Assembly: GCA_010093605.1 (NCBI GenBank)
Contig: MU004181.1
Location: 1,612,001 to 1,676,000 of the forward strand
Origin: Lophium mytilinum
Lineage: Eukaryota; Ascomycota; Dothideomycetes; Mytilinidiales; Mytilinidiaceae
DNA: 64,000 nucleotides
Direction of reading: 5' to 3'
Numbering within the stretch: position 1 is the first letter of the stretch; every line of letters begins with the position of its first letter. The position numbers and the translations under genes were made by a program. Shown here piece after piece: positions 1 through 64,000 of this stretch. The notes beneath the pieces are model-generated. The model ran no database searches and was not told the origin of the DNA. It worked only from the letters and a program-made list of their open reading frames with translations.

Positions 1-525
1 TGCCACCGGTTCTAGAAAACTACGACCTAAGTATGTACAACGAGGTATACAAATTCCTTCCCGAGTTATACATTGGTTACAGCCAATAAAAGTGGCACGT
101 AAGTATGCAACATTGACAATAGCATGAGAACGTCTAAAGTGCTCGTGAAGTGCAGGAGTTCATACTGGGCATAGACGATTGTAGACAACGGTAAGTTTTG
201 GAAGGACATAAGCCATAGGTTACGGATTAGTCTTATCTCTCATACGGCGCCACTTCCGTCGACGATAACTCGCCAAGGTATCTTGTCCATTATCTGCTGA
301 CGCTCAATCGAAAGAGCCTCTGCTTCAAAAATATCGCCGTTTCTTACAATTTTCCACAATACGAAGCATCTCAGGAGAACGCGGCTAGTGAGGGCTATAG
401 GATTCTTGCCCTACCAAGACTTCGATATCCAACGCCCTCTCCGCATCGCATTCGCCTCTTCTCTTTGCAAAATCCCTTCTCATACAGCTCATCCCCAGGC
501 CTCCTCATCCGCTTAGTGAAACCTC
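1..525. other. no gene seen
   Basis: No ORF with coding character on either strand. The right end is probably the 3' untranslated region of the minus-strand gene that stops at 526. The left edge is cut by the window. Confidence 0.4.
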
Positions 526-1235
526 CTACCCTCGTCTCCCCATAGGAGTCTCATGAAACGCACTACCAGGAGTCCCATATCTCCTCCGGCTCCCAGGTGT
601 TCCCGACACCCCGCTCCTGCTCCCAGGCGTTCCCGACACGCCCCTCCCGCGCCCACCCTCACCACTCCTCACCGCGGTAATCTTTCCCCCAGGGCCTATA
701 ACCCACGGCGCGCTGGAGAGAGCATACGGTGACAGTCCCTCTCGTATCATCTCATGAAACACCTGAAAGAGCTTCGTATCATAGAATTCGCCGCGATGGT
801 CAACTACCCCCCATATCTTGTTAGCCCACCATATTCAACTCTCTTTAGATGCTTTCTGATGATGCACGAGACTCACGCTTCGCTTGTACAACCTGCACGT
901 TATAGTCCGGCACAAAGCCCCACCGCACCGGGCGCTGCGCCGTCGGCTCCGTCATCACGTCCATACCGTTGGCTTTGTAGGTCGTGACGACGTCGGCGAA
1001 GAAGGCGTCGAAGCGGGGGTGGAGTTTGAATACGTAGCGGTCCCTTTGGTTTGGTTGGATTAGCGACGTGAAGAGGTGAGCTAGGTTTGGGGGAGGGGAA
1101 GTGGGCGTACCAGTTTCCGCGCCTGGAACTGGCGACGATGGTCCAAGTGATATCCTGCTGTGCGGGAGGAAGAGCAGAGGCGAGTTGGGGCGGGCCGAGA
1201 GCTTTCCATTTCTCTTTGTAGGAGATGCGGGCCAT
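526..1235 (-). CDS. hypothetical protein, three exons
   Basis: I do not recognise this gene. A coherent 189-residue protein comes from three exons: 1235-1111, 1043-877 and 803-526. Intron 1 (67 nt) runs GTACGC to AAAG; intron 2 (73 nt) starts GTGAGT, has a GCTAAC branch site and ends GGTAG. Phases match (2, then 1) and no stop interrupts the spliced frame. The protein starts MARISYKEKWKAL and has a compact, well-mixed core through about residue 145 (WDRYVFKLHPRFDAFF, then VRWGFVPDYNV and FHEMIREGLSPYAL), so it looks like a folded domain. The last 45 residues are a Gly/Arg/Ser-rich tail with repeats of GTPGSR. No signal peptide or membrane segment is visible. The next gene is on the same strand upstream. 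The core without detectable low complexity suggests a conserved fungal family, but I cannot name it. Confidence 0.65.
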
Positions 1236-1581
1236 ATTTTGGGATGACTAGTGAGGTTGGCGGTGGTTGTGTAGGAGAGGCCTAGTAAAGAAGCGTAGTA
1301 GTATGGAGGTTGGACCGTGGTGTTGAGTAGTTTTTTTTTTGGCTAGGTGGTGAATTGCAATTTCTCTTTTTTACATCGCGACGTCACCGTCTATCACCGG
1401 ATCTTGTCAGAATTTTCAAAAGACAACCTCGAAGAGCGAAAGCAAAGCACTAACTCGATACTTACGACTAGCCAAGTACGCTCAGTAGCCAACTTACTAA
1501 CCTACCGCCTGTTAAGGATCTCCGACACCCGTCTGATCCATCTCGTCCAATACTGAACATACTCCGCCATCCATCTTCCAA
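1236..1581. other. intergenic, no gene seen
   Basis: 346 bp between two minus-strand genes, likely the promoter of the downstream gene and the 3' end of the upstream one. It holds a T9 tract near 1330. No other structure seen. Confidence 0.4.
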
Positions 1582-4554
1582 TCACACTGCAGTCGTCGCC
1601 CTCCTCGCCGTAAACGCCCTCACCGCTTCCGCCATCCGACTGCCTTCCCCGCGTCTCCACCTCCTCCCCTTACCGCGCTCGATCGTGACGTTCGGGCTCA
1701 GTACCACAGCCACGCCGCCATGGGCCTTGGAAACTGGCGTTGTGTGCTCCTCGCTGTTGACCATTACCCCTCCAATAAGTGCTTCCTCTTCATCGCGAAC
1801 AGAAGCGGATCCCCCCAGCTCCAACTCTCGCGTAATGGCTCTCATTCCACCTTGTCTTCCCTGGAACGGATCAGACGCGCTCTCATGCTGCGACTCCGCC
1901 GCATCTATGAACAGCTCAGTGCCAATCTCAACGCCACCAACAGTAATGGAGTGCCCATGGGAGAAGGAATCAGAGCGTGAGGACGAGGTAGAGTCCCATG
2001 ACGCCTCATCTAAGTCCACTCTGCAGCGGAGCTCGCTGAGCATCCCAAACGTAAAGCTCGCCGGTGGGCTACGACCGTGTTGTTTGGATTCACGGGTCGT
2101 CGTGCGGGAGAGCTCGTGCTCGAGGTAAAACGGGGATGGAGAGGGCGATGCGGGATAACGAAGACGACCTTGGGCATCTGACAGGATGGATGAAGAAGAT
2201 GTGGAAATCGAGGAGGAAGGGTGTGGGTGCGTAGAGTCAGTGGCGCGACAGGCGCGTTTCGAAATATTATCGGAAGGTTGAGGGTGCTACAATGGGCTTA
2301 GTTTGGATTCCTGAGTAGTGTGAAGTAACAGGTCAATCGAGAAAGAAGACTTACGCGCTTGCAAGGGGTTTCATCGCCTGTTGAGAGGAAATAATCACCA
2401 CCTCGTAGCCCGTTGCTCCATCGATCGCGTATCAGTCGATCTTGCGTTGCTAGCCCTAGCCACTCCGCTGTCTCCGCTGGGTGGCGCAGAGGCTCGAATT
2501 CACAGTGCTCGTGTGCGCACTCGCCTGTTTGCACTTCCTTCAAGTGATTGACGTTGCTGGCATGCTCTCTATACTTCTCCTGTGCGCTAGCACATTTGTT
2601 TCGTCGGCCGTTTGGGGTCCGGCTCTCCAACTCGCACAACTCTAACCACTTTATGATGGATTGTTCAGCGCCTGCATTGGGGTGCTCTGGGGGCAGCAGC
2701 GGATATGTGGGTTTAAGTCGTAGTGGATTACGGGCCGGGAGCGCTGGGGAGGTCACTTAAGGTGGCAATAAAGTTAGCAAATCTTTCGAAATCAGGGTGA
2801 GGAACCCGGTATTGATGACAGGTGATGCTGCGTGAGACACTCCTTCAGGGAGTTCCAAGACACCACTGTTGGGGGTAGCCTGACTGCTGAGGAGGCAATC
2901 AGTCAAGAGGCAATCTAATCTGCACTGCTTGAAGTTTGACATCGCCCTCGAGTCTTCGAACCCCTGTGGGGGTACCCCAAGCAGCGGCGTACTAGTGGAC
3001 AGCGGTTGCCTTGGAATACTCCCTGAGTAGTTTTTTCAAACAGACATTGCTGGGAAACTTTTTATCTGTGTTGGGGGCTTACGTACTCAAGAAGGTAGAG
3101 TCGCCAGACCAGGTTGAGGATGTGGGGAGATGAGGCGGAGAACCTTGAGGCATGAACGAATTTGGCGGTGGTTGTGGCTGATGGAGTAGCTGGAAAAGAT
3201 ATTTGGCTGCGATTGAGTGCGGTGCGTCGGCAGGAACTGCGCGGCTGGATGGCTTTTCGGAGGTAGATTGGGAGGTTTCCTGGGGAAGTCTATGGGTTTG
3301 ACGCTGCCGTGCATCGTGATATTGGGGAAGATCACCGAGGGAGCTCTTTTGACTGGGCTGACAATCGCTGCCAGGCACGTTGGCCGCAGAGGCTCGGCGA
3401 TTAGGGGCGTCATGCTGAGTCTGACCCTTGAGGTGATCCATAGACTTAGTTTTTAGTTGCATTGGCTGGGCCTGAGATCCAGCTTGAGGCTCGACTCCTG
3501 TCCTACTTGACGTCTTCTCCAGCAGTTCAGGCGGTACCCGGGCTGATATCCCACCTCTTCTCCACGGGGGCGACAAAGGCCGCTGGTAAGCTTCACTCTT
3601 TCTCCATGACTTGCGCAACGGGCTTTCGTCGGTATGCAAGTCTGTGAGCTTTCGATTCCAAGGCGCTCTTCGAGGCGCGGAATCTTGGATTGCAATGGAA
3701 ATTCCTCCACTACTACCAATGCTAGAATTTTCAACGCTTAAGTTAGGACTCAAAGAGTCTGTTGTAACTTGGCTAACCTGTCGCTGGTTGTGTAGCGGGG
3801 TGCCGGTAGTGCCCAGTGAGATTGCAGATACGTCATGCTGCAAACCGTTTTTAAACGGGGTATGTAAGGTACTTTGCTGAGTCCTTGGAGGAGCATAAAA
3901 CAAAGGAGTGAAGTTTTCTTGCCGAGCATCACGAAAGACCTTTCGCATTTGTGTGGAATGGCTAGGGCGGGCAGGGCTATCGAGGACGCGGGCATAATTT
4001 CGGCGGCTAGTACAAAGATCTGAATCTCCATGCACCCAGCTGACCCTATTATGTTCACTTAAGGGTGGTAGCGAATGCTTCAGAGTCTCCACGGAGCATA
4101 CTTCCTCGAGAGACTCGAGGTTGTGCGGCTGGGCGACCCCATGGTAAAGACTATTTTGATCCGGTGATTGGAGCCAAACACCACCCGGAGGTGATTGGTT
4201 ATCCTTGAAGCTGGGTGGATCAGGCGACAAAACTTGCTGGTCTCGGGACGACAGTGGGCCCCTGGAGTTGCCATCCTAGAGATTGTGTAAGCGTCTTGAA
4301 GATAGGATGGTGCCTCTTGAGTGAACGTGGGAGGGAGGACTTACACCAGAGAAACCAGACGTGCCAAATTTTGCCATGACGCAAAGAGGTACACCTGCAA
4401 TTGATGAATCGGGGAGCATAGACATGCGCTGGGATAGATGCTGCTTTGGATGATCTGAGGCGGGATAATATCCAGAAATGAAACGCCGCGATGAATTCAA
4501 AACGAGTCGGTCGAGTAGTTGAGGGGAGTATGGTCTCTCTAAGAGCATGAGCAT
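1582..4554 (-). CDS. hypothetical Ser/Pro-rich protein, four exons
   Basis: Not recognised. Spliced exons 4554-4345, 4275-3087, 2755-2355 and 2286-1582 give an 834-residue frame. Intron 1 (69 nt) is GTAAGT to CTAG, intron 2 (331 nt) is GTACGT to TTAAG, intron 3 (68 nt) is GTAAGT to GTAG, and all phases agree. The start is uncertain: ATG at 4554 opens the frame, but an in-frame ATG at 4377 (MAKFGTSGF) would also fit. Most of exon 2 is disordered, rich in Ser, Pro, Gln and Arg. Exon 3 holds the best-ordered part, with a helical stretch around IIKWLELCELESR and SAQEKYREHASNVNHL. Exon 4 has acidic/Ser runs and ends with an Arg-rich tail. The unusually long second intron contains a 185-bp repeat copy (2843-3027). 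No catalytic motif or membrane segment seen; it could be a nuclear or scaffold protein, but that is a guess. Confidence 0.55.
2843..3027. repeat. dispersed repeat copy inside an intron (MITE-like)
   Basis: Positions 2859-2997 match the reverse complement of 27371-27508 at about 88% over ~138 bp (about 16 differences by eye, mostly transitions). Here the copy is bounded by imperfect inverted repeats: CTTCAGGGAGT...CCAAG at 2843-2860 and its inverse, ending TACTCCCTGAG, at 3027. It lies wholly inside intron 2 of the minus-strand gene and explains the 331-nt length of that intron. No ORF inside looks functional. Nonautonomous DNA element is the likeliest reading; a fragment of a larger element is possible. 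Confidence 0.6.
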
Positions 4555-7500
4555 CGCGTGAAGAAGCCGTCAGCGACTTGGTCGGCCGCAACTGCTTCAC
4601 AAAGCCACAGCAGGAACATCGAAGGACCCACAGAGTCTGGTAATCACATCGGGAAGCGCGATGAGATTCATCGCTACGATGCCCAGACTGCAGTGAGCAG
4701 CACGTGAATGCCACCGAAACCATTTCGTGGAAAAGACTTGAGGCTAATCAAATGTGGTGAAATCATTGTGAAATAGGTATAACGGAGATGAAAGATGACT
4801 AGTCAAAGAGAGCGCGAACTGTGGACGAGACACTAAAATCATTGTCGAAGTTGAAGGAGCATTCCAACCTTGGAAGTGAAATGTTCCCAGGTGCCAAAGT
4901 GAAAAGAGCCACATTTGGGGTCCCAGCCCGATATTTCGCTGGTCCTAAGTAAGGGCTTAAAGAGTAAATAATTTTGGCAGGTCTCCAATCAATGTATTCA
5001 GCAGCTTCCGGTCGGTCGCCACCCTGGGGGTGTAAGCCATACGTTGCCTGTCGCCGAGGGTTCGATTCCCGAAGTAGTCAGAGACGGACAAAATGTAATT
5101 GCACTTGATAAAAGGCTGCATGGGTTTCGTAGTGGAGGCGGCCCGATCCTGAAGTGATTTAATGGGGTCCGCTACGACAGTCAGGGTGGGGGCTGTCTGA
5201 GAGGTAAGTCTTATTTTGGTAAGTTATTTTTCTTTTTGCCTGGATCAGGTTGGGACGGAAGGGTAGCGATGATGTGACCTTAATTCACCGATATAGTCAC
5301 AGACTGAGGTGAGTTCTCGGCTGCTAAATGCGCTTCTGGTAGCAGTGCTACCTATATACACGGTTGAGAACGAGAAATACGGTCCGTTACCGCTGTAGGA
5401 CGAGTTGAGGTCAGATACGTCGGAGCACAAACCCCGAAGAGCGGAAATGAGATGTACTGGTGTTTCTGTTCCGAAGGTTGTTGCAGTCTTACAGCTACGG
5501 TATCCCCAGCTGCATCAAGACTAGAGGCTGGATAAGATGGATTTCAGGAAGAGACGTGCAGCAAGGACGCTGTGCGAGAGATGTGGTCTCGGGGACGTGC
5601 ATAATTCGGCGATCCCGCTAAGGGCTCGCGACTATTCCAATCTTGGGATGCACAGAAGGTACACAACACAGGCACTGGGCATTGATAATCGAGACGGATA
5701 TAGTTGACCAGGTTTGTACCCATTGCACGCGGAATAAAGTGTGCTTTTAGACAAGAGCATGAATCCCCTACTCTCCGTTTACTCAATGGAATTCTCTCTT
5801 TCTTCACGTGACCTTCCATACAGCTCCTGAGCCAACTATTTCATGTTTCCAGTACGCGTGCTTACTTGCACGCCTACGCAGAACCTTCTGCCAATCGACT
5901 CAACTCAATCAGTAATCCATGGCAGAGTATTGGGCTCACAAATGGAGCTGCAAAGACCACGAATAGGGAACTATAGTAAGATTCACGGATCGATGTAGAG
6001 ACAAACACGCACGACAGCTACGAGATGGAACGAAAACCCGCCGTTTGAATCTATTATCTTTCGAAGAGCACATGTTGAGAAAGAGCAATCACAGGGTGTT
6101 GTATCCCGCCCTCCCCAACGCAGCATTAGCGACAGTCATCGCAGGCGTTATAGTCGCAATGTTTCCAGAGGATGACCAGGTTAGCAGTAGTAGTAGTTGC
6201 GAAGGAGGTTAGTAGGAGTCAAGATGCCTTCATGGTGGTAGTCACTAGAGGGGATGACCCGAGAAGCCTCGGGATGTGATTGAGCTACCTGCTCTTGCCG
6301 AGCGTTGAAGGCCCCTCTCAAAATCAAATTTCCACAGTGAAGCGAGATGAGGCTCTGTCGTATAGGAAGGAAGTGTTTCGTCGAAGACCTGATCTGTCAC
6401 AACTCGGCGCATGAGCCTATGAAAAACCTTTGGACACAATTCGTAATATCAGATTGGATATAGGAGGCGGACGAAGAAAGATACATGAGAACAACAAGAA
6501 CGGCGATTACGAGGGACGCCTACCTGCCACGTGCCTGCGTCATTGCGACTGTACATGAGGGGAGGGGAGAGTAGCCGGATGTCAGATCCGAGAGTTGTGG
6601 TCAATCCTCCTTCCAATCAGCAGCAAGCGTGGGAAGATGAAGGAACTGCAGTTCACGATGAGGTCGTGATAGCGGTCTGCATCCTGGTCCTCCGATTGCC
6701 GTGGGATCCCGGGCTCGTCATACGAATTGTCCGGAGGAAGTCGCTATTCATAGCTTGTCCCGATGACAACATGCGATGAATTTCTTCCGGTGGTTTGAGA
6801 AGAAATGAGGAGAGCGGAACGTGTTCGTCGGCGACGAGGGTGGCTTGTTATTGCAGGGCTTGAGCGAATAAGACGCAGAATCCTGGCAATCTGGCGAAGT
6901 GCGGGATGCTTCACAGTGGTCCTCGTGCAGCCGTCCCCGCTTTGCATCTGGAGACCCGGATGGCGGTGAGGGCGCGGGCCCGTCGAGGGACATGTCGTGA
7001 AGATAGCCGTCCACAGCAGCATCACTGTACTCTCTTGCTGGGTTGTAGTTGCACGGTACCGGTGTCCGTGGCAAAAACACGAAGCACCAGAAGGCCGATT
7101 CATGGGGAGGCCGTATCGAGGCCGGGGACATGCTACATAGACTGCACGCACGGCCGGCCCAGGCTCAGTCATCTCGCCGTGGCATCAACTCCAGACACGC
7201 CAGGCTGCCTGGCTATTTCGGGCGCAGGAGAGGCAGGCCGATGATCAGAGAGAGCGACAGTAGATGACTGGGTACGATGTCGACGGTGGTTGCGCAACCC
7301 AACGGCGTGCTCGGGTTGAGCCCGACCCCACAGCGGCCTCATCGCGGCGTGCCTCTGGTCTTCTTTCTTTCTTCGGGATCGTCGTGGCCGGCTCCTCGTG
7401 GGCGGGCGTGGTGGCGGATGCGTTTCACCAGTGCTCGCGGCTTGGCCTATTGCGGGCTACGCTCGACGGGACAATGCCCCTGGAGCGGGCCCATAACGCC

Positions 7501-8742
7501 GTCGCCGGGACTGCCTCGCTTCAAATCTGCCCAAGCGTCGGTGGAGACGTGCTGCGAGCTGGGATTGATGCCCGTGCGCCTGACCGAGAGATCGCGGCCT
7601 TCAGCTTGACCCGTTGGCTGTCTCCTCTCCTTTGCCGACAACCTCACCTCCTCCCTTACCACGGCACCTGGAGGCCACTGGGACCACGGGCTTGACCCTC
7701 TTCTTCTCGCGACCGTGTCGTTTCTTCTTTTGCCCCTCGTTGTCCATCGCCTCCGCAAGACTGACCCAGGACCTCCCCTACACCAAGCAAGTCTCCCAGA
7801 ACCACGACGCCTGTCCGCGAACTTCTGCACCCACAACTCAATTGCCTGCCAGCTACCGCGATCGCCGAAAGACAGCCCTCCGACACCGCGAGTTTGACCT
7901 GACCGAGGCCCATGCCATGCCATTGCTGTGATCGCGTACGTTGACTACTTTTTTCTGAAACCCGCTTTTGGTAGTCTGAAAGCACTTTTTGCAACAACTT
8001 CTGTTACAACCACACGGCACCAACCTACCTACTGCACTCCCCTTCTCTTCCCCGTTTTTCGCCGTGAACTCCTGCAAGCCACTCCGATCCCACCAGTCTC
8101 AACGCGCTCCCAAATTGCCCTATCATTCCGGGAATGTCCAATGGACCCTGCTTTATTCTTCTCCGCTCTAAGCCAGGCATTATTTTCTGACCACGATAGG
8201 ACGTTGCAGCTTCCAACACCTCCCGATCCATACCTAGGTACACTGCACGCCACAGTCTCCATATAGTCGATTTCGCCTCGTCTGAAACCCAGTCCACCCG
8301 ATCGTCGTCGGTCCTGGATCCTATTATTCGCGCACTGTCCCGAGCGGTGCTCTAGAGCTCTATTGCTTACCTACATCCTGTAGCATTCGCTGCGCCGACG
8401 TCCATTTCATGCCATTGCGTTGACAATCGCATGAAGCTTCAAATTCGCCGGACCATTTGGAATACCCAACACAATTGAACGCGCTGGACGAGTCCTACGG
8501 AACACCGCTCTTCCTTTCGTACCCACTGTACATTTCCACGTCATTCGTTTGTCCGCTAGCGGACGCTCCCTTTGGATTGAACGGCTGGATACATTTTACG
8601 CGACCGACAAACGACCGCAGGATCGCCCGCTGCAGCTGTGCGCACACAGTCCTGTCTCTCGCATACCCATCATTACTCCTCAACCCACTGACTCTGTGTC
8701 GGTCGACAGACACAATCTTATCCACGATTCCTTCCAGCTTAG
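4555..8742. other. 4.2-kb stretch with no confident gene
   Basis: Several overlapping short ORFs exist on both strands, none of which I can extend into a spliced gene. Best candidates: a 91-residue minus ORF at 5819-5544 with clustered cysteines (SCSCL, CPVPVLCTFC) and a 127-residue minus ORF at 7131-6748 rich in Pro/Ser. Near 5067 there is a B-box-like GGTTCGATTCCC without a matching acceptor stem, so no tRNA. From about 7600 to 8742 the + strand is pyrimidine-rich, as expected for the promoter and 5' leader of the gene that starts at 8743. Confidence 0.4.
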
Positions 8743-11481
8743 ATGAGTTATGACCGGCAAGCAGACATGCCTTCGGGCAGGTCTGCAGCCAACCAAGATG
8801 CAGACGGAGCGACGAGGGGGGGCTCTGTACGGGCTGCTCGGGAAAGAATGCTAGCCGCACAGCGTCACCAGGCTCCAGGGGGGTCTCCGGAACGATCACG
8901 CATCGTGGGACTGCCAGCACGACCAAACCAGTTGGTGTCCCAGTTCTCTGTGCAGAAGCCACAGCAGATCCCAACTCCACCCTCGAGCAGCGAAGGTCTT
9001 GCTACGGCAGTGTCACCGACGCCACAATGGCCATTGCCAAACGATGCCGAAGATGCCACCATTAGCTCTGCGTCCCAACCACAGACACGGGGCACAGACC
9101 GTGGTCCTCCTCCTCAACGGCCGCCGAGGCCGAGTTATGTTCCAGACATAGTGAATCATCCCAGACCGACAGACCTACCTATACAACCGCCTCAGCCAGT
9201 TCCTATGGTCCCGGAACTGACATATCAGGATGAGGATTATCTTTCGCCCTCATACGGAACGACGTCGTCAAGTTCGAGACCCTTGACCCAATCCTCAGCT
9301 GCTTCGGAAGCTTCCTCATTAGGCTCAATACCAGACTTCCCTGTCCCTGCCCAACCGCTTCCTCGGCGGAGTCCAAACATTGGCCCACCACCCTCCGCTC
9401 GTCGAGGACCATCGTCGTACTATTCGCAAATGTCATATGTCTCGCCTATTGTGGAAGAGGCTGAGACATACAGGTCACATCATGGCTCTTATGCGTCGAG
9501 TAATGTAATACCATCGAATGTACAAGATTTTTATTTCGACGAGGACGCGTCGCCTTCCGACGACGACAGACCAATCTCGATTGAGAATGGACGTGAATCG
9601 CGAGCCGGCGACCATGACGAGCAAAGTGGACTGGTTCGACAAGCAAGTATTGGCAGGCGAACGAAGCCCTCTCTGACAACAATCAAGTCAGGTGACAGTC
9701 TCCGAGCAGACGAACGTGCTTCTAGCAAACGCAAGGCGGAGAAAAAGAAGCAGGGGTTAGTTGCGCAAGCTGCCATCGCTGCGGGTGCTACAGGTGGTGC
9801 GTTTGCGGCCGGTATGGGTGCAACACGAGAGCAGCAAATCTCCCGAAATTCGTCGCGGGGCTCTGGAGGGCCCGGGAGTGATTCGTTGAGTAGTGGAACG
9901 GGTCTCCTCGATCCTTCATCTTCATCCTCTTCCGAATCTCTGGACTCTATGAATCCTAGGAAGAACAACTCTGCAGGAGAACTAAGACCCATGCCAGCTC
10001 AAGCACGATCCCGCTCTCCTCTAGCTCCCCACGACTCGAAGCCGGCCCATAGCCCTCGCGATTACGAAAAGGAAGACTTCGACTCTCCAATTCACCCATT
10101 GCAGATGCCGACGCGACAGCCGTCGTCACTGGCGGAACGCGTTGGAAAACGCAGACCTCCTCGCCTAAATGTCGACGCTGTTAGAGAGGCTGAGGCACGA
10201 GGCAGCTTGACCAGTCTTCCGGATCTCATCAGACGTGCGACTCGCCTCGCAGCGAACCTTGATCGTGGAAAAACAGCCAGTAGACTAGGAATGGACTTTT
10301 TTGCCGCGTCTGACCTGGAGAAGAGAGACGGGGAGCACCGCACATCTGGTTCATTATCTGATATACTTGCATCATTCCCGCCCCCTGGCCTAGCAACTCC
10401 TGATGGCGGTTACTCTCCCCACAACCGGCGCATGTCAAGATGGCCATCGGGTCTAGCCATGGCTGAGGCCGCTTCGATGGGCGACACAGAGCCTAGGAAA
10501 TCTGAGCGTCGACGCCGACGGTGCTGTGGTATGCCTTTATGGGCCTTCATCCTTCTTTTGATCGTTTTGTTGCTCCTCGTCGCAGCCGCTGTCGTCATCC
10601 CAATCGTTCTTATCGTCCTTCCGCGGATGCGAGACAATAAGCACTCCGCATCCAATCCAGGAACCACTAGCCAAGCCAGCCAATGCGCCGCATCTCTCAC
10701 GTGCCAGAATGGTGGTGTGGCAATCGTCAACCCAGACGCCTCGTGCAGTTGCCTATGTACCAACGGCTTTACTGGTAAAACATGTACCAGCGGCACCGAC
10801 TCTGGCTGTACTACCCAAGACGTGGATGGCATCAAGAGCGCTACTCTAGGCAACGCTCTACCTCGCTTATTGGAAGACTCGCAAACAAACTATAGCATCC
10901 CTCTGAACGCTTCGCTCCTCCTTTCTCTCTTCTCCTCCACCAACCTAAGCTGCACCTCGGAAAACGCTCTCGTCACGTTCAATGGCCTGTCCTCCCGCTC
11001 CGTTGACGTTAACCTGCCTCTGCTCGATACCTTGGACCCACCGCCTGCTTTATCAGCCGCAATCCCAACCCTGACGCCACGTGCTGAGGCCCGTCACATC
11101 CAGGCCCGTCAAGATCGCGCTACCAGTAACGGCCTCATTATCGCGGCTTCTGCAACCTCACCTCCCACTTCAACCCGCACTGGTGGTGGGTCTCCAGCGG
11201 CGACCGGGACCCTCGCTACCGTGAACAACGCCACCGCGCTCGACTTCGCCCGTGTAGGTGTACTTCTCGTGCTGCAGGAGTCTCGTCAAATGGACACGGC
11301 GGTCGCGGCGCAAGAAAACCTGCAGACCTTCTTTGAGGGACGCAGCGACAACAGTGACAACGCTGGCAGCGTCGATTTGGGAAGTAGCTTCTCCATTGAC
11401 CTCGTCAATCTCACGATCAGCCTAAGCAACGGGACTGTAGTTGGCTCCGGAGCCGCGGGCAACGCCACCAAAACTCGGTGA
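8743..11481 (+). CDS. single-pass membrane protein with EGF-like domain
   Basis: Intronless 912-residue ORF. Residues 1 to about 590 are a disordered Ser/Pro/Arg-rich cytoplasmic-type region with proline-rich stretches and a small Ala/Gly segment (about 340-360). A basic Cys pair (RRRRCC) precedes one strong membrane helix at about 600-628 (WAFILLLIVLLLLVAA). Just after it, at about 647-682, comes an EGF-like module with six cysteines, CQNGG and CTNGFTGKTC. The remaining ~230 residues have several N-glycosylation sequons and look extracellular. There is no N-terminal signal peptide, so the helix is probably a signal anchor or the topology is type II. Similar Pezizomycotina proteins are annotated only as EGF-domain proteins; a role at the cell surface or wall is inference. 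The start is the first ATG after a long pyrimidine-rich leader. Confidence 0.9.
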   Translation: MSYDRQADMPSGRSAANQDADGATRGGSVRAARERMLAAQRHQAPGGSPERSRIVGLPARPNQLVSQFSVQKPQQIPTPPSSSEGLATAVSPTPQWPLPNDAEDATISSASQPQTRGTDRGPPPQRPPRPSYVPDIVNHPRPTDLPIQPPQPVPMVPELTYQDEDYLSPSYGTTSSSSRPLTQSSAASEASSLGSIPDFPVPAQPLPRRSPNIGPPPSARRGPSSYYSQMSYVSPIVEEAETYRSHHGSYASSNVIPSNVQDFYFDEDASPSDDDRPISIENGRESRAGDHDEQSGLVRQASIGRRTKPSLTTIKSGDSLRADERASSKRKAEKKKQGLVAQAAIAAGATGGAFAAGMGATREQQISRNSSRGSGGPGSDSLSSGTGLLDPSSSSSSESLDSMNPRKNNSAGELRPMPAQARSRSPLAPHDSKPAHSPRDYEKEDFDSPIHPLQMPTRQPSSLAERVGKRRPPRLNVDAVREAEARGSLTSLPDLIRRATRLAANLDRGKTASRLGMDFFAASDLEKRDGEHRTSGSLSDILASFPPPGLATPDGGYSPHNRRMSRWPSGLAMAEAASMGDTEPRKSERRRRRCCGMPLWAFILLLIVLLLLVAAAVVIPIVLIVLPRMRDNKHSASNPGTTSQASQCAASLTCQNGGVAIVNPDASCSCLCTNGFTGKTCTSGTDSGCTTQDVDGIKSATLGNALPRLLEDSQTNYSIPLNASLLLSLFSSTNLSCTSENALVTFNGLSSRSVDVNLPLLDTLDPPPALSAAIPTLTPRAEARHIQARQDRATSNGLIIAASATSPPTSTRTGGGSPAATGTLATVNNATALDFARVGVLLVLQESRQMDTAVAAQENLQTFFEGRSDNSDNAGSVDLGSSFSIDLVNLTISLSNGTVVGSGAAGNATKTR

Positions 11482-12505
11482 CACGTCAAGAGAGGAGCCC
11501 GTATCGAACCCCCAGTTCTCATTTGTCTATACCCCGGACCTAGTAACCCATATTTATACCCGATAACCTGCTCCGAGGAGCGTTCTTATCCAGGATACCC
11601 GCCATCCATACTTCATCTACATTCCCTCCATACCTCTTTACTTTCTTCTATCTACCACTATTTTGTTCACTTCACAACTATCCTTCATCATCTTACCATC
11701 TAGCGCGCAGCTCGCGTCGCATCAACGAGGCCTGCCTCATCTACCTGCTTTCCTTCGCATATCTCATTTCTCATTTAGCGTATCTAGCACTGGCGGCGCG
11801 TGATGCTTCGCGCTTACACGCGCTTGAATTCAAGTATCCCGTTTCTTTGCAAGTCTTCTGTTCTACTCCCACCGCCTGTCTTGATGACGGGACGCTGGTC
11901 TTGTTTTGTGTATTTTCTATTAGGGCTGGGGAGGTAATGGCTGTGCCTTGCTTTGCGAAGAAGAGGAAGACGAAAAGAGGCGTGCGCTGCGACACGAAGT
12001 GTAGTGCGAATTGTACATATTACGAGATCCCGCCTGTCTCTTGGATGCGGTAATGCCGAAATACAACGAGCAATATCATATCATATGAACCTTACGGTCC
12101 CACTTCTCGTGAGAACTTGGATATCAGGTGCGATGTAAGGATGTTTTGGGGCGCGTTTTTGCATGCTGAAGCACCCCGGAGCTATTTGCTTTCAAATGAT
12201 TCCGGCCTTGTGACTCAGTACTCGCGATTCCTAGCCGAAATCGCAAATCTTTTGCCGTCAACGTGGATATCAAACCGCAGATTTTTGCTTGGCGAGCGAC
12301 CTCCATGCATTGTAGACTCCACACTACTTGGTGCGCCAAGGAGTGCCATTTTGGGCGAGATCAGGAGAGAGACATAAAGCCAAGCGCCAGTATTCATGAT
12401 ACGACTTCCCTTCGACGTATATCTACAATCCTTCTGCTACTAGCCCTTCTCTTCCTCTAACACTTCCTCGCCTTATTTCGCTTCCGCACAGCCTCACGCC
12501 TCTAC
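11482..12505. other. intergenic, convergent 3' ends
   Basis: About 1 kb between the stops of a plus-strand and a minus-strand gene, so it carries two 3' regions. Directly after 11481 it is C/T-rich. Short ORFs here have no coding character. No RNA gene or repeat seen. Confidence 0.4.
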
Positions 12506-14351
12506 TCACACCGCCTCCCTCCTCTCCTCCCCACTCTTCTCTTGCCTCAGCACACTCTCCCGATGCGCATTCGCCGCCGCTACATCAGCAGGGCGTATAC
12601 TACTCGCCCTCCTGACCTCTTCCTCCTCCCGCTCCACAAACGCTTGCGGCCGCTTACTCACGACCGCGTCCTTGTCCCGCCATACGAGGAGGGGCGCGTT
12701 GCCTGCGAAAAAGCGGTCCAAGTCTTCCAGCGAGCGGCCCGCAGTCTCAGGGTACAAGAAATAGACGATAGGCACGAAAGCGGCGTTGAAGACGGTCCAG
12801 ATGATGTAGAATTTCCACTTTAAAGACGAGATCCCGGGAGGCGTGATTTCGACCACTTTAGAAATTAAGGCTTAGTGTGAGTAAAGAAGAGGGCGGGAGA
12901 AAGAAAGTCTCACCCATGAAATTGAAAATCCAGTTTGTTGCTGTACCCAATGCTGCGCCTTTTGTGCGCATGCTCAGACTGTTGATCTCCGTCGGGTACA
13001 GCCATGGCACGCCCTGCCACCCGATGCCGAAGAATATGTAGTAGAGGAAGAAGAAGCCGATGCTTGCTTTCGCCCACGCGAGGCGGGTTGGCCCGGAGAG
13101 GGTTGTGTTTTCGTTTTGCGAGATGGTGATGGTGATGACGAGGTAGCAGAGGGCTTGGCCGGCGGCGGCGTACATCATCATTTTGCGCCGGCCCCAGCGC
13201 TCGACGTTGGGGATGCCGATGAGCGAGAAGAGGAGGTAGGAGACGCTATTGCAGGCGGCGAGGAGGCGTGCCATGGTGTTGGTGAGGTGCACGGATTGGA
13301 TGAAGACGATGGGGAGGTAATACGATGTTACGTTTATGCCGGCTGGAGGGGGTCAGTGGGTGGGTGGCTTCTGGCGGGGGGGAAGTTACGCACATAGTTG
13401 CTGCATGGCCTGCGTTCCCATTCCTAGAAATAGGCGTCGCATGGTGTGGGTTCCGCCTTGCCCGCCAGTTCGTCCACGGAGAAGGTCTCGCCAGGGAACA
13501 GAATTTTCGCGCTCGTATTCCACACCCCATTGGATGTCTTTTGATTGAGTGATGATGAAGGGGTCGTCGATGTCTGTGGATTCGAGGTCTGCTAGAATCT
13601 GCTCGGCCTCGTCAACCTTCCCCTTAGCAATGAGCCATCGAGGGGACTCCGGAAGCCAGGGGACAGTTGCGTAGAGGATGAAAATGAAGATGAATTGGAA
13701 GGCTAAGGGGAAACGCCAGGCGACCGGTCCGCCAACAAAGGAGAACCCGTATGTCATCCAATTGGAGAGCGAGAAGCCGGCAATGTTCATGATCATTTCG
13801 ATGACAATGGGTTTGCCGCGCCAGCTGGCTTTTGAGGTTTCGCCTTGCCATACTGGGGCGGTGGACGTGTTGATGCCATTGCCGATGCCTGCGACGATCC
13901 TATAGATAGGGATGAGGCGGACGTTAATGTGTATATGTTCGAACTGGTTTCTTACCTGCCAACGATCATTTGGGGAACGCTGAACGCGGAAATTTGAATG
14001 ACAGCCCCAACGCTCATGATGGTGGTTCCAAGTAGAATAGACTTCTTCCGTCCTAGGGGGCCACCAATCATGATGGTCAAAATGGCTCCAAAGAAGCATC
14101 CAATGTCGTATAGCGCCGTAACAGTGCTTTGCAAAGTAGTTTTGCCATTGAGATCAAGGGTGTCCAGAAAGTCTTGCGTGACGAGAACACCACCTGTTCG
14201 AGATATCAGCAAGTGATAGATGGGGCTAAACGAGTTTGCACTACTGACCAAAAACACCCTGATCATAACCAAAAAGCGTCATATCAGTAGCACACGCTAT
14301 CGTAACCCAAAAAGTAAGCCATGGCCCTTTTAATCCAAAATACGGTTTCAT
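12506..14351 (-). CDS. MFS sugar transporter (general substrate transporter family)
   Basis: Five exons (14351-14249, 14193-13956, 13899-13394, 13342-12914, 12855-12506) give 541 residues, the usual length for fungal hexose/lactose-type permeases. The introns are 51-58 nt (donors GTCAGT, GTAAGA, GTGCGT and GTGAGA, all with YAG or AAG acceptors) and all phases match. Family marks in order: an N-terminal YFGLKGPWLTFWV with GYDQGVFGG; GGPLGRKKS loop (about 78-86); RIVAGIGNGI; PESPRWL at 197-203; QQLSGINVTSYYLP; VERWGRRKMM; PTEINSLSMRTKGAAL; and PETAGRSLEDLDRFF after the last helix. Twelve hydrophobic segments are expected, so it acts in the plasma membrane as a proton-coupled sugar carrier. The substrate cannot be read from sequence. 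It is divergent to the acid phosphatase gene, with about 1.1 kb between the starts. Confidence 0.93.
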
Positions 14352-15431
14352 CTTCGCGGAAACGGTTCACAGCACGGCTACACTTGAACGTGGATGGTGA
14401 GACAGTACTCAACACTAACGGCGACACGGCAACGGATATAAACACAAACGGTGGCACGCGCACAACTCTTGGAAACATAATGGGCATCATAGTGCACCGC
14501 ATGCCCTTTACGACGTTTGCTCCCTATTGGCTGGTCGGTTCGAGATGACGGAAGGGTGTCGTCCACAGATGCACCCCGCAAGACCGTCGCAACGCTCCCG
14601 CTAGCCTGTAACGACACGATCGTCCGCCGAGCATTGATCGGACTGGTGCTACATGGCGGGGGCGGGACTGGGAAATCGGACCGTGAGATCGAGCGTGCAT
14701 GATGATCCGACAGACTCGCCGAGCTTTCTTCCACAGGCGAAGGTTAAGTAGGCACGGCTCTTCATTATCGAAATAAGCGGCCGATTTGAGGCACATGCAA
14801 CACGACACGACAACAAGCAAACCTCTCCCAATTTCCACCCAAATTGAAAACTCTAAGCTTGCAGCTGCAAGCCAGACTATGAGGCTTTAATCTTTTTCGA
14901 CTTTCTTGAAGTTTGGCTTAGTTTTGGGAGAGAATCGTGTGTTCTTGTATGGCGGTGCTTGTGCCTTAAACGGGCCGCTTATTTCGATGACGAAGAGCAC
15001 GGGTGGTATATGAAGCTATCCCAAGGGTGTATCCCATCAATGCGCGTAGTAGGGCGTCATTCTATGAGAGATTGGATTAATGAAGAACGTGGTATGCTAA
15101 TCGGAGGCGCTGATCTAAGAAAGTAAGATTTACTAAATCATGTGACTTGTCACGTGGGCATTGAAGCATACGAAAAGAACTGGGTTTTTGTTCGCCCTCA
15201 ATTTCAATCCTCGAACTATTATTCCATTTCTAATTTTTCCTCGCATAAGAGGACGATATCATTCTTGAAATCCGGTCATTTAATTCCGCCAAGGATCCGA
15301 AGCCAATGGTTTAGAAGCCCGCTCCCACGTTCTCTCAACCTTCATCTAATCGCAACGCTTTTCATCGCGCTCCACCAACGCCTCCTGCTTCGACATGTTT
15401 GCCATTGAATACTCTTCCCGCTGTACGAGAG
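14352..15431. other. shared intergenic region between divergent genes
   Basis: About 1.1 kb between the transporter start at 14351 (minus) and the phosphatase start at 15432 (plus); it must hold both promoters. CACGTG occurs near 15151 (within tgtcacgtgggc), a possible bHLH site; E-boxes of this type are bound by the Pho4/NUC-1 class in phosphate regulation, which would suit the phosphatase, but this is only an inference from one site. Confidence 0.35.
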
Positions 15432-17094
15432 ATGCAATATGCACGATCCGTCACCGCGACCGCTCTTGTAGTGTCTGGCGTTGCACTCGCGATGATCCTC
15501 GTGGTTGATGTGACTATGTTCTCCTCAACCTACTTTTGGCCATTGCTACTCCTACCTCACGCCGCTGCACAATCTACTGCTAAGTTGAGCTGGCACCCAC
15601 CCGTTGCGTCTTGGATCACCAATCTGTCCGACATCATCAACGGAACTGGCACGCACGGCTTCATCTTCAACTCCTCCAAACTGCCTCAAGGCACAGAATA
15701 TGCCGGAACGTATAACTGGTGTAATATGCCCCATGCTAGATTGGAAAGCTATCCGGAAGTCTCCCAGAAGTATGAACTTGACTACGTCGAGGTGGTAGGT
15801 CAATCTAAGTCCCAATACTAGCATAAAGAATACTTAATAACGAAGCATATCGTACATTAGATCCACCGTCACCACAAACGTATATTTCCCTTTTATATAT
15901 GCATTATCCATATTCATATTAATAAGTAATTTAATAGGTACCCCATATGAGTCGAACCTCTTCCCTCAAGAGGTACCCCCTTGGTCCTGCACTGACACGG
16001 CATTCTCATACGCCTCCGGTCCCACAGGCCCGCAAGCCCACCATCCCGCGGATACATCCTTAGAGACCTCTTACCACCCCTCCAATCCGTTCATAGCCCC
16101 AGTGACCACCAACTGGACTTGCCAGTTCCCACAAATTACACACGGAGGTCTTGAAGACTCCTATCAACACGGCCGCGACCTCTACTCCATATACCATGGC
16201 AAACATGCCTTCCTCCCCGACTTGGATGACCAATTCATCCAATTTCGCGTCACAAACAATCGTATAACCAGCCAAGTTGCCGGAATGGTCATTGCAGGAA
16301 TGTACGGTTCCGACTCACTGCAAGACCTTGATCACTCCCTCGGGGTGCTGCTCCGCGTCCAGCCTTACCCAATTGACAGCCTCGAGCCCGGCTACCCTTG
16401 CCCTACCGCCGAGGACGTTTACTCTACATATGCTGTCGGTAGCAATAACACCGCCTGGATCTCTCATCTCTCCGCTGCGAAGCCCGTATTCACTACTCTA
16501 GACAACGCCTCCAAAATCGAAGCGAACGACACAGATTGGCACGTATCATTTGACCACTACTTCGACAACCTCTCCGCGCGCCAATGCCACAGCCTCCCTC
16601 TACCCCCCGGGATCTCTCAAGACACAGCGAACGCAGTATACCGCCTTGGGCAGCACGAGTACAGCCTCATCTATCGCGCGCTCGAACCCAGCTTGGAATT
16701 TTCGGCAGGTAGTTACGGCGTTTGGCTCGCGGAGCTGGCAGACAATATCGAGAAGCGCTGGCACAGAGAGAGCAAAATAAGGTTCAGACATAACGTGGCA
16801 CATGATGGGTCGATTAGTAGGCTGTTGTCAGTTCTGCAGGTAGAAACTATGGTGTGGCCTGGCATGGGCGCGGAACTAGTGTTCGAGGTGTACAAATTGA
16901 GGAGTCGGGAGAATAAAGACATGAGGAACGGGAAGAGGTGGGTGAGGGTTCTATGGGGCGGGCAGGAGCTGATTAGCTCAAACCCAGTCCTGGGGAAGAT
17001 GCACTTGGTAGAAGCGGAGGTTTTCTTGGATTACATCTACGCCTTCACGGGAGAAAAGGCGGTAAAAGTGAAGGCTTTCTGCGAGTCAAAGTAG
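15432..17094 (+). CDS. secreted histidine acid phosphatase (phytase-like)
   Basis: Exons 15432-15794, 15861-15879 and 15938-17094 give 512 residues. The middle exon is only 19 nt and encodes IHRHHK plus the first base of Arg, so it carries most of the RHxxR catalytic motif (RHHKR, residues 124-128). Introns of 66 nt (GTAGGT to TTAG) and 58 nt (GTATAT to ATAG) flank it. After splicing the family signature is continuous: YNWCNMPH, YVEVIHRHHKRTPYESNLFP, WTCQFPQITHGGLEDS, VTNNRITSQVAGM and the proton-donor HD pair at about 416-417 (AHDGSIS). The N-terminus is hydrophobic with a likely signal peptide (start ATG 15432; a second Met nearer the hydrophobic core is possible). Known family chemistry is phosphomonoester hydrolysis through a phosphohistidine; the exact substrate is not shown. 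Many N-glycosylation sequons fit secretion. Confidence 0.9.
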
Positions 17095-17217
17095 CCTCTG
17101 AGGTCCATATCCTTGAAAAAGTGGGAGTGCCGTATGAACACGCAGGATAAAGCCATTGATCGTACATGTCTTTGACCTGTCAGTGGCCTTCCACCTATGG
17201 AACTGATGCATACTACA

Positions 17218-19239
17218 TCAACGCCTCCCCCTCACCAAGATCTCCGCCGCACGCTCCGCAACCGCATAAATCGTGCTCGTCAAATGCCCCGATACTTGCC
17301 CTGGAAGCACACTCGCATCCACAACCCTCACATTCAGCGTCCCATACACCCTCAACTCGTTATCCACCACCCCTCCCAACTCCCGACTCATCATCGCCGC
17401 CGTGCCCACCGGGTGGTAGTTCGGCCCAAATGTCCCTTTCAAGAACTCGATATACACCTCATCCGGTCCATCTGTTGGCACGGTAGTCGTATTCGGTATC
17501 AACTCGGGCCCAACAAGTGGGGCGAGAGGCGCCACGGTGTACGACTTTCGGAGATACCGCGCGATAGCGGTCTGCGCGAGCTGGTCAAACTCAAACTGGA
17601 AGAAATTGGGTTGGATGGCTGGATAGGCGGTTGGGTCGGTAGACTGTGTGTGCACGCTTCCCCGTGAGAAGGTCTGGAGGATCCAGAACGGGGTGATGAG
17701 TTCGGGAGAACCGGCGACGGGGACCGAGAGGATCTCGGCGAGGGGGGTGGAGCTGTGGAAGATCACGTCGGCTTGGAGGGAGAAGATGGTCTCGAGGGCG
17801 GAGGCGTTGAGGGCGTTGTTGGAGGTTGAGGCCACCGCCGCGGCGTAGGAGGGGATGGAGCGCCGGAGGGTGGCTTCGATGGTGCTAGTTGAAGAGCCGA
17901 AAAGGTCGGCTGCTGTGGCGTGCGAGACGTAGGGAGGATAACCGGTTGTGTTTAGGGAAAGGGTGGTGGCGAAGACGTTGTTGGGTTGGTCTTGGAGGTT
18001 TTCGCCGACGGAGGGGAGAGCGACGCGAACGGGGATGGAATACTTGGCTAGGATGCTATGGAGAGAAAATGTTAAGTTTGATGTCATGAAGGTAAGGGAT
18101 ATCCAGAAAAGACTTTGGAGTTTGAACTTGGGAAGAGGAGCTGGGGCTGCTAGGAAAGTTGAGCTAGATGTAGTAGATGGAGATTGCACATACTCTGGGT
18201 TCCCGATACCTGAGTGTTCCAAGAAGACAGGAGTTCGCAGAGATCCGGCCGATACGATCACCTCGCGAGTAGCAGAGATATTAGAGACTACCCCTCCAAC
18301 GGTTGTGATCTCAACTCCCGTTGCAATATTTTTATCTTGATCGCCATTCCATAGCAGCTTGTTAGCAACCGTATTCAGATACAGGTGGAGATTTGGGCGT
18401 TCAGCAGCGAAGGGATAGTAGTAAGCTCGCGCTGCGTCCTGGCGAATGCCCTTCCCACCAACGCTATTGTTCAGCGTGAATGGCCAGACAGAGAAGCCGC
18501 GTAACTGGCCACCGTTAACGTCCGCGATGTACGGTAATCCGACGTTCTGCCAAGTTTCATTGAGGATGGAGTGAGCTTCACCCCCCATCAGGGTCGTGCT
18601 CCATCCAACCGTGAGTCGACCATGGAAGCCATGATAGTCTTTGTTGTATGCTGCTCCTTCGTCTTGTTGCTGAGCGTTTGGTATTTGGAACTTCTCGCTC
18701 TTCTTGTAGTACGGCCTAGGGTCATCAGACCCGGTGACATGAAAACCTGAGGACTTCTACTCACCATAAAGAATCCCAATCCCAGCCGTCGTTTCCTAGC
18801 TTTTCCCAGGTATCAATCTGGGCAGCTTCAGGACGTATATATGTCATTCCTGTAAACGAGTCAACGCGTTGACCGAGCGCGTCTAGCTGAGATTGAAATA
18901 CTTACCATTGATGGTACTAGTCCCTCCCAATGCTTTCCCAGAGTTATACGTCAAAGTACGATTCGAAGCATACTTCTGAGGCTCGGCTGGATACGCCCAA
19001 TCAATCGCCGTTCCTAAAGCTTGCCCAAAGGCTGCCGTGTCCGTAACATTGGGATTGTTAAACACCGAATCTCCAGCCTCAATGACCGCGACTGTAATGT
19101 GCGGATTCTCCGACAATCTATTTGCCACTACAAGTCCAGCTGTCCCTCCGCCTACTACAATGTAGTCATAGCAAGGCGTACTAGAGGAACCGCAATTGAT
19201 AAAGACCGCGTGAAGCAGCAGAACGAGAAGAACGAGCAT
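17218..19239 (-). CDS. secreted GMC oxidoreductase (FAD-dependent)
   Basis: Exons 19239-18906, 18849-18765, 18715-18194 and 18055-17218 give 592 residues, normal for aryl-alcohol oxidase/choline dehydrogenase-like enzymes. A signal peptide (MLVLLVLLLHAVFINC) leads into the FAD-binding fold: YIVVGGGTAGLVVANRLSE at about 26-44 and the E of VIEAG. Further marks: GKALGGTSTING, GMTYIRP, W..WDSLWPYYKKSE, SAGSLRTPVFLEHSGIG (GMC signature 2), GENLQDQP, and the catalytic pair His528 (NYHPVGTAAM) and His571 (GHLTSTIYA). Introns 1 and 2 are 56 and 49 nt. Intron 3 (18193-18056, GTATGT to CATAG) is 138 nt, a multiple of three and free of stops, so unspliced RNA would add 46 residues between GNP and ILAKYS. 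Substrate (alcohol, sugar or lignin-derived) is not determined. It is convergent with the phosphatase gene, 123 bp apart. Confidence 0.92.
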
Positions 19240-21118
19240 GGTAGAAATGGAGAAGTTTACGCGAGTGAAAGATTACTGGCGAGGAGGAGAAAGGGTGCGT
19301 TGTGGACGTATATTAAAGCCGGAACCTCGCGTGATCGCGTGTTTCCCCATAATGGACTAAAGCATGCACTATTTGGTCATCTTCGAGGGGTACTGCGGAG
19401 ATTCTGGGGTTGGTGGTTAGACTGTACCTGGAAACAGTGATCAGCGGCTTACGAGCGGGACAAATGTATACTTCGGTATTAGCGTCTGTGTTACCTAGAC
19501 ACCCTTGCGTAGCATTCTCATTGTTCATACGAGGTAGCATTATGATGTAGAAAGTATCTGTTGCTGTGTGTTTGCGTACTTATGCATGCACGAAGAGAGG
19601 GGTGGCTAAAGAGAAGATGCCTGTTCACCGAGTCATTAGTCTGGTTTCGTCACAGATGTGAAAGCTTGCTAATGAGATTGGCTGTGGGCTACACGAAACA
19701 CCAACAATCATCCACTTCCTCCCACCTGACATGAACGAAGAAGCGTCTTCACGATACCGGTCTCTTGGGTATGTGTCTTCTTATTTATAGGCGAGTATGT
19801 TGAAAGCATTACGATGCTCAGCGCTGTTTGATTTTTTTATAACCTACGACGCGTAATCCATCCCGGCCTTTGACCGTGCAACTGCAAATGCGCGTTCTTT
19901 GCCGGCTAATAGTGCGGATTCCTATTCCTCTTCCTCCAATGAACAGGCTCAGAATTTGGCTTCATGCCCTTCCAAACAAGTCGTTGCTAATGCTTGCAAA
20001 GCATCGAAAGAAGTGAGCAGTTTGTATGGACAAACTCCTAGCGCAAGCAACCGCCTCCGCAAGCATGATTAACACTTCTTGAGATGTTTGCAAAGCTTAA
20101 GTGCTTCCTCATTTACCTCTCATTTCCCGCTTTGAGCTCTTATAAGGATAGACTAACAATACCCAGATAGACAGCCGGGTGGTGTGAGGGAAGATTTCAC
20201 AAGGTATATCACGCTCCCGTCTGCCTGATCCACCACGCTGGGACAGTTCTACATTATCTCCCACTGAATTGCTCGAACGAAAGGTGATCCAGATTCAGAA
20301 GAGGATATCCAGATCGCCACGGTCTGCGCAGCAATCCCGGCGTCGACGATGACATTCCTCTTTGTAGCTTCTCAACACCAGGGAGTGCTCGATGCGTTAG
20401 CGTCGACTACTCTACCAACGCGGAGCCTGAGCCAACTAACTCGTTTTGGTGCGGTAAGCCTGCTTGGATTGAGATCGACTTACCCAAGAAAAGCACTAAG
20501 GGATTGCGTATCCAGAAAAGTGCGTTCATTGGGTATCCATGCCAATGCCTTAAAAAACTAATACACTGGAAACAAATTTGAGATGCTAATTGGCGGAATG
20601 ATAGTGAGCGGCAATTCATTCGATGCTTAGGATATGGGAGTATTGATTTGTATTCCTGATTGCCTCATCGTCAAGCTGAAGGTACCGAATCCTTCATGAG
20701 CACGAAGTGCTTCGGTGAGTAATCATGGAAATAGTTACTACAAAAAGCATCAGCCTACTCACAGCTTCAATTTCACGGCGTCGACAAACAAGAGTAGGTA
20801 CGACTTGCCGAAGCGAAGCAACTTCCACACCAAGCCGCTTTTCGGAGCTGTTAAAAGACAAGGTAGCCGATGACATTCGGCAATAAGCGTCAAGTGCTTC
20901 GCCGTCTCGGTGAATTATTAAATAGTCGAGCTTTCGAAGTATACTCTCGAGACACCTTCTGATAACTTCCCCCGGTCAATCCCAACAAAACCTCAAGCAT
21001 TCCACTGCCTCAGCGTCTCCAATTGCAACGACACCTCCCATTATTTCAATACTTGTTTATATATCACTACTAGTAAGAACCCTCACGCTAAGGAGCCGCA
21101 TCATACACGTGGCAAACC
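19240..21118. other. 1.9-kb stretch with no gene seen
   Basis: Left part is the promoter of the minus-strand GMC gene. The rest is relatively A/T-rich with only short ORFs that lack splice-linked partners. A 5' splice-like GTAAGA at about 21072 lies just upstream of the BTB locus and may mark a leader intron. Confidence 0.4.
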
Positions 21119-22781
21119 ATGCCAAAACGGCGCAGCTCTAGGTGGCCGTGGTAGCGGTTCTCTGCCCCACTTGAAGTACCGTTCGAGCCACTCCAAATTG
21201 AAGGAGGCGATGTCCTTGTTTGCCTATTTGAACGTGACTCCGATATGCTTATACCGTCAAGCTCTGTTCTCCGCCGTATTCCGTGGTTCGATGCTCGCCT
21301 GAGCTCGCGCTGGGATCCAGATGAGGTACGAAATGGCACGAACCCAGTCACCGGGGAGCAAATTAAGATCTGGACTTATGGCCTCTGCTACTACGAAGAA
21401 GGCAACTGTTGGTTGCTTGGTTATGTATGTAACACCATTGCTTCAAAGAGACTAGAACGCCAATATTGACGATCGCGTTAGGATATCAGCCCCAGTTACA
21501 GTCCCCCAAAAAACAGAGAGCTTGTTCACGACTATTATTCCAAAGATGAAGCGTTCTATCTTTCAGAGTATGCTTCCGGCTTCGCCGACTCTCGTTGGGG
21601 ACGCGAGGAAGTCCTCATCGATACGACATGGTACCACTACGACGCCATCCGAGACCATAAGGTCCTGTTCGCCCTCATGTATGGCAAGGATATCGATCTG
21701 AATAGTATTCCAATCGGCGAGGCGTGCATATGTCTAGCCAACACTATAGCGTTTTTCGAGTATTACTGTTGCTTCCCAGAAATGGTTGGCCGCATAATCA
21801 CTGCCTTGCGTTCACTTTCTAGTCTATGGAAAGATATCCCTAAGCGCAAATGGTTCTACCTCTCCCTTTCTATCAAGCTCCGGGACTTCAAAATCTACGC
21901 GGAAGCGATACGACACATTGTGGGGTCGGATAGCCTCAACGATATTCCTTCTGCGGTAGTTGAAGCCATTAGGGTTGTTCGAACATTCAAGGGGCTGATA
22001 CTCGAAAAACGAGAATACCTCTACGATCTTGCCACCCATCTTAGGTGCTGCTCCGACACATAAGTATACCCAAAAAGCAAGGTGTTCTTACAAGATGGAA
22101 GGCTGTTCCGACTGTGATTTCATCCCTCGGACCGTGGACTGAAGATCCGGACCTTGACCAAAAGTGGACGGATGTTGAGAACATCGCCAGATCTGTTTAT
22201 AACGACTGGATCTCCCGCTACATCCGTATTAGTGATGTGGGTTACCAGAATGAATCAGGATATCACGTGTAGGTCTCGCTTCTCCCGTTCTACCTGTGCA
22301 CTCAAGTCAGAGTTCGTGCCTCTAATTCAGCGGCAGATCCATTAAGGGGGTATGTTCTCGCATAATCGAGGCGGACCACAACAAGGATACGAGAATGTTT
22401 ACGCGGCGGATCAAGTTCGAGGACTTCGAAGAGGCTTCCCCAGAAGAAGGTCTCAATTGGGCGCACGGGCTTCCAATGCCCACTGCAGTAGAAATGCTAC
22501 ACGAGAAGCTCTTGCTCTGTTTGAAAGAAGCTCGGGAACAGATTGAGTGGATGATCACAGATGAAAATCCTCCGAAAGCGCGCTACGACGAAGTCATTTA
22601 TTTCACGTATACTCATGTCGACGAGGAAGATACCCCATGGTATGGAAAGACTCCTTGGAAGGAGGTCACGTGGCCCAAGATGGACGATTGGGAGCCTGCG
22701 TCGCTGATGTGGCTGGAAGCGATGAGGCCAGATACCATCACCTTAAAAGCTGTGGCAAAAATTGCGCAAAAAACCGTTTGA
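21119..22781 (+). pseudogene. BTB/POZ-domain gene, broken at the N-terminus and once internally
   Basis: A coherent fungal BTB-type protein can be read: PLQIEGGDVLVCLFERDSD, IPSSSVLRRIPWFDARLSS, then VRTFKGLILEKREYLYDLATHL and a long acidic C-terminal part. Two introns are well formed: 21425-21481 (GTATGT to TTAG) and 22269-22330 (GTAGGT to TTCAG). Two defects are visible. The only upstream in-frame ATG (21119) meets TAG at 21152-21154, twelve codons on. Near 22045-22063 the frame ending ...RCCSDT stops at TAA while the next frame continues with SIPKKQGVLTRWK and no good intron fits. So the gene is probably inactive, or uses an unseen upstream exon and an unusual junction. BTB domains mediate dimerisation and Cullin-3 binding; the fungal expanded family has largely unknown roles. 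Its end is 6 bp from the convergent HET gene. Confidence 0.55.
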
Positions 22782-22787
22782 CTATTT

Positions 22788-24772
22788 TCATCTTATCCAA
22801 AAGTCCTCATATTCTTCTTCGCCAGCTTCGACGGCCCGAACGGCCTCACCACGCATGGTCCGAGGAACGTATGCTTCTCCGAGCAGAATGTACTGATCCC
22901 CTTCTTGCCGAAGTACGACAGGAACTGTGCATCCTCGAAGCACACAAAGCTTGTCTCCGGGCGCAACATCTTCCGGGCCTAATCCACATTCTCCATGAAT
23001 GTGTCCTTGAATGTACCGGACTTCAGGATTCGGGCTTGGTTTCATCGTCGCCGGCATGAAATAGAACATACTGCGGTGAAAGTGTATGGACATAAGGTTG
23101 TCGATCAGATGAGGGTTATATTCCGCCTGGCAGTTTTGCAAGCTCCCACTGCCATCAGCGTGCAACCAGCTCGCCAGCTCCGAAAGTGTTGGTCCCCTCG
23201 GTTCTAGCCAGAACGCGGCGATGAATCCAAGCGTGCTCGGATACTCTGACAACAAATTGAATGACTGCCATGCCAATCTAAAATGAGCCATCCAAATCTT
23301 GAAGTCTAGATCCGCCGTGGGCTTATCTAAAACGAAGAGTTCATTGCCAACGTTGCGAGGAGGGGAAGAAAATGATGGTGCCGTGGCTTCAATGGTCGCG
23401 ACCGTCTTTCCTCTGACATGAAGCACTGTACCATCTTCAGTAAAATCAAGGACACTTGGAAGAGATCCTCCGGCGCACCAGTCCCCTGGATTCTTGTCTT
23501 CTATAGCACTAATAGTACCTAGAGTCCTGCTAGAAACTGTCGTAGGTTCCATCAACGACCAAACCCACGAAGGTATTCCATACTTAGGGTCGTAACCCAT
23601 TCGGGGGCCGAGAAGCATGTCCAATCCTTCTTCTTGTATCAGTAGACGCATCATGGAATTGATGACTTCAGGTAGTGTCTTTGAGTAGTCCACTTGGATT
23701 TGCTGTCGAATAGAAGGATGGAAACAACTGTAGTAGCCAAAAACCTTGTCTCTTCGATCCGTAGAACGCTTCAGCTGTGCCGAACGCCACTGTCGCAAGC
23801 TCAGGTGTTTACCATTCCTTGCTGCCCCGCGAGCTGGTATGACTTCATCAATCATCAGGTTTGTTGAATGCGCCAGAGTTGCCAATAAGTAGGTTTCCGG
23901 ATCTACCGAGCTCTGCGGTATGGCTTCCACGTCTTTGGGTGACTTTGCGAAGACAGCGCATATTTCTCGCATACAGGCGAAGAATTCATCGTAGCCAAGA
24001 GTATGTTGACCATACATTAGAAGCGCTTTATCAGAGAAGAGGATCTCCTGGACGACCCAGATTCTCTTCCAGTATTCTAGCTTAAAGATACGATTCATCA
24101 TGCTCAGGATCCCCCTCTTGACACTAGTGTTTTGAGTAGTGAATCCTGTTCGCCATACGAGTCGATCAGTCTCTGTGAGCTCAGAATAAGACTTCAAAAG
24201 CTCGAATGTGAGACTTATCAGGTCGTCTGTCGCCTCACCCAGCCAGATCAGCGTTGATGTTGCGTTCGCATAGACATCAGACATCATTTTGACTTGTTCA
24301 TTGCGCTCTTCTATGTGAGTCTGATTGATTGCTACGGCATCGGCCCAAACCACGCGAAAGCTTTCTGAGAGGCGAAGGCGCGACAGAGCGGAATGCAGGT
24401 TTGACGTGACATGCCAAGTGACTTCGTCGAGGAGTATGGTTTTAGGTTCATTCTGACTGCCCCCTATGATGTACTTAGCGCCTACATCTAATGAAGTTAA
24501 AGCTACACATACTTACAAACATATGACAAAGCCTCATAGTCTGGTAGGTCTCCATCATGGACACTGAAACTCGAGCATTTAACTACACTTGGCTCGGCTC
24601 CAGGGTGAATCTTGATCAGACGGAGCTCCCTGCTCGCAAGCTGTTTTCTGTAAACCGTTTTTGCAGCATCCGAGTTCAGTTCTCCGAGTGTAGCTACGAG
24701 CTTTGGTGCTGATACTGGCTGTTTTGGAGATGCACTGCAAGCCGGCTCAACAGAATCCAGCTCTTGCTCCAT
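22788..24772 (-). CDS. heterokaryon incompatibility (HET) domain protein
   Basis: Two exons (24772-24517 and 24463-22788) joined by a 53-nt intron, GTAAGT to CATAG, give 643 residues. The splice restores the first HET block exactly: YEALSYVWG at about 79-87, then WADAVAINQ at about 125-133 and the QVKMMSDVYANATSTLIWLGEA block. These are the three conserved blocks of the fungal HET domain, which triggers cell death when unlike strains fuse; most family members have no tested role. The C-terminal ~400 residues have no motif I recognise (RDKVFGYYSCFHPSIRQQIQVDYS is the usual post-HET segment). The start chosen is the first in-frame ATG (MEQELDSVEP); the frame is open upstream only through non-ATG codons. 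The gene looks intact, unlike its convergent BTB neighbour. Confidence 0.88.
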
Positions 24773-25690
24773 GGAAACAGTGATGTTCGTTGATACTAGC
24801 GCCAACTACTGGTTCAACTCTTGTTTCTAGTGAACGCACGCGGTGAATCTACCTACGTCACCCGACGGAATTTGGCCACTTGTGGAGCTCTGATTGATGA
24901 GCTAATCCATAATGCACTTTGTGGTGCAGTTACTATGTATAATTTAGTGCAGGTGCGGGGTAGTCGGTGGCACTAATCTCAAGAAGCCACGCAGCTTTCA
25001 AGTGGAATATCTTGTTTAGCCACAGGATCTTGAAGGGAAACCGACCTAATGTAAGACTGGAAGTTACCCTGAATATTAACGTCGAGTTGTGGCCTGCGTT
25101 AAAACTAACGCTAAACGCTGTCTATAGCCAAATCCACCCAATTTGTCGACTCTGGAAGAATTGTTCATTGGCGAAACAGTGCCTGTGCGCCCTCAAGTTT
25201 TTGCCCTCTTAATCACTTCCCCGTCCTTGAGCTCATTTGGCTTACAACTCAACTACTGTTTAATCAAGATGGCTCTCCGGTACACCTCTATCTAGGCCAC
25301 CAGCTTGTTCGTCTTCGCCTAGAATAGAACCCTAGTCAGGACCCCAAGTCTCCACGTTTGTTAAACAGGCTGCATTGATAACGACACCTCTTAGATTGAA
25401 GGGCGGGTCGGCAATTGATGGAAATAATGGCGAAGAAATAGAAAATCCGGCATTTACGAAGACTCTCACTGTGGACTTTGATTGCTACTGGCTTCAGGAT
25501 CTTGTAATACACGAAACAGACATGAGGCTCGTCACCTCACCTCACTACACCAGACTTTCTACGTCTTCTATCCAGACTACCTAGTTCTTCTACAATTCGT
25601 CCACTTATTTCCTGCCTCATCTCGCCATCCTTTAACGATCATCATCCTTATTAATCATCACCACCCGTCCACCACTATTTCTATGCATTG
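24773..25690. other. no gene seen
   Basis: Promoter side of the HET gene and anonymous sequence. Short ORFs only. Nothing repeated elsewhere in the window was noticed. Confidence 0.35.
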
Positions 25691-26028
25691 ATACTATAGA
25701 GGATTCCATTACCAGCGACAATGAGGCCACCACGATCGAGTTGCTGCGAGAACAGAACCAGAAGCTAGAGTTTGTAGCCAGTTTGCCCATTTGAAACCGT
25801 ACTGACTCCACAAAAGGAACTCGTAGTGCTTGCGATTGCCAGCAACGTACTCCAACAACAATTGCTAGACTTAAGTTGCGCGAGCGCGACGCGATCGGCA
25901 GCATCAACAACGGAGATCTTAGATCTGCCCGCGATCTCTCAGAGGCCGTTGCTACGGGGATCCAAATTCAGCAGCGCGTAGCGAATGTTGGAAACATGAG
26001 TGTGGTGGAACAAAGAGAAGTGCCGTGA
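25691..26028 (+). pseudogene. coding-like remnant, unknown
   Basis: Two stretches read like protein but in frames interrupted by stops: ATTIELLREQNQKLEF near 25721-25770 and a helical, charged LRERDAIGSINNGDLRSARDLS near 25876-25940 running to a TGA at 26026-26028. Both look like pieces of a coiled-coil protein. No ATG, splice pair or family could be assigned, so this may be a decayed gene or chance. Confidence 0.25.
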
Positions 26029-26160
26029 CGCGCTCTGTGGGGAATGTTGTGATTTGGTACGTTGAACAAAAATGCTGATGAAGACTCGACTCTAGTCATG
26101 AGCTGTGGATTATGGGAGGAGGGAGAGCACAGTGGATGTAATGGTGCGGGTTCCCAGCTG

Positions 26161-26881
26161 CTACTTGACGTACTCCTGCTTGATCCAGGAAATCTCCTCG
26201 TCGACCGGGATGTGGTACGTAGACTTCCGAGCGTTGGCGCTGCGGCCCGGTGCGGTGTTTACGCATTTGTCACACGGTGACTTGCAGGCGATATATTTGC
26301 CGCTCTTGATTTCGGAAATGGCCTGGAACTTGACCGCCAGAAGATGCTCCACCACATTGAGCGCCAAACCGATCTCTTTCTTGCTGCACTTCTCTAGGAT
26401 TTCTGCAGGCATTCTTCCCAGGAGCACGAAAGTAGACGACACACCCTCCTGCTTCCAATGGCGTGAGTGTAATGACTTCCCGGTCTGATAGTGCCTTTGG
26501 TGGTATGTGATTCTTGCATACACATTCTCCGCCTGGCCGACGTAGAGTCGAAACCACGCAGGATCGTCACCTTTGGTGTGAATATTTATATCCCTTGGCT
26601 GGTCGCATTTGGCTCTACGATATCGATAAGAATACAACCAATAGGAAGCTTCAAGTGATAGGATCTGCAGCGAAATACTTGAGCAACACCTGCCCCCTAG
26701 GCTTTTCGTACACTAGCCTAGCACCGCCTGGGGTTCTGTAGTACATTATAAGAGATCGGAAAAGGTCAGGCTTAATAAGACTGAAAGCTTTGTGAGCTAC
26801 CTTAAACGGTGTCAGACTGTCCCTGTACACAGTGTTCAACAGAAATTCCGAGGGTTGCGCCACAACGGGCCAAGGGAGCAT
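26161..26881 (-). pseudogene. GIY-YIG-type nuclease domain gene, frame broken
   Basis: The 3' part (26637-26161) encodes a GIY-YIG-like core: WFRLYVGQAENVYARITYHQRHY matches the family pattern of a (L/I)YVG(Q/K) strand followed by an Arg-containing helix (AR at the expected place); later come KKEIGLALNVVEHLL (a Glu/His region) and a Cys pair CKSPCDKC. The 5' part (26881-26651) starts at an ATG and reads TVYRDSLTPFKVAHKAF and YEKPRGQVLLKYFAADPIT, then a TGA. The two parts are in different frames with no convincing intron between 26655 and 26637, so one frameshift is likely. GIY-YIG enzymes cut DNA and occur in repair proteins, homing endonucleases and mobile elements; which one this is cannot be told. 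It lies in the accessory block close to a miniature transposon. Confidence 0.45.
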
Positions 26882-26899
26882 TGCACTCCGCCTCGCACA

Positions 26900-27403
26900 T
26901 CACTCCCGTTCAAAATGGGCTGCTGCGATCCTCCATCGCTCGTACACTCTGTGCCCTAACCACCTCTGGCAAAAAACCCAACATGCTCTCCTATTGTGTG
27001 GAAAGTGAAAGTTCATTCGGCCTCCACTAGGGCGCTTCAGCCTATGTTCGGATCCATGACCCTTCACCGAAGATATTTCCCAGCCAGCGGCCTCGAACGC
27101 GGCAACTATCGCCTCCCATCTCAGATTTGGATTGCAGCCGGACCCATCTCCGAATTTGAGGATACTGTGGAGGTCCTCGAGATGCTTGCCTCGCCTGACC
27201 TTGTATAAGACTCCGTTTGGTTCCACGATGTCGTCTTCGTCGTCGTCATTCTCGGTTTGGTCGTCATAGTTCGCGAATGGTAGTTCGGCAAACGCTGTTT
27301 TGGTGTCTCGAATTGCCTTCTTTCTCTCCTTTACGTTTGTTAGTACAGTAACAAGCCACAAGTCTAGGCACACTGGTACGCCACTGCTTGGGGTCCCCGG
27401 CAT
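26900..27403 (-). CDS. orphan protein whose 5' end lies in a miniature transposon
   Basis: A 167-residue ORF. Roughly the first 20 codons, including the ATG at 27403, are inside the element at 27346-27571. The host part begins around NVKERKKAIRDTK, has an acidic run (DDQTENDDDEDDI) and then a compact C-terminal domain: PNLRWEAIVAAFEAAGWEI, GSEHRLKRPSG, NFHFPH. That GSxH...P.G...F..PH layout recalls the small alpha/beta domain seen at the end of many fungal orphan proteins and loosely the HicA fold; this is only a resemblance. The true start is uncertain because the element may have replaced or moved it. Its stop is 18 bp from the ATG of the GIY-YIG-like locus on the same strand. Confidence 0.4.
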   Translation of the reverse strand: MPGTPSSGVPVCLDLWLVTVLTNVKERKKAIRDTKTAFAELPFANYDDQTENDDDEDDIVEPNGVLYKVRRGKHLEDLHSILKFGDGSGCNPNLRWEAIVAAFEAAGWEISSVKGHGSEHRLKRPSGGRMNFHFPHNRRACWVFCQRWLGHRVYERWRIAAAHFERE

Positions 27404-27571
27404 GGTTTCGAAGACTTAAGGGCGATGTCAAGCTTCAACCAGTGCAGATTAGACTGCCTCTTGACTAATTGCCTGCTCAGCAGCCAGGCTACCCCTAACA
27501 GTGGTGTCGAGTGAGCAGATTGGAGATAAACGGGATTCAGTCCGTGTGCCCAGACTTATGGCCTAGTACTG
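27346..27571. mobile_element. Tc1/mariner-type miniature inverted-repeat element (MITE)
   Basis: A 226-bp element with long imperfect terminal inverted repeats of about 31 bp. Left end starts CAGTAACAAGCCACAAGTCT; the right end reads inward CAGTACTAGGCCATAAGTCT; both continue with a GGCACAC motif. It is flanked on both sides by TA (27344-27345 and 27572-27573). CAGT ends plus a TA duplication are typical of Tc1/mariner elements. There is no transposase, so it is nonautonomous. Its core (27371-27508) is shared, inverted, with 2859-2997. The stop codon of the upstream orphan ORF (27563-27565) and the start codon of the downstream one (27403) both lie inside it. Confidence 0.75.
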
Positions 27572-28360
27572 TACGTGCAAATCTGTAACTGAAGCTGCAG
27601 TTGGATATATTGCTGGATGCACGGCTGTTGGTACGGCGGCATAGACGTCCTCGTTGCGACGCCAGACCTGAATCTGGTGCCAGAGCTGCTCGTTGGCACT
27701 GGGTAGTTCTTTGAGGTTGGCTTCTAGGAAATCAGGGGGAGGGCGGGCAGCGGGAGAAAGCAATGATAGTGGCTGGTTGTCTGGGAGCTGTCCAAGTCTA
27801 TCACTTAAAGTGTAGTGTATTCTAAGGAGGCATAGAAGCCGTTCCGCTGTTGTTTTGATAGCAAATGTCGAGTGGTCGACATTCTTGGTCTCTTGGAGGG
27901 CGTGGACGAGGGTTTCTGGGTATAAGCCGGCTCCTACCCTAGCATTTGCGATTGCTCTGACAACTAGAGATAGTCGGGATTGGTTCGGGATGGATGTGGT
28001 CTGGTATAGAAGAAGGTCATCCGAGAGCCGGTTGATGTACTCAACTGTCCAGTACCAGAGCTCCGTTACTACCTCCTCGTTGCAGGCGGTGCTTCTTGCG
28101 AATAGATCATACCAATCGCCTGAGTCAATAGTGGCTGCAATAGTGTGGAGTTGACGGTATAAAACAGCTTCGTCTATACCGTGGAAGATCTGGTCTATAA
28201 CCGCGACATCCGACGATAATGGCGTTCCAGCTGTGGCTTCCTGTACAAATGTTCTCATGTCTTCTCCGTTGCGCTGTAGGTCTAACAGAAAGTCTGCACT
28301 CTGCCGCATTAGGGTTTCGAGGGTTATTTGGATGTCTTCAAGTGGTGGCCATGTCGGCAT
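27563..28360 (-). CDS. orphan helical protein, end set by the MITE
   Basis: Not recognised. ATG at 28360 (MPTWPPLEDIQITLETLMRQ) opens a 265-residue frame that is largely alpha-helical and soluble (LSSDVAVIDQIFHGIDEAVL, TELWYWTVEYINRLSDDLLL, ERLLCLLRIHYTLSDRL). The frame is open further upstream to about 28560 and that part also looks coding (DPTTDEDIWCFTVAEVALRA), so an upstream exon is likely; see the gene at 28640. The last residues (HVQY then TAG) fall in the terminal inverted repeat of the MITE at 27346-27571, so the original C-terminus was probably longer. The sequence resembles fungal orphan proteins with N-terminal helical regions but has no domain I can name. Confidence 0.5.
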   Translation of the reverse strand: MPTWPPLEDIQITLETLMRQSADFLLDLQRNGEDMRTFVQEATAGTPLSSDVAVIDQIFHGIDEAVLYRQLHTIAATIDSGDWYDLFARSTACNEEVVTELWYWTVEYINRLSDDLLLYQTTSIPNQSRLSLVVRAIANARVGAGLYPETLVHALQETKNVDHSTFAIKTTAERLLCLLRIHYTLSDRLGQLPDNQPLSLLSPAARPPPDFLEANLKELPSANEQLWHQIQVWRRNEDVYAAVPTAVHPAIYPTAASVTDLHVQY

Positions 28361-28639
28361 TGTGCACGCGTTTGGAGTATGTCGGGGGAGTCGCCACGTT
28401 GGGCTGCGGTGTGATATTTCCGAAGGTGAACAAATGTCAACAGCGATGGTCGCAATGTTGAATATTACAATGTATATGTTGTACTGCGCCCTGAGTGCAA
28501 CTTCGGCCACGGTGAAGCACCAAATATCTTCGTCTGTCGTAGGATCCTGAGGCCCTTGGATAATCTACCCGTATGCGAGGGGGTTGAATGAAACGTGTAG
28601 TTGTTCTACAGGCGTAACAGTAGTGAGCTTGTCCCATGC

Positions 28640-29107
28640 TCACTCATATTGTCGTCTATCGAAATCGAGGAAATCTGTTGGGTGACGAGACATGCGTTCG
28701 TGTAGTAGCTCGAGGAAGGTGTTACCAGAGAGAAGGGATTTAATGGTGATATTCGAGTTGAGAATCATAAATTCCGCGGAGCCTGCATTGCCCAAGGGAC
28801 TAGTCATATTTGCGGTGCTTGCAATAGTCACGACGTCCCGGTATTCTGCAAGGATACCTCCGTCTAAAACACCCTGCACTGCTGATTGTTCAGATACAGT
28901 CTTAACGATATGCTTGCGCTCTGCAGGACTCGTTGACTTCCCCAACGCCTCTTCCACTTGCTTGAAATTGATTCTGCATGTTTCTTCGTTTACTTCGTGT
29001 AGCCGGACCAGGTGCGTCGTGATTAATGAGGCGGCCATCTCGGTTGGTAGGTGTTGGCGTTTGTTCGTTGCACCCAACTTCTCGCAGACTAGGCACTGAT
29101 GCGTCAT
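28640..29107 (-). CDS. orphan protein, possible 5' part of the next gene
   Basis: A 155-residue ORF from ATG 29107 (MTHQCLVCEKLG). It has a CxxC pair near the start and a helical region (NEETCRINFKQVEEALG, SPAERKHIVKTVSEQSAVQG). A plausible upstream exon exists: a 50-nt intron at about 29172-29123 (GTAAGC, branch CATAAC, acceptor GCGTAG) would join in frame to a Gln/Ser-rich stretch (IVRLQQLQEATESR), but no ATG was found there. Downstream, the open stretch at 28560-28361 belongs to a frame continuing into the 27563 gene; I could not find a phase-correct junction. Function unknown. Confidence 0.4.
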   Translation of the reverse strand: MTHQCLVCEKLGATNKRQHLPTEMAASLITTHLVRLHEVNEETCRINFKQVEEALGKSTSPAERKHIVKTVSEQSAVQGVLDGGILAEYRDVVTIASTANMTSPLGNAGSAEFMILNSNITIKSLLSGNTFLELLHERMSRHPTDFLDFDRRQYE

Positions 29108-29835
29108 CGTGGAGACGAGACGCTACGCGATGTTATGAATTGCTTTGGACTTGGAGGTAGTTGAGGGCTTACTGCGGCGCGGGGCTGTGAATTGCTGTAG
29201 ACTTGGGGTGATGAAGGGCTGGTAGCGGCGCAGCCTCGTGAATTGCGGCTCTCGGTTGCTTCTTGCAGTTGTTGCAGGCGAACAATCACTAATTTCGCTG
29301 CATCATCAGGCGCTATCCAGGTGTTGTTCTTCGGGGAATGAATCCGTCGCAAGAGTTGTAGCGGGAGGTCATGATGGATATGGATAAGCGGGGGGTAGGC
29401 GTATGGCTACGCGCTACGACAGGGCGGACGAGGCTGCAAAGCGACGCGGAGTAAATTGATCGAAGTGGTTCCCGGTGTGAGCCGTTGCCTATGCCGCGAC
29501 ACTTCACCAATGGTTGGTCTACCGATTACCGGAGTATCCGGCATTCGAATAACGATAATGAAGGGTCTCAAAGGATAAAAACCTGAGTTCAAAACATGCG
29601 TGTGGTGATGAGTGTTGGTAAACGTGCACTGAAGTCCCCGCCTCTAGCGAGGCCCATTACCCACCTGCAGCTTTCGTGGACCACAAAAAAGCGGAGACAC
29701 TAAGCGGCGCACCAAGCGTTCTTTGCATGTGAAATCCTGCAAGTTTCACAGCATGGGTGTACAGGAAAGTGCAAGTAGCAGTGTGAGTGCTATAGAATAT
29801 ATACTCAAAAATTGATACATTCCTTAACAACAACA
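29108..29835. other. intergenic, upstream of the tRNA gene
   Basis: Contains the possible 5' exon of the preceding minus-strand gene (to about 29350) and otherwise no gene. No repeat noted. Confidence 0.35.
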
Positions 29836-29842
29836 TCCTTGA

Positions 29843-29853
29843 TGGTCTAGTGG
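29843..29853 (+). promoter_or_regulatory. Pol III A box of tRNA-Asp
   Basis: TGGTCTAGTGG, matching the TRGYNNARNGG consensus, in the D arm region. Confidence 0.7.
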
Positions 29854-29900
29854 TCATGATTTCCGCTTGTCAAAGCAGTCTGCTTAACAAGCGCGGGAGA

Positions 29901-29956
29901 GTAAGCAACCACCGCAGCCATTGCCTGATTATCAATCATGCTAACGGATGTCACAG
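29901..29956 (+). other. 56-nt spliceosomal-type intron in the tRNA variable loop
   Basis: Starts GTAAGC, contains GCTAAC at 29940-29945 and ends TCACAG. These match the donors, branch sites and acceptors of protein-gene introns in this window: GTAAGC is used by introns in the arrestin, SEA4 and bZIP genes, and GCTAAC by introns at 804-876, in MOT1 and in the arrestin gene. 56 nt is a typical intron size here. Precise removal joins GGAGA to CCAGG and gives a normal 4-nt variable loop. The insert has no run of four T, so Pol III would not stop in it. That it is spliced by the spliceosome is inference. Confidence 0.6.
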
Positions 29957-29960
29957 CCAG

Positions 29961-29971
29961 GGTTCGATTCC
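29961..29971 (+). promoter_or_regulatory. Pol III B box of tRNA-Asp
   Basis: GGTTCGATTCC, a perfect B box. The A-to-B spacing is stretched to over 100 bp by the two inserts; TFIIIC tolerates variable spacing in long tRNA genes. Confidence 0.8.
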
Positions 29972-29991
29972 CTGTCAGGGAGTAATTATTC

Positions 29992-29996
29992 TTTTT
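29992..29996 (+). terminator. Pol III terminator
   Basis: TTTTT ten bases after the end of the tRNA. Confidence 0.7.
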
Positions 29997-30686
29997 GCAT
30001 TTTGATTCAATTTTTTGATTCGACTCTTATAGAGTGGTGGGAAGGCTGGGTCCATGAAACCTGGACAGGCAGTGGGCTTTTGGGGTCTGTAGGGTCTCTA
30101 GGAAGCATGTTTTAGGGCACGTTTTTCTTTTTCTATGCTTATTTGCACTGAGGAATCGAATTTCACACTGCTTTGTCTCGAGTCATGGTTGTTGCATGAT
30201 GGGCACGCTTGATGAGTTTCAGACGCAACACTTAGTGTCTGATCCCACAATAAGTTCTACACTGGAAGGCTGCAATGTACACAGAAAGACAAAGAATGTA
30301 TCGAAGTTCGCAGGTCGTCATAGTGACTATCAGATCGGGCCGCCCATGAGACACCTCGCTTTTCTTTCTATGTATGGAATAGACTGATGCAGGATCTGAC
30401 CCCACCCGCTCACGTCGATTGTGGCGACGGAGGAAAGACTTTTCAGCATCCTGATATAGAGACAAACACATGCAAAGTTGGTTTGTAAAACGTTTTTTAA
30501 AAAAACTGCTTTTGGACGTGCAGGGAGATTTTGGTGGTTTCGAGGAAAGAACTTCGCTGCTCCACCGAGAACTTCGCCAACACTCTAGGGTAGGTATTAA
30601 GCAAGTATTGAAGCATACCATCTCAAGGCTAGTGAACATGCAGCCCTAAGCTTATACTTTCGCAGAAAGCAACACCTACCTCTACG
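29997..30686. other. intergenic, promoter of the SET gene
   Basis: 690 bp with only short ORFs. A poly-T/A patch lies near 30490-30505. No other feature seen. Confidence 0.35.
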
Positions 30687-31691
30687 ATGAATTCCAACGC
30701 CCACAACTCAGGGCCTACGGCTCATACCTCGGCCCCGACGCCTGCCAACAAATCAACGTCATCGCAGCTGTTCACACTGCAGTCCATCCCAGGGCAAGGT
30801 AAAGGTCTGGTCGCTTCACGTGCTATCACCCCGGGCACGCTCTTGATCAGCGAAGCCCCCCTCTTCGCCATCCCCTCCGCAGCCAGCGAGCGCGATCTAG
30901 CAGCGCACCTTCGGACTCTCCCCAAAGAATCCCAACGCGCCTTTCTCTCTTTGCACAATTCGCGTGCCGGCGCTGGAGAGCCGCTATCCAACATCGTCCG
31001 CACGAATGCGTACCCCCTCGGTCCTGGGAGGGACCTTGGGGGCATCTTTCCACTCATCGCCCGCATCAACCACAGCTGTCGTCCGAATGCGCAGCACGCG
31101 TGGAATGGGAACGACGGGGAAGAGACTGTGTATTCGGTGCGTGAGATCAAGGAGGGCGAGCAGCTCTCGTTGTCGTACCATGAAGGAGGACCATCGAGCG
31201 AGCGGCGGAAAGCTCTGAAGGAGTTTTTTGGCTTTGATTGCACGTGTGAGATGTGCGAGATGCCGAAGGATCAGCTTGCCACGAGTGATGAGCGACTAAG
31301 GCGGGCGAAGGTATTGGATAAGGCGATTGGGGAAGCCAAGCGCGTGCGTATGACGCCGGAGGACGCGTTGAGGGATTGCAGGGAGCTGGTAAGGATCTAT
31401 GAGGAGGAACGAATTGCCGACCTTAGGGTACCGAGGTTGTACTATGACGCGTTTCAAATTTGCGCAATGCATTCTGATAAAGCACGAGCGAAGGTGTTTG
31501 CTAAGAGGAGCCTTGAAGCACGGTTGATGTGTGAAGGGGAGAAGAGCGAGGAGGCGGAGGTAATGGCGGGACTAGTGAAGGATCCGGCAAATTTTGAGAA
31601 TTTTGGGACGACGAAGAAGTGGAAGATGGAGAAGGTGCCTGTAGGGCTTGATGAAGTTGAATTTGAGAAGTGGCTGTGGAGGGAGATGTAG
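30687..31691 (+). CDS. SET-domain protein (SMYD-like, fungal)
   Basis: Intronless, 334 residues. The SET core is split as in SMYD-type proteins: an N-terminal strand LQSIPGQGKGLVASRAITPGTLLISEAPLF (read in parts at 31-60), then the catalytic block FPLIARINHSCRPNAQHAWN at about 121-140 with the NHSC motif that binds S-adenosyl methionine, VREIKEGEQLSLSYHE with the conserved Tyr at about 151-166, and a post-SET zinc site FGFDCTCEMC at 181-190. There is no MYND finger in the insert, as in many short fungal family members. The family methylates lysines on histones or other proteins; many fungal copies are untested. The C-terminal ~140 residues are helical and charged. Start ATG 30687 is the first in frame. 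Confidence 0.9.
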   Translation: MNSNAHNSGPTAHTSAPTPANKSTSSQLFTLQSIPGQGKGLVASRAITPGTLLISEAPLFAIPSAASERDLAAHLRTLPKESQRAFLSLHNSRAGAGEPLSNIVRTNAYPLGPGRDLGGIFPLIARINHSCRPNAQHAWNGNDGEETVYSVREIKEGEQLSLSYHEGGPSSERRKALKEFFGFDCTCEMCEMPKDQLATSDERLRRAKVLDKAIGEAKRVRMTPEDALRDCRELVRIYEEERIADLRVPRLYYDAFQICAMHSDKARAKVFAKRSLEARLMCEGEKSEEAEVMAGLVKDPANFENFGTTKKWKMEKVPVGLDEVEFEKWLWREM

Positions 31692-33684
31692 AGAGCTTGA
31701 TGAAAGGAAATGGCTGGAAGTAGCTGCTTTACCTGAGATGACAAGATGGGCATGAGTCTACATGAGAAGGATAGACCTAGAGGTTCGTTTCATTTGATGA
31801 GTTTTCTTAGCTATTTCAGTGCGAGAATTGGGGGGGTAGTGCGGAGTAACCTCCGCGTTTGCAAGGATCGAGAGATCCCGTCGGCTTCGATAGTGCAGCG
31901 AAATAGCGGAACTCAAATGCATGATGAAGTATGTAAGCCAAGATCATCTTTAAATATGTTCGACTCTGTAATTATGTATATTATTGTTTTGAAAGTGGTG
32001 TATTGCAAGCAGAAGGGCGCTTAAGCAGTTTAGACTAGCTTGTTCCTGTTCAGGGTTAGGCCGTGCATCCCAAATATTCTGTTTCTCCACCCTCCCAGCT
32101 GGCCTTCATGAACACGGTGAAAGTTCAGAAACCTAGGTTGGAAATGCGTAGCTTTCTTCTTCAACTTCCGGGTGCGGTGAGGTTACGTGCAGACTCGCAG
32201 GATTCAAGGCCACCTAGGCAGCTTAAGGCTTCCCTAAGGTCAGATATGCGGCACGCTGAGTTGCTTTTCAGAGTGCAACATCGCGCGTCTATCTACACTG
32301 GATGGTCGACATGTACATTCATTGAAGCTGAGCTGTTACGGAAATAGACCAAAAATAGAGCTGATATACAGACCTAGATCGACTCTTTAGAGTTCTCAAT
32401 CTTATAGACCTTCAGGGGCGGGAACGGTAAGTCTAGAATTTAATTTTTTCTGAGTCTGCTTGTGTCCCAGGAGTTCAATCGTCTACCAGTCTGAGAATTT
32501 CCCTCATCGCCGCTACTCTAGCACTCTTGTCTCACTGAATCCGCACCTTTCCTATCCTGTCAGCAACACTGTTTTCTTACCGAACGAGGCCACACTCATC
32601 GAGTTTGAAGTTTCGGCGAACGAGTGCATTTGCAAAGTATTATCATCTAGCGCAGTCAATCATCTCCATGTTGAAGCTATCCAGATCTGTTCAAATAACA
32701 AAATCACCCTCTGAGTGGCAGAATCTGTATTTGACATAGATAGATTCACAAAGGATTATTTCTTAAAGACGTACTCCATCCAGCCCAACCTAAATGAGAG
32801 ATAATTTTATACGACTGACGATAGGAATGGGAGGTCCTATGACGGTGACTTGAGCTCGAGGCCAGAAGTGGGGCGCGGTCAACTAATTTGCGCCGCAACC
32901 GCCTCGATCTACAAGAAAGAAAAGAAATACAGAGACCCTGGCCTTGGCAGAGGGCTTTGATGGCTGAGCATGTTCACTTGCTAGAGCGTTCTGGCGTATC
33001 TGATAGCGCAGATAGCGAGGCAGAGTCGCGAACAAATACTACGTTTCCGATTCGATGTTCTGGTCGTCTCACTGCCGCGTGTGCCTCCCAGGTGCTGCTG
33101 CCTGTCTCGCCCAAGGCAGCTCGTTTGTGAACCTTGGGTACAAAACTCATGTGCGGAGCCTCGTGGGCGATCCCTGGCCGCTGCTGCCAATCCAACGCGA
33201 GATTTGCCGCTAACGCCGTATGCGGCAGTGGCTAGGCGTTTCCTGGCCTAGACCCCCAGCCTTGGCGGCAGGACTGTGCAGATGTCAAAAGTGAAGTTAT
33301 CTCGCGACAAGACCCGTCAAGAAAGCGCACAAAATTCGGGCTGCTGCTCTCGTAGACGGCCTCGCAGCCAGGCTCTGCGCGCGCAGTTTGTTGTTGTTGA
33401 CCGGCGCGGCGCGGATGAGGCAGGCTGTTCGTTGCGGCCCCTGATGAAGCCGGGTGGCGCCCTGCTAGCGCGCACGGGCCTGCCTTCTGCACTGGCAACC
33501 AATACTTAAGAAAGTGCTAAAACTCTCGGAGCCCGCCTTCCTCTCGCTCGCACCAACCTGGCCGCCCCTCCGACTCAACACCGTCACGTGACCAGTCCAC
33601 CAAACCCAGCCAACGTTGCATGCATGGCTCATCACCCACGGAGCACGCCGCGCGACATTAATTGACATCCCGCGACACGCCCCC
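31692..33684. other. 2-kb intergenic stretch, no gene seen
   Basis: From 31692 to about 32860 the sequence is A/T-rich with short ORFs only. From about 32870 to 33684 it becomes G/C-rich and would be the promoter of MOT1; it contains CACGTG at about 33586. Overlapping ORFs in both directions between 33230 and 33900 look like composition effects. Confidence 0.4.
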
Positions 33685-36600
33685 ATGGCGAGCAGGTATG
33701 TGCCCCACCGCTCCACTCCCTGCGGCCCTGCACATGCTAACAACAATTCCAGCGGCACGCGGCTCGACCGCTTAGTCACGTAAGTAATGTTGTTTACTCC
33801 ATCTTTTATGCGCTTGAGTGACGTCTCGGGATGCATGTCGCTTGTCACACCTGCAGCCCGTGTGGCTGGCCCGTTTGGGAGATCTGCTCTCACCCCTCAC
33901 CGAAGCAACTCTCCACTGTCACATTCGTCCCCGGTGCTTATCCTTGTGCCCTCGCCACTTGCAGCACACGCATCTGTCGTGCCCTGGAAATGCCTCTCGT
34001 CCCGCTAACCCCGATCCAGCCTCCTCGAAACCGGCAGCACTGCGCTGATTCGCAACACCGCCGCCGACCAGCTCGCCGACGTTCAGAAGCAGCACCCCGA
34101 CGAGCTCTTCCACTTGCTTACCCGCGTTGTCCCGTACCTCAAGAGCCGGAGCTGGGAGACGCGCATTGCTTCTGCTAAAGCCATTGGCGGTATCGTCAGC
34201 CATGCGGACAAGTTTGACCCCAATGCCGACGACGACGTGAAGCCGGAGAGCAATGGCCATATCAGGGAAGACGAGGCCGGCACGAATGGCTCCTCCATCA
34301 AGGCCGAGAACGGCGATGCGAACGGAGCTCTTCCCGTGCCAGAGGACCAGCTCGACCTTGCGACCCTCGACATCAGTATGATCATGAAGTATGGCAAGAC
34401 TCTCGCTGGCAGCGGCGGCAAGGAGTATGACTACAAGCTGAACGGCATGGACCCTGCTGCCCGCTTCGCCCATCAGAAGAAGAACCTGACTCTCCGTCTT
34501 GGCCTTGGCGGAGAGTACATGGAGGACGACCTCGTGACTGAGAACGATGTCGCTCAAACACCGGGCCTCCACCCTCCTCCTATGCATCGTCTCGACACGT
34601 CCGTGGCTCGCCAGGACAGTATTTCCTCTGGCGCTGGCTATCCCTCCCACTCCCCACTGGATGGTACCAACACTCCAGTGGATGGTGAGAACGGTGCGCC
34701 TGCTCTTAGCAAACGACAGCTCAACGCCTTGAAGCGCAAGAGGAAAGACGAACTCAAGAAAGGCGCCAACAAAGTCCACATAGTAGACCTAGCCGCCCGG
34801 CGAGGAAGCACCTTCTCGCAGACTCCCACTGCTGCTCAAGCACAGCCGCATCCAGTCAAAGTGGAGCCTAAAGAAGAAAATTCCGAGGAAGGAGTCGGCG
34901 ACTACTTCTCCCTGGATCGAAAGGGTGAGGATGACGACCGCAAGTTTGTCAAAGAGTTCAAAGGTGCTCCTATAGAGGAAAAACCTGCTTTCTTGACCGA
35001 GGCTGAGGAAAGCGGCCTGGAATGGCCCTACGAAAAGCTATGCGAGATCCTCACTGTCGATATATTTGATCCGAGCTGGGAGAACCGACACGGCGCAGCC
35101 ATGGGTCTTCGAGAAGTGCTCCGAGTTCATGGAGCAGGCGCCGGACGATTACACGGGAAGACGCGCGCTGAGAACGACCTACTCAACCAACGATGGCTCG
35201 GTGATATGGCGTGCCGCATATCCTGTGTTTTCATGTTAGATCGCTTCGGCGACTACATCTCAGACAACGTCGTCGCCCCGATCCGCGAAACCGCTGGACA
35301 AACCCTTGGAGCCATGCTTCAGTACCTGTCCCCCGAGAACGTCATTCACGTCTTCAAGATCCTGCAACGCCTCGTTATGCAAGAAGACTTCGACACGAAG
35401 CGAGTATGGCAGGCTTGCCATGGCGGCATGATCGGCATGAAGTATCTCGTGGCCATAAGGAACGACCTCCTTTTGCAAGACTCGGAGCTTATGGATGGAG
35501 TGCTACTGGCTATTATGAAAGGGCTGTCCGACTATGACGACGATGTCCGATCTATGAGCGCGTCAACCTTAATACCTATCGCTAGCGAAGTTGTGGAGCT
35601 CCGACCGAAAGCCCTCCAGGAACTGATCAACAAAGTCTGGGAATGCTTATCAAATCTGCAAGACGATCTCAGCGCAAGCACTGGCTCTGTCATGGACCTT
35701 CTTGCGAAACTTTGCAACTATCCCGAAGTGCTTAACGCCATGAAGGAGAATGCCAAGCTCGACCCCCGTTCATCTTTTGTTGAATTGGTTCCCCGTCTAT
35801 TCCCTTTTCTCCGCCATGTCATTATCAGCGTTCGAGCTGCAGTTCTTCGTGCTATTTTGACCTTCCTTAACATTGAAGGCCGAGAGACGGACGACTGGGT
35901 TGACGGCAAGGCACTTCGTTTGATCTTCCAGAACATTCTTCTGGAACGCGATGAAAAGGTACTTAAGCTCTCCTTGCAGGTCTGGAACGCGCTTGTCGAG
36001 CGTTTGAGCTCTCGCCGCAACAATGCTGGCATCGAAGTCAACGAATTGCCGGAACTTTTCGCCTCACATCTTGACGCCGCAATTCCTCTAGCAATGACGC
36101 CTATCGGTGTCCTCCGTCACCCGATTGCTATGGAGTACTCCCTTTTCATCAGGCCGTCTGGTCAATTTTTCGCCCCACCAAATCATGTAAGCACCCGAAA
36201 GGTAACCCCACCCGGCGGAGCAGAGCCAGCTAAGAAGAGGCGGAAGTCACAGCACAAGAAAGAGGAAATGGCGCCTCCAGCATCTACCTCCCACAATGTT
36301 GACGGGCACATGATGAGTGGAGACGTCGACCTTGTTGGTGTCGACGTTATGATTCGCTCTAGAATCTACGCTGCTCGGGCACTAGGCAAAATCATCGCTT
36401 CATGGCCGTTGGAATCGCGACGAGGGGTGTTTGAGAAGCGTCTTGTTGAATACTTGAAATCAACACATTCAAGTACGCAGCTCACAGCAGCTATGGTGGT
36501 CGAAGAGTTTGCCAAAGCGAATAAGGCCAAGGACGAATTGACACAGAGCCTTGCATCAGTTCTTCTTCCTATTGTCGTAGGAGAACGACCTGGTGCCTAC

Positions 36601-39600
36601 GAGGATCTGGTTCCCAAACTCCAGGTTGTTCGTACGCAATGTCAGGCGCTTATCAGCGCGTTTAGAGACGCCCACGTTACAAGTCTGCCACACCTCGCCG
36701 TGGTTGTGCAGGGCGATCCGGGCGCTAGCGTGTATGCCTTCTCCGTCCTTGATGGCGAGAAGCTTATCGGAGTGCAATTTGACAAGGCTAAGAAGGCGAT
36801 GACTCCTGCCCAGCGCTTGGTGTCCTTGACCAATCTAGAGACCCTCAGACTGGATGTGGAAAGCTCCCTCAATGAAATCAAGGATATCAAAGAGAGCCGC
36901 GACATTCGCATCAAATCAGCGGCTGCAGGTGCCCTTGTAGCACTGAACCAAGCGCCAAAGAAGCCGGCCCTGGCCATTAAGGCCATTATGGATAGCATCA
37001 AGAAGGAGGAAAATGCCGAGCTTCAGAGACGCTCTGCTGCTGCGGTGGCTGCGTTGATCAATCATCTTGTGGAAACTGGGAAGCTTACCATCGTCAACAA
37101 GGTCGTGGGCAACCTCGTCAAATTTTACTGCATGGAAACTGCAGAGACGCCGGAGTTCCATGCCAACGCGGGTATCGAAACGGGTATCCTGTCTCTCAAG
37201 AAAGAGGAGGACATCCGAGACCATCCGGATGCCGCCAAGTTCGAACAAGATGCTCGTGCAGCCCGCATTCAGAAGCGTGGAGCCAGGGAATCCCTCGAGC
37301 TGCTAGTAGAAATATTTGGCAGTGGGATCTTCGAGAAAATCCCCAAGCTTCGTGAACTAATCCAGAATCCTATTGAAAAAGCATACGAGCGCGAAGCGTT
37401 GCCTACCGACATCCTCGAACCAGACAATAGCTTCGGGCAGGAGGTTATCGATGCATTATCGACACTGCGAGCTCTGGTTGGCAAATTCCATCCTGATGTC
37501 CTGGACTTCGTCAAGAACCTCCTACCTCTCATTGCCAAGGCTCTGCAATCTCGGCTGTACGTGCTTAGGTATGCAGCAGCCAAATGCTTTGCTACGATCT
37601 GCAGCGTTATGACCATCGATGGTATCACTATGCTGGTAGAGAAGGTTCTCCCATCTATCAGCAATCCTATCGACGTGCACTACCGACAAGGAGCCGTGGA
37701 ATGCATTTACCACTTGATACATGTCATGGAGGATAGTATCCTGCCGTATGTCATTTTCCTAATTGTTCCGGTGCTTGGTCGGATGAGCGATTCAGACAAC
37801 GACGTGCGCCTCCTTGCGACCACGAGCTTTGCAACTTTAGTCAAGCTTGTTCCTCTTGAGGCTGGTATACCCGATCCGCCTGGGCTATCGCCAAAGTTAC
37901 TTGAGGGCCGGGATCGGGAACGTAAATTCATCGCACAGATGCTCGACGCGAAGAAGGTCGAGCCTTTCGAGATACCCGTTGCGATCAAAGCTACTCTTCG
38001 TTCGTACCAGCAAGATGGCGTCAACTGGCTTGCATTTCTCAATCGCTACCACCTTCACGGCATCCTGTGTGATGATATGGGTCTAGGCAAGACACTTCAA
38101 ACTTTGTGCATAGTTGCCAGCGATCACCACCTACGAGCAGAAGAATATGCCAAGACTCAGGCTCCTGATGTCCGCCGCATGCCCTCCCTTATTGTTTGCC
38201 CTCCCACGCTTTCTGGTCACTGGCAGCAGGAAATCCGACAGTTTGCGCCGTTCCTCACCGCTGTGGCATACGTCGGCCCCCCTAACGAGCGGTCGAAGCA
38301 CATTGAGAAGCTCGGCCAAGCCGATGTTGTCATCACTTCCTACGACATTTGCCGCAACGACATAGATATCCTTGCGCCGCTGAATTTCAACTACTGCATC
38401 CTAGACGAGGGCCATCTAATCAAGAACGCCAAAGCAAAGACGACCTTGGCCGTTAAACAGCTGAACTCTAATCATCGCCTTATTCTGTCCGGTACTCCGA
38501 TCCAGAATAACGTCCTTGAGCTCTGGTCTCTTTTCGATTTCTTGATGCCAGGCTTCCTCGGCACTGAGAAAGTCTTCCAAGATCGCTTCGCCAAACCCAT
38601 CGCAGCGTCTCGTTTCTCCAAATCTAGTTCGAAAGAGCAAGAAGCTGGTGCACTTGCTATAGAGGCGCTGCACAAGCAGGTCCTACCTTTCTTGCTGCGT
38701 CGTCTCAAAGAAGAAGTGTTGGATGATCTGCCACCCAAGATCCTTCAAAATTACTACTGCGATCTTTCCGACCTGCAACGGAAGCTCTTCGAAGACTTCA
38801 CCAAAAAAGAAGGCAAGGCTCTTGCCGAGAAGGCTTCTGGTGAAGACAAGGAGAGCAAACAGCACATCTTCCAAGCCCTTCAATACATGCGCAAGCTTTG
38901 CAATTCCCCCGCTCTTGTCATGAAACCGGGACATAAGCAGTGGGACACTACACAGAATTTCTTGAAGAGTCATGACACTGACATTCGGGATATCGCTCAC
39001 GCACCGAAGCTCACAGCTCTCAAGGATCTCTTGGTAGACTGTGGCATCGGCACCGAAAGCGCCAGCACCAGTAACGGAAATGCAGGTGCTATGCCTGGCG
39101 ACCTCCCTGAAGCCGTGTCTCAGCACCGCGCGCTTATCTTCTGCCAAATGAAGGAAATGCTGGATATGGTGCAGGTTGAGGTGTTGAATAAGCTGCTACC
39201 ATCGGTGCAGTACATGAGACTTGACGGCAGCGTCGAAGCCTCCAAACGCCAGGACATTGTCAACAAATTCAACTCCGACCCCTCCTACGACGTCCTACTC
39301 TTGACAACTAGCGTTGGCGGTCTCGGACTAAACCTCACAGGAGCCGATACCGTCATCTTCGTGGAGCATGACTGGAACCCGCAAAAGGATATCCAGGCCA
39401 TGGACCGCGCTCATCGCATCGGTCAGAAGAAAGTCGTCAACGTCTACCGCATCGTCACGCGCGGCACCTTGGAGGAGAAAATCCTAAAGTACGTAGCCCC
39501 CTTCCCATCCCCCATTCATATACCTATCTCTTCACAACACGTATACTAACATGCCATCCCACAGCCTCCAACGCTTCAAAATCGACGTGGCGAGTACAGT

Positions 39601-39865
39601 TGTTAACCAGCAAAACGCCGGCCTGGGCACCATGGAAACGGGCGAGATCCTGGACCTCTTCAGCCTGTCGACCGACGCCAACGAGGGCGTGCCGGCGCTG
39701 CCCGGCGAGAACGCCATTAGTGAGGAGGATGCGGTGGATGCGACGGGTGAGCTGCGCGAGAAGGGCAAGAAGGGCTTCTTGGATGAGCTGGGCGAGCTGT
39801 GGGATGAGAACCAGTACGAAGAGCAGTTCGACCTGGATGGCTTCCTTAAGACTATGAAAGGGTAG
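33685..39865 (+). CDS. MOT1: MOT1/BTAF1, Snf2-family ATPase that removes TBP from DNA
   Basis: Exons 33685-33695 (11 nt), 33753-33779 (27 nt), 34020-39488 and 39565-39865 give 1935 residues, close to the usual ~1900. The first two tiny exons splice to MASSGTRLDRLVTLLETGST, the conserved Mot1 N-terminus. The N-terminal ~1250 residues are HEAT repeats with an acidic/basic insert (KRKRKDELKKG) and the Mot1 middle region. The ATPase follows: LRSYQQDGVNWL, DDMGLGKT (Walker A, about 1363), a DEGH box (about 1474) in place of DEAH as known for Mot1, SGTPIQNN, then the helicase C lobe with TTSVGGLGLNLTGAD and DRAHRIGQKK (about 1810). The last intron (76 nt) has a perfect TACTAAC branch site and restores NLQRFKIDVASTVVNQQNAG. 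Known role: ATP-driven dissociation of TBP in the nucleus. Intron 2 is long (240 nt). Confidence 0.97.
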
Positions 39866-41127
39866 TAGGAGCAGCGGGAGGCAAAGCTAGCGTGGACGTG
39901 TGCGGAGATGGGGGATAAGAGAGCGTTGGCTCTGGATCCATCTTTCTTCTGGACGGAATACGCTTTTACTCCCCACCTACCTATGAACCTGGTCCGCCCG
40001 ATTACATTCACATACTTCACTTTAACGGACTTTTCGGCGTATCAGGCGGGGAAAAACTTCACGGGGGAGGGAAGCTGGGAGCTTGGGGTTGGGCCATGGG
40101 TTTTTGTACCTTGCGTTTTTCTGCATCGATTGCTTGAGCGTGGTGTTACGGATTGGGGGCCCTATTTGAGCATTTAGGCTCGAGGTATTGAGAAGAGGGG
40201 TGGGAACCTCGGGATTCTGCTCTCTCTTTCGGCTTCGCTCTGGATAGGTAGATGTATGCATCAGTGGGTTCGAGTTGAGCCCATGAGCTGCCTAGGTAGC
40301 AGCGCTTCAAAGCGACCAAGTTTGTTTATATATGGCTACTTTGTCAGTATCTTATCGTGACGCTTATGTTGCGCGTAGCAGATGACGAAAAGGAGCTGCT
40401 GGGATGAATGGTTGCGAGAGGAGAGGTGTGCTTGTCTTGTCTTGCTGTTCTATGATTGGATCCCCCCTGTCGATGGCGTAAGTTGGAAGACGCCTTTCCC
40501 GCAGCAGTGTTTTGGCGAACAGAGAAAGATCAGCCATTGAACCGGTTAAGGGACAGCAGTGAAATAAATGGGCCCAGCTAGCAAATCAGATTCAGGGGTG
40601 TGCCTTCTCGACATGGGAGTCCATCAAGTAAAGTAGTCCACCAAATAAAAAAGCGTATCAGATTCAGGTTAGATGATAGGTCTCAAAAGATATTAGACCC
40701 ATGAGAGAGAGCATTAGAGGTAGAACAAACAAGAACGAGTTCTTCAAGGCTAGAAAAAAAGTAGTTATATTTCCTCAACTGCTAATTGATTGCCTTCCGC
40801 GCCATCTCAGGCCCTCCTCCAGATACCAAAGGGGTTCAAGCATCTGAAGAAAAAAAGGAGATTTAAATGGAGACCACACAATAGAAGAAGAAAGGATTTA
40901 ATCTTTTCTTTTTCACCGCCAAAAGTTTTCAAACTGTGCGACTCAGATTCCGTCCTGCCGTCGCCCGCCGCTGCTATGATCCACCGAATATACCATTTTT
41001 ATGTAAAGGGGGGGTTGTGGGACACCGAAAGTTGGTTACCAAACGCCTCGCTTTCAGAGAGTCAATCCTGTACCTGTTGCAGTGGGTAGAGCGGAAGGAC
41101 TTAAGCTCGTAGTGGAGCTTGCTGTGG
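39866..41127. other. convergent 3' regions, no gene seen
   Basis: About 1.3 kb between the stops of MOT1 (plus) and the Stm1-like gene (minus). Short ORFs at 39908-40177 and 40790-41089 lack support. Nothing repeated was seen. Confidence 0.4.
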
Positions 41128-42514
41128 CTATGAGCCCAGGCTGGGGAACGCCGTGGTGTCCGAGAGGTTGACAGCAGCGGACTGGCCACCGCGGCCGCCT
41201 CTGCCACCACGGAAGTCGCCACGTCCCTCGCCGCGACCGCGTCCACCACCTCGTCCGCGTCCCTCGCCTCGGAAGCCGCCCTCGCCACGACCACGGCCAC
41301 CACGACCACCGCGTCCGCCGCGGAAAGAGTCGCTGGGCTCCTTGTGGAGGCGCTCGTTGTCGAGCTCGACAATAGTCTTCTCCTTGCGCTGGCGCTCGCG
41401 CTTGGCCTTGCCGCCGGAACCGGCCACGTATTCCTCCTCTTCCTCCTTGGTGAGGGGCTTGCCTTCGGGGAACTTCTTCGTGCTGCCTTCGTTGGCCTTG
41501 CGCACCTCGGGGGATCCAAGGTTGAGCTTCTTCTCCGCCTGCTCGGCGAGCCACGCCGTGTACGACTTGGTCTTGTCCTCCTCAGGCTCCTCGGCAGGTG
41601 CGGCGGCTTCAGCGCCAGCGTTCTCGTGGGCGAAGGGGTCGGCGGGCTGAGCGTCGGCGTTCCAGGCTTGGTCGGATGATACGACGCCCTCGGCCTTCTC
41701 CTCCTCCTTGGCAATAGCTTCGCCAGCCTTCTCGTCGGCCCATTCATCGCCGCCGGTCTGGCCACCCCAGCCGTGGGCAGTCTGCTTGTCGTGCTCACTG
41801 CGAGATGAAACGTTAGCGTACCCTCTGGATAAGTTATGGCGAGATACATACGCTATGCCGGTTCGGCTGTGACGGTCTCCATTACCGCCGCGACCGCGTC
41901 CACCACGGCCACGTCCACCGCGGCCACGATATCCAGACTCGCCAGATTCTATTGATGTTTAGCGATTGATGCAGGGATGAGGGCGCTGATATAAGGTACC
42001 TCCAGATGCCCTGCTGCGGTTCTGGTTGCCGTCACCTCCTCGATTCCGGAAACCTGTAAACCAAGCATGTCAGCGAGAGTTCTCGCACGACCTTTCGAGG
42101 CCATTGTTTCTTTTATTGAGCTGCCAAGGCGGTCTCCCAGCACGTACCTCCATCATTGGAGCCTCCTCGGCTGGCGCGGGCGTCACGGACAGGCGGTTCA
42201 GCGGGCGTGTTGCGCTTGCCGGCTCTCGCGACAGGCTTCTCAATTGCCTTGGCTGGTGGATCGGGGGCTCTGTCGGGGTCGAGCTCGGGGTCGTTCCCTA
42301 CAAACGAGACGTGTCAGATGGAGCTGCGAGATGGAGCTGCGGTCCAGTGTGATGGTGAAATGTACCTAGGAGCTCGAACAGGTTCTGCAGCGCGGATCGT
42401 CAGTACCAATGCGTCTTGAGAGGGTGGTAGATGAGCTCTGTGATGCTCAATGGCGGCAGCAACGGCTGCGAGACCATGGGGGCGTGGACTGACCTTGGAT
42501 GCGATGCCCGACAT
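41128..42514 (-). CDS. Stm1/HABP4-like RNA- and ribosome-binding protein
   Basis: Six exons (42514-42494, 42384-42366, 42297-42148, 42053-42000, 41948-41852, 41797-41128) give 336 residues. All introns are 51-109 nt with good signals and matching phases. The protein starts MSGIASKNLFELLGNDPELDPD, the Stm1-type N-terminus; then PPAKAIEKP, an RGG/GRGG patch (GYRGRGGRGRGG), an acidic Ala/Glu region, the HABP4_PAI-RBP1 core (KSYTAWLAEQAE, KKFPEGKPLTKEEEEEYV, AKRERQRKEKTIVELD) and a C-terminal RGG box of about 60 residues ending TAFPSLGS. Yeast Stm1 and animal SERBP1 bind the 80S ribosome in the mRNA channel and protect dormant ribosomes, so this is likely cytoplasmic and abundant. The small 5' exons (21 and 19 nt) resemble those in MOT1. 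Long antisense ORFs across the G/C-rich RGG codons are composition shadows. Confidence 0.92.
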
Positions 42515-43524
42515 GGTGGTGGAGTTCAAGCGCCTTCCGCGCTCTGCCCTCTAGTCGCGCAATCTGGACGGGCTCGTCGTTGGTGAGCGAGAGCTGATCC
42601 TAGGAGATAGGATCGGAACTCTCAAGGACGGAAGATGGGTGCAGGTAGTGATGGCGATGGGGAGCGTCTTGGTGGTGAAGCCGCGGTGAGCAAATTCATT
42701 TGTGGACGGGCCTCCTGCCGTCGCTTAGACTGGTTCTCTTTGTCCTGGGCGGCCTGCAGCGTCGCTCCTCCAGCCCTCTAGCCACAGCGCCCCGCCTCTA
42801 TGACGACTGGCGTTTTGCCAGAATCGAGGACTGGCTTGCAGCAGGCGAGGCAAACTTAAAAGATGAAGCTGATGGCCGCCGGGTCTGCGAAGTATCACCT
42901 GCATACCTAACCTAAGGAAGCAGCGGTAGACGCCATCTCACTGCTGGAGCCACTGATCTCAAGACGACAAGGTGGCTTCGATGTAAAATGTAGGGATATT
43001 GCTCCTAGCTATACGCTCATGCACCGCCTCAATGCTTGAGTATTCTAAGCATTATGCTACAAGGAAACGGCTTCACGTCTTATGCACAGTCACAGTGGTC
43101 GTACAGGTTCACGTCACAGTGCTGTAGCCTCTTCGGAACTCGGCTCGTTGCTTTTGTCTGATTTAGGATGTCTGCAACAGAGCTGCCTGCAGTCTTCCTG
43201 ACCGTGTCCGTCTCGATCCCGATCGGTACAGTCCTCGACTGCTCTGACTACTGCAAGAAACAAAACCAAGCAACATGCCAGTCTCATGCAGTACGCTTTC
43301 TCTAAGATGCCTTCAAATCCACGTAACTTTTCTCGAGCTACTTCCGGGCTGCCGAACCCTTCAAGAGACACTGTGCCGCCCCCGTGTCACGTCCGGAACG
43401 CCTGCTTGGTCAAGGGCCGTCGCCATCCGAACGCCCGCTGGAATTGCAAAAGAAACAGAAATCAGCAACTCATCAGACAAAAGTGGTCATCCTGCCACAT
43501 CGCTCATCACAATCCTTCTCTTGC
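42515..43524. other. intergenic, no gene seen
   Basis: 1 kb containing the promoter of the Stm1-like gene and the 3' region of the bZIP gene, both on the minus strand. No supported ORF. Confidence 0.4.
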
Positions 43525-45176
43525 TCACCTCGACTCATACGTGAACTGAGTCGGGAAGTGCATGCTTGCCGATAAGCCGAATGGATCGGCGTCCAGCATC
43601 GGGTCGTAAGGGTCGAAGAGGTGGTTCATGGTGCCGAACACGGCGCCGGCACCATTCGCATCAGCGGGTTGCATCGCGGTCGGGGACTGGTACGGCTGGT
43701 TCGGGGGGTTCTGGGCAGCGTTCTGCATCGGGGGCTGCATGCTTTGCTGCTGCATTTGCGTCGTCGGCGGGAACGTTTGCGGGAAGGGGCCGGGGCCCGC
43801 GGATTGATCGCTGGGATCTTGGTCGTCGAGCATATCGGCTTGCTCGTCGTACTCTTGCTCTGTACTCACGGAATCAATCTAGGACGAACATAGTTCTATG
43901 CCTAAGCGGGAAAGGAGGGGGCGGGTCAGCTTGCCGAGTTGATCCATATGACTCCTGAATGGAGACGTGTAGTAGGCGGGCGGGCCGCCGCTGGCACTAC
44001 CTGTCATCGCACTCCCTGCTCCACTGCCAACAGTGGACGCACTTGAAAGACCGCTCGACGGAGCGTGGTTGGTGATGACCGAAGGGCGCTGCGGGGCCAG
44101 CAACGGTGTATACTGGGACCTAGGCGGCTGTTGGGGCCGCAAAAGCTGCTGCTGAGGACCTACCGGGCCAAAGTTGGGCGAGATGGCGCTGCCAATTTGT
44201 GGCACAAAGTTTGGGGATCGAGTCGCGGTAGTGGACGGGGAGGACATGTGCGAGCTGGGGGTGGGCTGCGACAGTGGTGAACGGTTGGGAAGAGCACCAT
44301 CGGGCTGAAGTACTGGCAGACCATGCACACCTTCTGGCTTCTGTGACACGCCAGACGCGCCAATTGAGCGGCGAGCTGCTTGTTGGTGTCTGTTCATCAT
44401 GGCACGCTGGATTGGGGGCTGGTTAGGAGAGGCCGTGGTCGATGCAGGCGCTCGAGTCGGGCCCAGATTGGGGCTGCTCGTCTTTGCGCGCAGCTCAGCC
44501 TGCACATCGATGCCTGCGGAGGTATTAGACGCGTCTATAAAATAGAGTAGTGAAATAGAGCAGTGATTTAGGACATAGTTTGACAAGGGCGGCCAAGAAT
44601 AGCTTGAGGGTAGGGCGACTGAGAATGGCCGGGGCATAGGGTTGAGATCCCCATTCAAGCACGTAATGAAGCATGCTTGAGCATGGATTGAAGCACGTAA
44701 TGAGAGCTGGCTAAAGAGTAATGGCTGATGCTTACCTTTCTCGAGCAAGATCCTCTCGAGGAGCGAGTTCTTGTAGCGCAGCATCAGGCACTCATCGGCG
44801 GCGCTGCGGTGGCTCTGCTGGAGGTTCTGCAGCGCGTCCTCATGGTGCTTGATAGTCGTCTCGAGCTGCTTGATGTACTCGGTGCGGCGCTCTCGAAAAG
44901 CAGCCTGAGCCTGGCGGTTGCGCTGCTTGCGCTCCTCAGAGGTGGCATAGATCTTGCGACGCTTGGTTAGTGACATGATGGACATTGTGGGCTGCGCAGA
45001 TGTGCAATGTTGCTCACTGGCTTGCGGCCGCCCTTGCGCTTCTGCGTCTGGGGGTTCTCCTGGGTATATGTCTCGGCCTCTGGCTCAGGCGACGAGGCTC
45101 CGCTGCTGGTCGAACCATCGCGCGAGGCCTCAATCTTGCCCACGGGCGTCATATCTGTTACGCTACTATCTCCCAT
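43525..45176 (-). CDS. bZIP transcription factor
   Basis: Exons 45176-45018, 44952-44736, 44513-43935 and 43859-43525 give 429 residues. The first intron (65 nt, GTGAGC, CACTAACC branch) restores KGGRKPIYATSEERKQRNRQ. The basic region RNRQAQAAFRERR (about 64-76) has the N-x7-R bZIP signature (Asn65, Arg73), followed by a zipper with heptad Leu/Ile (YIKQLETTIKHHEDAL, LMLRYKNSLLERILLEKG). The rest is Gln/Pro/Ser-rich and disordered, with an acidic tail (EQEYDEQADMLDDQD). Intron 2 (222 nt) is a multiple of three with no stop. Intron 3 (43934-43860) appears to start with GC (GCAAGC) rather than GT and ends GTACAG; it joins DQL to EQEYDEQAD. ATG at 45176 is chosen because upstream codons in frame look like leader. 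Nuclear regulator; target genes unknown. Confidence 0.88.
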
Positions 45177-47161
45177 CTGCAGGTACCCCTCACTGCCCCT
45201 CTGGAGGAGAGGTGCGGGCGCCAAGGTCGACGATAGACGCGAGCGAGTGCTGAGGCTGTGGCCTAAGCGCGCTCTGAGTGTCCCGGTAGGCGGGTAGTTG
45301 TGCAAAGTGTGTGTGCAGGTTTCTGATAATGAGAGATAACAAATGCGCACAGCACGAGGTGCTGGGTGGACGGGCAGTTGGCGTGAGGTAAGCTGTTGGC
45401 TAATGGAAACAGGAGAGTAGAGAAGAGCGAGGTCATGGAGATTTCAAATAGCACGGGCGGCGCTCCCCCGCTTGCACCTTCTGCGTGCCAGCTGTCTGTT
45501 CGTTCGTCTGGCCTGCTGGGGAGCCACGACGGCAACCGAGAAGCAGGCGACAGCGAGCCTGTGGTTGGAGAGGTCCACAGAGGGGCCGCTTGGCTGTGAA
45601 AATTTGACCAGCGTGCTCCAAACAGCGCCTCGCCAGCCTCGAACAGGCGAGCGCTGCCGATGGGACCTGTTTGCTGCTTGGGGCTAGCGGGAGAGCGCCG
45701 TTGCCATCTCCGCATCTCCTCGGTAGCCTCCGTGTTTAGTACGGTGGTCCATAGATATCTAGATATCTACAGGCTTCCCGGTCTTCCATGTATAGAGACC
45801 TCCCCATCCCAACTTATGGTTAGTATGAGACATGTTCAATTCTACAGTATCATGACCACACGTGTGCCGAATTTATGCCTGTGTAGAGGCGGCAGAGAGG
45901 GCGAGGCGGTCTGGAGTCCACGCTTGCGCCGTGGTTTGCGTGCTTTTTCCAGCCCATGCCGAAGTCGGCAAGTCACGTGCCCTCAAAACCCCGATCGATC
46001 GGTAAATCCAGCCCGACTATATCCCCGACTGCGACAGCGGATGCCTTCTCACGGCTCACCTTTGTCACTCCCGTCGTCTGGAGAGCGGCCGAGGCCGAAG
46101 CAGCAGCTAGCGACGGGAATGCCGTCTCTTTAAGTCCTCTTGTCTCGTCCCCGGATTGGCTGAGCAAAAGCAACGTGGTGTCTCGGACAACTCCTCCAGC
46201 CGCAATCATGGTGCTTGGCGCATGAACATGCAGCCATATTAGATCCAGACCATTCGCGGGCAGATCTCCAGAGCTGTTAGTCGCGTCCTGTGCCTAGACG
46301 GAGAAGAGGCATCGCAACGACCACCGCCAGGCTCTGCTGATACACGGTCCGCGGCATGCCGCGGCGCTCTCTTCTCCTTGCATCCACCAAGAAGGTAAAG
46401 CCAACGGCCAATTGAGCCATCAGGGACGCGTATCTCTATGCCGTCTTGTGAAGAGCTGCACACCTGACATGCGGCGAGTGGGCGAGCTGATGGTCAGGCG
46501 ACTGCATCGTGAGCCTCAAGTGGATCGCAGCTCTGGCCACTGCAATAGCGTCATGGTCGAGAAGACGACCAGACCAACTCCGTCCCCGAAAGTTCCTAGC
46601 GAACTCTCCAGAGGCGTAGGCGAATAGGGTGAGTAGACAGCGTAGGCAAATACGGTGAGTAGACAGCGAACGGTGGCCTGTCTCTCGGCATGCTACAAGA
46701 CGAGATGTAGAATTTGGATAAGCTACTTATGCCGGTTGTATGCATGAAGCGCTGGTGAGGATGTTAGCATTCTTCTTGAGAAGGAACGCTCTCCTACTTC
46801 CACTCCGCCTGCATATGCCTGTACGCATCTGTTCCTTCCTGTCTTCAACTTCCTCACGACCGCCGCATCTCATTCATGTCTGAACAACGCAATGCCACCA
46901 CCCGAGCGACTGAACATTCGAGCCTTCAGCCAAGCTACTTCAGCTACGTAACATGCCTGGCTGTCGCCAATGGTTTTCTCTCTTTTTCCCGCTGTAACAA
47001 ATCTCCAACGCCCTTCTCCAATTGTCCCCATGAAGCACGTCTAATGTGCTTTACTTAGTTGACGTCCAACCCGCTCGTTCGCGTCGCCAGCTTCGGCCTT
47101 CTCCAACCGAACAAAGCAATCACGGGTAATCGCATTACACAGCTGCAAGATTGCGGGTCCG
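45177..47161. other. shared promoter region between divergent genes
   Basis: 2 kb between the starts of the bZIP gene (minus) and the arrestin-like gene (plus). Short overlapping ORFs only. A short near-direct repeat, GGTGAGTAGACAGCG, occurs near 46627 and 46653. No RNA gene seen. Confidence 0.4.
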
Positions 47162-49871
47162 ATGCTAAAATTTCCAGGCACACCCGACGAACCTGCTCCA
47201 GAGCCTCGCAAATCAGTGGACAGCATCAAACCTCAGTCGCCAATCCCGCTGCCCCCTCATACGCCTCGCAAAGACATGCCCAGTGTCACACTCGGTGTCA
47301 CCAATCAGATGAACGCTCCGCTCTGGTCCACCAAAGCACGTCCACTATCTGATATCCGAGAACTCACCGAGCCAAGCTTGGTTGAGATCCCTCGAAAGCC
47401 TTTGCCTGAATCGAGTATCGTGCGGAAAACATCCTTGTCCCGAAATCAATCAGTGAGATCAGTGAGATCAGTTAGATCAAATCGGCGTCCCAGCACAGAC
47501 AGCCACTCAGCTGAAAATCGGAAACCAGACGCAAAAGAGGCTGAGAATAGAGGGCAAGAGAGTGTCGGATCAGCGAACAGGGGAAGAGCATCACCTCAAT
47601 CCCCTCCACTCGGTGCCGACAACACATATTCAAGTGTCTATAGCATCCCTCGTAGCAGTGTTCCACCTCGCTCATCTTCCCAACCCCGACGAAGCACTTC
47701 TCGCCGAAGACAAAACCCAGCCCTGACCGAGTCTCCCGCGATACGCGGCACACCGTCAATTCCTGCACTACCGCCTCCTCGAGAGTCGGGCAATACTATA
47801 CCTGCACGAGGCCACACGAACTCGCCCGTCCGACAGATTGCCGCGCGGCTCGATCCAGTGAGTTGCGACACTACGCGACGAGTTCCTTCGAGGACGTTCA
47901 TCCGAGAGCCATTGACAGCCGACGTTCTAGAGTTTCCTACCCACAGACACCCGCGGGTAGCACTTGAGTTGGAACTCTCCGCTGGGCTGTTCGTCGGAGG
48001 AAGCTGTGTTGAGGGCACAATCCAAATTACTGTGGACGATGCGGTGCGCGTACGGCATAGACGGCCACTCGATATTGCCCGCATATCAGTTGATCTAGTT
48101 GGGGTCGAAGAGATGACGGCGAACAGAAGAGCGACGTTCCTCAACCTTGCTACTGAGTTGATTGACTCGGAACATCCACCACCGTATAGCATGGTTGAAA
48201 GCCAGGAGCAGGTAGCGCATGACGACCCCTTCTGGCATCTAATCTCATCGACGACAAACGTTCCTTTCCTTTTGAGTTTGCCCCTGGACGTCGGGCCTCC
48301 ACCATTCCAGTCCAAATCTGCAAGAATTCGATATATGCTCTGCGTCACTCTACTGATTCGAGAGCAAATGAAACAATATGTTGTCCGGACTTCTGAGGAT
48401 ATCATGGTTCTTTCGGTCTATGATCGTAAGTTTCACGTGCTTTGATCTGACCTTAGCTTACTGATATTTTTGAATAGCTGAAAAGGCGTTGATGTCGCTA
48501 CCGAGTCCTCTGACTGCCTCGGACGAGTACTCGCGACCGCGGGATAGCAACATAGAAGGCATCAAGGTGACGGCAGGCTTACATCGCCAGGTCTGGGTCA
48601 GCGGAACCAGCATCTACGTTGACGTTCACGTCGCGAACAACAGCCGCAAAAACATCAAAAGAATCGAGCTGCAGCTGGAACGAGATATCCTCTGCTATAA
48701 GCACGTCTGTTTCAAGCTGTGTTCAGAACTGATCCACGCAAAATGCTAAATAATTTCGTGTAGGCTGCCGCATCAACAGCCGAAAAATCCGCAAGCCAAG
48801 CCCGAATATTCGACAGTAACGAGCGTTCCATACTCAGCAAGTCTTCTATTAAGCAAGGAACCGCCGGATGGAATGGCATTGCCGCCCACACAACTCATAT
48901 TCGAACTTGCGACTTGGAGTTGCCTCGTGGACATGCCACTGTGAAATGCGGTAAGCGACTTTCTAAGCTCCATAGTTGTTTATTATGATACTAAGACCAC
49001 TCAGGGAAGTTTTTCGAAGTTCGATACTTCCTCAACGTAATCGTCAGCAGCGCACATACGTAGGTCGTCTGCGCCCCTTGCTCCGAGTGAGGACTAAACT
49101 TTCATCAGGAAGCTTGTCACTGTCCAGTTACCAATCGTACTTATTCACATGGTGAGTTAACCTCAGTGTTTAGCGAGGACTATCGTCGCGCATACGCTAA
49201 CGAACGATAAGAACTCGCTAGATGTGGTCCCCAACTCAGTTGCCCAAGTCGCCGCGGCCATAGAGGAAAAGCGATACCACCAGAACTTCCCCAAGAATCA
49301 ACAGTCGCCGGGCCAACTAGAGAGACGGCCTTCGCACCATTCAGTCCAAGGCCGCGCGTGGAATGCTCCGCGAATGCAATCTCTCGAGCGGATGCGCAAG
49401 CAGGCCGAAGACATAGAAGAGCTCGGCCAGATTCTTGATAACTCTCCTCGGAAATTCGGAACGACCCGCCACGCGTTCAACTATCATACGCCGCCATCCA
49501 ACCGCAAAGGCCGTGTCCTTGAGGGCGGCGATGCTGAGGAGGTCAAGCGCAGACTGAGGCATGTGCGGAGCAGCGAGACAGTTGCAAGCAAGAAGACTGT
49601 CAAGCGGGGATTCTCGCTTCGCGGGAGGCGGACAGGTGCTGGGAGTGCACTAGGCTTCTTCCGAGAAGCCGAAGTCCGCGAGGATATGGACCTCGGGGGG
49701 GTAACCTTGGGTGGGGACGGGAGTTTCCAATCTCGGCTTGAGGCAGCGCGGGAGAGACAGTACCAATTCAAGAAGAAGAAAAGTGTCGAACGGTGGAAGG
49801 GTATGGGGTGGATCAAGGGCGGCGGTGGTGACAAGGACAAGGACAAGGACAAGCCCGAATCTTGGATATGA
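47162..49871 (+). CDS. arrestin-like domain protein
   Basis: Six exons (47162-48425, 48478-48704, 48764-48950, 49005-49059, 49109-49151, 49212-49871) give 811 residues. All five introns are 49-60 nt with GT/AG ends and consistent phases. The N-terminal ~260 residues are Pro/Ser/Arg-rich and disordered, with a triple repeat SVRSVRSVRS. The arrestin fold spans about 265-610: LELELSAGLFVGGSCVEGTI, RPLDIARISVDLVGVEEM, LISSTTNVPFLLSLPLDVGPPPF, then GLHRQVWVSGTSIYVDVHVANNS and the C-domain block LPRGHATVKCGKFFEVRYFLN and LPIVLIHMNSLD. The last ~200 residues are basic and charged (EVKRRLRHVRS) ending in a Lys/Asp repeat (DKDKDKDK). Fungal alpha-arrestins recruit Rsp5/NEDD4 ligases to membrane proteins; I see no clear PPxY motif apart from PPPY near residue 341, so that partner is only possible. 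Confidence 0.88.
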
Positions 49872-50514
49872 GCAGCTAGGGTCGGCGCGGTCTGGTGCCG
49901 TTTTGGATGCGACTTAGTCATCCGGAGTCTGGGGTATATTTGCTCCCCTCACTAATTGAGTTTACTACTCGTCTTGGGCTTACGCGATTGGTTGTCCAGG
50001 TTTGTCGTTGGAGTCTGCCGTGGGAATGTTAGAGAGGTATGTCAGCCACGTATTGCTAGCACCACATTACGTAGTTCGGTTGGGACTGGTACGAAGAAGT
50101 TGCAAACTTAGCTTCTTCTATGCTCTATCGTTCTATCAAAGTTCACAATGTTCTGCCGATCCTAGATCTCGGCCCAATTATGCATCGGACCTAAAGCGGA
50201 TAGCCCGCCAAGCCTGTGCTGATCTCCGTATGACGCCCGGCATCACGACAAGTCCGCTCGCAATTTAGACTACATGTTCTGAGGCCGCCGAGACACGTCT
50301 GACCGGACTCCGCGCAGTCCCAGCGTCGAAGCAATCTATCCTCTCCGGATCCATCTAACGGACCATCGAAAAGACGACCCAAAAATGTAGTATAAAGACC
50401 ACCAATATCCCCAACAATCAAATCACCACCAGCTTCATTCACTACAATCAACAAACCAACTACACCAACACCACCCAACAAACCAACCCTCCAAGCCCCA
50501 ACCCTCAACCAAAA
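49872..50514. other. intergenic with promoter of the ABM-like gene
   Basis: The last 120 bp before 50515 form an A/C-rich, G-poor leader typical of well-expressed fungal genes. No other gene seen. Confidence 0.45.
50391..50397 (+). promoter_or_regulatory. TATA box candidate
   Basis: TATAAAG, 118 bp before the ATG at 50515 and followed by the A/C-rich leader. Confidence 0.45.
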
Positions 50515-50923
50515 ATGTCTATCTCCGTACAAAGCAAAATCACCGTCGCGGCCGAGAACGGCCCCAAGTTCCTGACAGCGCTGAAGCCCGTCTTCGACAA
50601 CGTCGCGACCAACCCCGCCTGCACCTACAGCGAGGTGTTCCAGGACACGCAGAACCCGGGTACCTTCCGCTTCATCCAGAACTGGAACTGCACTAAGGAG
50701 GACCTGAAGGAGGTAAATGATTAGCACCCCTCTATGTAGCCGGAATGCGAGCAAGCGAGCTGATATTAATGCGATTTGCTAGAACCAACTCAAGAAGGAC
50801 TACTACCAGGACTTCCTTTCTACGACTGAGCCGCTGTATGTCAAGCCCCGCGAGCTTGAGGTTTGGGACCGCCTGCCCGGCCATGAGTACGTCCGCGCGA
50901 AGAAGGAGAACTTCATGGACTAG
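50515..50923 (+). CDS. small ABM-fold (antibiotic biosynthesis monooxygenase-like) protein
   Basis: Two exons, 50515-50712 and 50783-50923, joined over a 70-nt intron (GTAAAT to GCTAG), give 112 residues. The layout fits the dimeric alpha/beta-barrel ABM family: strand SISVQSKITVAAENGPKFLTAL, helix LKPVFDNVATNPAC, strand YSEVFQDTQNPGTFRFIQNW, helix KEDLKENQLKKDYYQDFL and the strand YVKPRELEVWDRL. Such proteins act as small oxygenases or as ligand-binding stress proteins; no cofactor is needed in the known enzymes. The A/C-rich leader and TATA box suggest strong or inducible expression. Function beyond fold is not inferred. Confidence 0.75.
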
Positions 50924-51342
50924 ATGGGTTTGATGTGATGAAAAGTAGATTGGAGAGTGACGGGACGGGTTAGTGGCGGGATGAGCGGCTCGAGGCGCTT
51001 GAGGGCTTCCTCGGTATATTGAATAGCTCTTGGTTCTGGTAGAGGAGTGGAATATCAATCCGCTTTTTCTGGCTATTTATGAAATTCGATGTGACGGCTT
51101 GGATGTGAGATGTCGAATGTGATGAATGAATTAATGTGTTAGGGTATGAGGAGTGAAAATTCAGTGATGAACTAACAGTCTACTGATTTTGATAAGTTAT
51201 GAGAAAGGTGCAAAGAATATCTGTGTCTGCTCTTGGTCCGTCACTAATCTATATATTAGGCTGCTATGTGCCTGCGAGAAATGTCGCGAATCATCACCAG
51301 AAGATATGGTAGTGAAGGTATCCTTCAGCAGGATCAAAGGCC
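50924..51342. other. convergent 3' regions
   Basis: About 420 bp between the stop of the ABM gene (plus) and that of the Ulp1-like gene (minus). No gene seen. Confidence 0.4.
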
Positions 51343-52212
51343 TCAATCCGATAAACAACAAAGAGTCCGAAAGCTGCTTAGCCCCTTCATAAAGTCTGCA
51401 AGCTCCGGGTTCCAGCCGTCGCCGGTCTGGACGTATTTTGCCAATTTCATAAACCGGTAGAGGTGGTTTCTAACAGCAAATGAGTCGAACCTGAGCTGAT
51501 TCGGGCGTCCGGGCATCTTCAAGTCCCAATGCCGCCCGTTTTTTTCGACGCAAATGATGTGCCACACCAGAGTAGCGGCAACGGCGTAGAAGAAAGGTCC
51601 GCAAGCGCCAGGGTCAACTGTGGCTGAGTCGTTCTGCTGTCCTTGCTTCGGAGTGTTTTTAACTTTCAAGTACGTGAACTTCTCACGTATTCCCAAAAGT
51701 CGTTGCAGACCGGCGTCCACATATGCTGCGGTCTTCCATAGCGGTGTCGCCATCGAGTCGATGTAGTAAGACTTCTTGAGGACCAAGTCGATGGCCAGTA
51801 GACACCAATGGGTTCCGTGGAAGCCCTCATCGTCAGAAAAGGTTTGTTCATAGCCGTCGTTGATTGGTATAAACACCCAGTGCTTGTCCATTAGGCTGTC
51901 CCTTACTTTCTCGAGGCCGCTCAGATCCTCGTGGCTGGATAATTGATCGTCTTTAATCCCTATTTGGCAAAGAGCCCTAGCATCGGTGGGGTTCATGAGG
52001 TAGACTCCCTTCTCATTGCAGCTGGTCCAGATGCCTAGCAGCTCAAACGCGACTGCAATAACGTTGTCTGAGATCCATCCATCTTCTCTGATGCCCTTGA
52101 GGATGGGAATATCCTCGTTATAAACAACCGAGTGCTTCAGTTCAAGGAAGGCCTCTCCCGGTCTTACCGCTGGTATGACAGAGAGCCAAAGGTGGTCCTC
52201 TTCCACTAACAT
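51343..52212 (-). CDS. Ulp1/SENP-like cysteine protease (C48)
   Basis: Single-exon, 289 residues, from ATG 52212. The C48 catalytic order is clear: His135 in GTHWCLLAIDL, Asp152 in YYIDSM, and Cys204 in VDPGACGPFFYA, with a candidate oxyanion Gln in KQGQQND at about 190-193. N-terminal segment ISDNVIAVAFELLG and the WVFIPIN strand are also typical. This domain removes SUMO or NEDD8 from proteins. The short length, without an N-terminal regulatory region, is closer to the deneddylase-like (SENP8/Den1) class and to the many lineage-specific fungal C48 copies than to Ulp1 itself. DPGACG replaces the common (D/N)CG context, so activity is likely but specificity is open. Confidence 0.85.
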   Translation of the reverse strand: MLVEEDHLWLSVIPAVRPGEAFLELKHSVVYNEDIPILKGIREDGWISDNVIAVAFELLGIWTSCNEKGVYLMNPTDARALCQIGIKDDQLSSHEDLSGLEKVRDSLMDKHWVFIPINDGYEQTFSDDEGFHGTHWCLLAIDLVLKKSYYIDSMATPLWKTAAYVDAGLQRLLGIREKFTYLKVKNTPKQGQQNDSATVDPGACGPFFYAVAATLVWHIICVEKNGRHWDLKMPGRPNQLRFDSFAVRNHLYRFMKLAKYVQTGDGWNPELADFMKGLSSFRTLCCLSD

Positions 52213-52533
52213 TGTAGCACTTCTCTGGCTACGTACTGTTTACTAGATCTTGAATTTGCCGTAGAATGTAGTTGTGATTTTGTTAATCGCGGGAAAGTCG
52301 CTCCTTGCAAGTGGTATCCTGTCAAGAGATAGTTGAGATTCGAGGTCTCAAAGCCTTAAATCATGGGTACGTATGGCTGAACCAAGATGCAATTCAGAGG
52401 TGCTGACACGGAAGCGCGGCATGACTTCGCTTCGTTCGCTTTGTCGAAACAAAGGCACTCGTGGATGACCTTTGTCCAAGGAGTGCTGCACGGCTGTAAC
52501 AAGGTGACTTTGGCACAAAGAACCGTGCGAAGT
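52213..52533. other. intergenic, no gene seen
   Basis: 321 bp between two minus-strand genes. Nothing noted. Confidence 0.4.
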
Positions 52534-54306
52534 CTACAAAGACGCTGTATCGACTGGCCGGTTCGTCCTTGACCCTCTCATAACCACGACTCTATGAGAC
52601 GCAAGTGCCTCGCGCATTTTTTGCATGAAATTACCAATCCAGGAATAAGATGGCATTCTCGACAGCTCGTGCATCGTTGTTACAAGTTCGGCAAACTCTA
52701 CTTCCGGATCTCCAGCAGTGTCGGCGGCATATTGCAAAGCTGAAGCAAGAGGGAATGAGATAGCTTGACTAGCAAATATCCCCGAGTCTGCTCGCAAAAA
52801 GTATTTGACGAATCGGGAGATGATGATAGCGTAGAGATTCGGATACGTCCTCGTTGGAAGTACAACCCGCGCTTGGTCTATCACGTGCTCCGATAAAGTC
52901 CTGATTGCAGTGTGCAGAAAGTAATAGGTGTGTAAACAAGCTGACCAATACAGAACGGCCGTATACAGAACGTCGTATCCCAGTTTTGCGAAATGCTCTG
53001 GTGAAAGACTTGTGGGGTCGGACGTGAAGGCATCGGCCATCAAACGCATCTCAGCTGGGGAATTTGATAGCTGACGGGAAAACCGTTGACTCCATTCTTG
53101 TAATTGTTGGTCTATTCTCCAGCCCCTCCTTACGAGACCTCGAAGTTTCGCCAACTCGGCGTGATTTGGGGCTTCTATGCTCCACTGAATGGTGTCGTGC
53201 TCCTCGAGAATGGCAGGTAAGAGCGCAAAGATACTGACCAGTTCGTCTCTGAGCGTCTTCGGAGTTCTTCCCCATGGCAGAGTACTCCATTCTCGTGTTG
53301 TAAGATATGTCGCCCTTCGGAGACCAACAGCAGCAATGACCTAGATGATTCAGAGCTCTGAAATCCAAGAGCAGAACACAGGATACATACCATTGGTATA
53401 CGTGAATCAATGAACATGACGTGCTCATCATCCGAGCAATGGTGATGTGGCCCTCGGAGTTCAATGAGCCGAGCTACGCCTTGAACATGGTTCATCCAGT
53501 TCTTACCCGGGGACCTCCTGTCTTTGGTACTGTTATGTTGCTAGACAGAGTCAGATTAGCTGATCAAAATGCGAAAAGAGGGCTCGGTATACTTCGAACA
53601 TTGCAAGTAATTTACAAGAAGCAAGCAACTCGACTCTTCTAGCCTGCTGCGGGTCTCTCAGAGCCCGGTTGAGTTGAGCGAGGGCTATCCCATAGAATTC
53701 GATTCCTTGCTGCATCATGGCTGCATTTCCGGTAGTAGATCCGATTCTTGAAGTGCTCACAGCGCGTAACGCAAACCTGTTCATCATCAGACCCAATGCG
53801 CCAAAACTATTTGACGGAGAATTAGACCTCAAGACGTCACAGCTAGAGCTGTGCTTTTCTACAGCCTCTACCCATTGTGACACTGCAGGAATGCCATAAT
53901 TTTGAGTACTACACTTGTGTGCCTCGGGAAGGAATTCGTTCCAGAAAAGCTCGAATGTCTTGGCTTCAAACGCTGAACAACCCAGGTTCTGTGGCAGAGG
54001 TTCAAAAGATGACGCTACTCGCAATTGCATGGCTGTCTGGTCTGATTTTGGCCTTGCAGTGGTTCGGCGTGACAGATCTGTACGACTTCTTGGTACGGGC
54101 ACGGAGGGATCATGCTGAATGATTGTGAGGTCTCGATTATAGCCGCCACATATGAGATTGCTGCGAATGCATTGGCCACAAGAAGGCCGCTGAAGGTCAC
54201 ACTACAACTTCTTAGCGTTCAGAATCCTTACAGGCTAAATACTCACTCCTTTCTTCCTCGTCCTGCAGGTTTTGCAGCCCTTGGAGCGACCGGGAACTCC
54301 AACCAT
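52534..54306 (-). CDS. Zn2Cys6 transcription factor
   Basis: Four exons (54306-54247, 54201-53593, 53540-53391, 53340-52534) give 541 residues. A 45-nt intron (GTGAGT to TTGTAG) splits the zinc cluster exactly before its third cysteine; splicing gives C11-KT-C14-RTRKKG-C21-DLQRPS-C28-GQ-C31-IRSNLI-C38, a perfect CX2CX6CX6CX2CX6C binuclear cluster. Introns 2 and 3 (52 and 50 nt) restore LLASCKLLAMFE to NWMNHVQGVARLIELRGP and then VIAAVGLRRATYLTTREWSTLPWG. The C-terminal part is the fungal-specific regulatory region (ELFWNEFLPEA, ALRAVSTSRIG, LYTAVLYWSACLHTYYFL). ATG at 54306 (MVGVPGRSKGCKTC) is the classic start for this class. It is a nuclear regulator; none of the close neighbours forms an obvious biosynthetic cluster. 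Confidence 0.92.
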
Positions 54307-55239
54307 TACGCTTACTCGCCAGCAGTGGGTGACTGAGGGGCATGGCAGATCAGCTTACGACACGGCCGGGGGAGGCGCAAGGCGTGCAGCCTGCGTTCCG
54401 GAATCGATAGCGAGCGTGCAGAGAGCTAAGGGGTATGAAGGGAAGTGTTTGGAGAGGTTGCACGGAGCGTAAGGCGCATTAGTAAGCCATGGCGCTACTT
54501 AGTGCATTTTCATACCTTTGTACGCTGCCGGTCGGCGTACAGTCTGTCACTATCCGGAACCCCAAAACGAAGTACCTCTGACCAGTTTTTAACCAAACCC
54601 CAGGAATCATGCAGTAGTCCCATGCTTCCGACGAACAGATATAAAGGCAGCAGTGAGTATGACTGCGATTTACCTTCTCTGAACCTTCGTGTACGCGATG
54701 GATCGCCATAGACGAGGGCGGAATCTGGCTATTGTCGATGGGAGATTTGCAAGCTTCGATCAGCTTATATCGTATGGACCTGCAGGCCACTCTCAAATCA
54801 GGCCTCTCACGCTATCCTGACCTGGCATGGCAAGATAAGATACTTGCACCTGGTACAGCAGCGAAACGTTCCCTGATGCAGAGTGGGAGCTCCTTAGGGG
54901 CCTGATATGTTGCAAACGACTCCAATTTCTAACCGCGCGCCTAAGCCACTGAAGGTGACTATCTGCTCACCCAAGATCTCGCAGGCCCTGAGGGGTTTCA
55001 AATTTGCGGCGCAGTGTTCTTGCAAACGCCCTTTGGCAATGCCCTTCGGCGTCGCGAGGGGCTTATATAGTCCTCCCCTACATTATTTTTGTTCAATCAT
55101 CCACCTCAGCCAGCCCCTACCGTCCCCATCAATCAATCTGTATCTTTCACAACCGGGTCAGAAATCTGCAACCCTTAACTCCTCGCCAATTTAACACCCA
55201 TTCCCCCGTGCCACCACCAAATCACACGCCTTAGAAGAT
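54307..55239. other. shared promoter region of divergent genes
   Basis: 930 bp between the Zn2Cys6 gene (minus) and the gene at 55240 (plus). A TATA-like element lies at 55064. No gene seen. Confidence 0.4.
55064..55070 (+). promoter_or_regulatory. TATA box candidate
   Basis: TATATAG, 176 bp before the ATG at 55240, followed by a C/T/A-rich leader. Confidence 0.4.
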
Positions 55240-56472
55240 ATGAACGACAATACTACCGAAGTCGATGAAATCTCCACTACAATAGAGAAGATCTCGGATT
55301 TATCTTGCAAAGACACCCCACATAGCGAGGGTGGTTCCTTGTCCTTTTCATCGACCCTAGCTGTCAAGAAGGAGTTCTCGCTGCCCCACGAGGTCGATGC
55401 AGCACTTTTCTCTGAACAGTCTTGGATTTGCAAGGCCGATTCAGTGCGCCACAGACTGCGAGGAATCCTCATTACACACGACACCTACGACCTTTTCCGT
55501 CTATCGTTCGAATCCGATCCAGCCGCTCGATCCTTTCTAGGGAAGCTCCTCGTAGCTATGTCAAGATCTGGCGAAATCAAAAGAATGTCAGAGCTGCAGC
55601 TCGAAGAAATAAATTCCAACTGGGATGAAACAGCAAGGCCTAGTCATCCGCAATTCCAGCCTGTCGATCTACCTGTCATTGTGGGTTTCAAAGTAATCTT
55701 TTCCCTTTCTTCTCGGTGGGAAATCGTTAAGACGCTCCACTATATTGCCCTATCTCAGGAAATTTTAAATACTTTATGTGAGGATGCGATTTGCAACTCC
55801 CCGCTCACCCCACTACTCGACGCAACATACTCGCCTATGGTGACAAAAGTTCCCTATCTCCGCGATTCTCAGCAACGGTGTTCTGCCGAACGCGAGCTTA
55901 AATCTGCCCTCGAACATAGCTCTCTTGAACAAGACGATAACTCTGGTATGTCTCTCAGTATATTCTTATTCAGCACGTGATGATTTGGAAGCTAAACTGT
56001 ATATGTAGTCTCCAGCATTATCCAGCGCTTAGTCGAGCTTGTTATGGTTGGACGACGGGAACGCTCAGAGCCATTTCTCAATCTTTCAGAAATCACTATC
56101 CCACGTCTACTTCCTCGGGAATCAATGGAAAATCTTTCCCGGGCGATTAAGGTTGCGTGTTTTCAAACTTCCAAACCAGACCAAAGCGCTTCGTTTGAAA
56201 CCCGCGGTATACGAGTTTTTCTTTTCCGCCGTCTCATTGGGACCACTGGTAAGGGTGGTCTTGACGAAGCGTTGACCAAATCGCTTCAAGAGACAGCTTC
56301 AGTCGACCACCTGATTAATAGAGGGAGCGCGCCTGTGATACAGCTAGACAAATATGCGGACGGGTTACTTGATCAAGCGAAGAAGCGCAATCTTAAGAAA
56401 GCTGATGGCGAGGTCCATAAACCCAAACCTCGAGGTATAGCAGAAATGATGTTCTCGGACTGGTTGAGATAG
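55240..56472 (+). CDS. hypothetical protein
   Basis: Not recognised. Two exons, 55240-55945 and 56009-56472, with a 63-nt intron (GTATGT, GCTAAAC, TGTAG) give 389 residues. The N-terminus is acidic and Ser/Thr-rich (TTEVDEISTTIEKISDL). The middle is a soluble helical region (HRLRGILITHDTYDLFRLSF, FLGKLLVAMSRSGEIKRMSE, VIFSLSSRWEIVKTLHYIAL). Exon 2 has mixed helices and strands (IIQRLVELVMVGRRERSEP, RGIRVFLFRRLIGTTG) and a basic tail (KKRNLKKADGEVHKPKPRG). No signal peptide, membrane helix or metal-binding motif. It is divergent to the Zn2Cys6 gene, sharing a 0.9-kb promoter region, so co-regulation is possible but not shown. Confidence 0.7.
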
Positions 56473-57354
56473 AGAGAGAGAGGAAGCTTGAATGAGTTGA
56501 TTGATTGTTGTATTGTACGATGTACGTAGGCTATACAAATGAAAAAACGGAGGGGGCGGTTACGAGGGGGCTGGCTAGTACTGAACCGTCCAACCACCGT
56601 TTTTCAACAGGACTAATACTCAGATATCAACCTTGTGGTACACCGTGAACACGTATCGTTAAGTGAGTATGGTAAGCTACTATGGATGTATATACAGAGA
56701 CAGGTAGTACAACATCCCAATTTGCACCCGAGCACTTTTCTTTCCCGGTTAGGAACTGATCTGCTCATGCTCCAGCCTGAGCTGTGGCTGCGCTCGAGTG
56801 AGCGCACCCTGAGTCCGTAAGGACGATGTGAGAAGTATACGATACTCTATAATCAGAACGCCAATCATGAAGTACGCTGGAGAAGATTTGCGAGATGTGA
56901 GGTGAGGTTATGCGAGATAGACTGCTCGCGAAGAGAATTTCTCTCTGACATTAGTCGCCGGCCTGTTCATTACACATACTGTGACGCCTTGGACGGCACT
57001 CGACCACGAGTTCCAGATAATGAGAGGGAAAATTCCGAAAGATTGCGATAAGATCGGAAGTGATGTTCTATTTGGAGAATGGAGATGTGGAGTTGGAGCG
57101 GTGGCCGGGGGAAGAGGCGTCTTACAGCTCAACATGTGACATCCAACACTTGCAAGTACTTTTCATACGAAACATGTAATTTCGTATACGAGGTGTTGCT
57201 TCGAGTGCTGACCAATAAGCCATTTTGTCTAAGTTAATGTTTGGTAGACCCAATCAGAAGCTTACTCACACTAGGCCACTGCTCCATTCGCATGCAGATC
57301 GAGAACATGGTTGTGACTCTTGCAGGCAGCCTATAATTGCTTCACCAGTTCCAA
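56473..57354. other. convergent 3' regions, no gene seen
   Basis: 880 bp between the stop at 56472 (plus) and the TPT1 stop at 57355 (minus). Short ORFs only. Confidence 0.4.
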
Positions 57355-58530
57355 TTAGACGCCCGCCCACACATCTTCGCTGTCATCGACGACTGTCGCC
57401 TTCCCTCTTCCCTTCCCACCTCGGCGTCCTCCACCCCCGCCTCGCTTCTTTCCCTTCCCACGTCCACCAGAAAACTCATCATCTGCTGCATTTGCATCCA
57501 CTACGACTCCTTCGGGCAGGATACCGGCTCTCATTAGCACTTCCCCGCTCCCTTTCCGTGCCTCGACCCTCTTGAAGAACTGGTAGCCCACAAATCCCTT
57601 GTCGTCACCCTCAGTGAGTATGACTCCGTTATCGCTTTTCCAGAATTTGATGCCGGCCTCTAATGCCTTCGTGATATCGATGTAGATGAGAATGGTTGAG
57701 GAATGCCGCATGCCTGATATGACAGGAGGACTTGTCTCTGACTCAGTCTCCGCAACTTCGTTGCTATCTTTGGTGATCGGCTCAACCGGCTTGAAACCCG
57801 TCGGCAGCCCTGACGCAAAATGTATGTGATTTCGTCCCATCCTTCTCAGACCGCCCGTCTTCAGGATTAGTGGCCACGCTGCGTTGGTTGTCCCATGGAT
57901 AACAATCTCCGGGGCATCTTCAGCAGTGATAGGAGTGAGGAGGTTCTCGGAGTCCACTTTGATAGAATGGCCTTGGTTAGCCCGGATCAAAAAACAGCTG
58001 GGGTCTTCAGAATCCAGCCCTTCCGGCTCAGCGATGGCCTCGGTGGCAGAGTCTGCAGCATTGCCAGAAAAGGCTGCAGCTGCGGGTATGAGGGAGAATC
58101 TCTGCTTGTCGTTGTCGGCGACGATGGTTTTGATCTCGTCGAATGTGACTCTAAGGCCTTTTATGCATTGTGTTCGAAGCTGCGTTTCGACTTAGCTTTA
58201 CGAGGATCGATGAGATAATAACTCCTGATGAATTCGAAAAATTTGAGCGCATGCTTCAACTCAATCTCTGAAGCGGGAGAAACTGGAGAATGATTGAATT
58301 TCGGTAGAATTTTTAATGACGAGAGAAGAAGTTTCAGACGAAAATACAGAATGTGGAAAAGGGCCACCTACTACATCCGCGACACTGACATAGCCCCCAT
58401 CGCCCAGCGTCAGTTTTTCTTGCTGTGCTCCATGTCTCAAGAGCCAACTAAGCTTCTTTGACACTTGGACGTCCCGTGGGAGCTCCCTACGCCCACCGCC
58501 TCCGCCTCGACCACCACGTTTGCTCGACAT
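57355..58530 (-). CDS. TPT1: TPT1, tRNA 2'-phosphotransferase
   Basis: Two exons, 58530-58372 and 58179-57355, around a 192-nt intron (GTAGGT, branch GCTAAG, acceptor CGCAG) give 327 residues. The join reads VADVLRTQCIKGLRVTFDEI, as in the family. KptA/Tpt1 marks in order: KKLSWLLRHGA with the Arg-His pair, DGGYVSVADV, SCFLIRANQGHSI, EIVIHGTT, GLRRMGRNHIHFA, STILIYIDITKALEAGIKFW, and NGVILTEGDDKGFVGYQFF. The enzyme uses NAD+ to remove the 2'-phosphate left at the splice junction after tRNA intron removal and ligation. Extra parts here: a Gly/Arg N-terminus and a Gly/Lys-rich C-terminal tail (GRGKGKKRGGGGG), plus an acidic end. The window also holds an intron-containing tRNA gene, which needs this enzyme. 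Confidence 0.95.
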
Positions 58531-58961
58531 CTTTGCAGCGTCAAACGCCGTCCGGGAACGGAAAGCTATACTGAGGCAAGTCCGATTTCACCTTGCCACG
58601 ATGTGTGATGTGTCGCGATGGGCGGATTCAAATTTTCGATGATGATGAGGTTGCGGTGTTGGTGATTTGTTGGTCGAAGTGGATTTTGAGTTGTGGCAGC
58701 CTTACGATTTAATTGCTTTGTAGAGCTAGTGAGTCACGAAACCCTCTTTCCTGCAGGACTCATATTCACCAAGAATCAAGAGAACATCCAAATACAGTGT
58801 ACGGTAAAACTGATTGCGTTAGTATGCATTGCAAATAATAATTCATAACGTCGCAGTCTAGAAGACCATCATTTCATTTGCAGGCAGACGATTACATTAT
58901 TAGGGAGTCGCACAAGTCTAGCTATGCAAATAAAGCCCGGCGGCTTCCCTCCTTGGTTCAT
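58531..58961. other. intergenic between TPT1 and SEA4
   Basis: 430 bp, promoter of TPT1 and 3' region of SEA4, both on the minus strand. Nothing else seen. Confidence 0.4.
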
Positions 58962-61929
58962 TTATTTCAATAGCCCACACATGCACTGACAATCGGGAAC
59001 CGGGCACATTGCATGCCGTGCAAACCAATCCCTCGCATGGTGCCCATGAAATCCATGCGTACATCTCATACAAAATACCATCAGCCTCGTCTCCGAATCC
59101 TCTTCCGCAAGCGCTGCGGCTGCTCCTGGCTTCGCAGGATCTGGGCTCCCGAGCCACATCATACACAGTCCGCACCGAGGCATTTGAGCTCCACAGTTGG
59201 GGCAGGATAGACTTGTTCCCGCGTTCTGACGGCTGAGGAAGCGTTTGCTCGGAGGAGTGGGTTGGTGCGGGTCCGCAACGATATAGTCTCGTTTGCTCTT
59301 GTTATCGCGGCGTAGGGCGAGGTTCATCTGGCAGTTGTGGCAGCGGACTGACAATGCAGGTGATGAAGGTTTATTCAACGATCGGTTTTCGCGTGTAACA
59401 GATCGTAAATTGTGTTCTTTGATGAAATGAGTCCGTTCCAGGAATGTTCGCCAAGTCTGCATCTGCGACAAATATGTGTCTTTCCAGAGTGACCAACGGG
59501 AGTCGTTGATATACAGCGGATTGGTGCGTGCCATGGCAAGAACGGCAGTCTGTATGTCGCCGAACTTAGCAATGTAATGCTCGAAGATGTTCATCGCTTG
59601 TTCAGTAAGGCCAGTCAGGATCAGTCCCTCGACGTTGCCGTATACAATTGCTTCGCTCTGGGCAATGTGGAGGAAAGATCCAAGACGTTCGTCATCCAAA
59701 TATTTGAGGGCAACTCCAACGCGGTCAGTCAGGGATAATTGCTTCATATCAGTAACGGTGCTCCACTCGCCGCTAATGAAGTATGCCAGCAGCGCTTTCA
59801 GATATGGATCGTCTGTTTCCTCAGCCATCCAAGAGCACATGTGTCGTTGCTCATCATTGACCGAGTCGCAAGCAATGACAGCTGCAAGTCCAATGGTGTG
59901 CAGCAACTTCTGCTGTATGGCATATCTTAAAAGATCTAAGGCAACGTCCTTGTAACCTTTGAAAACGGCGAGGACGATGGCTTTGTGATATTCGCCCCGA
60001 TCCATAAGTGCCATGCACTTTTCGCGTAGCCCTTTCGTAGATAGGTTCCATCCGCAAATAGAAAGACAGAGTTGCCGATGCTCTGGAAAACTTGTGTGGA
60101 CGCCCTGAAATTCGGGAAATTCCATCTCTTTGCAGATAACCTTAACTGCTGTCACGAAGGTGGATTTTGATGGTTCTTCCACATCAATAACCCGTTGATC
60201 AATTGAGCCGAGCTTGTTGGACCATATCGAGCTTACACCCAGGTAAGTCAGATCGAGACCATTCGCTATCATGCCATCCTCGTATGCCAAAACATCCAAC
60301 CTTGAAATAAGGCCCCACATATCAACTAACCACGGATCGTTGGCAACAATCTTTTGGTTCTTTCGACAGTCCATGTTGTAGCCTTCTTGACATCTTCTCT
60401 TATGAGTCTCAAGCACCTTCAAAACATCTGAAAGCTTGACTCTCACATCTGGGAAGGCAAGAGTGAGCAGATCCTCATGGAGCTCCCTGCTTGAATGGTC
60501 AGAGGATTGAATATTGATCGCTGATGGTGTTCGTCTCGGCTGGTCGATGGAGAATTTATCTAAACGCTCAGACAAATTTTCCTTAGGGTTCGGAGTCACT
60601 GCGTGTTTCTCGCCCAGGGCTTTGTTTTGGAGGATTGTTAAGTCTTCCGCAACGGTCCCATGCCTCTGGCTTGGCTTAGCGATCATTTCACGGTTCTTGT
60701 ATATTTCATCGAGCACCGTCACGTTGATACGGGCTGCTGGAGCAGGAACCCTCAATAGCTCAACATCCCGGTTTGGGCGAAGAGCAAGTGCACATTGTCC
60801 GCTGATAGGACTACCCACGTTCATGAAATCACACGCTATGACGCGCGTGCCTTCGTTTTGCCCGTGTCGTTCGTCGTAGTATGGATATTGCAAATTGTGC
60901 GAAGTCTTCGTATAATGGGGAGAAGTCCATGATGAAATGCCCTGAGGAGGAATCTGCGTGAGATGGGACTCGATTTTGTGCGAATGTTGCGCAAGCTCGA
61001 CAACCTTCAGTTCTCCTGTATTTGATAGCACTCCGAAGGATGCTCTCCTTGTGCCGGAAAACCGAAGGCTCCAAATGGTTGCAGACTGGGTATTGTCTAC
61101 CACAGGTCGGATCTCGAGCACAGCACCGGTCTGCGATGCTTCTCCAGGGGTGCCCGGCGTGGAGCGTGTGGCGAAACGTTTATCCCAAACGCTTACAGCC
61201 GGGTCGCCAGTGGGCCCCGCTGATATGAAATAGTTCTCGTCGAGCGGATCTATCGCTACGTTATGGACTTGACGAGTTGGAAATTGAGCCGCACCAGATC
61301 CTCCGGAATCTACGCATTTCATGTCAGTTTTCTCGTGAAAGGCGCCTGAACAGGCGTGAGTAGTGGTAAATTTCAGCTAGCTTACCACGCAAATCGTACA
61401 ACCGAATGCATTGTCGAGAGACCCCTGCAATCAGAGTATCCGGCTGGCCAGTAAAGAATTTGATGCTTGTGATAGCTTCTGAGCTAGCCAGCTTCCTATA
61501 CGGTTCTTGTAGAGCCGCAACAGACGGAGTATTAAGATCATAGATATTCATACAAAAATCATTACGCACTCGATCCAAACCTGTTGCCAGGCAGTTCTTA
61601 GCGCTGAAAGCTATCGAGTTACACTTTCTTTGATGTTTGATGGAGAACGTATGAATGTACTCGGAATGCGGCCGGTCGGCATTGATCTCAACCACAGTCG
61701 CTTCACCAGACGCAGACCCCAAGGCGACGATATGCTCGTCTTTCTTGGACCAGTCGAAGGCGGTGAAGTTTGGGAGTTTATCTCGTTGACAAAGCTGCTT
61801 GTACTGTACTTTGCCTTGGTCGAAGGAGTCGATCTGACATAACCGTAATCGATTTCCCGCAACATCAATGATGAGAAAACGAGGTTTCTGCTTCGTAGAA
61901 TGAGGCGACCATCTGATAGCTGCTTCCAT
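58962..61929 (-). CDS. SEA4: SEA4/MIOS, SEACAT (GATOR2) subunit
   Basis: Two exons, 61929-61386 and 61309-58962, with a 76-nt intron (GTAAGC to GCGTAG) give 963 residues. The start MEAAIRWSPH and the N-terminal WD40 repeats (DWSKKDEHIVALGSASGEATVVEI, RQCIRLYDLR, NYFISAGPTGDPAVSVWDKRF) are typical. A helical solenoid follows, and the C-terminus carries a RING-like zinc module: CHNCQMNL, CPNCGAQMPRCGLCMMWLG, FCMRCTHGFHGHHARDWF and CPVPDCQCMCGLL. That layout defines Sea4/Mio. Known role: part of the vacuole-associated SEA complex that relieves GATOR1 inhibition of TORC1 when amino acids are present. The 307-bp gap to EFG1 is a shared divergent promoter. Confidence 0.95.
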
Positions 61930-62236
61930 GTTACTGATATGTCACCGGGTGATTTGGGTCATCGGTGTTTTGAGGGGAAGGGTGTTGGGATGATACTGTT
62001 CATCTTAAAAACGCATGCTCGGCAGCCTCTGTGCCTTTAGAGGTGTATTAGGAGCCTGGACGAGAACAAATGCTTAGGAGTGTCGGGATCACGTTCGCGA
62101 TAGAGGCGCGTGTGAGGTTTGTGAGGTCTCGCCGAAGTGCGCGATGCGGGGTATGGTCACCCGTATGTTGCGGTAGACGAAGCGGGCGAATTAATTCTCC
62201 CCCAGCTCTCCTCCACTACAACCTACAATCGCAGTC
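61930..62236. other. divergent promoter of SEA4 and EFG1
   Basis: 307 bp between the two start codons. No clear TATA box, as expected for housekeeping genes. Confidence 0.45.
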
Positions 62237-63263
62237 ATGCCTCGAAAACGAAAGCTCCCCGAACTCAGTGAAGATGTCACGGCGACCGTGCCCTCTTTAT
62301 CCGACCCTGTCAAGAAGCAGAAGAGGCCTGCCCTGCCTGACCCTCCTGTGCAGGTCTCCAACTCAAAACCACGACCTCGACCATCCTACAAGCCGAACTC
62401 AAAACCCTCCGGCCCGCCAACATCGAATCCAAATTCCCTCAATTCCCTGAAGACTCGGATCCGAAACCTCAAACGCCTCCTCGAACACACTGATCATGAC
62501 AGAGGCTACAAAATGCCAGCTGGCGTGCGCATTGTCCGTGAGCGCGAGCTAGCGACCTGCGAGCACGATCTAGAGGAGAAGACAAGCGCTGCAAAGGACT
62601 CAAAACACAGGCAGAAATTGATCGGTAGATATCACCAGGTGCGGTTCTTTGGTAAGTACACCTTTTGCATTGGTATTATGAAGGGAAAGCCTTGTCTAAT
62701 GCTACCTAGAACGTCAAAAGGCTACCCGTGTACTGAAGAAGATTCGTCGCGAACTCGAAGCTGCGACTAATCCGGCAGAGAAAGAAGAGGTGCTCCGCAG
62801 AGTGCATGTCGCTGAAGTGGATCTGAACTACACGATGTACTACCCTCTTGTGCGACCCTACTCTGCACTATTTCCAAAGAACCAAGGCGACGGACCTACG
62901 ACGCGGTCATATCCCACACCGGATGTCGAAGAAGACAGCGCAGGGGGCCAGGATGCGAGGACTTTTGAAGATCGAAAGGCGGCACCGAGTACCAAAGGTG
63001 ACCCCACCATGTGGAAGGCGGTAGAGCGAGCAATGGAAGAAGGCACTTTAGATGCCCTTCGGAATAGCAAGCCCCTAGAACGGGTTTCTCAAGCGACAAA
63101 ACAGCTACAAATTGCAAAGAAGGAAAGCGATCCGAGGCGGAAGCATAGTCAAAAGGAGAAAGGACGGGATCCACGAGGGACCTACACGAAGCCCGGTACC
63201 GGGCGTACCACTGATGATCTTATTAGCGAGAATGAAGACAGCGATGGCGGGTTTTTCGAGTAG
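62237..63263 (+). CDS. EFG1: EFG1, rRNA-processing protein
   Basis: Two exons, 62237-62651 and 62710-63263, with a 58-nt intron (GTAAGT to CCTAG) give 322 residues. Conserved Efg1 features: basic N-terminus MPRKRKLPEL, SLKTRIRNLKRLLEH, MPAGVRIVRERELATCEHDLEEK, YHQVRFFERQKATRVLKKIRRELEAA (restored by the splice) and VDLNYTMYYPLVRPYSALFP. The protein is largely coiled-coil with a charged, disordered tail rich in Lys and Ser. Yeast Efg1 sits in the early 90S pre-ribosome in the nucleolus and is needed for 18S rRNA maturation. Confidence 0.93.
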
Positions 63264-64000
63264 AGCGTGCGTGCCTTCATCAACGGTACAAAGAGAGCGG
63301 GTCGGCGCGAGCTGTTCTGGTCGGCGGAGAACTACTGCGGATTCGGATTGAGCGTACAGCACGCGGAACCAAGATCCACGGCATTCAGGCCTTAGTGGCT
63401 CTACGAGGGTTCGGGAAGATGCTGGGCTTCCTGGGCCCGCATGTTACTTGGTACTCTTCAGAGATGGTAGAACCTCAAACAGACAGGCTTCGATACCAAC
63501 ATCCATGAAAGCCAGAAAACAAACAATCCATAATTTGTTCATCAACATTGACAGCACGTGACCTTTTCCAATCGTCACGCTCTTCGATACATGAATGAGG
63601 AGACCTCGGGAGATGATAACCTGTGTAGTGAATGGTAGCAGAGCTCCCGTCTATTTATTGATATATGGGGACGTAGGATTACGGAGCACGCTTGCAGGGA
63701 GCCCATCATGTCACCGGCATTCTGAGGCCATGGTAATTAGGATATTCTCGTGGGAGTTGAGGCAGTGCAGCATGCATGGAAATTGTCTCATCATCAGCAA
63801 AGGAAACTGAGGCTGTGGAACGAGGATCTGGTCAGGGAGCGGGTGGCTTGGAGAATCGGAGCTACCTATCACAAACCCCAGCACCACCCCGGAATGTTTC
63901 ATCGCCAAGCTGCAAGCACAATCCTCGTCGGCGATGCTGCTTGTACCCTGAACTCCTACCTCCTACCGGCTCAGATGAGCACAGCAGCTTTCAGGGTCGC
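63264..64000. other. 3' region and window edge, no gene seen
   Basis: 740 bp after EFG1. A short plus ORF (63595-63810) has no support. CACGTG occurs near 63555. The right edge is cut. Confidence 0.35.

Follow-up and report, generated by a model that had tools for sequence, protein, structure and literature searches.

Can a nuclear tRNA gene be interrupted by an intron of the kind that the spliceosome removes from mRNA? The question is raised by a locus of Lophium mytilinum lying in a 64,000-nt stretch of DNA, the whole of which was analysed and is referred to here as the window. The original prediction had described a tRNA-Asp gene with one insert of 19 nt at position 37/38 and a second, of 56 nt, that carries mRNA-type intron signals. 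Sequence reading, cmscan and ARAGORN agreed with it base for base on the locus, the coordinates and the insert lengths (Table 1). The 19-nt insert was present at 29873-29891 and the 56-nt insert at 29901-29956, the latter with GTAAGC, GCTAAC and CAG beginning at 29901, 29940 and 29954, respectively. The locus is probably (roughly 70%) an intact nuclear tRNA-Asp(GTC) gene, transcribed by Pol III, whose 37/38 site has an ordinary 19-nt intron and whose variable loop is interrupted, between positions 46 and 48, by a 56-nt U2-type spliceosomal intron. At this single locus, the anatomy of the sequence argues strongly for that reading.

Table 1. Coordinates of the features of the tRNA-Asp(GTC) locus in the window, and of tRNA-Gly(TCC) genes that have the same D arm
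Feature	Position	Strand	Remarks
tRNA-Asp(GTC) gene with two inserts	29836..29982	+	147 nt, 72 nt without inserts; cmscan RF00005, ARAGORN after removal
Exon 1, tRNA positions 1-37	29836..29872	+	anticodon GTC at 29869-29871
19-nt intron at 37/38	29873..29891	+	UUGU/ACAA anticodon-intron helix, 2-nt bulges in model
Exon 2, tRNA positions 38-46	29892..29900	+	C38, stem 39-43, AGA
56-nt U2-type (GT-AG) intron-like insert, variable loop	29901..29956	+	
5' splice-site motif GTAAGC	29901..29906	+	
Branch-site motif GCTAAC	29940..29945	+	12 nt after branch A; fits fungal RCTRAY as given in part of PMC5832005
3' splice-site motif CAG	29954..29956	+	
Exon 3: C48, T arm, 3' acceptor strand, discriminator G73	29957..29982	+	
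A box TGGTCTAGTGG, Pol III internal promoter	29843..29853	+	judged by eye
B box GGTTCGATTCC	29961..29971	+	judged by eye
TATA-like box TATATA at -38	29798..29803	+	
T5 run, Pol III terminator-like, starting 10 nt past tRNA	29992..29996	+	
tRNA-Gly(TCC) with D arm GGTCTAGTGGTnATGATTTC	L011 698-769, L013 7557-7628, L014 3741-3812		Hermodarchaeota-named records

The locus was matched end to end by the RF00005 model in cmscan (29836-29982, + strand), with two inserts and a score of 33.2 bits, the gathering cut-off being 29 bits. The E-value was 5.3e-05 over 801 bases and 0.0042 over the whole window with permissive filters. A default scan of the whole window at the Rfam gathering cut-offs did not recover the locus, and the permissive scan of the window gave, besides the tRNA-Asp gene, only a chance match to a flavivirus model (E 1.9). 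ARAGORN reported zero tRNAs across the whole window when introns were disallowed, and an uninterrupted Asp-like tRNA pattern had 0 matches in the window.

Removal of both inserts left 72 nt, as had been predicted, and ARAGORN called this product tRNA-Asp(gtc). The predicted cloverleaf arms form in it: 20 of 21 stem pairs are present (acceptor 7, D 3/4, anticodon 5, T 5), and the sole exception is a U.U at 13-22. The residues that confer Asp identity (G10-U25, G34, U35, C36, C38 and G73) are all found in the product. The 15-mer GTCACGCGGGAGACC, which extends across both junctions, is identical to human tRNA-Asp_GTC_2-1 as printed in a passage of PMC12217144, and it is also contained in a GTC tRNA quoted in a passage of PMC4189335. 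These human comparators were reached by text search with the 15-mer itself, the matches being, by title, work on human tRNAs or tRNA fragments. What was established directly is the sequence, the structure and the signals of the locus, and that its joined junctions agree exactly with conserved tRNA-Asp.

Identity between the 72-nt product and human tRNA-Asp_GTC_2-1 was 58/72. Eight of the 14 differences make up four two-sided changes that keep a pair, two are one-sided changes in stems, and four are unpaired. One of the one-sided changes keeps its pair and the other yields the U.U at 13-22; pairing was thus kept by two-sided change in 4 of the 6 stem pairs that differ. Such compensatory changes, judged from this alignment, show long-standing selection as a tRNA and not selection since the insert arrived. 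The D arm GGTCTAGTGGTnATGATTTC, its 13-22 mismatch included, is common to the fungal tRNA-Asp and to tRNA-Gly(TCC) genes of Hermodarchaeota-named records (68.3 bits).

With introns allowed, ARAGORN read the raw sequence in another way, as a poor 77-nt tRNA with a single 70-nt intron. The explanation that corresponds to this reading is one long canonical intron of about 70 nt, which would be cut out at once from 37/38 by the endonuclease (TGTCA-AACGG). The resulting tRNA, however, has a C31.A39 mismatch, a 9-nt variable loop and A in place of C38, and it loses the 15-mer common to human tRNA-Asp. The cmscan alignment has two inserts. The single 70-nt intron was rejected on these grounds, and we give it very little chance.

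Pol III signals are in place, as judged on sequence: an A box, a B box, a TATA-like box and a downstream T run. The A box and B box were judged by eye against their consensus sequences. TATAWA was found in 0.5% of 25-nt stretches of the window and T5 in 1.2% of 20-nt stretches, either strand being counted in both cases. No T run exceeds 2 nt in the 56-nt insert or 3 nt in the whole gene. By its stem pairs, compensatory changes and Pol III signals, the tRNA-Asp gene looks intact and alive.

The 56-nt insert could also be an intron of a Pol II transcript, either a long non-coding RNA or a 5' leader, that contains the tRNA sequence and from which no tRNA is made. The locus is overlapped by no reading frame of at least 120 aa and is situated upstream of a SET-domain gene on the + strand, as this explanation would have it. 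However, the intron ends fall exactly where tRNA-Asp is restored, a coincidence not to be expected if a Pol II intron lay there by chance, and the locus has Pol III signals. A Pol II-only intron was rejected for both reasons and is highly improbable.

The shorter insert raises no difficulty as to position, since 37/38 is the canonical site of eukaryotic tRNA introns. In the structure model, UUGU/ACAA is predicted to form 4 of 4 pairs beside the anticodon stem with a 3' bulge of 2 nt; if the bulges are fixed at 3 nt, 2 of 4 pairs would form.

The 56-nt insert looks like a U2-type spliceosomal intron in its sequence. GTAAGC fits GTRNGY, GCTAAC fits RCTRAY, and CAG fits YAG. The branch A is followed by 12 nt, which is inside the 6-36 nt ahead of the acceptor where the RCTRAY branch site is located according to a section of PMC5832005. 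We estimated how often such a combination arises by chance. With fixed ends, GTRNGY plus CTRAY (8-25 nt after the branch A) plus YAG occurred in 7 of 1,000,000 sequences under each of two Markov models, a figure to be read with the facts that this strict pattern was chosen post hoc, when the insert had already been seen, and that the original prediction had selected the insert by these very signals. A looser pattern occurred by chance in 13 and 30 per 1,000,000 in the two models. When 18 equal-length placements were allowed, the chance figure was about 1e-4. Among the 127,890 56-mers of the window (both strands), one had the strict pattern, namely the insert at 29901-29956, and three had the loose pattern.

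Candidate introns from genes of the window were sought by reading frame together with GT, branch and AG motifs, and the best of a longer list were retained. Thirteen of them were joined; 11 were hand-picked and used, and two (60149-60236 and 41782-41851, both on the - strand) were dropped as unconvincing. The 11 introns measure 49-76 nt, and their last branch-like motif stands 9-24 nt from the end. The 56-nt insert is within both ranges, an agreement that is partly circular because the motifs served to find the introns. Close to its 3' end, the Mot1-like helicase gene (from 34009 onward) is interrupted by an intron, 39489-39564 (+; GTACGT...CTAAC...ACAG), whose junction is exact in comparison with PDB 7z7n, the solved chain most similar to the helicase, which we take to be Mot1 of Chaetomium. 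Three further junctions lie inside Pfam matches, two in a sugar transporter and one in a GMC oxidoreductase. The junctions of the arrestin-like and WD40 models were not pinned by Pfam matches, and the remaining five introns were placed by frame and motif only. The claim that the signals of the insert are used by other genes in this window was borne out by three introns: GTAAGC also starts the candidate intron 61310-61385 (-), GCTAAC is also found within the candidate intron 804-876 (-), and ACAG also ends the homology-checked Mot1 intron 39489-39564.

We tried 595 deletions for the second insert, and 18 of these gave a 72-nt product. GT-AG ends were present in 1 of the 18 placements and in 2 of the 595 deletions (29901-29956 and 29901-29960). 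Removal of the GT-AG insert gave the highest identity to human tRNA-Asp among the 18 products of 72 nt (58, followed by 57 and 57). The ARAGORN structure score was tied at 121.9 for eight removals, that of the GT-AG insert included, and was 122.7 for one other. The ends that cmscan itself gave to the second insert were a few bases away from the GT-AG ends, and the posterior was lower there. Structure alone therefore does not pick the ends of the insert. The ends of 29901-29956 slide 0 nt in either direction.

Just before the 5' splice site the exon has A in place of G. When folding was constrained to the cloverleaf, both splice sites were predicted to be mostly open and the GCTAAC branch site to be partly paired (G and C 2-5% unpaired, the As about 50%). 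For the unspliced RNA, a misfold was predicted to be 8.8 kcal/mol better than the cloverleaf; for the mature form, a misfold was 2.9 kcal/mol better. The A at the exon end, the partly paired branch site and the 8.8 kcal/mol misfold would speak against easy splicing.

Removal of the insert by the tRNA splicing endonuclease was also considered, as an ectopic tRNA intron in the variable loop of the kind cut by this enzyme in archaea, Cyanidioschyzon and cryptomonad nucleomorphs. Precedents appear in the accessible text of PMC3978253 and PMC4033280, which places such introns in archaea (one of them in a variable loop) and in a few algae; many ectopic introns of Guillardia also have no defined motif, according to the same text of PMC3978253. 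The would-be central helix at the borders of the 56-nt insert has 3 of 4 pairs. However, at least 3 of 4 central pairs were found in 15% of random placements, and pairing amounts to 1 of 4 in the outer helix and to 2 of 4 in the inner helix; a bulge-helix-bulge at these borders was rejected. The helix would moreover draw on bases of the anticodon stem, and the yeast endonuclease is described as strictly a 37/38 enzyme in a passage of PMC4033280. The GT-branch-AG signals would be left unexplained, and the chance of this explanation is close to negligible.

The original prediction had left two possibilities side by side, a Pol III transcript that needs two different splicing machines and a recent introner insertion into a tRNA gene. 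The former is favoured, on sequence grounds, by the U2-like insert, the GT-AG ends that restore tRNA-Asp, the Pol III signals and the lack of an endonuclease signal at the second insert. The latter found no support in the window. A blastn search with the 56-nt insert found no similar copy within the 64-kb window, the best partial matches being 9-13 nt, and the fold of the insert is ordinary (z 0.19). Target-site duplication is a feature of introners of the DNA-transposon type; none was found at 29901-29956, where the slide is 0 nt and the sequences spanning the two ends (18 and 20 bases) have no 4-mer in common.

The main rival to a living gene is a recently interrupted, non-functional copy, that is, an intron or introner that entered one of several tRNA-Asp genes, is not spliced, and left a pseudogene that has not yet decayed. 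Fungi usually have several tRNA-Asp genes, so the loss of one could be harmless. The non-standard pair at 13-22 and the failure of the default Rfam scan to report the gene also fit a pseudogene. However, every stem pair beyond 13-22 is unbroken, the junction-spanning 15-mer is the same as in human tRNA-Asp, and the Pol III signals have been retained. The splice signals are near consensus, so that contact with the spliceosome should take the insert out. We regard a dead copy as unlikely.

Relatives of the gene were sought in several collections. In the window, blastn with the whole gene gave 8 weak matches besides itself. The best of these, 25352-25381 (-; 80% over 30 nt, E 0.025), covers the anticodon arm and the first intron, not the second insert, and is possibly a chance match or a scrap of a tRNA. 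The 5'-half sequence had 0 matches in the full text of papers. In viral contigs, the joined-junction pattern and the 5'-half pattern each had 0 matches, and the interrupted-junction pattern had 10, none of which, by eye, coincided with a tRNA; one ARAGORN tRNA was present among these ten loci (L008), with no overlap to the pattern match. A search of prokaryote genomes for relatives that would reveal fungal contamination gave 6 matches and no fungal relative. Three of the 6 lie within the intact tRNA-Gly(TCC) genes of the Hermodarchaeota-named records L011, L013 and L014; a match in L012 was discarded as a tRNA relative, being no tRNA by eye.

Some archaeal loci met in this search are recorded here in their own right. 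Candidatus Hermodarchaeum yapensis (L016, about 1284-1376, -) has the same tRNA-Gly(TCC) with an insert of about 30 nt in the T loop, as judged by eye; ARAGORN and Rfam were silent on it. This is perhaps a T-loop archaeal intron in one species, absent from L011, L013 and L014. An Aenigmatarchaeota record (L015, about 5664-5790, +) contains a tRNA-like sequence with apparent inserts, by eye, in the anticodon region and the T loop, on which ARAGORN and Rfam were likewise silent. Rfam tRNA matches of 104-105 nt and 54 bits, with no ARAGORN call, were found at L011 2372-2476 (-) and L014 2034-2137 (+); they are perhaps intron-holding archaeal tRNAs.

Two other genes of the fungal window were recorded in passing. 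A reading frame at 26900-27412 (-) has a weak match to HicA_toxin (PF07927, E 3e-05), its 24.5 bits being below the curated cut-off of 27; a bacterial toxin-antitoxin-like domain would be unusual in a fungus. A HET-domain (heterokaryon incompatibility) gene (PF06985, E 7.6e-23) is located at 22788-24509 (-); this domain, the style of the introns and the similarity of the helicase to 7z7n suggest a filamentous ascomycete.

For the gene with two introns, we propose the following path. Pol III would start upstream of 29836 and terminate at the T5 run. Folding of the acceptor and T arms would be followed by end trimming; since both arms form, the ends should be trimmable. In the nucleus, the spliceosome would remove 29901-29956 and join ...GGGAGA to CCAGGG..., so that the spliced junction would read ...GCGGGAGA then CCAGGG.... 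The tRNA splicing endonuclease and ligase would excise 29873-29891, probably after the spliceosome step, because the tRNA splicing endonuclease of yeasts is cytosolic. The end product would be a normal 72-nt tRNA. Transcription, both splicing steps, the order of the steps and the function of the tRNA-Asp gene are what we infer from the features described above.

A broader proposal is tentative, and we place it somewhat below even odds: spliceosomal introns may have entered nuclear tRNA genes in this fungal lineage, at least one Asp decoder may need both the spliceosome and the tRNA endonuclease, and such genes may have gone unseen because finders assume at most one intron, located at 37/38. 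The locus points to a blind spot in tRNA finders, in that ARAGORN and the default Rfam scan missed or misjoined the tRNA-Asp gene. PMC8450103, the paper on tRNAscan-SE 2.0, describes a single intron as the limit for tRNA genes of eukaryotes and its search for noncanonical introns as part of the archaeal mode. In view of these limits, similar genes may be misjoined or missed. If the proposed reading is true, the adaptor RNA of translation would be coupled to the mRNA splicing machine. It would also be a case of exactly bounded intron gain in an RNA that is constrained at nearly every base, and hence a test bed for intron origin. In the open full-text literature, none of the matches listed was, as judged by titles and the starts of abstracts, an account of a tRNA gene with a spliceosomal intron; subscription papers and preprints lie outside this literature.

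Among known systems, the ectopic tRNA introns of archaea, Cyanidioschyzon and the Guillardia nucleomorph are alike in lying outside 37/38. For eukaryotes, a section of PMC3978253 gives Cyanidioschyzon and the Guillardia nucleomorph as cases of ectopic tRNA introns, and a title cited there places one Thermofilum intron in the variable loop. They are unlike the present insert in that the tRNA endonuclease cuts them out, usually by way of a bulge-helix-bulge, although the same source mentions many Guillardia introns without a defined motif. GT-branch-AG signals are not described for them in the accessible text of PMC3978253 and PMC4033280. The introner-like elements of Dothideomycetes, as presented in part of PMC4457414, are alike in offering a route to spliceosomal intron gain in fungi; the available main text of that paper makes no mention of tRNA or rRNA. 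The present insert differs from these elements in having no repeat copy within the window, no special fold and no target-site duplication.

The fungal U6 snRNA genes, of S. pombe and others, are closer in kind: their product is a small structured RNA made by Pol III, and their intron is removed by the spliceosome. Tani and Ohshima, as well as Canzler et al., reportedly described mRNA-type introns in fungal U6 genes. U6 is unlike a tRNA in that it belongs to the spliceosome itself, and it is easy to picture reverse splicing close to the catalytic centre as the source of a U6 intron. We know of no second, endonuclease-cut intron in U6. A passage of PMC8917221 describes the U6 of S. pombe as made by Pol III and interrupted by an intron of the mRNA type. 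Fungal U3 snoRNA is alike in its canonical GT-AG introns and RCTRAC branch site, and unlike in that it is not a tRNA and its intron shares no transcript with a tRNA endonuclease intron. Among the fungi with U3 introns, Baudoinia is a Dothideomycete. In the available part of PMC5832005, canonical GT-AG introns with an RCTRAC branch site are reported for U3 in most of the Pezizomycotina examined, and two introns per U3 gene in three species, Baudoinia included. According to the same part of this 2017 paper, frequent interruption by an intron was known for no small structured RNAs other than U3 and U6. If the proposed reading is true, a tRNA would be added to this short list of small structured RNAs processed by the spliceosome.
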